From Bradyrhizobium sp. CCGB01 (GTDB lineage: Bacteria > Pseudomonadota > Alphaproteobacteria > Rhizobiales > Xanthobacteraceae): a stretch of DNA of 64,000 nucleotides. The position numbers and the translations under genes are program-made. Positions within the stretch are counted from its first letter, which is position 1, and each line of letters starts with the position of its first letter. The stretch is taken from NCBI RefSeq assembly GCF_024199795.1, contig NZ_JANADK010000001.1, forward strand, positions 7,688,001 to 7,752,000, given 5' to 3'. This document shows, in pieces, positions 1 to 64,000 of the stretch. A model generated the notes under the pieces. The model was given only the letters and a program-made list of their open reading frames with translations. It had not been told where the DNA came from and ran no database searches.

Positions 1-668
1 GCCTCTGCCGCCCGCTGAAGTGGGACGACGCGAAACAGTATGACCGCGGCAAGGTGATGACCGAGGAGATGCTGGAGGAAGGTCGCGACTTCGGCCGCTA
101 TCTCGACGTCGACGGCGACGGCATTCCCTATCGCACCTATCCCGGCACGCATCCGACCAGGGGCTCGTACTTCACCCGCGGCACCTCGCGTGACCGCTAT
201 GCGCGCTACTCCGAGGAAGGCTCGGTCTATGCCGACAACATGCAACGCCTCGTGCGCAAGTTCGAGACGGCGCAGGACCTGGTGCCACGTCCGCTGCAAG
301 CCAATGCGGAACGGCCGACCAAATACGGCGTGATCTATTTCGGCTCGACTTCACCTGCGATGGACGAGGCGATCGGCCTGCTCGAAGCACGCGGGCACCA
401 ACTCGACCGGATGCGCATCCGTGCCTTCCCGTTCCACTCGAGCGTGGCGAGCTTCCTCGCCGAGCACGATTTCGTCTACGTGGTCGAACAGAACCGCGAC
501 GCCCAGCTCCGTCAGCTCATCGTCAACGAGAACGGCATCGACCCTGTGCGCCTCGTGCCGATCGTGCACTATGACGGCACCCCGATCACCGCCCGATTCA
601 TCGCAAAAGCCATTGGCGACCACCAGGATCACCTCAAGGTGACCCCGCTCCGCAAGGCCGTGTCATGA
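1..668 (+). CDS. korA: 2-oxoacid:ferredoxin oxidoreductase alpha subunit, C-terminal part
   Basis: The reading frame is open from base 3 and runs in from the left edge, so only the last 221 residues are seen and the true start lies outside. The visible part matches the C-terminal domain of KorA/PorA-type subunits, including the GVIYFGSTSPAMDEAI block followed by a strand-rich segment ending VYVVEQNRDAQLRQL. The subunit pairs with the beta subunit to interconvert a 2-oxoacid (probably 2-oxoglutarate) plus CoA with acyl-CoA and CO2, using ferredoxin. The stop overlaps the next start as ATGA, so the two are translationally coupled. Assignment to 2-oxoglutarate rather than another oxoacid is inferred. 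Confidence 0.85.
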   Translation, partial: LCRPLKWDDAKQYDRGKVMTEEMLEEGRDFGRYLDVDGDGIPYRTYPGTHPTRGSYFTRGTSRDRYARYSEEGSVYADNMQRLVRKFETAQDLVPRPLQANAERPTKYGVIYFGSTSPAMDEAIGLLEARGHQLDRMRIRAFPFHSSVASFLAEHDFVYVVEQNRDAQLRQLIVNENGIDPVRLVPIVHYDGTPITARFIAKAIGDHQDHLKVTPLRKAVS

Positions 669-1720
669 CCTACATTGCAAAGCCGAAATTCCATCATCCG
701 GGCCTCAAGAAGAACGAGCTCGGCTACACGCATCGCGACTACGAGGGCAAGATCTCGACGCTGTGCGCCGGCTGCGGCCACGATTCGATCACCGCCTCGA
801 TCATCGAGGCCTGCTACGAGCTCTCGATCGAACCGCACCGGGTCGCGAAGATCTCCGGCATCGGCTGCTCGTCGAAGACGCCCGACTATTTCCTCGGCAA
901 TTCGCACGGCTTCAACTCGGTGCACGGCCGCATGCCCAGCGTGCTGACCGGCGCCAACCTCGCCAACCGCGATTTGATCTATCTCGGCGTCTCCGGCGAC
1001 GGCGATTCCGCCTCGATCGGCTTCGGCCAGTTCGCGCACTCGATCCGGCGCGGCGTCAACATGACCTATATCGTCGAGAACAACGGCGTCTACGGCCTGA
1101 CCAAGGGCCAGTTCTCGGCCACCGCCGACCGCGGCTCGAAGTCCAAGAAGGGCGTCACCAACACCGACAACGCGATCGATCTCGTCGCGATCGCGCTGCA
1201 ACTCGGCGCCACCTTCGTCGCGCGCTCGTTCTCCGGCGACAAGGCCCAGCTCGTGCCGCTGATCGCCGCCGCGATCCGCCACAAGGGCGCGTCCTTCATC
1301 GACGTCATCAGCCCCTGCATCGCCTTCAACAACCACGCCGGCTCGACCAAGAGCTTCGACTATGTGCGCGAGCACAACGACGCGGTGAACCGGCTCGACG
1401 TGCTGGTCGGCCGCGATCCCATCGCCGTCGATTACGCGCCGGGAACGGTGCAAATGGTCGAGCAGCACGACGGCAGCAAGATCGCGCTGCGCAAGATCGA
1501 CGCCGACTACGACCCGCACGACCGGCTCGGCGCGCAGACCTTCCTCGCGAGGCATGCCGCCAAGGGACAGATCGTCACCGGTCTGCTCTACGTCGATCCT
1601 GACGCGGAGGACCTGCACGAGCATCTCAACACGGTCGAGACGCCGCTCAACACGCTGGAGGCGGACACGCTGTGTCCGGGCTCGGCAGTGCTGGACAAGA
1701 TCAACGCCAGCCTGCGGTGA
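665..1720 (+). CDS. korB: 2-oxoacid:ferredoxin oxidoreductase beta subunit
   Basis: This 351-residue protein is the thiamine-diphosphate and iron-sulfur subunit of the KorAB complex. Its N-terminal LCAGCGHD motif (Cys34, Cys37) and later IGCSS contribute cluster ligands. GDGDSASIGFGQ (about 111-122) through ENNGVYGLT (about 138-146) is the TPP/Mg2+-binding fold. The ATG at 665 overlaps the korA stop, which fixes the start. Length and order (alpha then beta) are normal for the two-subunit form. It probably acts in the cytoplasm as a ferredoxin-linked alternative to 2-oxoglutarate dehydrogenase; the exact substrate cannot be read from sequence. Confidence 0.9.
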   Translation: MTYIAKPKFHHPGLKKNELGYTHRDYEGKISTLCAGCGHDSITASIIEACYELSIEPHRVAKISGIGCSSKTPDYFLGNSHGFNSVHGRMPSVLTGANLANRDLIYLGVSGDGDSASIGFGQFAHSIRRGVNMTYIVENNGVYGLTKGQFSATADRGSKSKKGVTNTDNAIDLVAIALQLGATFVARSFSGDKAQLVPLIAAAIRHKGASFIDVISPCIAFNNHAGSTKSFDYVREHNDAVNRLDVLVGRDPIAVDYAPGTVQMVEQHDGSKIALRKIDADYDPHDRLGAQTFLARHAAKGQIVTGLLYVDPDAEDLHEHLNTVETPLNTLEADTLCPGSAVLDKINASLR

Positions 1721-1726
1721 GGAATC

Positions 1727-1819
1727 CGTAGGGTGGACAAAGGCGCGCTTGCGCCGTGCCCACGAGCTGTCCCCGTAAGCGACTTTGGTGGGCACGCTTC
1801 CGCTTTGCCCACCCTACGG
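1727..1819. repeat. 93-bp intergenic inverted repeat, copy 1
   Basis: The element begins CCGTAGGGTGG and ends CCACCCTACGG. Its inner arms read GGCGCGCTTGCGCC and GGTGGGCACG...GCTTTGCCCACC, so each half is itself partly symmetric. A near-identical copy lies at 37866-37959, with the same outer and inner arms and a different central loop of about 25 bases. It sits just past the korB stop and downstream of the minus-strand gene ending at 1850, where it could fold in RNA and protect or terminate both convergent transcripts. That role is inferred. Confidence 0.85.
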
Positions 1820-1849
1820 CACTGCCCGTGCCGCAAGGAACGCGTCGCC

Positions 1850-2434
1850 TCAACCGACCCGCTCGGGCTGAGCCTCGGGCGCCGGCGCGGCCTCGTCCGC
1901 CTGGACCGGGCGTCCGGCACCCCAATATTGCTTGCAAGTCGCGAGCAATGTTTCGGTGTCCATGGTCAGGCCGCCCGCATTGACGATCACGCTGTCAGTG
2001 CCAAGCGCCTTGTTCAGCAGCGCCAAGGCCTGCGTGGCAAATCCTCCGGAGAATCGCTGGGCGATGAGGGGATCGACCTTGAGCACGACGAATTTCTGCG
2101 TGCGCTGCTCCCAGAGGAACACCTTCCGCACGGCACTCCAGGCGATGGTCTCGCCGGCGAGCCTGGTGTCGCGAATGCCGACACGGCTGATGAAGACCAC
2201 GGGCTGCCTGGCCGTGATCAGCCTCCAGAGCATCCTGCAGCTGGCAAGGCCGAAAAACACCGCACCGACATAGCAGATGGCGACCTGGGGCGTGGTGATG
2301 TTCTGGCCTTGCTGCCAACTATGCGCAAGCCCGGCGCAGAGCAGCGTCAGCAGCAGGCTGCCGCCGAAGAGCATCAGCAGCCGGGCCCGGGAATAGCCGA
2401 TCGCGAGATTGGGCAGGTTCTGACTTTCGGACAT
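1850..2434 (-). CDS. STM3941-like two-helix membrane protein
   Basis: This 194-residue protein has two likely membrane helices (about 19-38 and 50-72) followed by a cytoplasmic domain rich in strands. The order of helices, a GIRD motif (about 86-89) and a WSAVRKVFLWE segment resembles the STM3941 family of unknown function, which looks like a PH-type membrane-anchored domain. It has a paralogue in this window at 10435-11076 with the same layout (FGLASCRMLWRL against FGLVTSRLIWLL, VGIRDTRL against YGIRDLRI). The tail is Ala/Pro/Glu-rich. It stands alone, convergent with korB. No function is assigned. Confidence 0.65.
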   Translation of the reverse strand: MSESQNLPNLAIGYSRARLLMLFGGSLLLTLLCAGLAHSWQQGQNITTPQVAICYVGAVFFGLASCRMLWRLITARQPVVFISRVGIRDTRLAGETIAWSAVRKVFLWEQRTQKFVVLKVDPLIAQRFSGGFATQALALLNKALGTDSVIVNAGGLTMDTETLLATCKQYWGAGRPVQADEAAPAPEAQPERVG

Positions 2435-2634
2435 TTTTCACCGCCTCCAGCCATTTGCGACAACCTGGGGTCACTCCGCGCCCCCTCCTGTGCAAGGGTT
2501 AAGCCTGGAACCTTGCGCGAGGCTGCCGGAGGAAGTGCAGATGAACGCACGGTGTGCGGCTTGCGACTAACCGGCAAAAGGCCCCCCACCCGCCCGGTGC
2601 GGGCCCGTCAACGGCCAAAATGCCCGGTGTGATC

Positions 2635-3255
2635 ATGAAGCTTGCCGTCATCCTTCCGCTTGCCCTCGTGGCTTTCATCGGCGTCGCCCGGGCCGAGGAA
2701 GCCGACGATATCCGCGAGGCGAGCAAGGCCGAGGCCGAGACCTTCAACGCGCGGATGTATGCCGGACCGCCCGGCAGCAAGGCCTATGCCTGCTTCGTCC
2801 GCCGCTACGATGCCGCGCATCTGGCGCGGCATCCGAAGCAGAAGGTCGCTTCGATGAAGCTGCTGGTCTCGGGGGAGACCTACGAAGCAGACATGCAGCT
2901 GCACAACTCCTTCCGGATTGGCTTCCAATACCGCCACCGCAGCGGCGATTTCGACTCTAGCGGCTCTTGTCACCACACCGTGCTGACCAAGGACGGCAGC
3001 GAGGTGCGCCTCGGCTGCGGCGTCGATTGCGAGGGCGGCGGCCTCGGTATTGCGCTGTCGAAGGACGACAAATCTGCCATCGTGCGGCTGGAAAGCATCA
3101 GGGTCTGGCTGCACAACAAGGCGACTGAAGCCGACGACCGGGCCCTGGTCGCCGGCAGCGATGATGGGATTTTCCGCCTCGAGCGGACTGACAACAGCGA
3201 GTGTGCTGCGCTTGCATACGACCGCAAGGAACTCGCCGTGCTCCGCCACAAGTGA
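2635..3255 (+). CDS. Secreted protein of unknown function
   Basis: With the ATG at 2635 the product is 206 residues and opens with a good Sec signal peptide (MKLAVILPLALVAFIGVARA, cleavage about residue 20). An in-frame ATG at 2620 would add five residues; neither has a strong ribosome binding site. The mature part has several cysteines (CFVRRYD, SGSCHH, RLGCGVDCEGGG, SECAAL) that could pair in the periplasm. The Gly-rich GCGVDCEGGGLGIAL patch is its most distinctive segment. I do not recognise the family. It precedes the DsrE gene by 87 bases, with a palindromic repeat between, so co-transcription is uncertain. Confidence 0.6.
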   Translation: MKLAVILPLALVAFIGVARAEEADDIREASKAEAETFNARMYAGPPGSKAYACFVRRYDAAHLARHPKQKVASMKLLVSGETYEADMQLHNSFRIGFQYRHRSGDFDSSGSCHHTVLTKDGSEVRLGCGVDCEGGGLGIALSKDDKSAIVRLESIRVWLHNKATEADDRALVAGSDDGIFRLERTDNSECAALAYDRKELAVLRHK

Positions 3256-3282
3256 TATGCGTCCGGCAAAGTCATTGCTTGC

Positions 3283-3327
3283 GCATGATCTTTTCGGAAA
3301 ACCGCGTCACACTTTTCCGGATCATGC
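3283..3327. repeat. Rhizobiales GCATGATC palindrome
   Basis: GCATGATC at 3283-3290 and GATCATGC at 3320-3327 form the outer arms. TTTTCGGAAAA and CTTTTCCGGA continue the pairing inwards around a short loop. Elements of this pattern are very common between genes in Bradyrhizobium and relatives (recalled, not searched). It ends 15 bases before the DsrE start codon, so it lies in that gene's leader. Confidence 0.8.
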
Positions 3328-3342
3328 TTGGGGGAGATCGTC

Positions 3343-3807
3343 ATGAACCGCCGGAACATCTTGTGGAGCACCGTCTCGGCGCTGGGCGCGGCGTTTGCCG
3401 CCTCGCGCGCCAAAGCTGCCACTGAAAAGGCTGCGATTGAAACCACCAGGTCGGACAAGCTGAAGGTCGTCTATCACCTCGCCGACGCCGAGAAGGTCAA
3501 TTTCGTGCTCGGCAACATCCAGAACCATCTCGACGGTGTCGGCGGTCCCGATCATGTGACGATCGCGCTGGTGATCCACGGGCTGGCGCTGAAGGCATTT
3601 CACCGGGCGCAGGCCAATCCCGATGTCAGCAAGCGTGTCGGCGATTTCTCGAAGAACGGCGTCGAGCTCGCGGCGTGCGGCAACACGATGAAGGCGCAGA
3701 GCGTCACGCTGGCGGATTTGCTGCCGGGGTTTGTCAGCGCGGAGAAGGGCGGCGTGGTCCGTTTGGCCGAGTTGCAGTCGCAGGGTTATCTGTATCTGCG
3801 GCCTTAG
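3343..3807 (+). CDS. Exported DsrE-family protein
   Basis: The 154-residue product starts MNRRNILWSTVSALGAAFAA, a twin-arginine-like signal sequence, so it is probably exported folded. The remainder (about residues 33-150) matches the DsrE/YchN fold: KVVYHLADAEKVNFVLGNIQNH, a central VTIALVIHG strand, and the ACGNTMK motif carrying the conserved cysteine of the family. Such proteins are linked to sulfur transfer, but the periplasmic single-gene versions have no settled role. The ATG at 3343 is chosen because GGGGGA lies 7 bases upstream; a TTG at 3328 falls inside the palindromic repeat arm and is less likely. Confidence 0.75.
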   Translation: MNRRNILWSTVSALGAAFAASRAKAATEKAAIETTRSDKLKVVYHLADAEKVNFVLGNIQNHLDGVGGPDHVTIALVIHGLALKAFHRAQANPDVSKRVGDFSKNGVELAACGNTMKAQSVTLADLLPGFVSAEKGGVVRLAELQSQGYLYLRP

Positions 3808-3832
3808 GCGCTGAAGTTTTCCGTTCCCCCGC

Positions 3833-3883
3833 TTGACTTACCCATAACTCTACGGTTATGGGTTAATCCATAACTTATGGATT
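3833..3883 (+). promoter_or_regulatory. Promoter with double palindromic operator for the ArsR-type regulator
   Basis: CCCATAAC-N6-GTTATGGG (3841-3862) is a perfect 8-bp inverted repeat. AATCCATAA-C-TTATGGATT (3865-3883) is a perfect 9-bp inverted repeat just downstream. A TTGACT hexamer at 3833-3838 could be the -35, which puts the first operator over the spacer and -10. ArsR-family repressors bind such AT-rich dyads and commonly repress their own operon, so autoregulation is likely. Which palindrome is bound is not known. Confidence 0.7.
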
Positions 3884-3894
3884 ATGGATTTCGC

Positions 3895-4218
3895 ATGTCC
3901 GCCGCGCACGATCTTCTGTTCAGGACGCTCGCCGACCCCACCCGGAGGGCGATCTTCGAGCGGCTGTGCCGGGAGGGCGAGCAGACGGTCGGGGCACTGA
4001 CGGCGCGATCCGGCGTTTCCCAGCCGGCGGTCTCGAAACATCTCGGCGCGCTCAAGCTCGCCGGGCTGGTGCGCGACCGCCATGAAGGACGCCAGACCCA
4101 TTACAGCGCGCAGCCCGGCGCGCTCAATCCGCTGATCGACTGGACCGGCCAGATGGCCGGCTTCTGGCAGAACCGGCTCGATGCCCTCGACGATCTCCTG
4201 AAGAGGATGGACCAATGA
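3895..4218 (+). CDS. ArsR/SmtB-family transcriptional regulator
   Basis: With the ATG at 3895 this is a 107-residue winged-helix protein. The segment LFRTLADPTRRAIFERL leads into the recognition helix GVSQPAVSKHLGALKLAGLV and the wing DRHEGRQTHYS, the signature of the SdpR-like ArsR subgroup. There are no cysteine metal ligands, so metal sensing is unlikely. An upstream in-frame ATG at 3877 lies inside the operator palindrome, so the later start is preferred, although no clear ribosome binding site is seen for either. Its stop overlaps the start of the SRPBCC gene as ATGA, the usual pairing for this subgroup. Confidence 0.85.
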   Translation: MSAAHDLLFRTLADPTRRAIFERLCREGEQTVGALTARSGVSQPAVSKHLGALKLAGLVRDRHEGRQTHYSAQPGALNPLIDWTGQMAGFWQNRLDALDDLLKRMDQ

Positions 4219-4646
4219 CTGAAGCAGCAACCGAAACACGTTCCGTCGTCGTCGAGCGCGAATTTGCCTTTCCCGCCGAGCGGATCTGGCGCGCGCTGAC
4301 GCAGCCGCATCTGATCGAGGAATGGCTGATGAAGAACGACTTCAAGCCATCGGTCGGTCATCGCTTCAATCTTCGCGGCGAATGGGGCGGCGTGCTGGAC
4401 TGCGAGGTGCTCACCATCGAGCCGCAGCGCGCGCTCGCCTATACCTGGAATTTCTCGCATGAGGACGCGGCGTTCGATCTGAAGAGCGTCGTGACCTTCA
4501 CGCTGACCCCGACGAGCGCAGGCACGCATTTGCGCGTCGAGCAGGCCGGTTTCAGCCCGACGCAGAAGCAGGCCTATGGCGGCGCGCATGCCGGGTGGAA
4601 GCAGTTTTTCGCCAAGCTGGACGAAGTGCTGGCGCGGGCTGAATAG
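4215..4646 (+). CDS. SRPBCC (AHSA1-like) domain protein
   Basis: The 143-residue protein fits the START/Bet v1-like AHSA1 family along its whole length: VEREFAFPAERIWRALTQPHLIEEWLM at the N-terminus, a central NFSHEDAAFDLKSVVTFTLTP, and the C-terminal helix AGWKQFFAKLDEVL. These proteins have a hydrophobic cavity for a small ligand. When coupled to an ArsR regulator they are usually stress- or ligand-linked, but the ligand is unknown. It overlaps the regulator by four bases and is the second gene of the operon. Confidence 0.85.
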   Translation: MTEAATETRSVVVEREFAFPAERIWRALTQPHLIEEWLMKNDFKPSVGHRFNLRGEWGGVLDCEVLTIEPQRALAYTWNFSHEDAAFDLKSVVTFTLTPTSAGTHLRVEQAGFSPTQKQAYGGAHAGWKQFFAKLDEVLARAE

Positions 4647-4690
4647 CTCGCTCGCCGAGATTCATTCGATCATCTCAAGAGGAGGTTTCA

Positions 4691-4909
4691 TTGACCGGGA
4701 ACATGTGGGTTCGGCAGATCCATCGCTGGCTGTCCATCGCTTTCACGCTCGCCGTCATCGCGAACATTGTTGCCCTGACGCTGCAAATCCAGGCCACGTG
4801 GATCGGGCTGCTGGCATTCGTCCCGCTGATTCCGCTGCTCGCGACCGGGCTCTACATGTTCGCGCTGCCCTATGTCAGCCGCCGCAGCGGCGCGCGGCAA
4901 GAGGCGTGA
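4691..4909 (+). CDS. Small two-helix membrane protein
   Basis: This 72-residue protein starts with TTG at 4691, supported by a strong GGAGG at 4681 six bases upstream. It has two membrane helices (about residues 13-33 and 37-60). The N-terminus WVRQIHRWLSIAFTL recalls the first helix of PepSY-type membrane proteins, but it is too short to be one. It lies 44 bases after the SRPBCC gene and 2 bases before the DUF1801 gene, so it is part of the same operon. Function unknown. Confidence 0.7.
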   Translation: MTGNMWVRQIHRWLSIAFTLAVIANIVALTLQIQATWIGLLAFVPLIPLLATGLYMFALPYVSRRSGARQEA

Positions 4910-4911
4910 TC

Positions 4912-5355
4912 ATGAAGAAGGCTGTGACCGCGAAGACAAGCAGCACGACGAAGACGGACGGCGCTTCGCCGTCCAGGCTGATCGACGGCAGGATCAAGGA
5001 GCTCGGCGACTGGCGCGGCGAAATGCTGGGGCGAATCCGCGGCCTGATCAAGCAGGCCGATCCCGATGTCGTCGAGGAGTGGAAATGGCGCGGCGTTCCC
5101 GTCTGGGAGCATGACGGCATCATCTGCACCGGCGAGACCTACAAGGCCGTCGTGAAGCTGACGTTTGCCAAGGGTGCGGCGCTGGACGATCCGGCCGGCC
5201 TGTTCAATTCGAGCCTCGAGGGAAATGTTCGGCGCGCGATCGACATTCGCGAAGGCGAAAAGATCAACGAGAAGGCGTTGAAGGCGCTTATTCGCGCGGC
5301 GATAGACCTTAACGCGTCCAAGGCCAGGAAGAAGCCCGCAAAGCGTTCGGCGTAG
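4912..5355 (+). CDS. DUF1801-domain protein
   Basis: The product is 147 residues from the ATG at 4912 (GAGG at 4901); an in-frame GTG at 4906 is possible. After a Lys/Thr/Ser-rich, probably disordered leader (1-22) it carries the DUF1801/YdhG-like fold: LGRIRGLIKQADPDVVEEWKWRG, VPVWEHDGIICTGETYKAVVKLTF, then a Lys-rich C-terminus. Members are small cytosolic proteins of unknown biochemistry. It is the last gene of the ArsR-led operon and converges with spoVR, 7 bases apart. Confidence 0.75.
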   Translation: MKKAVTAKTSSTTKTDGASPSRLIDGRIKELGDWRGEMLGRIRGLIKQADPDVVEEWKWRGVPVWEHDGIICTGETYKAVVKLTFAKGAALDDPAGLFNSSLEGNVRRAIDIREGEKINEKALKALIRAAIDLNASKARKKPAKRSA

Positions 5356-5362
5356 ACGGGCC

Positions 5363-6898
5363 TCAGGCCACCGCCGGGATCGGACGCGGGCTCACGACAT
5401 ATTCGCGCAAGACCTTGTCGTTGGCATCGACCTCGATCAGCGAGACGTCGTAGGTCCAGAGATCGGCGAGGTGCTGGAGCACGCGTTTGGCGTCGGTCTC
5501 GTTGAGCTGCGAGCCCTTGATGACGCGGTGATGCAGGACCAGCCGGCGGTCGCCGGAGAGATCGACATCGACCACCTCGATATTGGCGTCGATGTAGCCG
5601 ACGTCGTGCTGCCGGGCCAGCTCGCGGCGGACGCGGCGGAAGCCGCGCTCGTCGTGGATGGCATCGACCCGGATGCCGGCGCGCTCTTCGGGATCGTCGT
5701 GCAGATGGAACATGCGGAGTTGCCGCATCAGTTTCGGGCTCAGGAACTGGGCGATGAAGCTTTCGTCGCGGTAATTGGCCCAGACGTCGCGCAGCACGCC
5801 CATGACGTCGTTCTTGCCGGCGATATCAGGGAACCACTCGCGGTCCTCGTCCGACGGATTGGTGACGATACGCTCGATGTCCTGCATCATGGCAAAGCCA
5901 AGCGCATAGGGGTTGAAGCCGGAGAAGCGCTGATCGTCGAATTCAGGCTGGAACACCACGTTGGTGTGCGATCCCAGGAATTCGAGGAAGTTGCCGTCGC
6001 TGATGCGGCCCTGCTGATGCAGCTGGGTCATGATGCGATAGTGGACGTAGGTTGCCGTCCCCTCGTTCATCACCTTGGTCTGGCTCTGCGGATAGAAATA
6101 TTGCGCGATGTGGCGGACGATACGCAGGAGCTCGCGCTGCCAGGGCGCCAGCCGCGGCGCACTCTTCTCCAGGAAGTAGAGCAGGTTTTCCTGCGGCAGG
6201 CCGAGCAGCTTGCGGCGCCGCTCGACGCTGAGCACAGCGCGGGTCTTGCTCTTCCCGGCCGGCACGGTGCGCCAGAGGTCGTTGAAAACCTCCTCTTCGT
6301 GCTGGCGGCGGCGCCCTGCCCGCTTCTCCTCGGCGCGCAGGTCCAGCGTCTTCTTGCCGGGATAGCGGTCGATGCCGTGCGACATCAGCGCATGCGCGGC
6401 GTCGAGCGTGCGCTCGACCTCGGTGCGGCCGTAACGATCCTCGCACTGCATGACGTAGTTCTTGGCGAAATCCAGGTAGTCGAGAATGCCTTCCGCATCG
6501 GTCCACTGCTTGAACAGGTAATTGTTCTTGAAGAAGTGGTTATGACCGAACGCGGCGTGCGCGATCACCAGCGTCTGCATCGTCGCCGTGTTCTCCTCCA
6601 TGAGGTAGGAGATGCAGGGCGAGGAGTTGATCACGATCTCATAGGCGAGGCCCATCAGGCCCTTGCGGTACGACGCCTCGTGATACGCAAAATGCTTGCC
6701 GAACGACCAGTGCTTGTAGAACAGCGGCATGCCGACGGACGAGTAGGCATCCAGCATCTGCTCGGCCGTGATCACCTCGATCTGGTTCGGATAGACGTCG
6801 AGCCCGAGATCCTTCAATGCCACCTCCTCGCAGGCATCGGTGATGCGCTGCAAGGTGTGGAAATCCCAATCGGCGCCTTCGAACAAGCGTTCCGTCAT
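5363..6898 (-). CDS. spoVR: SpoVR-family protein
   Basis: A 511-residue protein of normal SpoVR length. Family marks include the N-terminal DWDFHTLQRITDACEEVA, the WSFGKHF segment, NSSPCISYLMEENT, and HAAFGHNHFFKNN with clustered histidines. The second half has the NEGTATYVHYRIM and NPYALGFAMMQDIERI blocks. In Proteobacteria this gene follows prkA and yeaH, and the three belong to the stationary-phase/general-stress response; the biochemical role is still unknown. The ATG overlaps the yeaH stop by four bases. Expression is expected from the EcfG promoter upstream of prkA. Confidence 0.92.
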   Translation of the reverse strand: MTERLFEGADWDFHTLQRITDACEEVALKDLGLDVYPNQIEVITAEQMLDAYSSVGMPLFYKHWSFGKHFAYHEASYRKGLMGLAYEIVINSSPCISYLMEENTATMQTLVIAHAAFGHNHFFKNNYLFKQWTDAEGILDYLDFAKNYVMQCEDRYGRTEVERTLDAAHALMSHGIDRYPGKKTLDLRAEEKRAGRRRQHEEEVFNDLWRTVPAGKSKTRAVLSVERRRKLLGLPQENLLYFLEKSAPRLAPWQRELLRIVRHIAQYFYPQSQTKVMNEGTATYVHYRIMTQLHQQGRISDGNFLEFLGSHTNVVFQPEFDDQRFSGFNPYALGFAMMQDIERIVTNPSDEDREWFPDIAGKNDVMGVLRDVWANYRDESFIAQFLSPKLMRQLRMFHLHDDPEERAGIRVDAIHDERGFRRVRRELARQHDVGYIDANIEVVDVDLSGDRRLVLHHRVIKGSQLNETDAKRVLQHLADLWTYDVSLIEVDANDKVLREYVVSPRPIPAVA

Positions 6899-8178
6899 GG
6901 AGCGGCTTTCTCCTGAGCAGTTTCGCGGCGCTGGAACAGATCGTGGAACACCGGGAAGATCTCGCTGCGCTCGCTGACCTTGCGCATCGAGAGTGGTGCG
7001 CCGCTGTTGCGCAGGCGATCGTAGAGGGTCCAGAGCGAGGAGTCGGAGAGATCGAAGGCGCTGCCGCCGGACTCCCCGACCTCGAGATAGGCGAAGAACT
7101 GGCAGACCGGCAGGATCTTGTCGGTCAGCAGCATGCCCGTGAGCTCGCCGTCGGAATAGGAATTGTCGCCGTCGGAGGCTTGCGCGGCGTAGATGTTCCA
7201 GTCCGACGGGTTGAAGCGCTCCCGCACGATCTCGTGCATCGCGTGGAGCGCGCTGGAGACCAGCGTGCCGCCCGAGGCCGGGCCGTAGAAGAAGGTCTGC
7301 TCGTCCACCTCCTCGGCGCGGTCGGTGTGGCGGATGAAGACGATCTCGACATGCTTGTAGCGGCGCTTCAGGAACACGTAGAGCAGCATGTAGAAACGCT
7401 TGGCCAGATCCTTCATGTGCTCGGACATCGAGCCGGACACGTCCATCAGGCAGAACATCACCGCCTGCGCGACGGGCTTGGGCACGGTCTCGAAGCGGCG
7501 ATAGCGGATGTCCAGGGGATCGATGAAGGGAATCCGCTTGGTCTTCGCCATCAGCTTTTCGAGCTGGGCGAGCAGCACCACACGCTCGTCCTCGTCGGTG
7601 CAGGCCGCGATCGCGGCTTCCAGCTCCTCGATCTCCTCCTTGCGCGGACGCTTGAGCGCGATGCGGCGCGCAAGCGCGAGCTTCACTGTCCGGCTCACGG
7701 AGATGTTGGCGGGCGAGCCGGAGGTGGTGTAGCCGGCGCGCTGGATGCCCTCGCTCTCGGTCTGCGCGATCTTGCGCTTGGCAAGATCGGGCAGTTCGAG
7801 GTCGTCGAGGAAGAGATCGACGAACTCGTCGCGGGAGAGGACGAAGCGGAAAGCGTCCTCGCTGTCCCCTTCGCCAGGACCGGAATCCTTGGCGCTGCCC
7901 TGGCCGGAGCGCTGGAGATAGTCGCCCTCGATGAACTTCTTGTTCCCGGGCAATACCATGTCGCGCGTTCCGCCTTCACGGCGGAAACGCGGCTCGTGCA
8001 TGCCGTCGAGCGGTATGGTGACCTCACCACCCTCCAGGACGTCCTTGATGTCGCGTTCCTGCGAGGTCTTCTTGACGGCGCCCTGCACCAGGGATTTGGC
8101 CCGACGCAAGAACCGCTGCCGGTTCTCGAGACTCTTGCCGCCTGGATTCAGGCGCCTGTCAATAATGTGAATCGGCAC
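6895..8178 (-). CDS. yeaH: YeaH/YhbH-family (DUF444) protein
   Basis: This 427-residue protein begins with the typical MPIHIIDRRLNPGGKSLENR and ends in a von Willebrand A-like domain. The MIDAS-like stretch is MFCLMDVSGSMSEHMKD, followed by RHTDRAEEVDEQTFF and a SGGT loop. The middle is charged. It lies 13 bases after prkA and overlaps spoVR. The family travels with PrkA kinase and SpoVR, and probably acts as an adaptor or target of the kinase; that is inference from gene context. Confidence 0.92.
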   Translation of the reverse strand: MPIHIIDRRLNPGGKSLENRQRFLRRAKSLVQGAVKKTSQERDIKDVLEGGEVTIPLDGMHEPRFRREGGTRDMVLPGNKKFIEGDYLQRSGQGSAKDSGPGEGDSEDAFRFVLSRDEFVDLFLDDLELPDLAKRKIAQTESEGIQRAGYTTSGSPANISVSRTVKLALARRIALKRPRKEEIEELEAAIAACTDEDERVVLLAQLEKLMAKTKRIPFIDPLDIRYRRFETVPKPVAQAVMFCLMDVSGSMSEHMKDLAKRFYMLLYVFLKRRYKHVEIVFIRHTDRAEEVDEQTFFYGPASGGTLVSSALHAMHEIVRERFNPSDWNIYAAQASDGDNSYSDGELTGMLLTDKILPVCQFFAYLEVGESGGSAFDLSDSSLWTLYDRLRNSGAPLSMRKVSERSEIFPVFHDLFQRRETAQEKAAP

Positions 8179-8191
8179 TTTTTCATCCGCC

Positions 8192-10135
8192 TCAACCGGC
8201 CTGCTTCACACGCATGTACCATTCGACGAGCCGGCGAACCTGACGCTCGGTGTAGCCGCGCTCCACCATGCGTGCGACGAACTCGCCGTGTTTCTTCTCC
8301 GTCTCGCCGTCCTTCTTCGACCCGAAGGAGATGACCGGAAGCAGGTCCTCGACCTGGGAGAATATCCGCTTTTCGATCACGTCGCGAATCTTCTCGTAGG
8401 ACGTCCAGGTCGGATTTTTGCCACCGTTCTGGGCCCGCGAACGTAACGAGAATTTGACGACCTCGTTGCGGAAGTCCTTGGGGTTGGCGATCCCCGCCGG
8501 CTTCTCGATTTTCGTCAATTCCTGGTTCAAAAGCTCGCGATCGAGCAGCTGGCCGGTGTCGGGATCCTTGAAGTCCTGGTCCTCGATCCAGGCATCGGCG
8601 TAGTCGACGTAGCGGTCGAACAGGTTCTGCCCGTAATCCGAGTAGGATTCGAGATAAGCCTTCTGGATCTCGTTTCCAATGAACTCGGCGTAGCGCGGCG
8701 CCAGATCCGCCTTGATGAATTCGAGATAGCGCTTCTCGACTTCCTCCGTGAGCTGCTCGCGGCGGATCGACTGTTCCAGCGCGTACATCAGGTGCACGGC
8801 GTCGGCGGCAACTTCCTGCGGATCATGGTTGAAGGTCGCAGCCAGGATCTTGAAGGCAAAGCGCGTGGAGACGCCGTCCATGCCTTCGTCGACGCCGGCG
8901 GCATCGCGGTATTCCTGAACGCTGCGGGCCTTCGGATCGGATTCCTTCAGGCTTTCGCCATCATAAACCCGCATCTTGGCAAACACCGTGGAATTCTCGT
9001 GCTTGCGCAGGCGCGACATCACCGAGAACCGCGCCAGCGTCTCCAGCGTCGAGGGCGCGCAAGGCGCGGACGCGAGCTCCGAGCCCTGGATCAGCTTCTC
9101 GTAGATCTTCTGCTCCTCCGTGATCCGCAGGCAATAAGGCACCTTGATCACGCAGATGCGGTCGATGAAGGCCTCGTTGTTCTTGTTGGCCTTGAAGCTC
9201 GACCACTCGGCTTCGTTCGAGTGCGCGAGGATCACGCCGGTGAAGGGGATCGCGCCGATATTCTCGGTGCCGATGTAGTTGCCTTCCTGCGTTGCGGTCA
9301 GCAACGGATGCAGCATCTTGATCGGCGCCTTGAACATCTCGACGAATTCGAGGATGCCCTGGTTGGCGCGGTTGAGGCCGCCCGAATAGCTGTAGGCGTC
9401 GGGGTCGTTCTGCGCGTAGGTCTCGAGCTTGCGGATGTCGACCTTGCCGACCAGCGAGGAGATGTCCTGGTTGTTCTCGTCGCCCGGCTCGGTCTTGGAG
9501 ACTGCGATCTGGCGCAGCCGCGACGGCTGGATCTTGGCGACGCGGAATTGCGAGATATCGCCACCAAAGGCTTCGAGCCGCTTGTAGCACCACGGACTCA
9601 TCAAGCCCGTGAGACGCCGGCGCGGAATGCCGTACTTCTCCTCGAGCATCGGCCCGAGATGATCTGGATCGAACAGGCTGAGCGGGCTTTCGAACACGGG
9701 CGAGAGTTCATCGCCGGCCTTGAGCACGTAGATCGGCTGCACTTCCATCAGCGACTTGAGCCGCTCGGCGAGCGAGGATTTGCCGCCGCCGACCGGGCCG
9801 AGCAGATAGAGGATCTGCTTGCGCTCTTCGAGACCTTGCGCGGCGTGACGGAAGAAACCAACGATGCGTTCGATGGTTTCTTCCATGCCGTAGAAGCCGG
9901 CGAAGGCTGGATAGGTCCGGATGGTGCGGTTCAAAAAAATACGGCCAAGGCGTGGGTCCTTGGCCGTGTCAATCGTCTGGGGGTCACCGATGGCTGCTAG
10001 CAATCGCTCGGCCGCGTTCGCATATTTCATGGGATCGCTTCGACACGATTCCAGGTACTCCGCCATCGACATGTCGTGTTGGCTTCTCGCCTCGAACGAC
10101 TTAGCGAAAGCGTTGAATAGAGAATCGTTATACAT
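8192..10135 (-). CDS. prkA: PrkA-family serine protein kinase (YeaG)
   Basis: The 647-residue protein has an N-terminal AAA+ module with Walker A GPVGGGKS (113-120) and the C-terminal PrkA domain with its ERGYTERQVRRLVEWYMRV tail. In E. coli the homologue YeaG is a Ser/Thr kinase active in nitrogen starvation and stationary phase. The start is supported by GAGAGG 5-6 bases upstream. It is the first gene of prkA-yeaH-spoVR. A perfect EcfG-type promoter ends about 35 bases upstream of the start codon. Confidence 0.94.
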   Translation of the reverse strand: MYNDSLFNAFAKSFEARSQHDMSMAEYLESCRSDPMKYANAAERLLAAIGDPQTIDTAKDPRLGRIFLNRTIRTYPAFAGFYGMEETIERIVGFFRHAAQGLEERKQILYLLGPVGGGKSSLAERLKSLMEVQPIYVLKAGDELSPVFESPLSLFDPDHLGPMLEEKYGIPRRRLTGLMSPWCYKRLEAFGGDISQFRVAKIQPSRLRQIAVSKTEPGDENNQDISSLVGKVDIRKLETYAQNDPDAYSYSGGLNRANQGILEFVEMFKAPIKMLHPLLTATQEGNYIGTENIGAIPFTGVILAHSNEAEWSSFKANKNNEAFIDRICVIKVPYCLRITEEQKIYEKLIQGSELASAPCAPSTLETLARFSVMSRLRKHENSTVFAKMRVYDGESLKESDPKARSVQEYRDAAGVDEGMDGVSTRFAFKILAATFNHDPQEVAADAVHLMYALEQSIRREQLTEEVEKRYLEFIKADLAPRYAEFIGNEIQKAYLESYSDYGQNLFDRYVDYADAWIEDQDFKDPDTGQLLDRELLNQELTKIEKPAGIANPKDFRNEVVKFSLRSRAQNGGKNPTWTSYEKIRDVIEKRIFSQVEDLLPVISFGSKKDGETEKKHGEFVARMVERGYTERQVRRLVEWYMRVKQAG

Positions 10136-10169
10136 GATCCCTCTCCGCGTGAGTTCCGCTACAAGCTGA

Positions 10170-10195
10170 AACGAAAGCAGTTACCGGACCGTTCC
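10170..10195 (-). promoter_or_regulatory. EcfG (general stress sigma factor) promoter of prkA
   Basis: Read on the minus strand the sequence is GGAAC (10195-10191), a 17-base spacer, then CGTT (10173-10170). This is an exact match to the alphaproteobacterial EcfG/RpoE2 consensus GGAAC-N16/17-CGTT. Transcription would start near 10162, giving a leader of about 27 bases that contains the GAGAGG ribosome binding site. Confidence 0.85.
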
Positions 10196-10434
10196 TCAGG
10201 CCATTTCGAATCAGCGTGAGCACATGACGATCATTGGACACCCGGGCGCCGATACCACGCAACGCACAACGTAGGCACTCGTTGAGTTACGAACAGGCAC
10301 ATGCCTGTAATTTGTGCGAATCTGTAGCTATCTTCGCTCATTTCCAGAAAATGTCACTTGGTCGCAACATCCGGGCATTACCGGGGATGGGCCCATCCGG
10401 CACTGCAACATGGAGCGATCTGCGAGCGGCAATC

Positions 10435-11076
10435 TTATGACGCTTGTACGGCGAAGCCTTGCGTGCCGCGTTCATCTTCCTGCTGCAATGCAGTGCGCGC
10501 GGCGCTCGCAGCATGGCAATCGCGGCAAGCGCGCAGCAGTGTATCAAAATCGGTCGCCAAACCCTCCGAGCGGATGACAATCCGTTCATTCTGCCGATCG
10601 TCCTGCGCGCGGCGCGCCAAGCTTCGGGCGGCGCAGAGCTGCCGCTGCAAGGCCGGCGTCAGCGTCAGCACGATCGACTTGTGCCCGCGGCATTCCTCAG
10701 CCGAAATCTCCGCAATCGAGTCCCACAGCAGAAATTCATTGCCGATGCGGAGGTCGCGGATGCCATAGGGGGTGACGATCACCACCGGTCCCCGTTCGGC
10801 GGGCAGCAGCCAGATCAGCCGGCTGGTCACCAGGCCGAACAGCACGACGCCGGCATAGCCGATCGTCGTATCGTAGTCGCCGAGACCATCCCACCAGTCG
10901 AAGACAAGGGTCGCACTGAAAAGGGTCATCGCGAAGCCCGCCGCGACCAGCAGCCGCAGCTGGGTCGTACATGGACTGATTTCGAGGTCGTGGGACGCGT
11001 CGATGCATACGGCCGGCGCGACCGACTGCGGGCTGTCGGCGACAGCGAGCGTGCGGCCGTTATGATGTGCGTGCAT
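10435..11076 (-). CDS. STM3941-like two-helix membrane protein, paralogue of the gene at 1850-2434
   Basis: From the ATG at 11076 the protein has 213 residues; an ATG at 11097 would add seven but lacks a ribosome binding site, whereas GGGGA precedes the 11076 start. After a polar N-terminus come two membrane helices (about 40-60 and 70-90) and a soluble domain with PYGIRDLRIGNEFLLWDSIAEIS. The region IVIRSEGLATDFDTLLRACRDC lines up with VIVNAGGLTMDTETLLATCKQY of the other copy. It stands alone between the prkA operon and tal-pgi. The 5' region holds a weak EcfG-like sequence at 11294-11318. No function is assigned. Confidence 0.65.
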   Translation of the reverse strand: MHAHHNGRTLAVADSPQSVAPAVCIDASHDLEISPCTTQLRLLVAAGFAMTLFSATLVFDWWDGLGDYDTTIGYAGVVLFGLVTSRLIWLLPAERGPVVIVTPYGIRDLRIGNEFLLWDSIAEISAEECRGHKSIVLTLTPALQRQLCAARSLARRAQDDRQNERIVIRSEGLATDFDTLLRACRDCHAASAARTALQQEDERGTQGFAVQAS

Positions 11077-11097
11077 GCTTTTCCCCAGCATGGCCAT

Positions 11098-11404
11098 TCG
11101 CGGCCGAGCGACGATGTATCAGGCGGACCAGGATCCGCTGATGACACTCCACGCAACCATGGGCTGACGAGACGAAGCGGCTGACGTTACGCGACGAGAC
11201 CTTGGCGAGCTCTTCCAGCCAACGACTTTTTACGCAGCACGGCTACTTCCGCCTGGATCGCCATGATCGCGACGGAGTTACACTGGAGGGTATGACGCCT
11301 ATGCCCTTGATTGGTTCCCTCCCGGGAGCATGTAAGCTAGAGGATAGCGCGTCAGGACCGGCGCGGAAACCCCTCGCCCGTAGGCTTGGAGATAAATAAG
11401 CATC
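11098..11404. other. Divergent intergenic region before tal-pgi
   Basis: No convincing gene is present. On the minus strand GGAAC (11318-11314), 16 bases and CGTC (11297-11294) give a weak EcfG-like match that could serve the minus-strand gene. CTCCCGGGAG at 11319-11328 is a short palindrome. TTGGAG shortly before the ATG at 11405 is the likely ribosome binding site of tal-pgi. No clear housekeeping promoter can be named. Confidence 0.45.
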
Positions 11405-14254
11405 ATGAATCCCGTCAAAGAACTGGAAAAGCACGGACAAGCCGTCTGGCTGGACTTCCTGGCCCGCGGCTTCATCGCCAAGGGCGATCTGAAGCGGCTG
11501 ATCGACACCGACGGCGTCAAGGGCGTCACCTCCAATCCGTCGATCTTCGAGAAGGCGATCGGCAGCTCGGACGAGTATGACGCCCCGATCGGCAAGGCGC
11601 TGAAGCGCGGCGACCGGACCGTGGCGGACCTGTTCGAGGCCGTCGCGATCGAGGACATCCAGAGCGCCGCCGACGTGCTCCGCCCGGTCTATGACCGCCT
11701 CCAGGGAGGCGACGGCTATGTCAGCCTGGAAGTCTCGCCCTATCTGGCGATGGACACCGCCGGCACGGTCGCCGAGGCGCGGCGTCTCTGGAAGGACGTT
11801 GGTCGCAAGAACCTGATGGTGAAGGTGCCGGCGACGCCGGAGGGCCTGCCGGCGATCGAGCAGCTGATCGGCGACGGCATCAGCATCAACATCACGCTCT
11901 TGTTCTCCCGGGACGTCTACCTTCAGGTCGCCGAGGCCTATCTCGCCGGCCTGGAAAAATATGTCGCCGGCGGCGGCGCCCCGTCGCACGTGGCGAGCGT
12001 CGCGAGCTTCTTCGTCAGCCGCATCGACTCGGTCGTCGACAAGCAGCTCGACGAGAAGATCGCCCGCGCCAACGATCCATCCGAGAAGGAACGGCTCGCC
12101 GCACTGAAGGGCAAGGTCGCAATCGCCAACGCCAAGGTCGCCTACCAGGATTACAAGCGCCTGTTTTCCGGCCCGCGCTGGGACAAGCTCGCCGCCAAGG
12201 GCGCCAAGCCGCAGCGGATGCTGTGGGCCTCCACCGGCACCAAGAACAAGGACTACAGCGACGTCCTCTATGTCGAGGAGCTGATCGGCCCCGACACCAT
12301 CAACACCGTGCCGCCGGCGACGCTCGACGCGTTCCGCGACCACGGCAAGCCGCGCGACAGCCTGGAAGAGAATGTCGACGACGCAAGGCGCGTGCTGGAA
12401 GAGCTGGAGCGCTCCGGCGTCTCGCTCGATGCGATCACCGAGGAGCTCGTCAAGGACGGCGTCAAGCAGTTCGCCGATGCCGCCGACAAGCTCTACGGTG
12501 CGGTCGCCCACAAGCGCGCGACCGTGCTTGGCCCCGCGATCGACCGCCAGCATCTCTCGCTCGGCGACGGTCTCGGCAAGGCCGTGGCCAAGAGCACCGA
12601 GGAATGGCGCGCGTCGGCAAAGATCCGCAGGCTGTGGCAGCGCGACAAATCGGTCTGGACCGGCACTGACGAGGACAAATGGCTCGGCTGGCTCGACAGC
12701 GCGGCAAAGGCCGACGTCGCCGACTATGAGGACTATGCGAGCCGCGTGAAGGGCCAAAAATTCTCCGACGCCGTCGTCCTCGGCATGGGCGGATCGAGCC
12801 TTGGCCCTGAGGTGCTCGCCGAGACCTTCGGGAAAAAGCCCGGCTTCCCGAAGCTGCACGTTCTTGACTCCACCGATCCGACGCAGGTGCGGGCAATGGA
12901 GGACAAGATCGACATCGCCAACACCGTGTTCATCGTCTCCAGCAAATCCGGCGGCACCACCGAACCGAACGCGATGAAGGACTATTTCCACGAGCGCGTC
13001 GCGCAGGCGCTCGGCCCGAAGGCCAAGACCGGCTTCCGCTTCATCGCGGTCACCGATCCCGGCTCGTCGCTTGAGAAGGCGGCGAAGGAGCTGAACTACG
13101 CCCGCACCTTCCATGGCGAGCCGTCGATCGGCGGACGCTACTCCGTGCTCTCGCCGTTCGGCCTGGTGCCGGCGGCGACCGCGGGCATCGACGTCAAGAC
13201 CTTCCTCAAGCATGCGCTGGCGATGGCCCGCTCCTGCGGCCCGGACGTGCCGCCGAGTGAGAACCCGGGCGTGCAGCTCGGCCTTGCCATGGGCCTCGCC
13301 GGCCTCGAAGGCCGCGACAAGGTGACGATCCTGTCGTCGAAGAAGATCGCCGATTTCGACGCCTGGGCCGAGCAGCTCATCGCGGAATCCACCGGCAAGG
13401 AAGGCAAGGGCCTGATCCCGATTGCCGGCGAGCCGCTGGGCGATCCCTCGGTCTACGGCAATGACCGCTTCTTCATCGACATCCGCACCGAGGGCGAGGC
13501 GGACGCCGCGCACGACTCGGCGCTCGCGGGGATCGAAGCGGCCGGCCATCCGGTGGTCCGCATCGTCATGAAGTCGATCGACCATCTCGGCCAGGAATTC
13601 TTCCGCTTCGAGATGGCAACCGCCGTGGCAGGCTCGATCCTCGGCATCAACCCGTTCGACCAGCCGGACGTGGAAGCGGCCAAGATCAAGACCCGCGAGC
13701 TCACCGCGTCGTTCGAGAAGACCGGCACACTGCCGGCCGAGCAGCCGGTGGTCAGCACCGATGAGGCCGACCTCTACACCGACGAAGCCAACGCCACGGC
13801 GCTGCGCGCCGCGGGCGCCAACGGCGACCTTACCTCGTGGCTGAGGGCGCATCTGTCGCGCTCCAACCATGGCGATTATGTCGCCCTGCTAGGCTACATC
13901 GCGCGCGACAAGGCGACGATCGACGCACTCCAGACGATGCGTCTGGAAGTGCGCGAGAAGCGCCACGTCGCGACCTGCGCCGAGTTCGGGCCGCGCTTCC
14001 TGCACTCGACGGGGCAGGCCTACAAGGGAGGGCCCGACAGCGGCGTGTTCCTCCAGATCACCGCCGACGATGCCAAGGACCTTGCGGTGCCGGGCCAGAA
14101 GGCGAGCTTCGGCGTCATCAAGGCGGCGCAGGCGCGCGGCGACTTCGACGTGCTCACCGAGCGCGGCCGGCGCGCGCTCCGGGTGCACCTGAAGGGCGGG
14201 CTCAAGAAAGGTCTCGCGACGCTCAATGCGGCGCTCAACGATGCACTGAATTAA
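11405..14254 (+). CDS. tal-pgi: Bifunctional transaldolase/glucose-6-phosphate isomerase
   Basis: A 949-residue natural fusion. The N-terminal part (about 1-370) is transaldolase: [12 protein letters not shown] near residue 41 and Schiff-base Lys140 in [16 protein letters not shown]. The C-terminal part (about 390-949) is phosphoglucose isomerase with [10 protein letters not shown] at about 460 and SKSGGTTEP at about 516. The fusion joins the non-oxidative pentose phosphate branch to fructose-6-P/glucose-6-P exchange. It is followed 13 bases later by gnd, then zwf, pgl and gluconokinase, so the whole block is probably one transcription unit. No break or frameshift is seen. Confidence 0.95.
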
Positions 14255-14267
14255 GGGAATCTCTCAC

Positions 14268-15266
14268 ATGCAACTCGGCATGATCGGCCTCGGCCGGATG
14301 GGCGGCAACATCGTTCGCCGCCTGATGCGTCACGGCCATTCGACCGTGGTCTACGACAAGGACGCCAAGGCCGTCGCCGGCCTTGCCGCCGACGGCGCGG
14401 TCGGCTCCGCGACGCTCGAGGAGTTCATCTCGAAACTCGAACGGCCGCGCACGGCCTGGGTGATGCTGCCGGCCGGGCACATCACCGAGACGACGATCGA
14501 CACGATCGCGGGCGTAATGCAGGAAGGCGACGTCATCATCGACGGCGGCAACACGTTCTGGCAGGACGACGTCCGCCGTGGCAAGGCGCTGAAGGCGCGC
14601 GGCATCCATTATGTCGATGTCGGCACGTCAGGCGGTGTCTGGGGGCTCGACCGCGGCTATTGCATGATGATCGGCGGCGAGAAGCAGGTGGTCGACCGGC
14701 TCGATCCGATCTTCGCCGCGCTCGCGCCCGGCGCCGGCGACATCCCGCGCACGGAGGGACGTGACGGGCGCGATCCCCGCATCGAGCAGGGTTACATCCA
14801 TGCCGGCCCGGTCGGCGCCGGCCATTTCGTCAAGATGATCCACAACGGCATCGAGTACGGCCTGATGCAGGCCTATGCCGAAGGATTTGATATTCTCAAG
14901 AACGCCAGCATCGAGGCTCTGCCGGCCGACCATCGCTATGATTTCGACCTCGCCGACATCGCCGAGGTGTGGCGGCGCGGCAGCGTGATCCCGTCATGGC
15001 TGCTCGACCTCACCTCGACGGCGCTCGCGGACAGCCCTGCACTCGCGGAGTATTCCGGCTTCGTGGAGGATTCCGGCGAAGGACGCTGGACCGTGAATGC
15101 CGCGATCGACGAGGCGGTGCCGGCCGAAGTGCTGACCGCGGCGCTCTACACACGTTTCCGTTCCCGCAAGGAACACACCTTCGCCGAAAAAATTCTCTCC
15201 GCGATGCGCGCAGGGTTCGGCGGCCACAAGGAGCCGAAGCAGCCGGGCGCGTCGAAGCCCAAATAA
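14268..15266 (+). CDS. gnd: 6-phosphogluconate dehydrogenase, short NAD-type
   Basis: At 332 residues this is the short form (GndA/YqeC-like), which usually prefers NAD+ and is shorter than the ~470-residue NADP form. [13 protein letters not shown] (7-19) is the dinucleotide-binding loop, [21 protein letters not shown] the substrate loop, and Lys189 in [15 protein letters not shown] the catalytic lysine. It decarboxylates 6-phosphogluconate to ribulose 5-phosphate. It is 13 bases downstream of tal-pgi and 40 bases upstream of zwf. The NAD preference is inferred from the family. Confidence 0.92.
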
Positions 15267-15306
15267 CAAGTACAGCAAGACGTAACAAAGCGAAGGCCAA
15301 TCGTTC

Positions 15307-16818
15307 GTGACAAAAGACCCGCAAGCAAAGCGCAAGCCGGAAAATTGCGCCTTCGTCATTTTCGGTGTCACCGGTGATCTCACTCACCGTCTGGTGATGC
15401 CGTCGCTGTACAACCTCGCCGCCGAGCACCTGCTGCCGGAAAAATTCTGCGTCGTCGGCGTGGCCCGCAAGGGCCAGTCGGACGACGAGCTCCGCGACAG
15501 CCTGTTGAAGGGCCTGCGCCGGTTCGCGACGCGCCCCGTGGACGACGACGTCGCCAGGAAGCTGCTGGAATGCGTGACGTTCGTCGAGGCCGATCCGAAC
15601 GACCCGCCCTCGTTCGACCGACTGCGCGAGCATCTGGACTCGCTGGAATGCGCACAGGACACCGGCGGCAACCGGCTGTTTTATCTTGCCACGCCGCCGG
15701 CCGCCTTCGCGCCGACCGCGCGCGAGCTTGGTCGCACCGGCATGATGAAGGAGAACGGCGCCTGGCGGCGTCTCGTGATCGAAAAGCCGTTCGGCACCGA
15801 TCTCGCCTCGGCGCGCGCGCTGAACGCCGAGCTGCTGAAGATCATGGACGAGCACCAGATTTACCGGATCGATCACTATCTCGGCAAGGAGACGGTGCAG
15901 AACATCCTGGTGCTGCGCTTCGCGAACGGCATGTTCGAGCCCATCTGGAATCGCAACCATATCGACCACATCCAGATCACGGTGGAGGAGAAGCTCGGCG
16001 TCGGCCATCGCGGCGGCTTCTACGATGCCACCGGTGCGCTGCGCGACATGGTGCCGAACCATCTGTTCCAGCTGATGTCGCTGGTCGCGATGGAGCCGCC
16101 CGCCCGCTTCGACGCGCACTCGGTGCGCTCCGAGAAGGCCGAAGTGCTCACCTCGATCCAGCGACCGAGCCAGGAGGAAGCGCTGAAGAGCTCGGTGCGC
16201 GCGCAATATCTTGCGGGCCGGATCGGCGAAGACGAGATCCCGGATTATCGCAAGACCGAGGACGTCAAGCCCGGCAGCACCACCGAGACCTTCGTCGCGC
16301 TCAAGCTGATGATCGACAATTGGCGCTGGGCCGGCGTGCCGTTCTACCTGCGCACCGGCAAGGCGCTCGGCCACAAGCGCACCGAAGTCGCGATCAAGTT
16401 CAAGCAGGCGCCGCTGTCGATGTTCACGGGCACGACGGTCGACCGCCTGTCGCAGAACTTCCTCACCATCGGCATCGCGCCGACCGAGACCATCGAGCTG
16501 CAGTTCAACGCCAAGATCCCGGGGCCCAGCGTCACCATCGACGGCGTCGAGATGAAGTTCCGCTACGGCGACTATTTCCGCGCCGATCCCTCGACCGGCT
16601 ACGAGACGCTGATCTACGACTGCATGATCGGCGACAACATCCTGTTTCAGCGCGCCGACGGCATCGAGGCCGGCTGGCAGGCCGTGCAGCCGTTCCTGGA
16701 TGCCTGGAAAAGCGCGGGCACCAACGGCATCGAGACCTACGAGGCTGGCAGCGACGGCCCGGCCTGCGCCGACGAGTTGCTCCGGCGCGACGGGCGCAGC
16801 TGGCGGAAATATTCGTGA
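15307..16818 (+). CDS. zwf: Glucose-6-phosphate 1-dehydrogenase
   Basis: A 503-residue enzyme with a GTG start. The nucleotide-binding IFGVTGDLTHR motif lies near residue 18, EKPFGTDL near 158, and the active-site RIDHYLGKE with His190. It oxidises glucose 6-phosphate to 6-phosphogluconolactone, the first step of the oxidative pentose phosphate and Entner-Doudoroff routes. The stop TGA shares its last base with the ATG of pgl, so the two are translationally coupled. Length and motifs are normal. Confidence 0.96.
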   Translation: MTKDPQAKRKPENCAFVIFGVTGDLTHRLVMPSLYNLAAEHLLPEKFCVVGVARKGQSDDELRDSLLKGLRRFATRPVDDDVARKLLECVTFVEADPNDPPSFDRLREHLDSLECAQDTGGNRLFYLATPPAAFAPTARELGRTGMMKENGAWRRLVIEKPFGTDLASARALNAELLKIMDEHQIYRIDHYLGKETVQNILVLRFANGMFEPIWNRNHIDHIQITVEEKLGVGHRGGFYDATGALRDMVPNHLFQLMSLVAMEPPARFDAHSVRSEKAEVLTSIQRPSQEEALKSSVRAQYLAGRIGEDEIPDYRKTEDVKPGSTTETFVALKLMIDNWRWAGVPFYLRTGKALGHKRTEVAIKFKQAPLSMFTGTTVDRLSQNFLTIGIAPTETIELQFNAKIPGPSVTIDGVEMKFRYGDYFRADPSTGYETLIYDCMIGDNILFQRADGIEAGWQAVQPFLDAWKSAGTNGIETYEAGSDGPACADELLRRDGRSWRKYS

Positions 16819-17567
16819 TGGCCGCGGCCGGACAGCCGAAGGTGATCGTCGAGGCCGACGCCCAGGCGCTGGCGCTGGCCGCAGCCGAACGGGTGATGGC
16901 GCGGATCGCCACCAATCCCTCGCGGATCGCAATCTGCCTGACCGGCGGCTCGAGCCCGAAGAAGCTCTATCAATTGCTCGGAAGCGACGCCTGGCGCGGA
17001 AGGATTCCCTGGGACCGCGTACACTGGTTCATCGGCGACGAGCGTTTCGTGACGGAAAGCGATCCGCTCAACAATATGGCGGTCGCACGCGCGACCTTTC
17101 TCGACCGCAATGCGCCCTCCGGCCATATCCACCCGATCCCGACGGCGGCTGAAAACCCCGATCAAAGTGCACAAGCCTATGCGCGCGAGCTGCAATCGTT
17201 CTACGGTGCTGCGAGCCTCGATCCGGCACGGCCGCTGTTCGACCTGGTTCTGATGGGCGCGGGACCGGACGGCCACACCGCCTCGCTCTTCCCGGGCTAT
17301 CCCGCGGTCGAGGAGACCACACGCTGGGTCGTGGGCGTCCCCAGGGCCAATGTCGCGCCTTTCGTGCCGCGGGTCTCGCTCACCCTGCCCGCTTTGGCGT
17401 CCTGCCGCGAAATGCTGTTCGAGATTGCCGGGCACGACAAGCAGCCGATCTTGACGCGCCTGCTCAATGGCGAGAATCTGCCGGCTGTACGCGCGCGCTC
17501 GAATGGTGAGACCGTCTGGCTGGTCGACCAGGCCGCGCTTCCGGAGGGAATTCGTGGCGGGCGTTGA
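16818..17567 (+). CDS. pgl: 6-phosphogluconolactonase
   Basis: The 249-residue protein hydrolyses the lactone made by Zwf. Motifs include LTGGSSPKKLY (about 34-44), HWFIGDERFV and GAGPDGHTASLFPG, all typical of the DevB/Pgl family. The ATG at 16818 overlaps the zwf stop (TGATG), which decides the start even though the frame is open further upstream. Its 3' end overlaps the gluconokinase start by 14 bases. Confidence 0.94.
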   Translation: MAAAGQPKVIVEADAQALALAAAERVMARIATNPSRIAICLTGGSSPKKLYQLLGSDAWRGRIPWDRVHWFIGDERFVTESDPLNNMAVARATFLDRNAPSGHIHPIPTAAENPDQSAQAYARELQSFYGAASLDPARPLFDLVLMGAGPDGHTASLFPGYPAVEETTRWVVGVPRANVAPFVPRVSLTLPALASCREMLFEIAGHDKQPILTRLLNGENLPAVRARSNGETVWLVDQAALPEGIRGGR

Positions 17568-18084
17568 AGCACCTTGTGCGTTGATCGTGATGGGCGTGTC
17601 GGGTTCAGGCAAGAGCACGGTTGCGGAGGCGCTCGGCCAGCGGCTCGGCTGGCGCTTCGAGGACGGCGACAGCTTCCACCCCGCCAGCAATGTCCAGAAG
17701 ATGCGGGCCGGCCACCCCCTCACCGACGAGGACCGCTGGCCCTGGCTCAACGCCATCGCCGACGAGATCGCCCGGGTCTGCGACAAGGGCGAGCACGTCA
17801 TCATCGCCTGCTCGGCGCTGAAGCACACCTATCGTGACGTGCTGCTGCGCGGCCGCGACGACGTCCGCTTCGTCTTCCTGAGGGGCACCAAGGAGCTGAT
17901 CGCCGCCCGGCTCGCGCAGCGCAAGGGCCATTTCATGCCGCCCGAGCTGCTGACGAGCCAGTTCACGACGCTGGAGCCGCCCGAGGCCGGCGAGCATGTC
18001 ATCACCGTCTCGATCGACGAATCCGTCGAGGCGATCGTCGACGGCGTGGTGCGGCAGCTGAGACTGGGCGGCACGAAACGCTGA
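17554..18084 (+). CDS. gntK: Gluconokinase
   Basis: The GTG at 17554 is preceded by GGAGGG at 17543-17548 and gives 176 residues, the usual length for the GntK/IdnK family. The P-loop is GVSGSGKST (14-22), followed by ALGQRLGWRFEDGDSFHP and DEDRWPWL, which form the gluconate site. It phosphorylates gluconate with ATP to 6-phosphogluconate, feeding the same pool as Zwf and Pgl. It overlaps pgl by 14 bases, so it belongs to the same operon. Confidence 0.93.
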   Translation: MAGVEAPCALIVMGVSGSGKSTVAEALGQRLGWRFEDGDSFHPASNVQKMRAGHPLTDEDRWPWLNAIADEIARVCDKGEHVIIACSALKHTYRDVLLRGRDDVRFVFLRGTKELIAARLAQRKGHFMPPELLTSQFTTLEPPEAGEHVITVSIDESVEAIVDGVVRQLRLGGTKR

Positions 18085-18120
18085 GGCCAAGAAAGAGGCC
18101 AAGAAACCCAAGGTCCTGCC

Positions 18121-18933
18121 ATGACGAAAATCTCACTCGTGGTCTCCGACGTCGACGGCACGCTGCTGACCAAGGACAAGACGCTGACCGAACGCGCGAG
18201 GTCCGCGGTGCATCGGCTGCACCAGGCCGGCATCGGCTTCACCATCACCTCCAGCCGCCCCGCCATCGGCATGCGCTTCCTGATCGAGCCGCTGGCGCTC
18301 TGGCTGCCGGTCGGCCCGTTCAACGGCTCCTCGATCGTCGATCCCGAGATGAAGCCGGTCGAGCAGCACCTGATCCCACAGGGCGCCGCCGAACGGTCCC
18401 TGCAGATCCTCCGGGAGTTCGGCGCCGACATCTGGCTCTTCACCTACGACAAATGGCTGATCGACAACCCGAGCGGCAAATACGTCGCGCACGAGCAGCA
18501 CACGATCCGCTCCGACCCGACCATCGTGACGGATTTTTCGCCGTATCTTTCGAGCGCCTGCAAGATCGTCGGCGCCAGCGCCGATGCGGCCGGCCTCGAG
18601 CGCTGCGAGAAGGCGATGCAGGAGGCGCTCGGCGTTGAGGCGACCGCGGTGCGCTCGCAGACCTATTATCTCGACGTCACGCCGCCCGGCTTCGACAAGG
18701 GCACCTTCGTCCAGGCCATGGCCAAGCGCTTGGATATTTCGACCGACGCCGTCGCCACCATCGGCGACATGCAGAACGACCTCGCCATGTTCCGCGTCAG
18801 CGGCACCTCGATCGCCATGGGCAATGCCACCGACAGCGTCAAGGACCAGGCCACCCACGTCACCGCGACCAATGAGCAGGATGGTTTTGCGGAGGCGATG
18901 GAAATGATCCTGAAGTGGAACGGGGTGGGGTAG
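18121..18933 (+). CDS. Cof-type HAD hydrolase
   Basis: This 270-residue protein is a type IIB HAD phosphatase. Motif I is SDVDGTLL (Asp10, Asp12), motif II lies in FTITSSRP, and motif IV is IGDMQNDLAMF near residue 220. The cap inserted between them is typical of the Cof/YbiV group. It would dephosphorylate a sugar phosphate or nucleotide-derived phosphate; the substrate is not predictable, though the gene follows gluconokinase by 36 bases and is probably co-transcribed with it. Confidence 0.88.
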   Translation: MTKISLVVSDVDGTLLTKDKTLTERARSAVHRLHQAGIGFTITSSRPAIGMRFLIEPLALWLPVGPFNGSSIVDPEMKPVEQHLIPQGAAERSLQILREFGADIWLFTYDKWLIDNPSGKYVAHEQHTIRSDPTIVTDFSPYLSSACKIVGASADAAGLERCEKAMQEALGVEATAVRSQTYYLDVTPPGFDKGTFVQAMAKRLDISTDAVATIGDMQNDLAMFRVSGTSIAMGNATDSVKDQATHVTATNEQDGFAEAMEMILKWNGVG

Positions 18934-18997
18934 AACGTCCGATAGCCTCGGCACTGTTGCATTTGGCAAGAACTTGGCGATGAGCCTGCCTGCGGCC

Positions 18998-19106
18998 ATC
19001 CTTCGAGACGCCCGCCTGCGGCGGGCCCTCAGGATAAGGTCTCGTGACGCGGCGAAATATTAGACCCTCATGGTGAGGAGCCCGCCAAAGCGGGCGTCTC
19101 GAACCA
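18998..19106. repeat. CTTCGAGACGC-type intergenic repeat, copy 1
   Basis: Left half: CCTTCGAGACGCCCGCC, a GCGGGC stem and CCTCAGGATAAGG. Right half: CCTCATGGTGAGGAG, a GCCCGCCAAAGCGGGC stem and GTCTCGAACCATG. The two halves are inverted copies of each other. It lies between the convergent Cof and GH15 genes, where it could act as a shared terminator. A related copy is at 45810-45915 inside the kdp operon. Confidence 0.8.
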
Positions 19107-19164
19107 TGCAGGCCGAGCTCGTCCGGCAGCTTCCCTGAAGTGTCCACAGCAACCGACTCAACTA

Positions 19165-20967
19165 CTATTTCGACCGCTGCACCGCCGGCTTCTCGCTCTC
19201 CTGCCTTGCCGCCGACAGATTATGTGCGGTGTTGACAAGCGCGATGTGGGTCAGCGCCTGCGGGAAGTTACCGGTCTGGCGCTTGGCGACTGAATCATAC
19301 TCCTCGGCCAACAGGCCTACATCGTTGGCGATGCCGACGACGCGGTCGAGCAGGACTTGCGCCTTGTCGAGATCGCCGGCCAGCACATGGGCATCGGCCA
19401 GCCACAGCGTGCAGGCCAGGAACGCGCCTTCGATCGGCTGCTTCTCCTCGGAGACCTCGCGCGGATCGTGTCGCAAGACAAAGCCGTCGCGCATCAAGTG
19501 CTGTTCGACCGCCGCGATGGTGCCCCGGATGCGCGGGTCTGCCGACGGCAGGAAGCCGACCGCCGGCAACAGCAGCACGCTGGCATCGAGCAGTTTCGAG
19601 CCATAGGAATCGACGAAGGCGTTCTCCTCCGCGTCAAATCCCTTGTTGCAGACGTCGCGATGAATGGCCTCGCGCAGGGCGCGCCAATGCAGCAGCGGCG
19701 CCTTGAAGCCAAAGGTCTCGGCGCTCTTGATGCCGCGGTCGAACGCAACCCACGTCATCACCTTGGAAAAGACGTAGTGCCGGGGCTGGCCGCGTCGCTC
19801 CCAAATGCCGTGGTCGGGATGATCCCAGACTTCGGCGAGATGCTGGAGTACCGCGCATTCCAGCGCCCAGGTCGTCTCGTCGTCGAGCTTCAGCCTGGCC
19901 ATGCGCGACTGGTGGAAGGCGTCGATCAGCTCGCCATAGACGTCGAGCTGGAGCTGCGCATGCGCGGCGTTGCCGACCCGCACCGGTCGGGCGCCCTCAT
20001 AGCCGTCGAGCCAGCCGGCTTCCCATTCCAGCAGACGCCGCTGGCCCCAGATGCCGTACATGATCTGCATGTTCGCCGGTGACCCGGCCGCTGCGCGCAG
20101 CAGCCAATTGTGCCAGGCCAGGGCTTCCTCGGTGTAACCCGAGTTCATCAGCGCCAGCAGCGTGAAGGTGGCATCGCGCAGCCAGCAGAAGCGATAATCC
20201 CAATTCCTGGCGCCGCCGAGCTTTTCCGGCAACGAGGTGGTCGGCGCCGCGACGATGCCGCCAGTGGGCCCAAAGGTCAGTGCCTTCAGCGTGATCAGCG
20301 AGCGCACGATCAGGTCGTGGTACTCGCCGTCGCGGGTGCATTTCCCGCACCACTCATTCCAGAAGTTTTCGGTCTCCTGAAGCGCGACGTCCGGATCGAT
20401 GGGCGCGGGCGGATCGATATGCGAGGGGCCGTAGGTCAGCACGAACGGCACGGTCTCGCCGGCCTTCACCTCGAAGTCGGAGACCGTGGTCAGGTCCTCG
20501 CCGTGGGTTTCGACCGGCGTGCGCAGCACCGTCATGTCCTGGCCCGCAACCGCCAGCAGCGAATGGTCGATGCGTCGCACCCAGGGAATGTCGACGCCGA
20601 AGCCGAAGCGAATGACGAGCTCCATCCGCATCTTCACCGTGCCGCTGACACCGCGGACCAGCCGCACGATGTCGGAGGCCTTGCCGCGCGGCGGCATGAA
20701 GTCGATCAGCGCAACGACGCCGCTCTCGGTCTCGAAGCGCGTTTCGAGGATGAGGGTGTTGCCGAGATAGCGGCGCGAGATACTGACGACGTCCTCGCCC
20801 GGCGCGATCAGCCAGCGGCCGTTCTTGGGCGTGCCGAGGATCGCAGCAAAGCAGGCATCGGAATCGAAGGCCGGCCAGCACAGCCAGTCGATCGAGCCGT
20901 TGCGCCCCACCAGCGCCGCGGTCTCGCAATCACCGATCAGCGCATAGTCCTCGATTCTCTGAGACAA
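19165..20967 (-). CDS. Glycoside hydrolase family 15 protein
   Basis: A 600-residue protein of the bacterial GH15 group, which includes glucoamylases and trehalases. It has RIEDYALIGDCETAALVGRNGSIDWLCWPAFDS at the N-terminus, the core motif RNWDYRFCWLRDATFTL, and the C-terminal AEEYDSVAKRQTGNFPQALTHIALVN with the catalytic-base glutamate region. No signal peptide is seen, so it acts in the cytoplasm. The start is a TTG at 20967 and is somewhat uncertain. It follows malQ by 43 bases on the same strand. Whether it cuts maltodextrin or trehalose is not decided by sequence. Confidence 0.88.
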   Translation of the reverse strand: MSQRIEDYALIGDCETAALVGRNGSIDWLCWPAFDSDACFAAILGTPKNGRWLIAPGEDVVSISRRYLGNTLILETRFETESGVVALIDFMPPRGKASDIVRLVRGVSGTVKMRMELVIRFGFGVDIPWVRRIDHSLLAVAGQDMTVLRTPVETHGEDLTTVSDFEVKAGETVPFVLTYGPSHIDPPAPIDPDVALQETENFWNEWCGKCTRDGEYHDLIVRSLITLKALTFGPTGGIVAAPTTSLPEKLGGARNWDYRFCWLRDATFTLLALMNSGYTEEALAWHNWLLRAAAGSPANMQIMYGIWGQRRLLEWEAGWLDGYEGARPVRVGNAAHAQLQLDVYGELIDAFHQSRMARLKLDDETTWALECAVLQHLAEVWDHPDHGIWERRGQPRHYVFSKVMTWVAFDRGIKSAETFGFKAPLLHWRALREAIHRDVCNKGFDAEENAFVDSYGSKLLDASVLLLPAVGFLPSADPRIRGTIAAVEQHLMRDGFVLRHDPREVSEEKQPIEGAFLACTLWLADAHVLAGDLDKAQVLLDRVVGIANDVGLLAEEYDSVAKRQTGNFPQALTHIALVNTAHNLSAARQESEKPAVQRSK

Positions 20968-21010
20968 TGTGTTGCGAGCCTCTGAAAATCCGCGAAAAAT
21001 TCCAGGCGCT

Positions 21011-22972
21011 TCAACTCCCGCCGGTCAACGAACGTTCCCGTGTCGCCGCCCTCAAGGCCGCGAGATCGACCTTGGCGGCGATCTTGTCAAGCGTAACCGG
21101 CAGGCGCTGGCGCCAGTTCGGATGCTCATCGATCGTGCCGGGAATGTTGGGCTGGTCGATCACGCCGAGCAGATCCTCCAGCGACACCGCCAGAAGACGC
21201 GACGGCGCCCGCGACAGGAAGGCGAGCACTGAATAGAGATCGTTGGCGTTGATGCCGTTCTGGCGCAGGATCGCGTCGAGCGCGCCGAGCGCATCCCAGC
21301 GCGCCTGGTCGTCCTCGCCGGGATCGAGCCCGAGCGAGCGCTTCATCTTGAGATCGCTGAAGGAGCGCCAGCCGGCATAGGTACAGAGATCATGCGTGTT
21401 CAGCGTGACCAGCGCATTGGGCCGGTAATGGTCGGCGTTGCGGAAATGGCCGGCATCGTCGCGCTCGAACATCATGACGAGGTAGGACCAGATGCCGAAA
21501 TCCTGCATCGTCTCGCGGAAACCTTCCGGCACGGTGCCGAGGTCTTCGCCGATCACGATGCATTTATGGGCCGCGCTCTCGCGCACCACCGCGCCGAGCA
21601 GCGCCTCGAACGGCATCTGCACATAGGCACCGTTGTCGGGCTTGAAGCCGCGCGGCACGAGATACAGCCGCTTCAGGCCCAGCACATGGTCGAGCCGGAT
21701 GGCACCGGCATGGCGCATCGACGCCGCCAGCATGTTCGCGAACGGCACGAAAGACTGCGCTTCGAGACCACCGGCATTGAAGCCGGCAAGGCCCCAATCC
21801 TGGCCAACCGTATTGAGCACGTCGGGCGGTGCGCCGACGGCGAGATGGCGCGAAATCGCCATCTGCTCGTTCCAGGCATCGAAGCCGTTGGACTGCACGC
21901 CGACGGCGACGTCGAGGTAGAGCCCGACGCGCATGCCAAGCTGGCCGGCCAGCTCCTTGGCGGCATGCAATTGGCTGTCGGCCGTCCATTGCACGAATTC
22001 GACGAACTCGACCTCGCGCCTGTCGGGACCGCTGCGGAGCTCGGCGCATCTGGCTTCATCCGGCTGCTGCCACTCCGGCGGCCACTCCCACCATGGCCGG
22101 GTGAAGCGATGGCGCAGCACCTCGAAGCAGGCGAAGCGGGACAATAGCGGTGCGCGATCGGCGCGGAACGCGTCGAACTGGTTGCGGCGGACTCCGCTCG
22201 CACTCTTCACAAAACTGTCGAAAGCGGCGCGCAGGCCCCGCCATTTCAGCGCCGCCATGTCCGCATAGGGCACACGATCGCCTTCACGCAGCCGCGCCGC
22301 GGTCGCAGCCGCGTCGGGGACGAGGTCGGCGGAAAATTCCGGGATCGCCTCGACGTCGATATAGAGCGGGTTGAGGAACAGCCGGCTGTTCGGCGAATAG
22401 GGGCTGCAATCGGCCGGCTGATCATCGAACAGGACGTGCAACGGGTTGAGCCCGACGCCGTCGGCCCCCAGCTGCCTGGCGAGCCGGACGAGGCCGGCAA
22501 GATCGGTGAAATCGCCGATGCCCCAATTGCGGTCCGAGCGGACGCTGTAGAGCTGCACGGCAAGCAGCCAGCCGCGATCGAACTCGCCGCCGAAGGCGCG
22601 TTCGGGCGCCACGATCATCGGCACCTCTTCCGCGACACCCTTGGCATCGGTCAGCGTCAACCGGTGATAACCGAGCGGCAGGCCGGCGGGCCAGGCGATG
22701 ACGGGCTCGCGCGTCTCGCCTTGCGCGATCACATTGCCGTTTGCGCTCAATTTCCACTGCAGCGGCGGCGTGCCGATCGTCGCCAATTCGGTGCGCGGAT
22801 GTCCCAGGGCGCGCACCACCACGGGCCCGCTGACGAAGCGGTAGACCCGCTTCTCCGGCAGGGCGTCGAGGATGGATTTGAGCGCCTCGGGCGCGGTGAC
22901 CCGCAGCTTTCCGAGGGCGTCGACGAATTCGGACTGAACGCCCTTGATCCGGGCTTGAGCTAAAAGATCCAT
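21011..22972 (-). CDS. malQ: 4-alpha-glucanotransferase (amylomaltase)
   Basis: With the ATG at 22972 the protein has 653 residues (a TTG at 22990 is possible). The GH77 signatures are present: NRNWGIGDFTDLAGLVRLA, GAIRLDHVLGLKRLY with the nucleophile Asp, IVIGEDLGTVPEGF with the acid/base Glu, and LNTHDLCTYAG. An N-terminal extension of about 150 residues precedes the barrel, as in E. coli-type MalQ. It disproportionates maltodextrins, supplying or consuming chains for the neighbouring glycogen and trehalose enzymes. It heads a malQ-GH15 operon, divergent from glgE. Confidence 0.93.
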   Translation of the reverse strand: MDLLAQARIKGVQSEFVDALGKLRVTAPEALKSILDALPEKRVYRFVSGPVVVRALGHPRTELATIGTPPLQWKLSANGNVIAQGETREPVIAWPAGLPLGYHRLTLTDAKGVAEEVPMIVAPERAFGGEFDRGWLLAVQLYSVRSDRNWGIGDFTDLAGLVRLARQLGADGVGLNPLHVLFDDQPADCSPYSPNSRLFLNPLYIDVEAIPEFSADLVPDAAATAARLREGDRVPYADMAALKWRGLRAAFDSFVKSASGVRRNQFDAFRADRAPLLSRFACFEVLRHRFTRPWWEWPPEWQQPDEARCAELRSGPDRREVEFVEFVQWTADSQLHAAKELAGQLGMRVGLYLDVAVGVQSNGFDAWNEQMAISRHLAVGAPPDVLNTVGQDWGLAGFNAGGLEAQSFVPFANMLAASMRHAGAIRLDHVLGLKRLYLVPRGFKPDNGAYVQMPFEALLGAVVRESAAHKCIVIGEDLGTVPEGFRETMQDFGIWSYLVMMFERDDAGHFRNADHYRPNALVTLNTHDLCTYAGWRSFSDLKMKRSLGLDPGEDDQARWDALGALDAILRQNGINANDLYSVLAFLSRAPSRLLAVSLEDLLGVIDQPNIPGTIDEHPNWRQRLPVTLDKIAAKVDLAALRAATRERSLTGGS

Positions 22973-23050
22973 TCGGCACGCAGCTTGCAAGCCACCCTGT
23001 TGTCGGGGGCATCGATTTTAACGAGGCGGTGGAAGACCTTAGTCAAGGGT

Positions 23051-23076
23051 AACTCGCAAACTGCACCTGTCGTTCC
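23051..23076 (-). promoter_or_regulatory. Candidate EcfG promoter of malQ-GH15
   Basis: On the minus strand GGAAC (23076-23072) is followed after 17 bases by AGTT (23054-23051), one base off the CGTT consensus. The start point would be near 23044, about 70 bases before the malQ ATG. A GGAAC in the opposite orientation lies 4 bases away (23081-23085) and points at glgE. Confidence 0.5.
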
Positions 23077-23176
23077 CAAGGGAACTAATGACACAGAACC
23101 GGCTTTCTATATAGGTACCAAGCGTAGGTTCCCGACAAGGGAAACGGGCTCCTGCTTTCTTGTCAATGGCATCACC

Positions 23177-25123
23177 GTGAACAAGACAATTCAAACTGTC
23201 GAGAGTGCCGCAGCCGGCAGCGCTTTCCTCATCGAAGACATCTATCCCTTGATCGATGGCGGCCGCTTCGCCGTGAAGCGGATCGCCGGCGAACGGGTCG
23301 AGGTCTGGGCCGACATCTATCGCGACGGCGACGGAGTGATCGGAGCCGCGCTGATCTGGCACGGTGAGCAGGACCGGGAATGGCGGAGCGAGCCGATGAT
23401 CCATCACGGCAATGACCGCTGGTCCGGCGCGTTCACACCGGTTGATCCCGGCCAATATGTCTATGCGATCGAAGCCTGGACCGACGAGTTCGCCACCTGG
23501 TCCCGCGGGGTCGCACGCAAGCGGCGCGCCGGCGCGGACGTCAGCCTCGATGCGATCGAGGGCGCCGGCCTCCTGACCAAGGCGCATGGCGCGCGGCAGG
23601 ACGCCACGACGGTCATCATGAAGCAATGCGAGGATTATCTTCAGACCGGCGATGTCGGCTCGCTGCTTGCAGCCGATCTCGGCGCGGCCATGGCCGAGAG
23701 CCAGTCGCGGCCCGACCTCACCCGCTCGCAGAACTTCCCGCTGGTCGTCGACCGCGACAAGGCGCGCTTCGGCGCGTGGTATCAGATGATGCCGCGCAGC
23801 CAGAGCCAGATCCCCGGCCGGCATGGCACGCTTCGTGACTGCATCGCGCGCGTGCCCGACATCGCCGCGATGGGCTTTGACGTGCTCTACTTCACGCCGA
23901 TCCACCCGATCGGCCACACCCGCCGCAAGGGCCGCAACAATGCGCCGGTGGCAACCGAAGGCGATCCCGGCTCGCCCTATGCGATCGGCACCGCCGCGGG
24001 CGGGCACGATGCACTGCATCCCGAGCTCGGCACGATCGAGGATTTCCGCGCGCTGGTCGCGACGTGCCTCGAATACGGCCTCGAGCTCGCGCTCGACTTC
24101 GCCGTGCAATGCTCGCCGGACCATCCCTGGCTGACCCAGCATCCGGAATGGTTCAAATGGCGGCCGGATCGCTCGGTACGGACGGCGGAGGGTCCCTATC
24201 CGGACATCGTCAACCCCGATTTCTCCTCCGTCGACAGGGCCGGGCTGTGGAACGCGTTTCGCGATGCCATGCTGTTCTGGATCGACCAGGGCGTCACCAT
24301 CTTCGCCATCGACAATCACGACACCGCGCCGCTTGCGTTCTGGGACTGGCTGATCGGTGACATCCGCCGCCGCCATCCCGAGGTGATCCTGTTCTCCAAG
24401 ACCTTCGCGAAGCCGAAGCTGATGAAGGGCCTCGCCAAGCTCGGCGTCGCGCAGTCCTTCACCTATTTCCCGTGGCGCACGGAAAAGTGGGAGCTGGAGC
24501 AATATTTTTGCGAGCTGACGCGCTATCCCGAGCGCGACTTCTATCGCCCGAACCTGTTCGTGAGCACGCCCGACCTGCTGCCCTATCATCTGCAGGGCGG
24601 CGAGCCCTGGGCGTTCAAGTCGCGCGTCGCGCTGGCGGCGACGCTGTCCGGCAGTTATGGCATCTACAGCGGGTTCGAGCTGCTGGAGCACGACGCGATT
24701 CCCGGCCGCGAAGAGTATCTCGATTCCGAGAAATACCGGATCAAGCAGCGTGACTGGGATCGGCCCGGCAACATCAAGGCCTACATCGCCGCGCTCAATC
24801 GCATCCGCGATGATCACGCCGCACTTCAGCAAACGCAGAACTTGCGCTTCCTCGGCATCGAGGATGGCGAGACGATCGCCTTTGCCAAGGAGGCGGCCGA
24901 TCCGTCCGATACCGTCGTCGCGGTCATCGCCCTGACGCGCCGTGAGCGCGAATTCTGGTTGCCGCTCGGCGACCTCACCATCGACGGCGGCGGCGCACGC
25001 CGCCACGTCACCGCACTGGAAAATCTCATCACCGGCGAACAGTCCCGCATCGAATGGGGCGGGATCAAATTGCGTATCGATCCCGACCGCGATCCGGCGT
25101 TGCTGTTCCGCTGCCTGGCGTAA
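23177..25123 (+). CDS. glgE: GlgE-like maltosyltransferase with altered active site
   Basis: The GTG at 23177 gives 648 residues, the usual GlgE length; the frame is open further upstream but shows no family sequence there. The GH13_3 fold is clear: [44 protein letters not shown] and [13 protein letters not shown]. Asp379 in AIDNHDTAP is the nucleophile. However, the segment normally read LAEAFTRP is FSKTFAKP here, so the acid/base Glu is Lys408, and DNPHTKP has become DNHDTAP. Normal GlgE extends alpha-1,4-glucan from maltose 1-phosphate; this protein may do something else or be inactive. It is followed by treS-maltokinase after 10 bases. Confidence 0.85.
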
Positions 25124-25133
25124 GGATCACGCC

Positions 25134-28401
<3,268 letters not shown>

Positions 28402-28424
<23 letters not shown>

Positions 28425-30564
28425 ACTGCCAGCCGAGGCCTACGCGATCATCGAGGGGCGCCATTCCGACCCCTTCCATTATCTCGGGTTGCATCCCGAG
28501 GGCGGCAAGAGCGTGGTGCGCGCGTTCCTCCCCGAGGCCTCCAATGTCGAGGCGGTGGGCGAACATGGCGAGGTGGCGAAGCTCGACCGCGTCCACGATT
28601 CAGGTCTGTTCATCGGCGCCCTGCCGAACGGCTCGAAGCGCTACCAGCTGCGCGCCAAGTTCGGCGACAGCGTCGTCGAGTTCGAGGACGCCTATCGTTT
28701 CCCGCCGATCCTGACCGACTTCGATCTGTATCTGCTCGGCGAAGGCACCCATCAGCGACTCTATGACAAGCTCGGCGCGCATCCGATGCGGCTCGAAGGC
28801 ATCGACGGCATCGCCTTCGTCGTGCTGGCACCGAATGCGCGGCGCGTGTCCGTGGTCGGCGATTTCAATTTCTGGGACGCGCGGCGCCATCCCATGCGGG
28901 TGCGCGGCGCCGGTTACTGGGAATTGTTCATCCCGCACGCCAAGGGCGGCGATCACTACAAGTTCGACATCGTCGGGCCGCACGGCCACCAGTTGCCGCT
29001 GAAGTCCGATCCCATGGCCTTTGCGAGCGAGGTGCGGCCGAAGACGGCGTCCATCGTGTTCGACGAGGCGCATCTGCCGCGGCCGCGCCCGGCGCCGGAC
29101 GGCATCAACGCGCTCTCGGCGCCGATGTCGATCTACGAGGTCCATCTCGGCTCCTGGCGGCGCAAGAACGGCGACGAATGGCTCACCTATCGCGAACTCG
29201 CCGAGCAGCTGCCGGCCTATGCCCGCGACATGGGCTTCACTCATCTCGAATTCCTGCCCGTCAGCGAACATCCGTTCGACGGCTCCTGGGGCTATCAGCC
29301 GACCGGCCTCTACGCGCCGACCAGCCGCTTCGGCACGCCCGAGGATTTTGCCGCGCTGATCGACGCCTGCCATCGCGAGGGCGTCGGCGTGCTGCTCGAC
29401 TGGGTGCCCGGCCACTTCCCGGACGATCCGCACGGGCTCGGCAGCTTTGACGGCACCTCGCTCTATGAGCACGCCAATCCGCTGCAGGGCCGCCACCTCG
29501 ACTGGGGCACGCTGATCTACAATTACGGCCGCACCGAAGTGACGAACTTTCTGGTGTCGAACGCGCTGTTCTGGCTCGAGCGTTACGCGATCGACGGGCT
29601 GCGCGTCGATGCGGTGGCGTCCATGCTCTATCTCGACTACAGCCGCCCGCCCGGCGCCTGGATTCCGAACCAGTATGGCGGCCGCGAGAACATCGAGGCG
29701 ATCAACTTCCTGCGCCGCTTCAACACCGAATTGTTCGCGCGCTTCCCGCAGGCGACCACGGCCGCCGAGGAATCCACGGCATGGCCGCAGGTCTCGCGCC
29801 CGGTCGAATTCGGCGGGCTCGGCTTCGGCTACAAGTGGAACATGGGCTGGATGCACGACACGCTGAACTACATCAGCAAGGATCCCGTTCACCGCAAGCA
29901 TCATCACGGCGAGATCCTGTTCGGCCTGCACTACGCTTTCTCGGAGAACTTCATCCTGCCGCTGTCGCATGACGAGGTCGTGCACGGCAAGCGTTCGATC
30001 CTGGGCCGTATGCCCGGCGACGAATGGCAGCGCTTTGCGAATTTACGCGCCTATTACAGTTTCATGTTCGGCCATCCCGGCAAGAAGCTGCTGTTCATGG
30101 GCGCGGAGATCGCGCAAAGCCGCGAATGGAATCACGACCAGTCGCTCGACTGGCACCTGCTCGAATACAAGTACCATTCCGGTATCCAGTCGCTGATCCG
30201 CGACCTCAACCGGCTCTATCGCGCGGTGCCGGCGCTGCACCAGATGGATTGCGAACAGGCCGGCTTCGAATGGGTGATCACGGACGACGGCAACCGAAAC
30301 GTGTTCGCCTGGCTGCGCAAGGGCTTTGACGAGCACGCGCGATGCCTCGTGATCGTCAACTTCTCGCCCAACGTCTATCGCAACTACCGCGTTCGCGTGC
30401 CCTTTGCCGGCAAGTGGAAAGAGGTGTTCAATTCGGACTCCGACCATTATGGCGGCACCAATGTCGGGAACATCGGCGAGGTCAATGCCGTTGACGGCAA
30501 GGCCCCCGAACTGCGCCTCACCATTCCGCCCCTCGCCGCGATCTTCCTCGTTCCGGAAAGCTGA
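28402..30564 (+). CDS. glgB: 1,4-alpha-glucan branching enzyme
   Basis: A 720-residue GH13_9 enzyme that makes the alpha-1,6 branches of glycogen. N1/CBM48 domains occupy roughly 1-220. The barrel carries the [11 protein letters not shown] strand, nucleophile Asp in [19 protein letters not shown], acid/base Glu in [15 protein letters not shown], and [10 protein letters not shown]. The start at 28402 overlaps treS by 23 bases; an ATG at 28417 is also possible. It sits between treS and glgX in one operon. Confidence 0.95.
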
Positions 30565-30567
30565 CCG

Positions 30568-32646
30568 ATGCGCCTGACCGCCGGATCGCCCGCACGCCTC
30601 GGTGCAAGCTGGGACGGACGCGGCAGCAATTTCGCGTTGTTCTCCGCCAACGCGCAGAAGGTCGAGCTGTGCCTGTTCGACACGCAGGGCCGGCGCGAGC
30701 TGGAGCGTGTCGAGCTGCCGGAGCGCACCGAGGACGTCTGGCACGGCTATCTCAACGACGTCTCGCCGGGCCAGCTCTACGGCTATCGCGTGCACGGCCC
30801 CTACGAGCCCGAGCACGGCCACCGCTTCAACGCCAACAAGCTGCTGCTCGATCCCTATGCCAAGCGGCTCGCCGGACGGCTGGTCTGGAGCGATGCGCAT
30901 TTCGCCTATCGCACCGGCTCGCCGCGCGAGGACCTCTCCTTCGACCGGCGCGACAACGCGCGCGGCATGCCCAAGGCCGTCGTCGTCGACGAGACCTTCA
31001 ACTGGGGCCGTCGCGAGATCCGGCCCAACATCCCCTGGGAAGACACCATCATCTACGAGGCCCACGTCAAGGGCCTGACGCAGAAGCGCGACGACGTGCC
31101 GCCAAACTTGCGCGGCACCTATGGCGGGCTGTCGTCGCCGGCGATGATCGAGCATTTGAAGACGCTCGGCGTCACCACCGTCGAGCTCCTTCCGATCCAT
31201 AGCTTCATCGACGACCGCATCCTGGTCGAGAAGAAGCTCGCCAACTACTGGGGCTACAACACGCTGTCCTTCTTCGCGCCCGAGCCGCGCTATGCCCAGG
31301 ACAACGCGCTCGATTCCTTCCGCACCACGGTCGCGCGCCTGCACGATGCCGGCATCGAGGTGATGCTCGACGTCGTCTACAATCACACCGCCGAGGGCAA
31401 TCACCTCGGTCCGACGCTGTGCTACCGCGGCATCGACAATGCCTCCTATTACTGGCTGAATCGCGAGAACCCGCGCTATTACGACGATTTCACCGGCTGC
31501 GGCTCGTCGGTGAACCTCACCCATCCGCGCGTGCTCCAGATGGTGATGGATTCGCTGCGCTACTGGGTCGAGGTCTGCCATGTCGACGGCTTCCGCTTCG
31601 ACCTCGCCACCACACTGGCGCGCGGGCCGAACGGCTATGATCGCGGCATCTCGTTCCTCACGGCAGTCCGGCAGGATCCGGTGCTGGCGACGGTCAAGCT
31701 CGTCGCCGAACCCTGGGATCTCGGGCTCGGCGGCTACCAGGTCGGCGCATTCCCGTCGCAATGGTCGGAGTGGAACGATCGGTATCGCAGCGCCATGCGC
31801 CGCTACTGGAGCGGCGAAGGCAGCCTGATCGGCGACATCTCCAGCCGCATGACGGCCTCATCCGACCTGTTCAACCATGACGGACGGCGGCCGCGCGCCA
31901 GCATCAACCACATCACCGTGCATGACGGCTTCACGCTCGCCGACCTCTTCAGCTACAACGAGAAGCACAACGAGGCCAATGGCGAGGACAATCGCGACGG
32001 CTCCAACGACAACCACAGCAACAATTGCGGTGTCGAGGGTCCGACCGACGATCCGGACATCATCAGCCTGCGGCGGCAGCTTCGCAAGAACGTGCTGGCC
32101 TGCCTGATGCTGGCGCAGGGCGTTCCGCTGATCCTCGCCGGCGACGAGGTTGGCAATTCGCAGTCCGGCAACAACAACGCCTATTGCCAGGACAACGAGG
32201 TCGGCTGGGTCGGCTGGGACAATCTCGGCAAGGACGGCGACGACATGGTCGATTTCGTCGCCGGGCTCGCCGAAATCCGCCGCCGGTTCTCGCAGCTTCG
32301 CAGCCATCGCTGGCTCGACGGCCGCGCCAAGGATGGCATCTCCTACGGCGCGCTGTGGCTGACGCCCGCCGGCGACGAGATGACGGAGAGCGACTGGAAT
32401 TTCCCGGAAGGGCGGTTCCTCTCCTATGTGATGGGGCCGATGGAACCGGGAAGCGCCGCGATCTTTATCGTACTGAACGCCGCCCCCGAAGAAATCGCAT
32501 TCAAATTGCCCAAAATGACCGAATACAAAAGCTGGCAGCAGATCCTGAACACGACGGATGGCGGGCTGAACAGCATTGATTTCCTGCCCGGAAGCGACAG
32601 CAAGGCGCCGCCGCGCTCCGTGCTCGCCTTCGCGGGGGCGCTATGA
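30568..32646 (+). CDS. glgX: Glycogen debranching enzyme
   Basis: A 692-residue GH13_11 isoamylase-type enzyme. Motifs are SPARLGASWDGRGSNFALFSA at the CBM48 start, EAHVKGLTQ, LDVVYNHTAEGN, HVDGFRFDLATTLAR (nucleophile), KLVAEPWDLG (acid/base) and ITVHDGFTLADL. It cleaves alpha-1,6 branches, releasing maltodextrins that TreY/TreZ can convert to trehalose. It starts 3 bases after glgB and overlaps treZ by 4 bases. Confidence 0.95.
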   Translation: MRLTAGSPARLGASWDGRGSNFALFSANAQKVELCLFDTQGRRELERVELPERTEDVWHGYLNDVSPGQLYGYRVHGPYEPEHGHRFNANKLLLDPYAKRLAGRLVWSDAHFAYRTGSPREDLSFDRRDNARGMPKAVVVDETFNWGRREIRPNIPWEDTIIYEAHVKGLTQKRDDVPPNLRGTYGGLSSPAMIEHLKTLGVTTVELLPIHSFIDDRILVEKKLANYWGYNTLSFFAPEPRYAQDNALDSFRTTVARLHDAGIEVMLDVVYNHTAEGNHLGPTLCYRGIDNASYYWLNRENPRYYDDFTGCGSSVNLTHPRVLQMVMDSLRYWVEVCHVDGFRFDLATTLARGPNGYDRGISFLTAVRQDPVLATVKLVAEPWDLGLGGYQVGAFPSQWSEWNDRYRSAMRRYWSGEGSLIGDISSRMTASSDLFNHDGRRPRASINHITVHDGFTLADLFSYNEKHNEANGEDNRDGSNDNHSNNCGVEGPTDDPDIISLRRQLRKNVLACLMLAQGVPLILAGDEVGNSQSGNNNAYCQDNEVGWVGWDNLGKDGDDMVDFVAGLAEIRRRFSQLRSHRWLDGRAKDGISYGALWLTPAGDEMTESDWNFPEGRFLSYVMGPMEPGSAAIFIVLNAAPEEIAFKLPKMTEYKSWQQILNTTDGGLNSIDFLPGSDSKAPPRSVLAFAGAL

Positions 32647-34397
32647 GGCCATCCTTCGGGGCGAGGCCGACCAGGGACGGCGTGTCGTTCCGGCTTTGGG
32701 CGCCCGGTGCGCGCCGGGTCGATCTCCTGCTCGACAGAAGGCACGCGATGCAGCGCCGGCAGGATGGCTGGTATGTCGCCGAGATTGCCGCCCTGCCCGT
32801 CGGCAGCCCCTACAAGTTCAGGATCGACGACGAGATCGACGTGCCCGATCCGGCCTCGGCCTTCCAGCCCGAGGACGTATCCGGCCCGAGCGAGGTGATC
32901 GATCACGACGCCTTCGCATGGCGCGCGCGCGATTGGCGCGGACGTCCCTGGGAAGAGACGGTGCTGATCGAGACTCATGTCGGCACCTTCACGCGGGATG
33001 GCACCTACCGCGCCATGATCGACAAGCTCGATCATCTCGTTGCGACCGGCGTCACCGCGCTCGAATTGATGCCGCTGGCCGATTTCGCCGGCCGCCGCGG
33101 CTGGGGTTATGACGGCGTGCTGTGGTATGCGCCCGACAGCGCCTATGGCCGGCCCGAGGACCTCAAGACACTGATCGACGAGGCGCATCTGCGCGGGCTG
33201 ATGGTGTTCCTCGACGTCGTCTACAATCATTTCGGACCGGAAGGGAATTATCTCGGCCGCTATGCGCCGGCCTTCTTCACCGATGCGCATACGCCGTGGG
33301 GCAGTGCGATCGACTATCGCGTGCCGCAGGTCCGGGCCTTCGCAGTCGAGAACGCGCTGTCCTGGCTCACCGACTACCGCTTCGACGGCCTGAGGCTGGA
33401 CGCCGCCAACCACATCATGGCGATCCCCGGCGAGCAGTCGATGCTGCAGGACCTCAGCGCCGCCACCGGCGAACTCGCCAAGGCCACCGGGCGGCACATC
33501 CATCTGGTGCTGGAGAACGGCGACAACCGCGCCAGCCTGCTCGATGCCGCGCAGGATCCGCCCAACGGCAAATATCGCGGCCAGTGGAACGACGACTATC
33601 ACCACGTCTGGCACGTGATGCTGACCGGCGAGCTCGCCGGCTACTACGCCGACTACCAGACGCCGCGCATGGATCTTGCGCGCGCACTGGCGTCGGGCTT
33701 CGTCTACCAGGGCGAGATCTCCGAATTCTGGGGCAAGAAGCCGCGCGGCGAGGCGAGCGGCGAGCTGCCGCCGTCGACCTTCGTCAACTTCCTGCAAAAC
33801 CACGACCAGATCGGCAACCGCCCCCTGGGCGACCGGCTCGAGAGCCTGGCATCACCGCAGCAGATCGAAGCCGCGCTCGCGGTGACTTTGCTCGCACCGA
33901 TGGTGCCGATGCTGTTTCAGGGCGAGGAATGGGGCTCGACGGTGCCCTTCCCGTTCTTCTGCGATTTCCAGGGCGGTCTTGCCGACGCCGTGCGCAAGGG
34001 CCGCAAGCAGGAATATGCCTGGGCCTACGAGAAATACGGCGACGACGTGCCGGACCCGCTCGATCCCGCAACGCTGCAATCGGCCGTCCTGGATTGGACC
34101 GGTCACACGCCGGAGCAGGACACCCGGCTCGCGCGGGTGCGGGACCTGCTCGCACTCCGCCGCAAAGAGATCGCGCCCCGACTGAAAAATGCGAGGTTCG
34201 GCGACGCCGCGGCGGCCGATAGCGGCCTGCTCACCGCGTACTGGCGCATGGGCGATGGCACGACGTTACGCCTCCTCGCCAATCTCTCGGACAAGGACAT
34301 CGCACGGCCCGGCGACGCGACAGGCACGCCGATCTGGGGCGCTGTCAACGGCGATCGGCTCCCGCCCTGGTCAGTGATCTGGTACCTCGGAGGTTAA
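32643..34397 (+). CDS. treZ: Malto-oligosyltrehalose trehalohydrolase
   Basis: A 584-residue GH13_10 enzyme that frees trehalose from maltooligosyl-trehalose. It opens RPSFGARPTRDGVSFRLWAPGA. The active-site motifs are YDGVLWYAPDSAYG, LDVVYNHFGPEGNYL, FDGLRLDAANHI (nucleophile), HLVLENGDNRAS (acid/base) and LQNHDQIGNRPLGDR. The ATG overlaps the glgX stop. treY follows at once, so TreY-TreZ is complete in this operon. Confidence 0.95.
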   Translation: MRPSFGARPTRDGVSFRLWAPGARRVDLLLDRRHAMQRRQDGWYVAEIAALPVGSPYKFRIDDEIDVPDPASAFQPEDVSGPSEVIDHDAFAWRARDWRGRPWEETVLIETHVGTFTRDGTYRAMIDKLDHLVATGVTALELMPLADFAGRRGWGYDGVLWYAPDSAYGRPEDLKTLIDEAHLRGLMVFLDVVYNHFGPEGNYLGRYAPAFFTDAHTPWGSAIDYRVPQVRAFAVENALSWLTDYRFDGLRLDAANHIMAIPGEQSMLQDLSAATGELAKATGRHIHLVLENGDNRASLLDAAQDPPNGKYRGQWNDDYHHVWHVMLTGELAGYYADYQTPRMDLARALASGFVYQGEISEFWGKKPRGEASGELPPSTFVNFLQNHDQIGNRPLGDRLESLASPQQIEAALAVTLLAPMVPMLFQGEEWGSTVPFPFFCDFQGGLADAVRKGRKQEYAWAYEKYGDDVPDPLDPATLQSAVLDWTGHTPEQDTRLARVRDLLALRRKEIAPRLKNARFGDAAAADSGLLTAYWRMGDGTTLRLLANLSDKDIARPGDATGTPIWGAVNGDRLPPWSVIWYLGG

Positions 34398-34398
34398 A

Positions 34399-37185
34399 AT
34401 GCCTCCTGCGATTCCTCTTGCGACCTATCGGCTTCAGCTCACCGCGGATTTCGACTTCGACAAGGCTGCCGCGGTCGTTCCCTATCTCAAGGCGCTGGGG
34501 ATCACGCATCTCTACGCCTCGCCGGTGATGAAGGCGCGCAAGGGCTCGACCCACGGCTACGACACCGTCGATCACGGCCAGTTCAATCCCGAGCTCGGCG
34601 GCGAGGCCGGCTTTGCACGGCTGAGCGATGCCCTCAAGCAGCAGGACCTCGGCCTCATCATCGATTTCGTGCCGAACCACGTCGGCGTGCATTTCGCCGA
34701 CAATCCCTGGTGGCTGGACGTGCTGGAATGGGGGCAGGCCTCGCCGCACGCAGTTTCCTTCGACATCGACTGGGATCAACTGGCCTATCGCGCGCGCGGC
34801 GGCGTACTGCTGCCGATCCTCGGCACGCCCTATGGCGAGGCGCTGGAGCGCGGCGAGATCGACCTGCAGTACGATCCCGACGAAGGCAGTTTTTCCGCCT
34901 GGTATTTCGAGCATCGCCTGCCGATCGCACCGGAGCGCTATGGCGAAATGCTGCGCATGATGGTGAAGGAAGACGACGCCGCCGAGACAGACGCCGGCAA
35001 GCGCCTTCTCGCGCTCGCGGCCCGCTACACGGGGCTGCGCCGCCCCAACCGCAAGGAAGCGCCCGCCTTCAAGGCGGAGCTCAAGGAGATCGCAGGCAGC
35101 GCCGACATCATCGTACGCGGTCTCGCCGCCTATCGTTCCGCGAGGGATCGCCCGGCGCAGACGCTGGCGCTGCATCATCTGCTGGAGCGCCAGCACTACA
35201 AGCTCGGGCACTGGCGGCTTGCCTCCAGCGACATCAATTATCGCCGCTTCTTCGACGTCAACGGGCTTGCGGGCCTGCGCGTCGAGGACGCCAGCACGTT
35301 CGCGGCCACGCACCGGCTGGTGAAGCAGCTCATTGCGGACGGCAAGCTGCAAGGCATTCGCCTCGATCACATCGACGGCCTGCGCGATCCCGCGCAATAT
35401 TGCCAGCGGCTGCGCCGGCTGGTGCGCGACGCGCAAGGCAACACAAAGCCGTTCTATACCGTGATCGAGAAAATATTGTGCGAGCACGAGCGCCTGCCGC
35501 ATTTTGCCGGCGTTCAGGGCACCACGGGCTATGAGTGGATGAACGTCATCACCCAGGTCCTGGTCGACGCGAAAGGGCTGGAGGCGCTGAACGAGACCTG
35601 GCGGCAGATCAGCAACCGCCCGCCGCGGCTGGCGCCTTACGTCAAGGAGGCCAAGCGGCGCGTGCTGGAGACGCTGCTGACCAGCGAATTCACCGTGCTC
35701 ACGCGCCTGCTCGCGCGCATCGCCAACGGGCATTACTCAACCCGCGATTTCTCCGCCGACAGCCTGCGGCAGGCGCTCGAGCTCTATGTGCTGCACTTCC
35801 CGGTCTATCGCACCTACCTCACGCATAGCGGCCCGACTGCGCTCGACCGCAAGCTGATCGACGACACCATCGAACACGCCCGCGCGGAATGGTTCGCGGC
35901 GGACGAAGGCATTTTCGACTTCCTGCGCGACGCGCTGACCATGGACCTGCTCAAGCCCGGCCGTCCCCCGCACAGCGCCCCGCGGGTGCGCCGCTTCGCG
36001 CTGAAGGTGCAGCAGTTCACGGGACCGATGATGGCGAAGTCGCTGGAGGACACCGCGTTCTATCAATTCCACCGGCTGCTCGCCCTGAACGAGGTCGGCG
36101 GCGATCCCGCCAGCAACGGCCTCACGATACCTGCCTTCCACGAGGCCATGCGAGCGCGCGCCAAGGATTGGCCGCAAGGGATGACGGCGACCGCGACCCA
36201 CGACACCAAGCGCGGCGAGGATGCCCGCGCGCGGATCGCTGCCCTGAGTGAAATTCCCGGCGAATGGACCAGTGCCGTGGCACGCTGGAAAGTCCTGAAC
36301 GCGCCGCACCTTGCGCTCAACGGCAATCTGCGCGCCCCGTCAGCGACGTTCGAATACATGCTCTACCAGACCCTGCTCGGCGCCTGGTCGCTGCAGGAGC
36401 CGGCCGATGCCGGCTTTGTCGAGCGCATCCAAGCCTATGCGCTGAAGGCGGCGCGTGAGGGCAAGGAGGAGACCAGCTGGCTCAATCCGCACGAGCCCTA
36501 TGAGAACGGCGTCAAGAGCTTCATCGAGAAGATCCTCGACCCCTCGCAATCCCGCGAATTCCTGGAGGCGCTGCAAACCCTGGCACGTCGCGTCGCGCTG
36601 CTCGGCGCCTTGAATTCGCTGAGCCAGCTTACGCTCAAGGCGACACAGCCGGGCGTGCCCGACTTCTACCAGGGCACCGAGTTCTGGGATATGTCGCTGG
36701 TCGATCCCGACAACCGCCGCCCCGTGGATTTTGCCGCGCGGCAGACGGCGCTGACATCACTGGATGCGCCGGACTGGCACGGGCTGATCGAGACCTGGCC
36801 GGACGGCCAGCTCAAGCTGGCCTGGACGCGGCACCTGCTCAAGCTCCGCAACGCGTTCGCCGATGTCTTCGCGCAGGGCGAGTATCAGCCGCTGGAGGTC
36901 CGCGGCGCGCATGCGGACCATGTCATCGCGTTCGCCCGCCGACACGGCCGCGCGGCTGCGATCGTCGTGGTCGGACGCCAATTTGCACCCTTCACGCAGG
37001 AAGGCCGACAATGGCCCGCGTTCGAGGGTGTTGACGCGGCGGTCGACATCAACGGCTACACCGCGCCGGGCATTGCCGGCCATGAATTACCGCTCGCGCA
37101 TGCTTTCCGTGATTTTCCTGCTGCCGTCATCGAAGCCCGCGCCGCCAGCGCTGCGAGACCGAGGCAACAGCGCGCGCGCAGCTGA
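34399..37185 (+). CDS. treY: Malto-oligosyltrehalose synthase
   Basis: A 928-residue GH13_26 enzyme that rearranges the reducing-end bond of maltodextrins into an alpha,alpha-1,1 link. It begins PLATYRLQLTADFDFDKAAAVVPYL. Family motifs are YDTVDHGQFNPELGG, DFVPNHVGVH, GIRLDHIDGLRDP (nucleophile), YTVIEKILCEHERLP (acid/base) and TATHDTKRGEDARARI. It starts one base after the treZ stop region and ends the operon, converging with the PHA-system gene with only 3 bases between stop codons. The C-terminus is Arg/Ala-rich. Confidence 0.95.
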   Translation: MPPAIPLATYRLQLTADFDFDKAAAVVPYLKALGITHLYASPVMKARKGSTHGYDTVDHGQFNPELGGEAGFARLSDALKQQDLGLIIDFVPNHVGVHFADNPWWLDVLEWGQASPHAVSFDIDWDQLAYRARGGVLLPILGTPYGEALERGEIDLQYDPDEGSFSAWYFEHRLPIAPERYGEMLRMMVKEDDAAETDAGKRLLALAARYTGLRRPNRKEAPAFKAELKEIAGSADIIVRGLAAYRSARDRPAQTLALHHLLERQHYKLGHWRLASSDINYRRFFDVNGLAGLRVEDASTFAATHRLVKQLIADGKLQGIRLDHIDGLRDPAQYCQRLRRLVRDAQGNTKPFYTVIEKILCEHERLPHFAGVQGTTGYEWMNVITQVLVDAKGLEALNETWRQISNRPPRLAPYVKEAKRRVLETLLTSEFTVLTRLLARIANGHYSTRDFSADSLRQALELYVLHFPVYRTYLTHSGPTALDRKLIDDTIEHARAEWFAADEGIFDFLRDALTMDLLKPGRPPHSAPRVRRFALKVQQFTGPMMAKSLEDTAFYQFHRLLALNEVGGDPASNGLTIPAFHEAMRARAKDWPQGMTATATHDTKRGEDARARIAALSEIPGEWTSAVARWKVLNAPHLALNGNLRAPSATFEYMLYQTLLGAWSLQEPADAGFVERIQAYALKAAREGKEETSWLNPHEPYENGVKSFIEKILDPSQSREFLEALQTLARRVALLGALNSLSQLTLKATQPGVPDFYQGTEFWDMSLVDPDNRRPVDFAARQTALTSLDAPDWHGLIETWPDGQLKLAWTRHLLKLRNAFADVFAQGEYQPLEVRGAHADHVIAFARRHGRAAAIVVVGRQFAPFTQEGRQWPAFEGVDAAVDINGYTAPGIAGHELPLAHAFRDFPAAVIEARAASAARPRQQRARS

Positions 37186-37188
37186 CGC

Positions 37189-37506
37189 CTACTTTCCCTC
37201 ATCCTTGGTGAGCAGAAGCTGCCCGCGCTTGCGGATGGTCGCCTGCGCCATCTCGGCGAAACGCTGCAACAGCCACGGCAACACCACCTCGACCTTGACG
37301 TGATCGTCGGCGACATCGACCTGACCGCTCGCGATCTGCCCGAGCGCGCGGATGCGAAAGTTCATGCTGTCGCCGTTCCAGCGCTCCTCCTCGACCTGCA
37401 TCACGGGAATGCTGGCCGCGGCGCGGCCAAGCCCGGTCTTGAGCCGGCGCACGGCCTCCTCGCGGCCGAGACGATGCGGAATGGAAACGACAAGCGGTGC
37501 TGACAT
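37189..37506 (-). CDS. Polyhydroxyalkanoic acid system family protein
   Basis: A 105-residue cytosolic protein matching the PHA_gran_rgn family of small proteins near polyhydroxyalkanoate genes. It opens PLVVSIPHRLGREEAVRRLKTGL and has MNFRIRALGQIASGQVDVADDHVKVEVVLPWLL, the core of that family, ending in a short charged tail. The precise function of the family is not known; a link to PHA granules is from genome context elsewhere, and no PHA genes are adjacent here. Confidence 0.7.
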   Translation of the reverse strand: MSAPLVVSIPHRLGREEAVRRLKTGLGRAAASIPVMQVEEERWNGDSMNFRIRALGQIASGQVDVADDHVKVEVVLPWLLQRFAEMAQATIRKRGQLLLTKDEGK

Positions 37507-37602
37507 GGCCCTGCCCTGCGGTGACTGATCCTCACATAATCATGCCGGCTGCACAGGCAAAGGTTCCATGCAAGTTGGACCCGTTCGCCGTGTTTCAATG
37601 GG

Positions 37603-37627
37603 GGAACTATAAAACCTGCGGCAAGTT
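37603..37627 (+). promoter_or_regulatory. Candidate EcfG promoter of the DUF3309 gene
   Basis: GGAAC (37603-37607), 16 bases, then AGTT (37624-37627). This differs from the EcfG consensus by one base in the -10. The start codon of the small gene is 59 bases further on, with GGAGGAG just before it. Confidence 0.55.
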
Positions 37628-37686
37628 GCCCTCGCACAAGGGACAGGTGCAACGACCCTTTCAACAAAGGGCTGGAGGAGACTCGC

Positions 37687-37851
37687 ATGTCTATCGGTAC
37701 GATTATTCTAATCATTTTGGTCATCGCCCTGCTCGGCGGCTTCAGCGGCATCGGCGGCGGCCCGTTCTACGGCACCGGCTATTACGGCGGCGGCGGACTC
37801 GGGCTCGTCATCGTTATTCTGCTGATCCTTCTGCTGCTGGGACGGATCTAG
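37687..37851 (+). CDS. DUF3309-family small membrane protein
   Basis: A 54-residue peptide starting at ATG 37687 with a strong GGAGGAG at 37674-37680. It has two hydrophobic stretches, IGTIILIILVIALLGGF and LGLVIVILLILLLLG, separated by a Gly/Tyr loop (GIGGGPFYGTGYYGGGG). This is the pattern of DUF3309 proteins, which often appear in stress-induced gene sets of Alphaproteobacteria. The EcfG-like promoter upstream fits. Function unknown; a proteolipid-like role in the inner membrane is only a guess. Confidence 0.75.
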   Translation: MSIGTIILIILVIALLGGFSGIGGGPFYGTGYYGGGGLGLVIVILLILLLLGRI

Positions 37852-37865
37852 CGATATTCGCGATG

Positions 37866-37959
37866 CCGTAGGGTGGGCAAAGGCGCTCTTGCGCCGTGCC
37901 CACCTTCTCCCTCCCGCGAGAAAGTCGGTGGGCACGCTTGCGCTTTGCCCACCCTACGG
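37866..37959. repeat. 94-bp intergenic inverted repeat, copy 2
   Basis: It has the same arms as the element at 1727-1819: CCGTAGGGTGGGCAAAGGCGC at the left and GCGCTTTGCCCACCCTACGG at the right, with inner TTGCGCCGTGCCCACC / GGTGGGCACGCTTG. The central loop differs. It follows the DUF3309 gene and lies downstream of the minus-strand ligD, a convergent position like that of copy 1. Confidence 0.85.
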
Positions 37960-37980
37960 GCGTAGCATCCGGAGCACGAC

Positions 37981-40647
37981 CTACCGTTTCCCCGCCAGCT
38001 TCTTCATCGCCGGCTTGATCGACGCAGCCGCGTCTTCATAGCCTTCCCACGCCTTCGATCGCGTCAGCAGGCCCGGCACAGTCCGCACCGTGTACCGCTT
38101 CGGATCGAGATCACCCTTCACCTGCGCCCACGTCAGGGGCATCGACACGGTCGCTCCATCGCGCGCGCGAGGCGACAGCGGGGCGACCGCGGTCGACATA
38201 CGGTCGTTGCGCAAGTAGTCCAGAAATATCTTTCCGTTGCGCAGCTTCTTCGCCATGTTGAGCAGATAGCGCTCGGGATCGTCGTCGGCCATCCACTGGC
38301 AAACGCCTTGCGCGAACGCCTTGGCCTCCTTCCAGCTCACCTTGTCGCGCGCACCGTGGAGCAGCGGCACCACCACGTGCAGGCCCTTGCCGCCGGTGGT
38401 CTTGCAAAAGCTTTCCATACCGACGTCGGTGAGGCGCTGCCGCATCTCCTTGGCCGCGTCCACGACATCGGCGAACTCGACGTCCGGCGCCGGATCAAGA
38501 TCGAACACCAGCCGGCCCGGCGTATCGTAGGCGTTCGGGGCACAATTCCAGGGATGCAGCTCGACGCCGCCGATTTGCGCGACCGCGGCAAGCCCCTCGA
38601 CACGATCGATCTGCAAATACGGCTTGCGATCGCCCGCGACTTTCGCGAGTTCAAGCAGGTTCGAAGTGCCTTGCATGGCATGGCGCTGGAAGAATGTTTC
38701 ACCGCCAATGCCGTCCGGCGCACGCACGATGGAGCAGGGACGGCCCTTGATGTGCTCGATCATCCAGGACCCGATGGCCTCGAAGTAGCGCGCGAGATCG
38801 AGTTTTGTGACGCCCTCACCGTCGCCGCCATCGGGCCAGAGCGCCTTGTCCGGCTTGGAGATCACGACACCCATCACCTCGGCGGTGCCCGAGTCTTTCC
38901 TGGCAGACTTCGGCGCGGCGCGCTTTCTTGGGGACGGTTTTGCCAATTTGGTATCGGCAGGCGTCTCCGCCTCGACCTCCTCGGCCGGCTTGTCCTGCCG
39001 CAGGCCCTTGAACGCGGCCTGGCGGATATTGCCGTCGGCGGTGAAGCCGGCAAACTCGATTTCGGCGACGAGCTCCGGCTTCAGCCAGTGCACGTCGCGC
39101 GTCTTCTTCGGGGCATTCTTGCCGCCGAAAGGACTCTCCTTGGCCTCCACGGCCTTCAGCGACGGCATGATGCGCTTGACCTTGTCGGCGCCGAAACCGG
39201 TGCCGACCATGCCGACGAAGGCAAGATGATCGCCGCGGTGCACGCCGGCCATCAGCGAGCGGAATTTGCCGTTGGTGGTCTTGTAGCCGCCGATCACGAC
39301 CTCATGACCCGCGCGGCACTTCGCCTTGGTCCAGCTCTCCGTGCGTCCCGACCGGTACGGCGCGTCCAGCTTCTTCGAGACCACGCCTTCGAGCTCGAGC
39401 TTGCAGGCCGATTGCAGCACGGCATCGCCGCCGCTCTCGAAATGCTCGACATAGCGGACCTGGCTCGATCTCTTCCTGCGTGCTTCCAGCAGTTCCCTAA
39501 GGCGATCCTTGCGCTCGCCGAGTGGCAGGCGCCGGTAATCGAGCCCCTCGGCAAACAGGAGGTCGAAGGCAAAGAAGATCAGGTCCTCGGTCTTGCCGTC
39601 CGACAGCGCGGCCTGAAGCGATGAGAAATTCGGCGCTCCGTTGTGATCGAGCGCAACGATCTCGCCGTCAATCATGACGTCGGGAAGCTCGCCCGCCTCC
39701 TTCGCGATCGCCGCGAACTTGTCGGTCCAGTCGAGGCCCTTGCGCGTCTTCAGCGTCGCCTCGCCGTCCTCGACGCGGAGCTGGACGCGATAGCCGTCGA
39801 ACTTGATCTCGTGGCACCAGCCATCGCCGCCGGGCGGCCGCCCGACCGAAGTGCACAGCTGCGGCGCGACGAAGTCCGGCATCTCCGAGACTTCTTTCGC
39901 ATTTGTCGCGGTCGTCGCTTTCTTCCTTGCTCCCTTCCCGCCCTGCAACGCCGCGCGCGGCGCCGGCTTGACGGTGCGCCCTTTCGGCTCCTCGGCCCGG
40001 TTGGACTGCCAGACCGCATCGGCCTTGGTCTTGGCACCCTTCGTCAGCATGAACGGCTTTGGCGCGCGGCCCTTGCCATCGGCGATCTGATCCATCGCAC
40101 GGCCGGAGGCGACCGATCTGTCCTCGTCGAGAATGTCGTTGTCCGCACCCTCGCGGACATATTCATCGCGGTGCTTGATCAGGAGCCAATTGGTGCGCTT
40201 TCCGCCGGTGCGGTCGTTGCGCATGCGCACGAGGACCCAGCTTCCATGCAGCTTGTCGCCATGCAGCGTGAACTTCAGATCGCCTTTCTTGAAGCCGCGC
40301 TCGGGATCCTCGGACTCCCAGGTGCCGCGGTCCCAGAGCATGACCGTGCCGCCGCCATACTGCCCTTCCGGAATCGTACCTTCGAAATCGCCATAGTCGA
40401 GCGGATGGTCCTCGACCTCGACCGCCAGCCGCTTGTCATGCGGATCGAGCGAGGGCCCCTTGGTCACCGCCCACGATTTGAACACGCCGTCGAACTCGAG
40501 CCGCAGGTCATAGTGCAGCCGCGTCGCATCGTGCTTCTGGATCACGAAGCGCCGCTGCTTCGAGGGCGCCACTGCCGTCTTGCCCGACGGCTCCGGGGTC
40601 TTCTCGAAATCACGCTTCTGTCGGTAGGTGGAGAGTTTTCGCAGCAC
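37981..40647 (-). CDS. ligD: DNA ligase D (NHEJ)
   Basis: An 888-residue multidomain enzyme in the order phosphoesterase, ligase, polymerase. The phosphoesterase (about 30-170) shows [18 protein letters not shown] and [12 protein letters not shown]. The ATP-dependent ligase has nucleotidyl Lys282 in [10 protein letters not shown]. The C-terminal primase-polymerase has [21 protein letters not shown] and catalytic FDLDPAPD. A Lys/Ala-rich linker (about 220-255) joins the first two. It seals double-strand breaks bridged by Ku. It is transcribed divergently from ku; both promoters appear EcfG-like, which fits repair in stationary cells. Confidence 0.95.
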
Positions 40648-40703
40648 GACCGGTCCCGCATTCTCTAATCGCGTTGGAGCCTATCACGGCCAAAGTCCCA
40701 CCC

Positions 40704-40728
40704 GGAACCAAAACCCGATGGGGTGGTT
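40704..40728 (+). promoter_or_regulatory. Candidate EcfG promoter of ku
   Basis: GGAAC (40704-40708), 16 bases, GGTT (40725-40728). One mismatch to CGTT. Transcription would begin about 30 bases before the ku ATG at 40765. Confidence 0.6.
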
Positions 40729-40736
40729 GGGGTTCC
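40712..40736 (-). promoter_or_regulatory. Candidate EcfG promoter of ligD
   Basis: On the minus strand GGAAC (40736-40732), 16 bases, GGTT (40715-40712). It is the mirror image of the ku promoter and overlaps it almost fully, making a face-to-face pair. The ligD start codon is about 65 bases downstream. Confidence 0.6.
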
Positions 40737-40764
40737 AAAATGCCTTGAAACACTGGAGAACGGA

Positions 40765-41649
40765 ATGGCCCCGCGCGCCTATTGGAAGGGAACGTTAAAG
40801 CTCTCGCTGGTCAGTTGCCCGGTCGTGCTTTATCCGGCGACCACCGCGGCCGAGAAGACGCGGTTTCACATGATCAACCGCGAGACCGGAAACCGGCTCA
40901 AGCAACAGATGGTGGATTCCGAAACCGGTGACGTGGTCGAGAGCGACCAGAAGGGACGCGGCTACGAGCTGCGCAAGGGCAAATATGTCGAGATCGAGCC
41001 GGAGGAGCTCGAGGCAGTCCAGATCGAGAGCAACCACACCATCGACATCGAGAGTTTCGTCCCGAGCGAGGAGATCGACCAGCGCTACCTCAACCACCCC
41101 TATTACGTCGCACCCGACGGCAAGGCCGCGATCGACGCCTTTGCCGTGATCCGCGATGCCATGAAGGATCAGGATCGCGTCGCGCTCGCAAAAATCGTGC
41201 TCACCAATCGCGAGCACATCATCGCGATCAAGCCGCTCGGCAAGGGCCTGCTGGGCACCACGCTGCGCTTTCCTTATGAGCTGCGCGAGGAAGACCAGTT
41301 CTTCGACGATATCAAGAGCCCGAAGATCACCAAGGACATGGTCGAGCTCGCCGGCCATATCCTCCACACCAAGGCCTCGCATTTCGACCCCAGCAAGTTC
41401 AAGGACGAGTACGAGACCGCGCTGAAGGCACTGGTGAAGCGCAAGGCCAGCGGCAAGAAGATCGAGCTGCCGGAGCCGGAAGAGCGGCCGAGCAACGTCG
41501 TCAGCCTGATGGACGCGCTGAAGCAGAGCTTGAAAGGGCGCGGCGGGAAAAAGACGGCGGCGAAGTCGAACGCGCGACGGACGACGGGGCGGCGGCAGGC
41601 GGCGAAGAAGACACACAGGTCGACAGCGCGGCAGAGGAAGGCGGGGTGA
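40765..41649 (+). CDS. ku: Ku DNA end-binding protein
   Basis: The 294-residue bacterial Ku forms a homodimeric ring on DNA ends and recruits LigD. The start at ATG 40765 has GGAGA upstream and gives the family N-terminus MAPRAYWKGTLKLSLVSCPVVLYPAT. The ring core (about 10-250) includes FHMINRETGNRLKQQMVD, GKYVEIEPEELEAV and YYVAPDGKAAIDAFAVIRDAM. The last 30 residues are a Lys/Arg-rich tail, as in many rhizobial Ku proteins, likely to aid DNA binding. Confidence 0.94.
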   Translation: MAPRAYWKGTLKLSLVSCPVVLYPATTAAEKTRFHMINRETGNRLKQQMVDSETGDVVESDQKGRGYELRKGKYVEIEPEELEAVQIESNHTIDIESFVPSEEIDQRYLNHPYYVAPDGKAAIDAFAVIRDAMKDQDRVALAKIVLTNREHIIAIKPLGKGLLGTTLRFPYELREEDQFFDDIKSPKITKDMVELAGHILHTKASHFDPSKFKDEYETALKALVKRKASGKKIELPEPEERPSNVVSLMDALKQSLKGRGGKKTAAKSNARRTTGRRQAAKKTHRSTARQRKAG

Positions 41650-41660
41650 CTGTGGTTATC

Positions 41661-41695
41661 GTAGGATAGGTAGAGCGAAGCGAAACCCATCCTAC
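41661..41695. repeat. GTAGGAT short intergenic palindrome
   Basis: GTAGGATAGGT (41661-41671) pairs with ACCCATCCTAC (41685-41695) with one mismatch around the loop AGAGCGAAGCGAA. It lies between the convergent ku and kdpE genes and may serve as a two-way terminator. It resembles the outer arm (CGTAGGGTGGG) of the larger repeats at 1727 and 37866. Confidence 0.75.
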
Positions 41696-41708
41696 GGTTC
41701 TGCGGGGA

Positions 41709-42398
41709 TCAATCTCCCGCCTTCAGCCGATAGCCGATCCCCGTCTCCGTCAGCACATATTGCGGACGCTCCGGATCGGCCTCGATCTTCTGGCGCAGCT
41801 GGCGGACGTAGACGCGCAGATATTGCGCGTCGGTCAGCTCGTCCCAGAGCTCCTTGAGCAGGAAGCGGTGGGTGAGCACCTTGCCGGCGTGCTGCACCAG
41901 CACGCGCAACAGGTCATATTCCTTCGGCGACAGCTTTATGTCGCGCTCGCCGAGCTTGACGATGCGGCGGACGAGATCAACCGAGAGATCACCGGTGCGG
42001 AATATCGGGCGTTCGCCCTGCACCTGAAGCTGATGGCGCAGTGCGGCGCGCAGGCGCGCCAACAGTTCGTCCATGCCGAACGGTTTGGTCAGATAATCGT
42101 CGGCGCCGAGATCGAGCGCCTGCACCTTGCCGGCCTCGTCGCCCCGGCTCGACAGCACCACGATCGGAACGCCCTCATTGCGAGCGCGAATGGTGCGCAG
42201 CAGCTCGTGGCCCTGGATATCGGGCAGACCGAGATCGAGGATGATCAGCGCGGGTTCCTCGCCGAGCTTCTCCAGCGCGGTCTTGCCGTTCGGCGCTTCC
42301 AGGATCTCATATCCCTGCGTCGTCAGTCCCATCCGCAGCAATTTGCGGATCGGCGGCTCGTCGTCGATGACCAGAACCTTGATCGGGGCGGCGCTCAT
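41709..42398 (-). CDS. kdpE: KdpE response regulator
   Basis: A 229-residue OmpR/PhoB-type regulator. The receiver has the acidic pocket Asp12-Asp13-Glu14 and phospho-acceptor Asp55 (LIILDLGLPDIQG). The C-terminal winged helix spans about 130-227 and ends YVRQLRQKIEADPERPQYVLTETGIGYRL. It is activated by KdpD and switches on kdp at low potassium or osmotic stress. Its start overlaps the kdpD stop by four bases. OmpR-family dimers bind direct repeats spaced 11 bp; such repeats occur upstream of this operon at 50249-50298. Confidence 0.93.
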   Translation of the reverse strand: MSAAPIKVLVIDDEPPIRKLLRMGLTTQGYEILEAPNGKTALEKLGEEPALIILDLGLPDIQGHELLRTIRARNEGVPIVVLSSRGDEAGKVQALDLGADDYLTKPFGMDELLARLRAALRHQLQVQGERPIFRTGDLSVDLVRRIVKLGERDIKLSPKEYDLLRVLVQHAGKVLTHRFLLKELWDELTDAQYLRVYVRQLRQKIEADPERPQYVLTETGIGYRLKAGD

Positions 42399-45118
42399 GC
42401 GGCGGTATCCAATGCGTGGGTCTGTACCGGAACGGGCAGACGGATGGTGAGAACGGCGCCACTGCGGTCGCCGCGGTTGGCGGCCGAGATCGTGCCCCGC
42501 ATCGCCTCGACGAAGCCGCGGGAGATGGCGAGCCCCAGCCCGGTCCCGGGACGGACATGGTCGCCCTTCTGCACGCGGTAGAACTTGTCGAACACGCTCT
42601 CGAGCTCGTCGGGCGGAATGCCGCCGCCTTCGTCGGCGATCTGAAGCACGACATGATCCCGCTCGCGCTGGCTACGGATTGCGATCGTCGTGTCGGGCGG
42701 CGAATATTTTGCGGCGTTGTCGAGCAGGTTGAACAGCACCTGCTCGAACAGCACGGCATCGAGCTGAAGCATCGGCAGATCGGCGGCCAGCACCAGCTCC
42801 ACTTTGTGCGCCGTCAATATCTTGCTTGCCCGCCTCAACGCACTGCCGACGATCTCGCCGAGATCGTGCAGCGCCGTGTTGGGCACGATGGCGCCGGATT
42901 CGAGCTTGGTCATATCCAGCAGATTGGCGATGAAGCGGTTGAGACGCTCGGATTCGTCGATCACGGTAGCGAGCAGATCGCGCTTCTCGGTATCGGACAG
43001 TGCCCCGGCGAGATCGCGCATGGTCGAGGCCGCGCCGAGCACGGAGGCGAGCGGCGTCTTGAGGTCGTGCGAAATCGAGGTCAGCAGTGCCGAGCGCAGC
43101 CGCTCGGATTCGACGGTGCGCTTGACGCGATCGACGTCCTCGACCAGCAGCACGCGCTCGATAGCCAATGCGCCCTGGTCGACGAGTGCATCGAGCAGCC
43201 GGCGCTGGTCGGGGGTCAGCAGCGGCCCGGTACGATCATTGTCGATGCCGATGACGCCGATCGGACCGCGTCCGGTGCGCATCGGCAGGAACAACCGCTT
43301 GGCACCCGGCAGCGTATCCGAGCCGCGGCCGGCGGGACGATCGTTGCTCCAGGCCCAATTGGCGGCGGCAAGATCGGCCTGATCAAGATCATCCTCGGGC
43401 GGATAGCCGGATTTCACCGTGAGCAGGCCTTCCTCCGGCAGCAGCAGCACCACGCGGACCTTCAGCATCAGCGCGATCTGATAGGCGGTCGCCCACAGCA
43501 CGTCATCGAGCGTGCCGGTGCCGGCGAGCTTGCGGCTGAAAGCATAGAGCTGCTCGGTTGTCCGGATACGGCCGATCGCGGTGTCGGCCTGGGTCCGGAC
43601 CCGCCCCGCGACATTCGACACCACGAACGCGATCAGCATGAAGAAGAAGAACGCCGCGACGTTGGTCGGATCGGTGATGGTGAAGGTATAGACCGGCGGC
43701 AGGAAGAAGAAATTGTAGGCGAACGACGAGACGACGCTCGCAAGCATCGACGGCCACAGCCCGTAGCGCACGGCAACCGTCACCACGGCGGTGAGGAACA
43801 TCAGGTCGACGTTCTCGATGCCGAAATACGGCTTGATGGCCACGGCGGCAGCAAGGCCGAGCGCAGAAATCCCGAGCGCCTTGAGATAGGGCCGGGCATC
43901 GAACGGGTCCGATCGCGCAGCCGTCTGCACCGCCGTTTTCGGCGCCGGCTGGTCGACGAGCTCCTCGCCGGGGATGACATGGACGCTGATGTTGCCGGCG
44001 CGGCGCACCAGATCGTGCACGACCGATCCACGTGTCATCTCGAACCAGCGCGAGCGGGTCGACTTGCCGATCACGATCTGGGTGACGTTGTTGCCTTGCG
44101 CGAAATTGATGACGTCGTCGGCAATGCGCCGGCCGACGGCCGGAATGGTCAGCGCCTCGCCGCCGAGCGCCTCGGCGAGCCGCAGCGTGTCGGCGAGGCG
44201 ATCGCGCTCCTCGTCCGACAATTGCAGGGATCGCCGTGTCTCGATCGACACCGCGGTGAACGGCGCATGCAGCCGGTCGGCGAGCCGCTTCGTATAGCGC
44301 ACCAGCCCGGCCGCGCGCGGATCCTCGCTGACACAGACCAGAATGCGTTCACCCGCGGCCCAGGGACCGGAGATGGCGTTCGCCTGCATGTGATTGAGAA
44401 GCTGCTCGTCGACGCGCTCGGCCGTTCGCCGCAGCGCAAGCTCGCGCAGCGCAGTCAGATTGCCCGGCGAGAAATAGTGGTCTAGGGCCCGCTCGGCTTG
44501 CCTCGGGACATAGACCTTGCCCTCCTTCAGCCGCTGGATCAGATCATCGGGCGTGAGGTCGATCAGCTCGATCGCGTCGGCACGGTCGAATACCGAATCC
44601 GGAACCGTCTCGCGCACCCGCACATGGGTGATCTGGGCGATGACGTCGTTCAGGCTCTCGATGTGCTGGATGTTGACCGCCGAATAGACGTCGATGCCGT
44701 GGGAGAGCAGCTCCTCGACGTCGAGATAGCGCTTGGGATGACGGCTGCCCGCCGCATTGGTGTGGGCGAGTTCGTCGACCAGAGCGATTTTCGGCCGCCG
44801 CGCGATCACGGCATCAAGGTCCATCTCCTCGACGATCTGGCCGCGGTAGTCGAGCCGCTTGCGCGGGATCACCTCGAGCCCGCGCACCAGCGCCTCGGTC
44901 TCGGCGCGGCCGTGGGTTTCGACGAAACCGACCACGACGTCGATGCCGGCCTTGCGCCTGGCGTGGGCGCTTAGCAGCATCTCGTAGGTTTTGCCGACGC
45001 CGGGGGCGGCGCCGACGAAGATCTTCAGCTTGCCGCTGACGCCCTCCTCCCGGCGCGCGGTCTCCAGCAGCGCCTCAGGCGACGGACGTTGTTCGGGATC
45101 GCGGCGCTCTCGGACCAT
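42395..45118 (-). CDS. kdpD: KdpD potassium-responsive sensor kinase
   Basis: A 907-residue kinase with the full KdpD layout. The N-terminal KdpD domain has P-loop GAAPGVGKT (36-44), followed by a universal-stress-type domain (about 240-370), four membrane helices (about 400-500), a GAF-like region, and the kinase core with phospho-acceptor His684 in LLTSISHDLKTPLASVLGAAST. The ATPase motif follows (FDKFYRVQKGDHVRPGTGLGLAI). It senses potassium limitation and controls KdpE. It lies downstream of kdpC by 40 bases and is probably part of the same transcript. Confidence 0.94.
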   Translation of the reverse strand: MVRERRDPEQRPSPEALLETARREEGVSGKLKIFVGAAPGVGKTYEMLLSAHARRKAGIDVVVGFVETHGRAETEALVRGLEVIPRKRLDYRGQIVEEMDLDAVIARRPKIALVDELAHTNAAGSRHPKRYLDVEELLSHGIDVYSAVNIQHIESLNDVIAQITHVRVRETVPDSVFDRADAIELIDLTPDDLIQRLKEGKVYVPRQAERALDHYFSPGNLTALRELALRRTAERVDEQLLNHMQANAISGPWAAGERILVCVSEDPRAAGLVRYTKRLADRLHAPFTAVSIETRRSLQLSDEERDRLADTLRLAEALGGEALTIPAVGRRIADDVINFAQGNNVTQIVIGKSTRSRWFEMTRGSVVHDLVRRAGNISVHVIPGEELVDQPAPKTAVQTAARSDPFDARPYLKALGISALGLAAAVAIKPYFGIENVDLMFLTAVVTVAVRYGLWPSMLASVVSSFAYNFFFLPPVYTFTITDPTNVAAFFFFMLIAFVVSNVAGRVRTQADTAIGRIRTTEQLYAFSRKLAGTGTLDDVLWATAYQIALMLKVRVVLLLPEEGLLTVKSGYPPEDDLDQADLAAANWAWSNDRPAGRGSDTLPGAKRLFLPMRTGRGPIGVIGIDNDRTGPLLTPDQRRLLDALVDQGALAIERVLLVEDVDRVKRTVESERLRSALLTSISHDLKTPLASVLGAASTMRDLAGALSDTEKRDLLATVIDESERLNRFIANLLDMTKLESGAIVPNTALHDLGEIVGSALRRASKILTAHKVELVLAADLPMLQLDAVLFEQVLFNLLDNAAKYSPPDTTIAIRSQRERDHVVLQIADEGGGIPPDELESVFDKFYRVQKGDHVRPGTGLGLAISRGFVEAMRGTISAANRGDRSGAVLTIRLPVPVQTHALDTAA

Positions 45119-45158
45119 TTTGCCAATATAATCATCGGGGCGCCGCGAGCCTAGACCG

Positions 45159-45764
45159 CTACTTCGCGGCCATGCGATCGAGCGCGAGGTTCAGCGCCAA
45201 TACGTTAACACGGGGTTCGCCGAGCAGGCCGAGCAGACGGCCTTGGACGTTGGCCGCCACAAGCTGCTTCACCGCCTCTTCCGGCATATTCCGCGCCTTG
45301 GCGACGCGCGGCACCTGGAATTGCGCGGCTTCCGGCGAGATGTCGGGGTCGAGGCCGCTGGCCGAGGTCGTGACTAGATCCTCGGGGACAGCAGCGTTGG
45401 GGTTCTCCGCCTTCAGCTTGTCCACGTCCTCCTTCAGCCGGTCGGCCAGCGCCTTGCTGGTGGGGCCGAGATTGGAGCCGCCGGAGTTGGCGGCGTTGTA
45501 GGGCGCCGAGACCGTCTTGGTCGAATCATTCGGGTCCGGCGCCAGCGTCGCCGAGGGGCGGCCGTGGAAATATTTGTCGTCCTTGAATTCCTGCCCGATC
45601 AGGGCGGAGCCGACCACCTTGCCATCCCTCTCGATCAGGCTTCCTTGCGCCTGCGCGGGAAAGATCGCGCCGGCAATGGCTGTCATCGCGAGCGGATAGG
45701 CCAGGCCCGTGATGGCGGTGAGCACCAGCAACAGGACGATGGCGGGCCGGATTTCTCTGAGCAT
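45159..45764 (-). CDS. kdpC: Potassium-transporting ATPase subunit C
   Basis: A 201-residue subunit with one N-terminal membrane helix (about 7-28, [19 protein letters not shown]) and a periplasmic domain carrying [20 protein letters not shown] and [10 protein letters not shown]. It stabilises the KdpFABC complex. It is separated from kdpB by 184 bases, much more than in most kdp operons, and that gap contains a repeat element. Confidence 0.94.
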
Positions 45765-45809
45765 GTTAGGTCTCCTATGTCTTCCGTCATTGCGAGCGAA
45801 GAAGCCTGC

Positions 45810-45915
45810 CCCTCACCCTGAGGAGCCGCGCCTGCGCGGCGTCTCGAAGGGCGAGGCCACCGGCCGGGCCTTCATCCTTCGAGACGCGCGTTCCGCGCTC
45901 CTCAGGATGAGGGTC
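45810..45915. repeat. CTTCGAGACGC-type repeat, copy 2, inside the kdp operon
   Basis: The left half reads CCTCACCCTGAGGAG, a GCCGCGCCTGCGCGGC stem, GTCTCGAAGG. The right half reads CATCCTTCGAGACGCGCG, a short stem, CTCCTCAGGATGAGGG. It matches the copy at 18998-19106 with the halves in reverse order. Just before it, GTCATTGCGAGCGAAG at 45787-45802 looks like a fragment of another common rhizobial repeat. It fills most of the gap between kdpB and kdpC. Confidence 0.8.
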
Positions 45916-45948
45916 TGGCAGGATCGCCTCGTCGCTCGCTTTGACATT

Positions 45949-48063
45949 TCAAGCCAGGTGCAAGGCAACAACGACGAGATCGATCGCCTTGATGCCGATG
46001 AAGGGAATGACGATGCCGCCGAGGCCGTAGACCAGGAGGTTGCGGCGAAGCAGCGCGCCAGCACCGACCGCACGATAGGCAACGCCCTTCAGAGCGAGCG
46101 GGATCAACCCGATGATGACGAGCGCGTTGAAGATAATCGCCGACAGGATGGCGCTCTGCGGGCTCGACAGGTTCATGACGTTGAGCACATTGAGCTGCGG
46201 GTAGAACGCCAGGAACATCGCGGGGATGATGGCGAAATACTTGGCGACGTCGTTGGCGATCGAGAACGTCGTCAGCGCCCCGCGCGTCATCAGCAGCTGC
46301 TTGCCGATCTCGACCACCTCGATCAGCTTGGTCGGGTTGGAATCGAGGTCGACCATGTTGCCGGCCTCGCGGGCGGCCTGGGTGCCGGTGTTCATGGCGA
46401 CACCGACGTCGGCCTGCGCGAGCGCCGGCGCGTCGTTGGTGCCGTCGCCGCACATGGCAACCAGCTTGCCCTTGGCCTGCTCGTCGCGGATCAGCTTGAG
46501 CTTGTCCTCCGGAGTTGCCTGTGCCAGGAAATCGTCGACGCCCGCCTCCGCCGCGATCGCCGCGGCCGTCATCGGGTTGTCGCCCGTGATCATGACGGTG
46601 CGGATGCCCATGCGGCGCAGCTCCGCAAACCGCTCGCGGATGCCGCCCTTGACGATGTCCTTGAGCTGGATCACGCCGAGCAGCTTGCCGTCCCTGGCGA
46701 CCGCCAGCGGCGTGCCGCCGGCCTTCGAGATCTCGTCAGCAATGGCCTGGACCTCGCGGCCGATGTCCGAGAGCCCGGCGGGCTGAAGCGCGCGCGCGGT
46801 GTTGCCGGAGGCAACGGCCAGCGGTGCGCCGCCGCCGACATAGTTGAGCATGGCATCGACCGCGCCCTTGCGCACCGACGAGCCGCCGGCATCGACGCCG
46901 CTCATGCGGGTCTGCGCCGTGAACGGAATGAAGGTGGCGCCAAGCTCGGCCATGTCGCGGCCGCGGATGCCGTATTTCTCCTTGGCCAGAACGACGATGG
47001 AGCGACCTTCCGGGGTCTCGTCGGCAAGCGAGGCGAGCTGGGCTGCGTCCGCGAGCTCCTGCTCGGTGACGCCGCGCACGGGACGGAATGCAGTCGCCTG
47101 GCGGTTGCCGAGCGTGATCGTGCCGGTCTTGTCGAGCAGCAGCGTATCGACGTCACCGGCGGCCTCGACCGCGCGGCCGGACATCGCCAGTACGTTGAAG
47201 CGCACCAGGCGGTCCATGCCGGCGATGCCGATCGCCGACAGCAGCGCGCCGATCGTCGTCGGGATCAGCGTCACGAACAGCGCGACCAGCACGATCACCG
47301 AGATCGAGCCGCCAGCATACGCCGCATAGCTCGGAATGGTGACGGTGGCGAACACGAAGATGATGGTGAGACCGGCGAGCAGGATGTTGAGCGCGATCTC
47401 GTTCGGCGTCTTTGCGCGCTCGGCGCCCTCGACCAGCTTGATCATGCGGTCGATGAAGGTCGAGCCTTGCGCCGCCGTGATGCGGACACGGATCCAGTCG
47501 GACAGCACCTGCGTGCCGCCTGTCACGGCCGAGCGGTCGCCGCCGGATTCGCGGATCACGGGCGCGGATTCACCGGTGATGGCGGCTTCGTTGACCGAAG
47601 CCACACCCTCGATCACCTCGCCGTCGGACGGGATGGTATCGCCCGCCTCGACCAGCACGATGTCGCCGACCTTCAGGCTGGTGCCCGGCACCAGCTTGAA
47701 CGCCTGGCCGGCGCCGGTCAGCAGCTTGGCCTGGCTCTCGGTGCGGGTCTTGCGCAGCGAATCGGCCTGCGCCTTGCCGCGGCCTTCGGCCACCGCTTCG
47801 GCGAAATTGGCGAACAGCACCGTGAACCAGAGCCAGAGGATGATCTGGAAGGTGAAGCCGAGATTTGCGCCGCCGGTCACAACATCGCGCAGGAAAATAA
47901 CGGTGGTGAGCGCGGCCACGATCTCGACCACGAACATCACGGGGTTCTTGACCATCAGCCGCGGGTCGAGCTTGGTGAAGGAGGCGCGGATCGCGGGCAC
48001 GACGATCTTGGGGTCGAGCATTGCCGAGACGGAGGCGCGTTTTTGCAGTTTCATCGTTTCCAT
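45949..48063 (-). CDS. kdpB: Potassium-transporting ATPase subunit B
   Basis: The P-type ATPase subunit, 704 residues from the ATG at 48063 (GGAG 8 bases upstream; an in-frame GTG at 48072 would add three). Phosphorylated Asp311 lies in [14 protein letters not shown]. The TGES loop is ITGESAPV and the hinge motif [22 protein letters not shown]. It couples ATP hydrolysis to potassium uptake by KdpA. A 12-bp direct repeat lies in the short gap after kdpA. All catalytic motifs are intact. Confidence 0.96.
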
Positions 48064-48113
48064 GGAGGTCACTCCAAACCCATCAGAAGACTGTCGATCA
48101 GAACATTTTTCGA

Positions 48114-49817
48114 TCAGAACACTTGGCCGGCGTTCATCGCGAGATGCTCGACGATCGGACCGAGCGCGAGCGCCGGGAAGAAGGTCAGGCCGCCGATGAT
48201 CAGGATCACGCCGACGACGAGGCCGACGAACAGTCCGCCCGTGGTCGGGAACGTGCCCGCCGACGGCGGGATCGATTTCTTGGCAGCCAGCGAGCCCGCG
48301 ATCGCCATCGCCGGGACGATCATGAAGAAGCGGCCGACGAACATCGCGCTGGCGAGCGTGAGGTTGTAGAACAAGGTGTTGCCGGTGAGGCCCGCAAAGG
48401 CCGAGCCGTTATTGCCGGTCGCCGAGGTGAAGGCGTAGAGCACCTCGGTGAAGCCGTGCGGGCCGGCATTCGCCATGGAGGCGACCGCCGCCGGATAGAC
48501 CACGCCGACCGCGGTCCAGCCGAGATACATCAGCGGCAGCACCAGGATCGCGAGCATCGCCATTTTGACCTCGCGCGCCTCGATCTTCTTGCCGACATAT
48601 TCCGGCGTGCGGCCGACCATCAGGCCGGCGACGAAGATCGCGAGCACGACGAACAGCAGCATGCCGTAGAGACCGGCGCCGACGCCGCCGATGATGATTT
48701 CGCCGAGCTGCATGTTGATCAGCGGAATCATGCCGCCAAGCGCGGTGAAGCTGTCATGCATGGCATTGACGGCGCCGCAGGACGCGGCCGTCGTGATCAC
48801 GGCGAACAGGGAGGACGCGACGATGCCGAAGCGAACCTCCTTGCCTTCCATGTTGCCGCCGGTCAGGCCCAGCGCATGCATGGTCGAGGTGCCGTTGGCT
48901 TCCGCCGAATAGGTGACGGCAACGCCGGCGAGGAACAGCACGCCCATCACGGCGAGGATCGCCCAGCCCTGGCGCTGGTTGCCGACCATGCGGCCGAACA
49001 CGTTGGTCATGGCCGCGCCGATCAGGAAGATCGACAGCATCTGCACGAAGTTCGACAGCGCCGTCGGGTTCTCGAAGGGATGCGCGGCGTTGGCATTGAA
49101 GAAGCCGCCGCCATTGGTGCCCAGCATCTTGATCGCGACCTGCGAGGCAACCGGGCCGACCGCGATGGTCTGCTTGGCGCCTTCGAGCGTCGTCGCCTCG
49201 ACGTAATCACCGAGTGTCTGCGGGATGCCCTGCCAGACCAGGAACAGGCAGTAGACGACGCAGATCGGCAGCAGCACGTAGAGCGTCGTGCGGGTGACGT
49301 CGACCCAGAAATTGCCGACCGTGCGCATCGAGGCGCGCGAGAAGCCGCGAATCAGGGCCACCGCCAGCGCGATGCCGGTTGCCGCCGACAGGAAGTTCTG
49401 GTGCGTCAGGCCGAGCATCTGCACGAGATAGGACACCGTGCTCTCGCCGCCGTAGTTCTGCCAGTTGGTGTTGGTGATGAAGGAGATCGCGGTGTTGAAG
49501 GAGAGATCCTGGGCCACCGCCGACTGCCCGGCAGGATTGAACGGCAGCACGGCCTGAAGCCGCATCACGCCGTAGATGATGAGGAAGCCGCCGACGTGAA
49601 AAAGCAGCATCGCGACCGTGTAGGTCAGCCAATGCTGCTCGCGCTTCTCGTCGACGCCGGAGAACCAGTAGATCCCCGCCTCGATCGGCCGCAGCACCGG
49701 CGACATAAACGTCCGCTCGCCGTTGAACACGGCCGTCATGTACCCGCCGAGCGGCTTGGTGAGCGCGACGATAATGACGCAAAAGAGAATGATCTGGAGC
49801 CAACCGATCATGGTCAT
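48114..49817 (-). CDS. kdpA: Potassium-transporting ATPase subunit A
   Basis: The 567-residue potassium channel-like subunit with about ten membrane helices. Selectivity-filter segments include [33 protein letters not shown] and [11 protein letters not shown]. It binds potassium from the periplasm. The start MTMIGWLQI lies 4 bases after a small hydrophobic ORF and about 110 bases after kdpF. The stop codon region is duplicated directly downstream (TCGATCAGAACA twice, 48094-48121). Confidence 0.95.
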
Positions 49818-49821
49818 GGAA

Positions 49822-49926
49822 TCAACCCTTCAGGCTTGGTGCCGGGCGCAAAAGCGGCAGGAGCAACGTCAGCAGGCAGGCGACCAGCACGGCGTCCGCC
49901 AGCAGCAATTCGACAAGGAGCAGCAC
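49822..49926 (-). CDS. Possible 34-residue membrane peptide between kdpF and kdpA
   Basis: A GTG at 49926, three bases after the kdpF stop, opens a 34-codon frame rich in Leu/Val ([26 protein letters not shown]) that ends 4 bases before kdpA. The composition and tight packing suggest a one-helix protein coupled to kdpF and kdpA. The ribosome binding site is weak and no family is recognised, so it may be chance. Confidence 0.4.
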
Positions 49927-49929
49927 GGC

Positions 49930-50019
49930 TCAGAACCGTTCCGGCCGCAGGAGTGCATAGGTGAGATAGATCAGGAGGCCGAACGAGACGGCGCCGGCGA
50001 GCGCATAATCGAAAATCAT
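49930..50019 (-). CDS. kdpF: KdpF, small subunit of the potassium ATPase
   Basis: A 29-residue peptide, MIFDYALAGAVSFGLLIYLT then YALLRPERF, matching KdpF: one membrane helix with a C-terminal LLRPERF tail. It stabilises the KdpABC complex in the membrane. A GGGAGCGG sequence precedes the ATG. It lies 11 bases after a 27-codon gene and ahead of kdpA. Confidence 0.88.
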   Translation of the reverse strand: MIFDYALAGAVSFGLLIYLTYALLRPERF

Positions 50020-50030
50020 GGTCCGCTCCC

Positions 50031-50114
50031 TCACAGCCGTTCGCAGGCATAGGTGTAGCCGATCGCAAGGGCAAAGAAGACGAAGCCCAGCGCCAGCATC
50101 AGGATGTCCATCAT
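50031..50114 (-). CDS. Small membrane peptide at the head of the kdp operon
   Basis: A 27-residue frame (MMDILMLALGFVFFALAIGY, TYACERL) with GAGGAG seven bases before the first ATG. It is a single membrane helix ending in YACERL, a pattern I recall upstream of kdpF in several bacteria. It is the first gene after the kdp regulatory element, so it should be the first translated product of the operon. Function unknown. Confidence 0.65.
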   Translation of the reverse strand: MMDILMLALGFVFFALAIGYTYACERL

Positions 50115-50248
50115 GGGATTGCTCCTCATTGCGCCCTCATGTCCGGCGCAACTGCTTCTCGGGGACCCGGCGAAGCTCGATGGAAACGCAGGCGCATTTC
50201 CACAACCGCCAGTCGGGACTTTTGACCGTGCTGAAATGCCAGCACAGG

Positions 50249-50298
50249 CATAGGTTTTCGAGATGAGGCCTATGGCGAAGATATAGGAATCTCATAAA
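50249..50298 (-). promoter_or_regulatory. 50-bp four-copy element, copy 1 (kdp operon)
   Basis: On the minus strand TTTATGAGATTCCTATAT runs 50298-50281, CATCTCG 50265-50259, and CCTATG 50254-50249. Half-sites TTTATG, CCTATA and CCTATG lie at positions 1, 12 and 45, i.e. spaced by 11 and 33 bases, as expected for OmpR/PhoB-family dimers. The first kdp ORF begins 134 bases downstream. KdpE is the obvious candidate binder, inferred from location. Confidence 0.7.
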
Positions 50299-50327
50299 GG
50301 CTGGGGCCAGTGCCTGCCCGCACGGAG

Positions 50328-50357
50328 CTGTCGTCCCCGTGTCCGCGGGGACGACAG
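50328..50357. repeat. CTGTCGTCCCCG inverted repeat
   Basis: CTGTCGTCCCCG (50328-50339) and CGGGGACGACAG (50346-50357) form a perfect 12-bp stem with a 6-base loop. It lies between the two divergent elements at 50249-50298 and 50406-50455, inside the 402-base gap 50115-50516. It may insulate the divergent units; it lacks a T-tract, so it is not a standard terminator. Confidence 0.75.
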
Positions 50358-50405
50358 AAGGGGAATTGGCCGCACGTTGCGCCCCCTCGCGCACTCCCAT
50401 CGTCA

Positions 50406-50455
50406 CTTATGAAATCACTATATCTCCCGCCCCGTCCCCATCTCGTTTTCAAATG
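50406..50455 (+). promoter_or_regulatory. 50-bp four-copy element, copy 2
   Basis: CTTATGAAATCACTATAT (50406-50423), 15 bases, CATCTCG (50439-50445), 4 bases, CAAATG (50450-50455). Spacing is identical to the kdp copy. TGGCCATC follows at the same distance as in copy 4. The next start codon is 61 bases downstream (50517). Confidence 0.7.
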
Positions 50456-50516
50456 CACTTTTGGCCATCTTGGAGAGGCCGGCCGACTGACCGACGCCAA
50501 CTCCAGGAGGCCTGAC

Positions 50517-50984
50517 ATGACCGCCGCTCTCCGACGTCTTTCCCGACCTTCCCTCAACCAGCGCCTTCGCGCGGCGCCAGTGATGACGCGGTCGCTGATG
50601 CTCGATGTCATCGATCACACCTGCCGGCGCTTTCCCTCGCTCGGGCAAAGCGAGCGCACCGCGCGCGTGATGCGTTTCGTCGATGCGGAGGCCTGGACCG
50701 ATGCCGCGCTGGCGCTGATGGAGCTCGAGCTGCCGCTGTGGCAGGTTCGCCGCATCGCCTATGACGAAGGCGAGTGGCATTGTGCGCTGTCGCGCGAGCG
50801 CGAGCTGCCGGATTGGCTCGACGCCGCGGTCGAAGCCCGGCATGCCGACCTCGCCCTGGCATTGCTGTCGGCCTTCATCGAGGTCAAGGCACTGGCCGTG
50901 GAGGTTTCACGGCCAAGCGTCCCCACCGTGCGCCCAACCCTGGACGCTCTCTACGAGCCGGTTGCTTGCGAGAATTTCAGCTAA
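50517..50984 (+). CDS. Unrecognised 155-residue protein
   Basis: The ATG at 50517 is preceded by AGGAGG at 50505-50510, which sets the start. The protein is largely helical and soluble, with an Arg-rich N-terminus (LRRLSRPSLNQRLRAAP), DHTCRRFPSLGQSERTARVMRFV, a WHCALSRERELPDWLD segment and LALALLSAFIEVKALAVEV near the end. Two cysteines and three tryptophans are spread along it. I do not recognise the family. It lies behind one of the four conserved elements and just upstream of a small membrane protein. Confidence 0.7.
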   Translation: MTAALRRLSRPSLNQRLRAAPVMTRSLMLDVIDHTCRRFPSLGQSERTARVMRFVDAEAWTDAALALMELELPLWQVRRIAYDEGEWHCALSRERELPDWLDAAVEARHADLALALLSAFIEVKALAVEVSRPSVPTVRPTLDALYEPVACENFS

Positions 50985-51006
50985 GCCAGCCTGACAGGTT
51001 CGCGCC

Positions 51007-51285
51007 TTGCCGCAATCTTCGGACATATCGCGGGGCCCGAGCCCTGCTCGGGTGATCGCGCGCTTTGCCGTCCGCATCGCGCTGCTCGCCGCCTTTGCCG
51101 CCTTCGGCAGCGTCGGCTTCGGGCGGAGCCTCGCCGCCCTGCTCTGGATGTCGATCATTCTGTGCGCCCTCGCCGGCCTCGTCAGGCGCGAGCCGCTGTT
51201 CGGTGCCGTCCTCAATCATTGGGACGAAGGCGTCGCCTTCGGCGCACTGTTCGCACTGGTTCATGTCGTCAACGAACTGGCCTGA
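51007..51285 (+). CDS. Small membrane protein of unknown function
   Basis: A 92-residue frame starting with TTG at 51007 (a GTG at 51051 is an alternative), 22 bases after the preceding gene. It has three hydrophobic stretches: VIARFAVRIALLAAFAAFG, LAALLWMSIILCALAGLV and GVAFGALFALVHVVNEL. No family is recognised. It ends 9 bases before the third copy of the conserved element, and probably shares a transcript with the gene at 50517. Confidence 0.55.
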   Translation: MPQSSDISRGPSPARVIARFAVRIALLAAFAAFGSVGFGRSLAALLWMSIILCALAGLVRREPLFGAVLNHWDEGVAFGALFALVHVVNELA

Positions 51286-51294
51286 ACATCAGGC

Positions 51295-51344
51295 TTTATG
51301 ACGTTCCTATGCGATCACCGCACGGCCTCACTCGAAATCATATT
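51295..51344 (+). promoter_or_regulatory. 50-bp four-copy element, copy 3
   Basis: TTTATGACGTTCCTATGC (51295-51312), 15 bases, TCACTCG (51328-51334), 4 bases, CATATT (51339-51344). It has the same geometry as the other copies, with a weaker third half-site. The next start is 75 bases downstream (51420). Confidence 0.7.
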
Positions 51345-51419
51345 CGCTTGAAAAGATATTGATCGGGTGGCCGCGGGACATGCGCCCCGCGACCTTCGTC
51401 AATCGGAAGGAATAGATCC

Positions 51420-51677
51420 GTGAAACTCGTCGAACCTCCCTCGTCGTGCAGCTCGCCCTCGACCATAGTCTTCATCGGCAAGAACCGGCGGGGACAATGG
51501 GTCGCCCAGGAACAGAACGGCCTCTATGGCGGCCTGTTCGTCAACCGCGCGCAGGCGATCAAATACGCGCTGTTCGAAAACGGCCAGCATCCCGAAACCA
51601 TCGTCGAGCTGCCGCGCGAGATCGAGCTCGACATGGGCAGAAGGCCCGATGCCGCCGCGCCCAAGCGCGCCGCCTGA
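51420..51677 (+). CDS. Small protein with FIGKN-GQWVA-GGLF domain, paralogue of 53356-53742
   Basis: An 85-residue protein with a GTG start behind GGAAGGAA. The core TIVFIGKNRRGQWVAQEQNG-LYGGLFVNRAQAIKYALFENG lines up with AFFIGRNGAGLWVAREANG-RVGGLFLFKSSAVDFANRQSG of the gene at 53356. The predicted pattern is three short strands then a helix, followed by an acidic ELPREIELDMG strand that is also shared (FPAETFELDIE). Soluble, no signal peptide. Function unknown. It precedes the DapA-like gene by 18 bases. Confidence 0.7.
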   Translation: MKLVEPPSSCSSPSTIVFIGKNRRGQWVAQEQNGLYGGLFVNRAQAIKYALFENGQHPETIVELPREIELDMGRRPDAAAPKRAA

Positions 51678-51695
51678 ACCCCTCAGGCAAAAGCC

Positions 51696-52613
51696 ATGTT
51701 CATCCCGCCCTCCGCCTGGTTCACCGGGTTCATTCCGGACCTGCCGACACCGTTCGATTCGTCCGACGCGATCGACCTGAAGGCGTTCGCCGCGCTCTGC
51801 GAGCGCCAGATCGCCGCCGGCGTCCCCGCGCTCGTGGTCTGCGAGACGGCAGGCGAAGCGCCAACGCTCTCGCCGGCCGAGCAGGAGCTGGTCATTCGCG
51901 CCGCGGTCGATGTCGCCCGCGGCCGTGTTCGGATCATCGCCGGCGTGGTGTCGAATTCAACGAGCCACGCCGTCGAGCTCGCGCGGCGCGCGGAAGCCGC
52001 CGGAGCCGATGCAATCATGTCGGTGGTCCCCGCCTACAACAAGCCGATGCAGGAGGGGATGCTCGCGCACTTCCGCAGCCTTGCCGGCTCGGTCGGCCTG
52101 CCCGTGATCCTGCACGATACTCCCTCCCGCACACTGCGACCGCTCGCCGACGAGACGCTTCTGCGCCTCGTCGAATCCCGCCAGTTCGTGGGTCTGCGCG
52201 ACGGAAGCCATGACATCACCCGCCCGATGCGGCTGTCCCGCCACCTGCCTGCCGGCTTTCGCTGTCTCTCCGGCGACGACAGCACCGCCTTCGGCTTCAT
52301 CGCGGACGGCGGCGATGGCGCGATCTCGGAGATATCCAACATCGCGCCGGATCTCTGCCGGACGATCTTCTCACATGTCAGGCAGGGCCGGCTGCAATCC
52401 GCCCGCTACCTCGACAAGCGGCTGATGCCGCTCATCGCGTGCCTCGCCAAGGAGAGCCCGGCGGCGCTCAAATTCGCCCTGAGCATGCTTGGCTTGATGC
52501 AGCCGGACACGCGGCTGCCGATCGTGCCGCTGGACGCTCCCGCTCGCGCGGAGGTCGTCCGGGCGTTCGCTGCGCTCTCCGATGAAGAGCTGATCGACAG
52601 CGTCGGTGCCTGA
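51696..52613 (+). CDS. DapA-family protein lacking the Schiff-base lysine
   Basis: A 305-residue member of the dihydrodipicolinate synthase/N-acetylneuraminate lyase fold. The fold marks are present: PTPFDSSDAIDL, VVCETAGEAPTLSPAEQ, VVPAYNKPMQEGM, LPVILHDTPSRTL, CLSGDDSTAFGFIADGGDGAISEISN. The catalytic lysine normally in VGIKEATGD is Arg168 (FVGLRDGSHD). The proton-relay Tyr is His140, and the second Thr of the TTGE motif is Ala52. A class I aldolase reaction is therefore not expected; binding, another chemistry or a structural role is possible. It lies in the same unit as the small gene at 51420. Confidence 0.85.
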   Translation: MFIPPSAWFTGFIPDLPTPFDSSDAIDLKAFAALCERQIAAGVPALVVCETAGEAPTLSPAEQELVIRAAVDVARGRVRIIAGVVSNSTSHAVELARRAEAAGADAIMSVVPAYNKPMQEGMLAHFRSLAGSVGLPVILHDTPSRTLRPLADETLLRLVESRQFVGLRDGSHDITRPMRLSRHLPAGFRCLSGDDSTAFGFIADGGDGAISEISNIAPDLCRTIFSHVRQGRLQSARYLDKRLMPLIACLAKESPAALKFALSMLGLMQPDTRLPIVPLDAPARAEVVRAFAALSDEELIDSVGA

Positions 52614-52638
52614 CGTTTCGGGTTCGATCGGATCTCGC

Positions 52639-53037
52639 ATGAGCTCACCGCCGTCAGCCGATGGACATCACAGGCTGCTCTGTGCCTGGCAATTGGCGCT
52701 GCTGCGCTTTGCCGTCACGCTGGACGATTGCGACCGGGTGAATGTCGTCGCACTTGCCGGAGAACTCGATCGCCTCGACCGGCGCAACGCGGATGACTCA
52801 CTCCACTTCTTCCGCCGATCCAGCTCCCGGCTCTGCGCAGCTATCCGTGGCGAGGGAGAGAACGCGACAGCGGTCCTGGACCGCTTCTGTGGTGAGATCA
52901 ACGAGCCGCGGCTGCGGCTGGCTTTTGCATCGGCCGTCGGAATCTTGCGTTCGGATCCTGCCCCGCCCGAAGTTCGTCCGAAGCGCAACCGCGACCTGTT
53001 CAGAGGGCTTCCGACGCGACGGACGGCATCTTTATGA
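52639..53037 (+). CDS. Unrecognised 132-residue protein
   Basis: From ATG 52639 (an in-frame GTG at 52606 is possible) the product is 132 residues, helical and basic, with HRLLCAWQLALLRFAVTLDDCDRV, LAGELDRLDRRNADDSLHFFRRSSSRLC and a proline/arginine-rich tail. It lies 25 bases after the DapA-like gene. Its stop codon is inside the fourth copy of the conserved element. No family or membrane segment is recognised; it could be mis-called, but the frame is open and well placed. Confidence 0.5.
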   Translation: MSSPPSADGHHRLLCAWQLALLRFAVTLDDCDRVNVVALAGELDRLDRRNADDSLHFFRRSSSRLCAAIRGEGENATAVLDRFCGEINEPRLRLAFASAVGILRSDPAPPEVRPKRNRDLFRGLPTRRTASL

Positions 53038-53080
53038 GATTCCTATGCGGCGAGCCCGGCGCGCATCTCGCAATCCTACG
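53031..53080 (+). promoter_or_regulatory. 50-bp four-copy element, copy 4
   Basis: TTTATGAGATTCCTATGC (53031-53048), 15 bases, CATCTCG (53064-53070), 4 bases, CCTACG (53075-53080), then TGGCCATC as in copy 2. Its first 16 bases are identical to the kdp copy. The next start is 71 bases downstream (53152). Confidence 0.7.
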
Positions 53081-53151
53081 CGCTCATGGCCATCATTCGG
53101 GGCAGATTGCGGCGGCCTCGGCCACCGCCATGCTGACGAAGGAATATCGAG

Positions 53152-53337
53152 ATGTCGATGCTGACTCACGGCCTTGAACACTCCGTTGACCTGGCCCCTG
53201 CGCGGATCTCGCCGGAGCGCAAGGCCCGGCTCAAGCGTGTCGCGCTCGGCGCACTGACCGTGCTCACGATGGGCAGCGTGCTCACAGCGCTGATCGCGCT
53301 GAGGACCACGATCTATGTCTGGCACCTTCTCCCCTAA
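53152..53337 (+). CDS. Small membrane protein, 61 residues
   Basis: The N-terminal half is polar (THGLEHSVDLAPARISPERKARLKR) and the C-terminal half is one membrane helix (ALGALTVLTMGSVLTALIAL) with a short YVWHLLP tail. AAGGA lies about 10 bases before the ATG. It is the first gene after conserved element copy 4 and is followed by the 53356 gene after 18 bases. Function unknown. Confidence 0.6.
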   Translation: MSMLTHGLEHSVDLAPARISPERKARLKRVALGALTVLTMGSVLTALIALRTTIYVWHLLP

Positions 53338-53355
53338 CGGGCATGGGAGACCATC

Positions 53356-53742
53356 ATGACCTTGCAGATGTGTGAAGAGGCCGCCATGGCCGCGATCGCC
53401 CTTCAAGCCACCCGTCGCCGGCCTGACGCGCAACAGGCGACGGCACTCAAGCCGCTCGACCCCGATGTCGTCAGCGCCGCCATCCCCGCCTTCTTCATCG
53501 GACGCAACGGCGCGGGCCTCTGGGTCGCTCGCGAAGCGAATGGGCGCGTCGGCGGTCTGTTCCTGTTCAAGAGCTCGGCGGTCGACTTCGCCAACCGGCA
53601 GAGCGGGCTGACGCGGTGCGCACTCGTATTCCCCGCCGAGACCTTTGAGCTCGACATCGAGAACCGCGGCAATCCCCTGATCGTGTTGGCAGATGGAGCC
53701 AGGCGGCTTTTTGCGCGCATCGCCGCAAGGCTACGGCCATGA
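53356..53742 (+). CDS. Small protein with FIGRN-GLWVA-GGLF domain, paralogue of 51420-51677
   Basis: A 128-residue soluble protein. After a variable N-terminus of about 45 residues comes the domain AFFIGRNGAGLWVAREANG-RVGGLFLF, shared with the gene at 51420, then VDFANRQSG and FPAETFELDIENRG. The tail is Arg-rich. The stop overlaps the next ATG (ATGA). Both paralogues lie downstream of a conserved 50-bp element. Function unknown. Confidence 0.7.
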   Translation: MTLQMCEEAAMAAIALQATRRRPDAQQATALKPLDPDVVSAAIPAFFIGRNGAGLWVAREANGRVGGLFLFKSSAVDFANRQSGLTRCALVFPAETFELDIENRGNPLIVLADGARRLFARIAARLRP

Positions 53743-53831
53743 TCGAGCTCAAGATCGGCATCCTGGTTGCATTGATGTGCGCGCTGCTGCTCGGCATGCG
53801 CATCACCGCGGCCACGGCCTCGGACAGGTAG
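53739..53831 (+). CDS. 30-residue membrane peptide
   Basis: The ATG overlaps the previous stop. The sequence MIELKIGILVALMCALLLGM followed by RITAATASDR is one membrane helix with a short polar end. It is packed between the 53356 gene and another tiny ORF, which supports real translation. Too short for family assignment. Confidence 0.5.
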   Translation: MIELKIGILVALMCALLLGMRITAATASDR

Positions 53832-53832
53832 C

Positions 53833-53961
53833 ATGCAGCTCCTCAAGGGAAATCTGGAGCAGGCGGTCACCACGACGATCCTGACCATGACGCTGAGCCT
53901 GATCTGGGGAGCAGTCCTGACGCTCGTGATCACGCTGCTTGCGCGCGGTCTGGGAGTTTAG
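53833..53961 (+). CDS. 42-residue membrane peptide
   Basis: It starts one base after the preceding stop. A polar LLKGNLEQAVTTT leads into one helix (ILTMTLSLIWGAVLTLVITLLA). It closes the small-gene cluster; a 160-base gap with no recognisable gene precedes upp. Function unknown. Confidence 0.5.
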   Translation: MQLLKGNLEQAVTTTILTMTLSLIWGAVLTLVITLLARGLGV

Positions 53962-54121
53962 AACCCGGCACATCGATCGACGATGGTGCCTACGCGGCGA
54001 GCAACCGGACGCACAGCGCGGTCGCGGTGCCCGCCGGAGGCCGCGTATCCCCGCGGAAAAGACCTGAGCGAAAGGCCGGGCCGATCTGGCGCAATTTCAC
54101 GGAACCGTGTAGAGCGGTTTC

Positions 54122-54757
54122 ATGAGCACAAGCAGCGTCAACGTCGTCGCCCACCCCCTGGTCCAGCACAAGCTCTCCCTGATGCGAGAGAAGGACCGCT
54201 CGACCAAGAGCTTTCGCGAGATCCTGAACGAGATCGGGATGCTGCTCGGCTACGAGGTGACGCGCGACCTGCCGCTGGAGCTGGTGGACATCGAGACGCC
54301 GATCTCGCCGATGCTGGCGCCGAAGATCGCCGGCAAGAAGCTCACGTTGGCGCCGATCCTGCGCGCCGGCGTCGGCTTCCTCGACGGCATGCTGGCGCTG
54401 ATGCCCTCGGCGCGCATCGCCCATATCGGGCTCTACCGCGATCCCGAAACCTTGCAGGCCGTGGAATATTACTTCAAGGCGCCGCAGGACCTGTCCGACC
54501 GCACCGTGATCCTGATGGACCCGATGCTGGCGACCGGTAACTCCGCCTGCGCCGGCGCCTCCCTGCTCAAGGCGCGCGGCGCCCGCGACATCCGTTTCGT
54601 CTGCCTGCTGGCCGCGCCCGAGGGCATCGCGCAGTTCCAGAGCGAGCATCCCGACGTGCCGGTCTGGACCGCCGCGATCGACGAGCGGCTCAATGACCAC
54701 GGCTACATCGTACCGGGCCTTGGCGACGCCGGCGACCGGATGTTCGGCACCAAGTAG
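54122..54757 (+). CDS. upp: Uracil phosphoribosyltransferase
   Basis: A 211-residue UPRTase of normal length that converts uracil plus PRPP to UMP in pyrimidine salvage. The N-terminal [25 protein letters not shown], the [13 protein letters not shown] loop, the PRPP-binding DPMLATGNS (133-141) and the uracil-site [17 protein letters not shown] are all present. It is followed 33 bases later by the acyl-CoA synthetase, but the two need not be functionally linked. Confidence 0.96.
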
Positions 54758-54790
54758 ACAGGTTTGCGCGATCGGGTTAGTCCGGTTGCC

Positions 54791-56365
54791 ATGAGCGCCA
54801 ACCCATTTTCGCTTCAATCGCTGATCGGCACCGAACCCACGTCCGATCCCGCCTTCGTGTTCGACGGCACGCCAGCCTCACGCGCCGAGTTTTCACGGAA
54901 GGTCGAGCAGACCGCCGCCTGGCTCGCGGCTCAGGGCATCGGCAAGGGCGACGTGGTCGCGGTCTGGCTGGTCAACCGGATCGAATGGATCGCGCTGCTG
55001 TTCGCTGCCGCCCGCTGTGGCGCGATCGTCGCCGCGGTCAATACGCGCTACCGCAGCGCCGAGGTCGCGCATCTGCTCAAGGTCTCTGGCGCCAGGCTGA
55101 TGGTGGTCGAGGCCGCCTTCCGCTCGATCGATTTTGCCGCCATCCTCGCCGACGTGGCCAGGGACGAGGTTCCGGCGCTGCGGGAGCTCGCAGTGGTTGG
55201 CGCGGATACGATCCCCGCACACTGGCCCTGCGTGCGCTTCGACGCCTTCGACAAGGCATATCCACCAGCCCCGCCACCCCAGGACGATGTCGACCTGCCC
55301 GTGCTGCTCTACACCACGTCCGGCACGACCAAGGGACCGAAACTCGTCGCGCATTCGCAGCGGACGCTGGCCACGCACGCCACCTCCGTCGCCAAGGCGC
55401 TGAACCTCTCGCCGCAGCGTCATTCGCTGCTGGCCATGCTGCCATTCTGCGGCACCTTCGGCATGACGAGCCTGCTCGGCTTCATCGCCGCGGGTGCGAC
55501 CGTCCATGCGCTCGACGCCTTCGAGGCGGCACCGGCGCTCAAAATCCTCAACGAGCACGAGATCACCCACTCGTTCGGCTCCGATGAGATGTTCCGCCGC
55601 ATCCTCGCGCTCACCGATGTGCCGCGGCCGTTCCCGCATCTCGAGATCTGCGGCTTCGCCGCGTTCCAGCCCGGCTGGCGCGAGCTCGCCGTAGAGGCCG
55701 AGGCGCGCGGCATGAAGCTGTTCGGCCTCTACGGGTCGAGCGAGGTGCAGGCCCTGTTCTCGATCGCCCGCGTCAGTGACGCCTTCGCCGACCGCATCGA
55801 GGGCGGCGGCTGGCCGATGTCCCCCGACACGAAGGTGCGCGTGCGCGACACCGAAACCGGCGAGCTCGCGGCCCAAGGCGTCGCCGGCGAGATCGAGATC
55901 AGCGCGCCCTCGTGCTTCCTCGGCTATTTCAACAACCCGGACGCAACGCGCGATGCGATCACAGCCGACGGCTTCTTCCGCACCGGTGACATCGGCCATC
56001 TCCGCGGCGACGGCGCCTTCGTCTACGAGACCCGCGCGGGCGACGCCATGCGGCTCGGCGGCTTCCTGGTCGCGCCCGGCGAGATCGAGGACGAGCTCAA
56101 ATCCTGCACGGGAGTGGCCGACGCCCAGGTCGTCGCGGTCGATCTGAAGGGGACCGCACGCTGCGTCGCCTTCGTGATCCCGCACCAGGAACCACCGCAG
56201 CAGGAGGCGCTGACTGCGCGCCTTCGCGAGCGGCTCGCCGGCTACAAGGTCCCGGCACGGATCTACGTCGTGGATGCCTTCCCGGTCACCGACAGCGCCA
56301 ATGGCGTGAAGATCCAGCGCGCCCGGCTACGCGACATGGCGATGGAACGGATCGCTTCCGAATAG
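54791..56365 (+). CDS. AMP-dependent acyl-CoA synthetase/ligase
   Basis: A 524-residue ANL-superfamily enzyme starting at ATG 54791. The P-loop YTTSGTTKGPKL (about 173), the aromatic motif LYGSSEVQALFS, the RTGDIGHLRGDG hinge and the catalytic Lys in NGVKIQRARLRD are intact. It activates a carboxylic acid as acyl-AMP and transfers it to CoA; the chain length is not predictable from the sequence. Its TAG stop lies inside a palindrome shared with the stop of flgL. Confidence 0.88.
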   Translation: MSANPFSLQSLIGTEPTSDPAFVFDGTPASRAEFSRKVEQTAAWLAAQGIGKGDVVAVWLVNRIEWIALLFAAARCGAIVAAVNTRYRSAEVAHLLKVSGARLMVVEAAFRSIDFAAILADVARDEVPALRELAVVGADTIPAHWPCVRFDAFDKAYPPAPPPQDDVDLPVLLYTTSGTTKGPKLVAHSQRTLATHATSVAKALNLSPQRHSLLAMLPFCGTFGMTSLLGFIAAGATVHALDAFEAAPALKILNEHEITHSFGSDEMFRRILALTDVPRPFPHLEICGFAAFQPGWRELAVEAEARGMKLFGLYGSSEVQALFSIARVSDAFADRIEGGGWPMSPDTKVRVRDTETGELAAQGVAGEIEISAPSCFLGYFNNPDATRDAITADGFFRTGDIGHLRGDGAFVYETRAGDAMRLGGFLVAPGEIEDELKSCTGVADAQVVAVDLKGTARCVAFVIPHQEPPQQEALTARLRERLAGYKVPARIYVVDAFPVTDSANGVKIQRARLRDMAMERIASE

Positions 56366-56376
56366 GCCGGCCTATT
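56361..56376. terminator. 16-bp perfect palindrome containing both convergent stop codons
   Basis: AATAGGCCGGCCTATT is fully symmetric. The TAG of the acyl-CoA synthetase (56363-56365) and the TAG of flgL on the other strand (56374-56372) are mirror images within it. It may act as a weak bidirectional hairpin; there is no long T-tract. Confidence 0.5.
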
Positions 56377-57283
56377 TCAGGTAGCTCGCCAGATTGATGC
56401 TCAGGATCTTGGCGAGCGCCGAATAGGACGCCGTGAGCTGCGCCTGATAGGTCGACAGCTGCGCCGTGATGGCGGCGACGTCGACGCCGGTAAGGTCGTT
56501 TGACAGCGTCTCGGCATAGCTCTTGTAGTCGGTCTGGCGCGAGCTCGCCGTCTCGATCGAAGACGCGTTGTTCGACAGCTTGGCCTGCACCGCCGCGGTG
56601 TCGTCGAGCGCCGTGCCGGCAAGATCGAGCGCGCTGGTGATATCCGAGGACGACAGCGAGGTGCTGTTGGCCACGAATTTGAGCACCCGCATCACCTCCT
56701 CGAACGCCGAATTGTCGGCGGTGATGCCGTAAGACACCGTCTCGTCGGCGGCGACCCGCACCGAGGCGATCTCGTCGTCGCCGTTGTAGTAGCTGGTGTC
56801 GGTCGTGGTCAGGGAGCCGGTACCGGACGCGAAGCTCGTGAGATCGACCGGCGCGGTGTCGGTCTTGCCGCCGGCGAACACATACTGGCCGTCATATTGC
56901 GTGTTCATCAGCGAACCCATCTCCTCCAGCATCTGCTGGGCGGTGGTGATCACCGAATTCGTCTCGGTCGAGCTGCCGGTCGAGGCCGCGCTGAGCTGGG
57001 AGCGGAGCTGCGTGAGGATGTCGGTCATCGATCCGATCGCCGAATACATCACCTGGACCTTGCTGTCGGCGAGCGTCGCGGCATCGATATAGGATTGCGC
57101 GCGAGTCACCGAGACCTGGAGATTGACGACATGCTGCGCATCCGACCCATAACCGCCGAAATCGCTCGAGATCACGCCCGACGATTCCTGGATCTGCTTG
57201 TTGGCCATGACCGTCTCCACGCGCATCGCGTCGGCGATCATCTTGTTCGACTGCGCGAAGGTGGCGACCCGCATCGCGACCAT
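56372..57283 (-). CDS. flgL: Flagellar hook-filament junction protein FlgL (HAP3)
   Basis: A 303-residue flagellin-like protein forming the second junction zone between hook and filament. The N-terminal coiled coil (about 1-110) has NKQIQESSGVISSDFGGYGSDAQHVVNLQVSVTRAQSYIDA. The C-terminal coiled coil ends TAQLSTYQAQLTASYSALAKILSINLASYL. The middle is Ser/Thr-rich. GGGAGCGGG precedes the ATG. It is the last gene of the flgD-to-flgL unit, 18 bases after flgK. Confidence 0.9.
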   Translation of the reverse strand: MVAMRVATFAQSNKMIADAMRVETVMANKQIQESSGVISSDFGGYGSDAQHVVNLQVSVTRAQSYIDAATLADSKVQVMYSAIGSMTDILTQLRSQLSAASTGSSTETNSVITTAQQMLEEMGSLMNTQYDGQYVFAGGKTDTAPVDLTSFASGTGSLTTTDTSYYNGDDEIASVRVAADETVSYGITADNSAFEEVMRVLKFVANSTSLSSSDITSALDLAGTALDDTAAVQAKLSNNASSIETASSRQTDYKSYAETLSNDLTGVDVAAITAQLSTYQAQLTASYSALAKILSINLASYLK

Positions 57284-57301
57284 GAGCCCGCTCCCGGCTG
57301 T

Positions 57302-59074
57302 TTACGACTGCACGGCGGACAGCAGCGCCGAATACATGGTGTTGATGGCCTGGATCAGCGCGGAGGCCGCGGTGTACTTGTTCTGAAGCGTGCTGAGCTT
57401 GGCGGACTCCTCGTCGAGGTTGACGCCGGATTGCGAGGACAGCGAACTCGCATAGGTCGACTGCGCGGTTTCCTTCGCGGTGTAATCGGTGGACGCCTGC
57501 GAGGCCTTGCTGGCCACGTCGGCCACGATGGCCGAGGCATAATCGGCGAGCGAACCGGTGGTGGCGGCGAGCCCGCCGGTGGTGGCGAATGTCCGGGAGT
57601 CCGTCAGCGCGTCGTAGAAGGCGTTGACGACGGTGGCCGATCCCGACGACAGCACGGTGCTGCCCACCGTCAGGCTCGACGAGGAGTCCAGCGTCGCCAG
57701 TTGCAGCTCGTTCGTGCCTGACAGGATCTTGCTGTTGACCGCGATGTCAGCGGCGCTCGTTCCGGTCACGAGGTCGTTGAGGCCGAAATGCTCGGAAAAT
57801 CCCTCGCCCGAGCTCCCCACCGAGCTCGTCATCTGGTTGATGGCGACGCCGTTGCCCGAGCCGGTCGCGGTGATCGAGAGATGGCCGTCCGCGTCGACTG
57901 AGGCCGACAGTCCGGAGATGCCGTTGATGGCGGTGACGAGGTCGCCGACGGTGGAATAGGACGACAGGTCGAGATCGCCGTAGGAGACCAGATTGCCGCT
58001 CTGGTCGGTGACGGCAAGACGCACTGTGCCGGTGGCGGACAGCGCCGTGCTGCTGGTGACGCTGGTCGTCCCTGTGAGGCTCGTCGGCGCCGGCACAGCG
58101 GAGGCGCTGTTCGAGACGCTGTTCATTGCGGACGCAAGCTGCTGGGCGAGCTGATCGAGCTGGGACTGCGCGTTCGGCAGTGTCGTGTCGCGGAGCGTGA
58201 TGAGCGCGCCGATGTCCCCGCCTGTGATCTGCGAGGTGATGTCGACCCCGTTCACCGTGATCGCGCTGAAGCCGCTCGACGAGGAACCGGCGGTATAGGT
58301 CGTCGCCGCCGTCACATTGGCGGCGGCGGTATAGCTGATGGTATGCGCGGAACTGTCGACCAGCGCCTGGCCGGACTTGGTGTAGATCTGGATATCGCCG
58401 TTCGATGCCGTGAAATAATTGATGTTCATCCTGGACGCGAGGTCCTGGAGCGCGGTGTTGCGCTGGTCCTCCAGATCCGCGGTCGACTGGCCGGCCGCCG
58501 CGGTCTGCTTGATCTGCGCGTTCAGATCCGCGATCTGCTGCAGGTCCGTATTGACGTCATCGATCGAGGACGCGATGTCCTGGTCGGCATCGGAGCGGAG
58601 CTTCTGGATGCTGCTCGACGTCTCCCGCAACTGGCTCGCGACGTCGTCGAGCGCGCTGACGACGTTGGATTGCAACGAGGCGCTGCTCGGCGTGCTCGCC
58701 AGCGACGACAGCGCCGATTCCAGCGAAGCAATGCTGTTGGCGAGAGAGGTCCCGGTCGACGAACTGTCCGTACTGCTGGTCGAGCCGTAGAGCTTTTCCA
58801 GCGACGTCAGGTAGGTGTTGGTGGTATCGGCGGAGCCGAGGTCGGAGGTCGCGGAAATCAACGACTTCAGCAGCAGCTTGTCGACCGTCGAGGTGATGCC
58901 GGTCACCGTGACGCCGGTGCCGACGCCGTTGGTGACGCTGCTCGACTGGTTCGCGGTCTTCGCCGTATAGCCGGTCGTGTCGGCGTTCGAGATGTTCGAC
59001 GACGTCACGCTGATCTGCACCGACGTGGCCGACAGGCCGCTGAAGGCGATCGATCGTGCGATATCGAGCGACAC
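57302..59074 (-). CDS. flgK: Flagellar hook-associated protein FlgK (HAP1)
   Basis: From the GTG at 59074 (GGAGG upstream) the protein has 590 residues. The N-terminus SLDIARSIAFSGLSATSVQI and SSNISNADTTGYTAK is the axial-protein motif. The segment SLANSIASLESALSSLASTPSS and the C-terminal coiled coil, ending in NKYTAASALIQAINTMYSAL, are typical of FlgK. It is unusually rich in Ser, Thr and Ala, like the other axial proteins here. An earlier start would add a proline/alanine-rich leader foreign to the family. Confidence 0.92.
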   Translation of the reverse strand: MSLDIARSIAFSGLSATSVQISVTSSNISNADTTGYTAKTANQSSSVTNGVGTGVTVTGITSTVDKLLLKSLISATSDLGSADTTNTYLTSLEKLYGSTSSTDSSSTGTSLANSIASLESALSSLASTPSSASLQSNVVSALDDVASQLRETSSSIQKLRSDADQDIASSIDDVNTDLQQIADLNAQIKQTAAAGQSTADLEDQRNTALQDLASRMNINYFTASNGDIQIYTKSGQALVDSSAHTISYTAAANVTAATTYTAGSSSSGFSAITVNGVDITSQITGGDIGALITLRDTTLPNAQSQLDQLAQQLASAMNSVSNSASAVPAPTSLTGTTSVTSSTALSATGTVRLAVTDQSGNLVSYGDLDLSSYSTVGDLVTAINGISGLSASVDADGHLSITATGSGNGVAINQMTSSVGSSGEGFSEHFGLNDLVTGTSAADIAVNSKILSGTNELQLATLDSSSSLTVGSTVLSSGSATVVNAFYDALTDSRTFATTGGLAATTGSLADYASAIVADVASKASQASTDYTAKETAQSTYASSLSSQSGVNLDEESAKLSTLQNKYTAASALIQAINTMYSALLSAVQS

Positions 59075-59090
59075 GGCGTGTCCTCCGTCG

Positions 59091-59546
59091 TCAGGCGCTG
59101 CGGCTGGTGCCGCTGGAGACCGCGCGCGCGGCGAGCCGGCCGGAGGCGCCATAGGGCGATACCGCCGCGATCTGCTCGCGGATCGCCTGCATAACGGCTT
59201 CGATCCGGCGGTTGCTGGCCTCGATGGCCGCGCGCAGGCGCACCAGATTCTCGTCCATCGCCATACGCAGCTTCAGGATCCGCTCCATGAGCTGCTCGCG
59301 CAGGATCCGGTCGCGTACGTTGAGGCTGGTCGTCCCCGCCGCGCATTCGGCGACGGTGCGTTCGAACATCTCCGCCAGGCGATTCTTCTCGTCGACCTGC
59401 TTCAGGCGCGAGGCCGGCAGGCCTTTAGCGAGTTCGGCATTCTCCTCGGCGACCAGCGCGGTCAGCGTGTCGATCAGCGTGATCAGCGACTTGATCCGGG
59501 CATCGCCATTTGCGGCGCTTGTCCGAGTGGCTTGAGCTACAGTCAT
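59091..59546 (-). CDS. FlgN-like flagellar export chaperone
   Basis: A 151-residue, almost wholly helical protein with heptad repeats (IKSLITLIDTLTALVAEENAELAKG, LKQVDEKNRLAEMFER, LRAAIEASNRRIEAVMQAIRE). Size, coiled-coil content and position directly before flgK fit FlgN, the export chaperone of FlgK and FlgL. Sequence signatures are weak, so the symbol is withheld. The C-terminus is Ala/Ser/Arg-rich. Confidence 0.6.
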   Translation of the reverse strand: MTVAQATRTSAANGDARIKSLITLIDTLTALVAEENAELAKGLPASRLKQVDEKNRLAEMFERTVAECAAGTTSLNVRDRILREQLMERILKLRMAMDENLVRLRAAIEASNRRIEAVMQAIREQIAAVSPYGASGRLAARAVSSGTSRSA

Positions 59547-59561
59547 GGTGATCGCCTTCTT

Positions 59562-59822
59562 CTAGTTGTGCCGTTTGCCGCGGTGGACTTGCGAACCACG
59601 CAAATACGCGCCGATCGCGGTCGTCCTGACGGTTGCCTGCCTCATCTCGCCCTCGATCTCCGCACATTCCCGCAGGAGACCGCGCCGTGTCGTCTCGACG
59701 TCGTCGAGCAGCGCAAGCAATTGCTTGCGGTCATCGCCTTTGGCGGTTGACGCCCGGGCCACCAGGCGCTTCAGCCGGCGCAGCAGCGCCTCTCCGGCGG
59801 CGCTCGCTTTCTCACCACGCAT
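59562..59822 (-). CDS. 86-residue coiled-coil protein between flgE and flgN
   Basis: It starts 3 bases after the flgE stop, so it is probably coupled to it. The sequence is basic and helical (EALLRRLKRLVARASTAKGDDR, LLALLDDVETTRRGLLRECAEI, EGEMRQATVRTTAIGAYLRG). Its place between flgE and the FlgN-like gene suggests a flagellar assembly role, perhaps a small chaperone or regulator. No family is recognised. Confidence 0.55.
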   Translation of the reverse strand: MRGEKASAAGEALLRRLKRLVARASTAKGDDRKQLLALLDDVETTRRGLLRECAEIEGEMRQATVRTTAIGAYLRGSQVHRGKRHN

Positions 59823-59825
59823 CGC

Positions 59826-61091
59826 TCACCTCATCGCCGAGATCAGGGTGTCGTACATCTTGTTGACGGTGGAGATGACCTGGGACGCGGCGGAATAGGC
59901 CTGCTGCGCCGAGATCATGCTCGAGAACTGGCTGGAGGTATCGGTGGTCGAGGATTCCAGCTCGCTGCCGTAGACCGTGCCCGCACCATTCTCGCCGGAC
60001 GCCTGCAAGGAGGCATTCCCCGACGCCACGGTCGCCGAATAGAGTCCGTCGCTGGCCGCGGAGAGACCGTTGGGATCGGCGAACGTCGCCACCGCGATCT
60101 TGTAGATCGCGATGGTCTCGCCGTTGGAATAGGTCGCATCGACGACACCGTTCTTGCCGATCGAGATGCTGGACAGCTTGCCGTAGGACAGGCCATCGGA
60201 GTCGATGCTGGTGACGTTGACATCGGGCGTCGTTTCGCCGGAGGCATATTGCGTCAGGCCATCGGTGCCGCCGACCGTGCCGAGGTCCATGGTCACGGTG
60301 CTGTCGGCCGCGCCATCGGTCCAGCCCGTGATCGAGACGGTCGCCGGGTCCGGGCTGGTGCTGGCTAGCGAGCCGTCGCTGTTGAAGGTGATGTCGATCG
60401 TGCCCGAGGCCGTGCCTGTCGCGGTCGTGGTATCCGACGAAGAGGTCGGATTGGCGAAGCTCGCGCTCCAGGTGTTGGTGCCGGTCTTGCTCCAGGTGAT
60501 CTGCATCGTGTTGGCAGCACCGAGGGAGTCATACACCGTCATCGAGCTGGTATAGGTGTCGCCGGTGGCAGCGTCCGACGGCAAATTGGCCGCGATCGTG
60601 GTCTTGGTAGTGGCGCTGCCGCTGGTCGAGGCGATCTGGGTATTGATGGCCGAGAGGTTGCTGGCCGACTCGCTGCCGACCACATTGCCGTCCGCGTCGG
60701 TGCGCCAACCCTCGAGGTAGCTGCCGTTGTTCTCGAGATAGCCGGCATTGTTGATCGTGAAGGCGCCGTTGCGGGTGTAGGACGTGATGCCGCCGGACGT
60801 GGCGCTGGTCACCACGAAGAAGCCCGAGCCCTGGATGGCGACGTCGGTGGCATTGGAGGTCGCCGCCAGCAGGCCCTGCTGGCTGATGTTGGCGCGGCCC
60901 GAGACGGTGACGCCGCCCGACGCATACGAGGTGGTATTGCTCGACGCGGTCACGAGCGCGTCGAACATCGCCGACGTCGTCTTGTAGCCGGTCGTATCGG
61001 AGTTGGCGATGTTGTCGCTGATCATCGACAGGGATTGGCTCTGGGCGCTGAGCGCCGAGATCGCCGAAGATAATGCACCGGTGAGACTCAT
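59826..61091 (-). CDS. flgE: Flagellar hook protein FlgE
   Basis: A 421-residue axial protein. The N-terminus SLTGALSSAISALSAQSQSL and SDNIANSDTTGYKTTSAMFDAL is diagnostic of hook and rod proteins. GNVVGSESASN and FNSDGSLAS fall in the D1 domain. The C-terminus ends SSMISAQQAYSAASQVISTVN followed by KMYDTLISAMR. It lies 31 bases after flgD. Length is within the FlgE range. Confidence 0.93.
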   Translation of the reverse strand: MSLTGALSSAISALSAQSQSLSMISDNIANSDTTGYKTTSAMFDALVTASSNTTSYASGGVTVSGRANISQQGLLAATSNATDVAIQGSGFFVVTSATSGGITSYTRNGAFTINNAGYLENNGSYLEGWRTDADGNVVGSESASNLSAINTQIASTSGSATTKTTIAANLPSDAATGDTYTSSMTVYDSLGAANTMQITWSKTGTNTWSASFANPTSSSDTTTATGTASGTIDITFNSDGSLASTSPDPATVSITGWTDGAADSTVTMDLGTVGGTDGLTQYASGETTPDVNVTSIDSDGLSYGKLSSISIGKNGVVDATYSNGETIAIYKIAVATFADPNGLSAASDGLYSATVASGNASLQASGENGAGTVYGSELESSTTDTSSQFSSMISAQQAYSAASQVISTVNKMYDTLISAMR

Positions 61092-61122
61092 GATGAAACT
61101 CCGAGGAAATCAGGACGCGGGA

Positions 61123-61788
61123 TCAGGACGTGACGCCGAGGATGTTGGCGGCGCTGACGGCGACGCCGTTCACCGTGAGCGAGGGCGTGGAGGTCGAGGT
61201 GTCGATGCCGGTCACCGTGCCGGTGACGGTCGTGTAGTTGAGGACAGAGTTGCCGGCGGAATCGGTCGCGGTCACCGAGATGGTGTACTGGCCACCGTCG
61301 GAGAGCTGGTTGCCGCTGGAATCCTTGCCGTCCCAGGTGAAGCTGTTGGAGCCTGAATTGCCCGTGCCGGTGCCGGTGTAGACGACGTTGCCGGAGGAAT
61401 CCGAGATGCTGATCGAGACATTCGAAGCAGCCGAGGACAGCGAGTAGCCGAACGTCGCCGAGCCGTTGCTCAGGGTCGACGTGTCGGTCTTCGCCTCGAC
61501 GGTGTGGCCGATATAGTTCACCGAATTGAGCGTCACGAGGCTCGAGAACGAGCTCGCCAGCGAAGACATGTTCGAGTTGATCGACTGCTGCTGGGTGAAG
61601 TTGGCGTAGGAGGTGAGCTGATTGATGAAGTCCGTCGTCGAGGTCGCGTTCAGCGGATCCTGGTTCTGAAGCTCGCTGACGAGCAGGCTGAGGAAATCAC
61701 TGGAGGTCAGCGACGAACTGGATGATGTGCTCGACGACGACGTCGTCGTGGTCGCAGTCGTTGCGGAACTCGCGGCGGAAACGGTCAT
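61123..61788 (-). CDS. flgD: Flagellar hook-cap protein FlgD
   Basis: From the ATG at 61788 (GGAG 7 bases upstream) it has 221 residues. After a Thr/Ser run (about 8-29) comes the FlgD core LTSSDFLSLLVSELQNQDPLNATSTTDFINQLTSYANFTQQQSINSNMSSL. The C-terminal half is a strand-rich FlgD-tudor/Ig region (NSFTWDGKDSSGNQLSDGGQYTISV). FlgD caps the growing hook. It heads the flgD-flgE-orf-flgN-flgK-flgL unit; the 268-base gap upstream must hold its promoter, but none is recognised. Confidence 0.92.
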   Translation of the reverse strand: MTVSAASSATTATTTTSSSSTSSSSSLTSSDFLSLLVSELQNQDPLNATSTTDFINQLTSYANFTQQQSINSNMSSLASSFSSLVTLNSVNYIGHTVEAKTDTSTLSNGSATFGYSLSSAASNVSISISDSSGNVVYTGTGTGNSGSNSFTWDGKDSSGNQLSDGGQYTISVTATDSAGNSVLNYTTVTGTVTGIDTSTSTPSLTVNGVAVSAANILGVTS

Positions 61789-62056
61789 CAGAAACTCCGG
61801 CTTCCTTGCGCGGCCAGCGACCAGACGTCGGTCGGCGCGCTTGAAATCTGTGTGCTGATGAAACGGTTGGGCGCGCGGATTCAGGCAGGGATTCGCGTGC
61901 GCGAAAACGGCATTCGACGCGGCAAAATCTGCCGTATTCACGCGTTAGCGATGCGATGATGTCAGGCTAGTTTGTTACGGCGATGGTGCCGCACTCCCTC
62001 TCCTCGCAAGCGGGGCGAGGTGAAAGAGACAGATCTCATCGGAGAGAAAGAGCCGT

Positions 62057-62329
62057 TCAGCTCCCCGCCGTCTCGCCTTCGGTGCGGGGCTCGGCAGTGT
62101 CGCCTTTCGTTTTCGCGGCGGCGGCAACGATGCGGTCGGCGAGGCCTGCGGGGGCGCGGACCGGCGGCGCGGCGAGCGCCTGGCGCAGGGTGCGCGCCTC
62201 TTCGAGCAGGGCTTGCGCGGTGGACGAGCGTGCCAGCAGCTCTTCGGCAGGCAAGCGCCGATCGTCGGGCCAGAGGGAGAGATCCTCGCCCAGCCGATCG
62301 ATCAGTTCCTCAAACTCGGTGACGTCCAT
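62057..62329 (-). CDS. 90-residue acidic protein in the flagellar cluster
   Basis: The first half is acidic and helical (FEELIDRLGEDLSLWPDDRRL, EELLARSSTAQALLEEARTL). The second half is Ala/Pro/Thr-rich and likely flexible. The LWPDDRR...ARSSTAQALL pattern resembles small unnamed alphaproteobacterial proteins, but I cannot name the family. It sits alone between fliS and flgD with sizeable gaps on both sides. Confidence 0.5.
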   Translation of the reverse strand: MDVTEFEELIDRLGEDLSLWPDDRRLPAEELLARSSTAQALLEEARTLRQALAAPPVRAPAGLADRIVAAAAKTKGDTAEPRTEGETAGS

Positions 62330-62500
62330 CGCCCGCCGGTCCCGCTTCGGTCAGGCCACGTCATAAAGCATTGCAGGCAAGGCGGAAACCGGATTCCGGC
62401 GGTTTCACGCGCCAAAACCGTCCGCAGCACTACGGAAGGCGGCCGAAACGGCCGGCCGTGGAATCGTTGGCATGCTTCGGGACCAGACGGCCCGCGCTTT

Positions 62501-62929
62501 TCAGCCCCTGCGGGCCGAATCGGCCGGCCCGGCCTTGCCACCGCGCAACGTCGCATCGACGTGCTCCCAGGCCTCCCGCAACTCGGTCAGCCCGGCAATG
62601 ATGCGGCCAAAGCTTTCACGTGCATGCGGGCGGCCGAAGGCCTTGTGGCTCGCCACGATCATCGCGTTGTAGGTCTGGAACAGCCGCTCGGCCACTGCCC
62701 CACCCTTGGCGAAATCGAGATTGTGGCTGAGCCCGCGCAGGATCGCGGTCGCCTTCATCAGGTACTCGTGCCCCTCCTCGAAGCGCCGCGCCTCCTGCGC
62801 GGCCAGCGACTTCTGGAGGAAGGTCATCGCGCCGCCAAGCAGCATCGAGATCGCCTTGAGCGGCGGCACGCTGGTCGCGGCTCCCCGATAGGCCTGGTTG
62901 GCCATGTACGCCATCGGATTATGCATCAT
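62501..62929 (-). CDS. fliS: Flagellar export chaperone FliS
   Basis: The ATG at 62929 shares its first base with the fliD stop (TGATG); an overlapping TTG is less likely. The 142-residue helical protein has the FliS layout: YRGAATSVPPLKAISMLLGGAMTFL, EGHEYLMKATAILRGLSHNLDF, VAERLFQTYNAMIVASHKAF, ITGLTELREAWEHV-like helix 4. FliS binds flagellin C-termini before export. Coupling to fliD is typical. Confidence 0.85.
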   Translation of the reverse strand: MMHNPMAYMANQAYRGAATSVPPLKAISMLLGGAMTFLQKSLAAQEARRFEEGHEYLMKATAILRGLSHNLDFAKGGAVAERLFQTYNAMIVASHKAFGRPHARESFGRIIAGLTELREAWEHVDATLRGGKAGPADSARRG

Positions 62930-64000
62930 CAATCACTCGAGCTGGAATTGAGCAGGGCCTTGAGATAGGTGAGCGTGTTGTTGGCGCTCTCGATCGCGGC
63001 CTGGTAGGCCGCATATTGCACCTGGAGCTGCGCCTGGTAGGCCGACGCGGCGCTTTCGATATCGTCGACCTTCTGCTGAAGTTCGCTGTCGCGATCGGTC
63101 AGATTCGTGATCAGCGTCTGCAACGCGCCCGTGCTCGACGAGTAGTTCTTGGAGATCTGGTAGAGCTGGGTCGCGATGCCCTGGGTCGAGGTCACCGTGA
63201 TCGACTGCGACGTCGATCCCGAATAGGTGAAGGCCATGCCGGCATAGGCCGTTCCGGCAGCGCCGATGATCGTCGTGCCGCTGATCGTGAACAGCGATGA
63301 ATCGCCGCCGACCGAAGCCGAGGATAGGTTGCCGTCGGAATCCACCGTCAGATCCAGCGTAAAGGATTGCGGCGACGTTCCGGTGTTGACGACGCTGAGC
63401 TGGCTCGACGATGTCTTGGTCTGCGCCGACAGGAACGTGGTGACGCCGCTCAGATTCGTGCTGAGGATCTCGGACAGCGTCGAGGTGTCGAGCTCGAGCT
63501 CGTTCTTCTCGTTGAAGGACAAGCCGAGGTCCGCCATGGTGAGACCGCCGACGGTGCTGTTGAGCGCGTTCTGGAGCGCGTCCATGATATCGCGCATGGT
63601 GCCGTCGCCGAACAGCACCGCGCTCGAATCCGCCGTACCGTCCGACGACGTGGCTTGCTGCGCGATCACCGCATCGCGAAACGCGTTGTAGTTGGTGACG
63701 AAGGTCTCGACCGCCGATTCGATCTGGCTGGTGTCGGGCTCTATGCTGATGTTCACCGTGGCACCATCAGGCGTCGCCTGGAGCAGGTTGAACGTCACGC
63801 CCGTGAGCACGTCGGTGATGTCGTTGGTATCCCGGGTCATCGAAATGCCGTCGAGGGAGAAGATGGCCGCCTGCGACGTCTGGAGGACGTCGGCGAAGGC
63901 GCCCGTGCTGTCGGTCACCCCGAGCTCGTTCAGGATGTCGTCGCCGGACGTGCTGGAATAGGTGATGTCGGCGGCATCCTCGGTTCCCGTCAGCACCATC
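62929..64000 (-). CDS. fliD: Flagellar filament cap protein FliD (HAP2), C-terminal part
   Basis: The frame runs off the right edge of the window, so about 357 C-terminal residues are seen and the start is outside. Diagnostic segments are FSLDGISMTRDTNDITDVLTGVTFNLLQ, VETFVTNYNAFRDAVIAQQ, LTMADLGLSFNEKNELELDTSTLSEIL and the C-terminal YQAQLQVQYAAYQAAIESANNTLTYLKALL. FliD caps the filament tip and inserts flagellin. Its presence suggests a polar or subpolar type of flagellum in this genus (inference). Confidence 0.92.
   Translation of the reverse strand, partial: MVLTGTEDAADITYSSTSGDDILNELGVTDSTGAFADVLQTSQAAIFSLDGISMTRDTNDITDVLTGVTFNLLQATPDGATVNISIEPDTSQIESAVETFVTNYNAFRDAVIAQQATSSDGTADSSAVLFGDGTMRDIMDALQNALNSTVGGLTMADLGLSFNEKNELELDTSTLSEILSTNLSGVTTFLSAQTKTSSSQLSVVNTGTSPQSFTLDLTVDSDGNLSSASVGGDSSLFTISGTTIIGAAGTAYAGMAFTYSGSTSQSITVTSTQGIATQLYQISKNYSSSTGALQTLITNLTDRDSELQQKVDDIESAASAYQAQLQVQYAAYQAAIESANNTLTYLKALLNSSSSD

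Follow-up and report, generated by a model that had tools for sequence, protein, structure and literature searches.

A conserved, probably KdpE-dependent promoter element at the kdp operon and neighboring small-protein operons of Bradyrhizobium

In the 64,000-nucleotide stretch of the Bradyrhizobium sp. CCGB01 genome analyzed herein (hereafter, the window), four copies of one promoter element stand at the kdp operon and in front of three neighboring operons, whose genes are mostly small, with scores far above the background. We consider, with a probability of about 0.87, that the four copies are KdpE-dependent promoters, judging from what the sequence shows of the box, of how it is conserved, built, and linked to kdp, and of the homology of KdpE. 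Potassium shortage would then probably turn on, besides the pump, a hidden group of proteins in the Bradyrhizobium group.

The positions and strands that a sequence-only reading had given for the four copies proved correct on the window sequence: the kdp copy lies on the minus strand (50249-50298) and the others on the plus strand (50406-50455, 51295-51344, and 53031-53080). Together with a -10-like hexamer, the whole boxes extend over 50233..50298 (kdp), 50406..50471 (operon 1), 51295..51360 (operon 2), and 53031..53096 (operon 3). The kdp box comprises, on the minus strand, TTTATG-N5-CCTATA (50282-50298), a CTCG..CCTATG block (50249-50262), and the -10-like CATTTC (50233-50238). The distal repeat, second block, and -10-like hexamer on the plus strand are 50406-50422, CTCGTTTTCAAATG (50442-50455), and CATCTT (50466-50471) for operon 1; 51295-51311, CTCGAAATCATATT (51331-51344), and GATATT (51355-51360) for operon 2; and 53031-53047, CTCGCAATCCTACG (53067-53080), and CATCAT (53091-53096) for operon 3. 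The distances claimed to the next start codon were likewise right, with 61, 75, 71, and 134 bases in between, the last being measured to a 27-aa ORF preceding KdpF.

This hydrophobic ORF, predicted from sequence only, is the first after the kdp box (50031..50114, minus strand, as are all the kdp genes), and is followed by a 29-aa gene named kdpF by its size and position before kdpA (49930..50019), kdpA, which matches annotated kdpA genes (48114..49817), and the ORFs of kdpB (45949..48072) and kdpC (45159..45764), whose queries fall on the annotated subunits B and C in locus L148. The ORF of a 907-aa sensor histidine kinase (42395..45118), which we take to be kdpD from established knowledge and its position, comes next. 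Divergently from kdp, on the plus strand, operon 1 opens with the gene of the uncharacterized 155-aa protein o1 (50517..50984), and the 92-aa hydrophobic protein o2 is encoded at 51007..51285. Operon 2 carries o3, an 85-aa member of a family with the motif GxWV..G.xGGLF..A..FA..E (51420..51677), and o4, a 305-aa protein resembling dihydrodipicolinate synthase (DHDPS) by Pfam and TIGR00674 (51696..52613); the uncharacterized 132-aa o5 lies at 52639..53037. Operon 3 encodes the 61-aa o6 with one hydrophobic stretch (53152..53337) and the 128-aa o3 paralogue o7 (53356..53742), and the 42-aa hydrophobic o8 is located at 53833..53961.

The matrix built from the four copies scored them at 53.8-62.3 bits versus 11.2 for the next-best position, and leave-one-out matrices gave 29.0-43.7 for the omitted copy, the best non-site reaching 11.3-12.9. 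No matrix score exceeded 12 in first-order Markov sequence totaling 2.56 Mb, the maximum being 10.8. With up to 3 mismatches, the 18-base core was found at 3 places in the whole 9.3-Mb genome, all at the island, the fourth copy being more divergent. The gapped box with 0-1 mismatch occurred at 4 places, again all at the island, and with 3 mismatches at 5 further places, compared with 10 matches in all for a reversed control pattern; the hundreds of unrelated matches that would have spoken against the proposed regulon were thus absent from this pattern search of the own genome. Three additional candidate boxes were noted at remote loci. As for an RNA element, this candidate was rejected, as Rfam gave no match at E ≤ 0.1 in 49900-54200.

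Conservation was assessed in 101 Bradyrhizobium-type loci, 20 of which were picked, among the pattern matches listed, for their clustering and 80 by the o1 protein (the best 80 of 104). In this set, which is not an unbiased sample because its loci were selected by the box or by o1, the box was present at kdp in 99/99 and before o1 in 100/100 testable cases, and before o3 in 76 of 83 and o6 in 63 of 69, leaving 7 o3 and 6 o6 matches boxless. A plasmid-borne o3 homologue from Bradyrhizobium (L155) also had no box. The set was not dereplicated and some genomes are probably present twice; the distinct 66-mers numbered 89 for kdp, 90 for o1, 63 for o3, and 58 for o6. A simple tally of the box pattern, positive in 182 of 195 genus genomes, is not specific because about 1-2 matches per genome are obtained with the reversed control pattern as well, and the matches in G009 and G125 fell only in a recurrent unrelated stretch; reliance was therefore placed on clustered low-mismatch matches and the matrices. 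Four copies inside 3 kb could in principle represent a dispersed, mobile, or chance repeat without regulatory meaning. Across the genus, however, the copies occupy orthologous positions with diverged spacers and near-invariant contact bases, the counted boxes point at a nearby gene (43-96 bases from position 66 to o1), and neither a spread through the genome nor an Rfam match was seen; together with the Markov background of at most 10.8, these observations led us to reject the repeat, which we regard as having a negligible chance of being correct. The boxes before small-gene operons in most of the genus loci with such operons, before relatives of their proteins in other genera, and at remote loci of the own genome support the proposal of a small-protein regulon in the sequence-only reading, although the label "small proteins" is incomplete because one operon also encodes the 305-aa DHDPS-like protein.

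The anatomy of the element was refined on 366 aligned sites, whose conservation counts carry a selection bias because the matrices were trained on sites from the same family. These contain two T-rich direct half-sites of 6 bp with a 5-bp spacer, in which TAT is near-invariant at positions 3-5 (366, 365, and 362 of 366 sites) and invariant at 14-16 (366/366 at each base), while CTCG at 37-40 is almost invariant, A48 occurs in 366/366 sites, and A62, within a -10-like hexamer at 61-66, in 355. The conserved -10 had been overlooked in the earlier reading. Owing to this hexamer, the element has the appearance of a complete promoter, about 66 bp long, and the distal repeat would lie at about -72 to -56 when positioned from the putative -10. 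As proposed, the half-site at 45 stands 33 bp (3 × 11) from that at 12. The block at 34 bears no resemblance to TTTAT half-sites and may coincide in part with the -35. No clear upstream half-site was found in the proximal block. The first half-site begins with T or C, then T, and the second begins with C,C in most of 80 sites (C 94%, C 88%) and with T,T in R. ruizarguesonis and R. etli.

The proposed binder is encoded beside the pump genes: kdpE (41709..42398, minus strand) specifies a 229-aa OmpR/PhoB-type response regulator matching Escherichia coli KdpE (4KNY, E 8.6e-60). In the alignment to 4KNY, it has both the receiver and winged-helix domains and keeps R193, R200, and T215 (the chain numbering being shifted by 2), the residues described as DNA contacts of E. 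coli KdpE (PMC3264566). The E. coli operator, given as TTTATA-N5-TTTACA (PMC3264566), resembles the Bradyrhizobium distal repeat TTTATG-N5-CCTATG in half-site type and has the same 5-bp spacer; judging from the putative -10, the two may also agree in their position within the promoter. The two differ in the second half-site, mostly CCTATG versus TTTACA, and the same source calls the two leading T of the half-sites invariant across its aligned genera (PMC3264566), a feature that the present boxes show only by half. On the E. coli site, the Bradyrhizobium distal matrix scored 8.9, short of the 9.7 at which shuffled upstream DNA had its 95% level. Further differences from the E. coli kdpFABC promoter are that the box stands at 4 promoters of the island (at least 5 in some relatives), that its additional targets are uncharacterized proteins, and that it carries the near-invariant second block CTCG-N4-CMTATG. 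The operator-like repeat, the nearby KdpE with its contact residues, and the box at kdp in other genera lend sequence-level support to the KdpE link proposed earlier.

How the second block functions is a separate question. Block 37-50 may be core promoter only, KdpE occupying the distal repeat alone, an alternative compatible with KdpE-dependent promoters that we hold to be possible but clearly short of an even chance. For instance, TCGAAA at 38-43 could serve as a degenerate -35, lying 17 bp from the -10 at 61-66, and the reported E. coli footprint of -72 to -50 covers the distal repeat only (PMC3264566). On the other hand, the distal half-site recurs as CMTATG at 45-50, precisely in 11-bp phase and with A48 in every site, and the -35 of the o1 class would read TCGTTT. 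Moreover, a second 6-5-6 repeat is found at 33-49 in E. coli and Duffyella, the E. coli promoter reading TTTATA-N5-TTTACA and then TTTGCG-N5-TTTGCA at offset 32, although this second repeat, observed in one promoter and one relative, may be due to chance.

Under the preferred reading of KdpE-dependent promoters, we infer where transcription starts, that KdpE binds and activates instead of repressing, that potassium is the signal, and what the second half does. At low potassium, KdpD would phosphorylate KdpE, and KdpE~P would occupy the distal direct repeat TTTATG-N5-CCTATG, some 56-72 bp before the start site, probably along with the CMTATG half-site near 45 on the same helix face. RNA polymerase would thereby be recruited to a promoter whose -35 is poor and whose -10 lies at 61-66. 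This switch would drive kdpFABC as well as the adjacent small-protein operons, the DHDPS-like protein, and a few remote genes. Pho-box promoters of PhoB contain 11-bp direct repeats near the -10 and a weak -35. The present element resembles them in its 11-bp repeat phase, an activator site close to the -10, and the poor -35, but differs in that its main repeat lies 33 bp further upstream and has another half-site.

The boxes and the 155-aa gene tend to vanish along with kdp, in favor of the KdpE link. No kdpA was found in 11 of the 13 genus genomes that gave no pattern match, the absence in four of the 13 (G097, G101, G136, and G164) being weak evidence because they are less than 90% complete; these four were left out of the o1/KdpD test. 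In a set of 15 genomes, KdpD and o1 accompany kdpA in all 6 that carry it, and both are missing, at the limits used, from 7 of the 9 that do not. In G009, the pump has been lost (no kdpA), but a short KdpD, a KdpE (79%), o1, and a box that has diverged are still present. These distributions bear on the alternative that the box belongs to another regulator (a further OmpR/PhoB-type protein or a sigma factor of its own) which controls kdp too, with KdpE not being the principal binder. Other factors have been described at kdp elsewhere, namely SigF in Mycobacterium smegmatis (PMC5401905), where the KdpE site is also reported to be unlike that of E. coli, and a sigma-T promoter in Caulobacter (PMC8552747), and the nearly invariant CTCG at 37-40 is foreign to the known KdpE operator. 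Nevertheless, the distal repeat resembles the E. coli operator in the type and spacing of its half-sites and, with the start placed from the putative -10, probably in its position, the box and o1 track the KdpDE genes even in the pump-less G009, and the same box occurs at kdp in several families, so we judge another main binder to be unlikely.

Outside the genus, the box is common to other genera of the family, several Rhizobiaceae, and several other alphaproteobacteria, and is missing in some of those examined. A family search found kdpA in 101 of 149 genomes, and the best 30 of the 101 loci were used. With the own genome omitted, these gave 29 loci (L157-L185; 6 of them from the genus Bradyrhizobium), in which the box was present at kdp in 28/29 and before o1 in 9/9; the exception, L182, has kdp without a box scoring above 12. 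Boxes were weak in L178, L181, L183, and L185 (12.1-22.1), L151 (13.9), and L152 (19.1), and none was found in L150. In Rhizobium, Sinorhizobium, and Microvirga, boxes recur ahead of genes related to these small proteins; relatives of o1, o3, or DHDPS stand downstream of boxes in L138, L147, L148, L149, and L153. The same architecture is readily recognized at the kdp operons of S. fredii, R. ruizarguesonis, R. etli, R. daejeonense, and Acetobacter. When scored by the distal matrix from Bradyrhizobium, Paracoccus equaled its own 95% level, S. meliloti was marginal, Azospirillum fitted only after a 3-bp spacing shift, and Novosphingobium (-1.4) and Acidiphilium (0.9) failed. In S. fredii, KdpE is reported to bind the kdpFABC promoter region by EMSA, one kdpF probe being unbound, and the Kdp pathway to contribute to competitive nodulation (PMC9239096).

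In the one open-access library consulted, no earlier report of this element was found. A 2017 paper refers to KdpE sites of kdpF promoters identified in only four species (PMC5401905), and a 2013 review, which describes KdpE target sets expanded beyond kdp to virulence genes in Staphylococcus aureus and EHEC, asks how widespread such a reach is (PMC3610689). The proposed situation in Bradyrhizobium would be similar in that KdpE governs genes besides kdp, but these form a conserved kdp-side island with a kdp-type promoter in soil and plant bacteria rather than virulence genes. The promoter model predicts which genes respond to potassium across many soil bacteria, legume symbionts among them, offers a testable two-site model for KdpE promoters generally, and suggests low potassium as a first condition for studying protein families that are silent in family searches. 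Tentatively, and at somewhat under even odds, Rhizobiales may possess a second low-potassium arm in which a DHDPS-derived pseudoenzyme joins a conserved set of small proteins (the o1, o3/o7, and r145 families and small membrane proteins), all on a two-dimer KdpE promoter (two 6-5-6 repeats 32-33 bp apart) that would be the ancestral kdp form and would also exist, so far unrecognized, in E. coli; if so, its proteins would help the cell live with little potassium.

Among 8 proteins searched against Pfam, the DHDPS-like one alone could be named, and neither NCBIfam nor a Pfam scan of the o3 alignment yielded a function for the small proteins. The AlphaFold models of o3 (pLDDT 68) and o1 (pLDDT 61) were weak, and Foldseek searches with them against the PDB returned nothing at E ≤ 0.001; o7 had no match among plasmid records at E ≤ 1e-4. 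As for o4, its likeness to DapA was clear from a TIGR00674 score of 246.3 bits, over the cut-off of 206.15. In contrast, the equivalents of Lys161 and Tyr133 are replaced in most o4 homologues examined. The Schiff-base Lys161 is Arg168 in the window protein, a Lys being kept in 6 of 83 homologues. Within the catalytic triad, given as T44, Y107, and Y133 (PMC3369909), o4 retains T44 and Y107, and Tyr133 is replaced by His140, with His at this position in 79 of the 83 homologues. These substitutions suggested that o4 is probably non-catalytic, pointing to a conserved protein that has the fold of a well-studied enzyme but is probably a pseudoenzyme.

In the 9.3-Mb genome of Bradyrhizobium sp. CCGB01, the kdp genes of the window run leftwards in the order kdpF, kdpA, kdpB, kdpC, kdpD and kdpE, and a row of small genes (o1 to o8) runs rightwards out of the intergenic region common with kdp. 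The 50-bp element that the sequence-only reading had placed four times in this island was recovered at exactly the coordinates claimed, namely 50249-50298 on the minus strand and 50406-50455, 51295-51344 and 53031-53080. With a matrix built on the four copies, each copy scored more than 53 bits against 11.2 for the best other position in the window, and with a leave-one-out matrix each omitted copy led every other position by over 17 bits. Searching the own genome for the 18-base core with up to 3 mismatches gave three occurrences, all within the island, and a longer gapped pattern matched the four island boxes at 0-1 mismatch and five places at 3 mismatches, the reversed control giving 10 matches in total. 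The motif is thus specific in this genome, and remote matches need further support. First-order Markov sequence (2.56 Mb) gave no box score above 12 (maximum 10.8). A 27-aa hydrophobic ORF (50031-50114, minus strand) lies between the kdp box and kdpF.

The named relatives found by searching with o1, a 155-aa protein, come nearly all from Bradyrhizobium. Conservation was assessed in the window plus 100 genus loci, 20 chosen for clustered box matches and 80 found via o1 (the best 80 of 104). A 70-position matrix scored 366 boxes above 20 bits, from a locus set that was not dereplicated and held 89, 90, 63 and 58 distinct 66-mers for the kdp, o1, o3 and o6 boxes, respectively. TAT at positions 3-5 was conserved in 366, 365 and 362 of the 366 boxes, bases 14-16 in all 366 each, CTCG at 37-40 in 366, 366, 365 and 366, A48 in 366 and A62 in 355, with variable spacers. 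At matrix scores above 12, a box was present at kdp in all 99 loci having kdpA and upstream room, before o1 in 100 of 100 genus loci, before o3 in 76 of 83 and before o6 in 63 of 69. Of the seven misses for o3, L075, L083, L090 and L107 showed no o3 gene of their own and are therefore probably cross-matches to the paralogue o7; the true misses were L037, L112 and L117. In CCGB01, o3 (51420-51677), the first gene behind its own box, and o7 (53356-53742), the second behind the o6 box, were the sole family members at E<=0.001. A Bradyrhizobium-type island with boxes was also found in L102, a record titled Frankia sp. RB7, a title that is probably wrong.

Aligned on the boxes, a -10-like hexamer (CATCTT, CATCAT, GATATT or CACTTC) lies at 61-66, 10 bases past the second block. 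Counting from this hexamer, the start site would fall near 73 and the distal repeat at about -72 to -56. The second block, CTCG-N4-CMTATG, repeats at 45 the half-site found at 12, 33 bp away, possibly overlapping a poor -35 at 38-43. For E. coli, the KdpE site is given as TTTATA-N5-TTTACA (PMC3264566), and the KdpE footprint covers -72 to -50. The E. coli kdp promoter (L054 2280-2660, minus strand) contains a second 6-5-6 repeat, TTTGCG-AAATC-TTTGCA, at an offset of 32 after the known site, and Duffyella has TTTACA-ACAAA-TATATA at the equivalent place. The known E. coli site scored 8.9 against the Bradyrhizobium distal matrix, under the 95% shuffle level of 9.7; it is therefore the layout and position, and not the distal-matrix score, that support the resemblance to E. 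coli.

Among 149 family genomes, 101 carry kdpA; in the 30 best kdpA loci of these, reduced to 29 (six in the genus Bradyrhizobium) by omitting the own genome, a box was present at kdp in 28 and before o1 in 9 of 9. L182 had no kdp box, and those of L178, L181, L183 and L185 were weak and carried a CATCG-type block. We further compared 12 plasmid-borne kdp promoters of other families, plus E. coli. S. fredii, R. ruizarguesonis, R. etli and R. daejeonense showed the layout plainly (TCTCGAA block and -10 CATATT), as did Acetobacter with a different second block. Visual inspection also picked it out in Novosphingobium, Shinella and S. meliloti; Azospirillum had it with a 3-bp shift, and Paracoccus and Acidiphilium gave no convincing case. 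The distal matrix exceeded the 95% shuffle level at the relevant place in Duffyella and in 8 of 11 alphaproteobacteria, counting S. meliloti, which passes only as the second-best position; Novosphingobium, Paracoccus and Acidiphilium did not pass.

The window's KdpE could be aligned along its length to that of E. coli (E 8.6e-60), and residues equivalent to R193, R200 and T215 are conserved. According to PMC9239096, S. fredii KdpE binds the kdpFABC promoter region, not trkA or kup, and leaves one kdpF probe unbound. The box pattern was unmatched in 13 of 195 genus genomes, in 11 of which kdpA was not found at E<=1e-30, four of these 11 being less than 90% complete; the two with kdpA (G118 and G168) had kdp boxes by matrix (52.0 and 44.7). 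When 15 genomes were examined for kdpA, o1 and KdpD, all three were present in each of the six kdpA-bearing genomes, and o1 and KdpD were both not found, at the limits used, in seven of the nine kdpA-less ones. The kdpA-less G009 retained a KdpD-like protein whose match covers only residues 354-905 (N-terminally short), a 79%-identical KdpE, and o1 together with a 26.7-bit box bearing TCTAG in place of CTCG; this locus (L226 4378-7371) thus holds the sensor pair and target with the pump gone. G052 retained no more than adjoining remnants of o1 and kdpE, and no box there exceeded 12. We infer a mechanism in which KdpD would sense low K+ and phosphorylated KdpE would bind the boxes and activate the kdp and small-gene promoters together, so that the pump and a set of uncharacterised proteins would be made jointly. 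The sequence comparisons establish the promoter module, how it is conserved and how it is linked, and KdpE binding, the K+ signal and activation belong to the proposed mechanism. Among the matches listed in the open-licence literature, none described a KdpE regulon for Bradyrhizobium.

Relatives of the island genes also occur behind boxes elsewhere. R. daejeonense, for example, has the o3-family protein P0242 next to kdpF behind a box, and the P0242 homologue of Rhizobium sp. ACO-34A likewise follows a box. Rhizobium sp. CC-CFT758 has o3-family and DHDPS-family genes behind boxes with Kup in between, Sinorhizobium sp. RAC02 has kdpE and a box followed by the DHDPS and o3 families, and Microvirga sp. 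VF16 has kdpE and a box followed by o1. Boxes were weak in L151 (Agrobacterium) and L152 (Phyllobacterium), and none was found in L150 (Phyllobacterium) or with the o3 homologue of Bradyrhizobium sp. 187 (L155).

The DHDPS-like o4 (51696-52613, plus strand) scored as DapA (TIGR00674), with Arg replacing the Schiff-base lysine and His replacing Tyr133. At the lysine position, the 83 distinct homologues from the fetched loci had Arg (63), Cys (8), Lys (6), Asn (3) and Ser, Ile or Val (one each), and the Tyr133 position was His in 79; K161, Y133 and T45 were all canonical in two, both from Phyllobacterium. o4 is likely a pseudoenzyme or a protein of altered activity. Lys161 mutants of DHDPS show residual activity.

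Conservation in relatives supports two candidate remote loci in the own genome. One candidate box (L191 1500, ~3.09 Mb) precedes exp70, a 70-aa exported protein. A search of 60 genus genomes found exp70 in 5, the own included, and it also occurs in G177; in all six genomes it is preceded by a box (18.5-37.9 bits) in which ACTGG replaces CTCG. A strong remote box (46.5) with no clear gene behind it was also observed in G053 at ~2.388 Mb (L201 2476, minus strand). The second own-genome candidate is a divergent pair of boxes (L192 1422, minus strand, and 1500, plus strand; G000:C1 ~5.319 Mb) before a 64-aa protein and the 145-aa r145. Of 60 genomes, 13 contain r145 relatives, at 20 places in total. 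Ten are remote (L234-L241, L247 and L253), each with an 18-41-bit box upstream; the distance to it exceeds 200 bases in L240, L241 and L247, L241 has a better box elsewhere, and L253 is a fragment. The remaining ten (25-31% identity) lie within other species' islands, among genes o1-o5.
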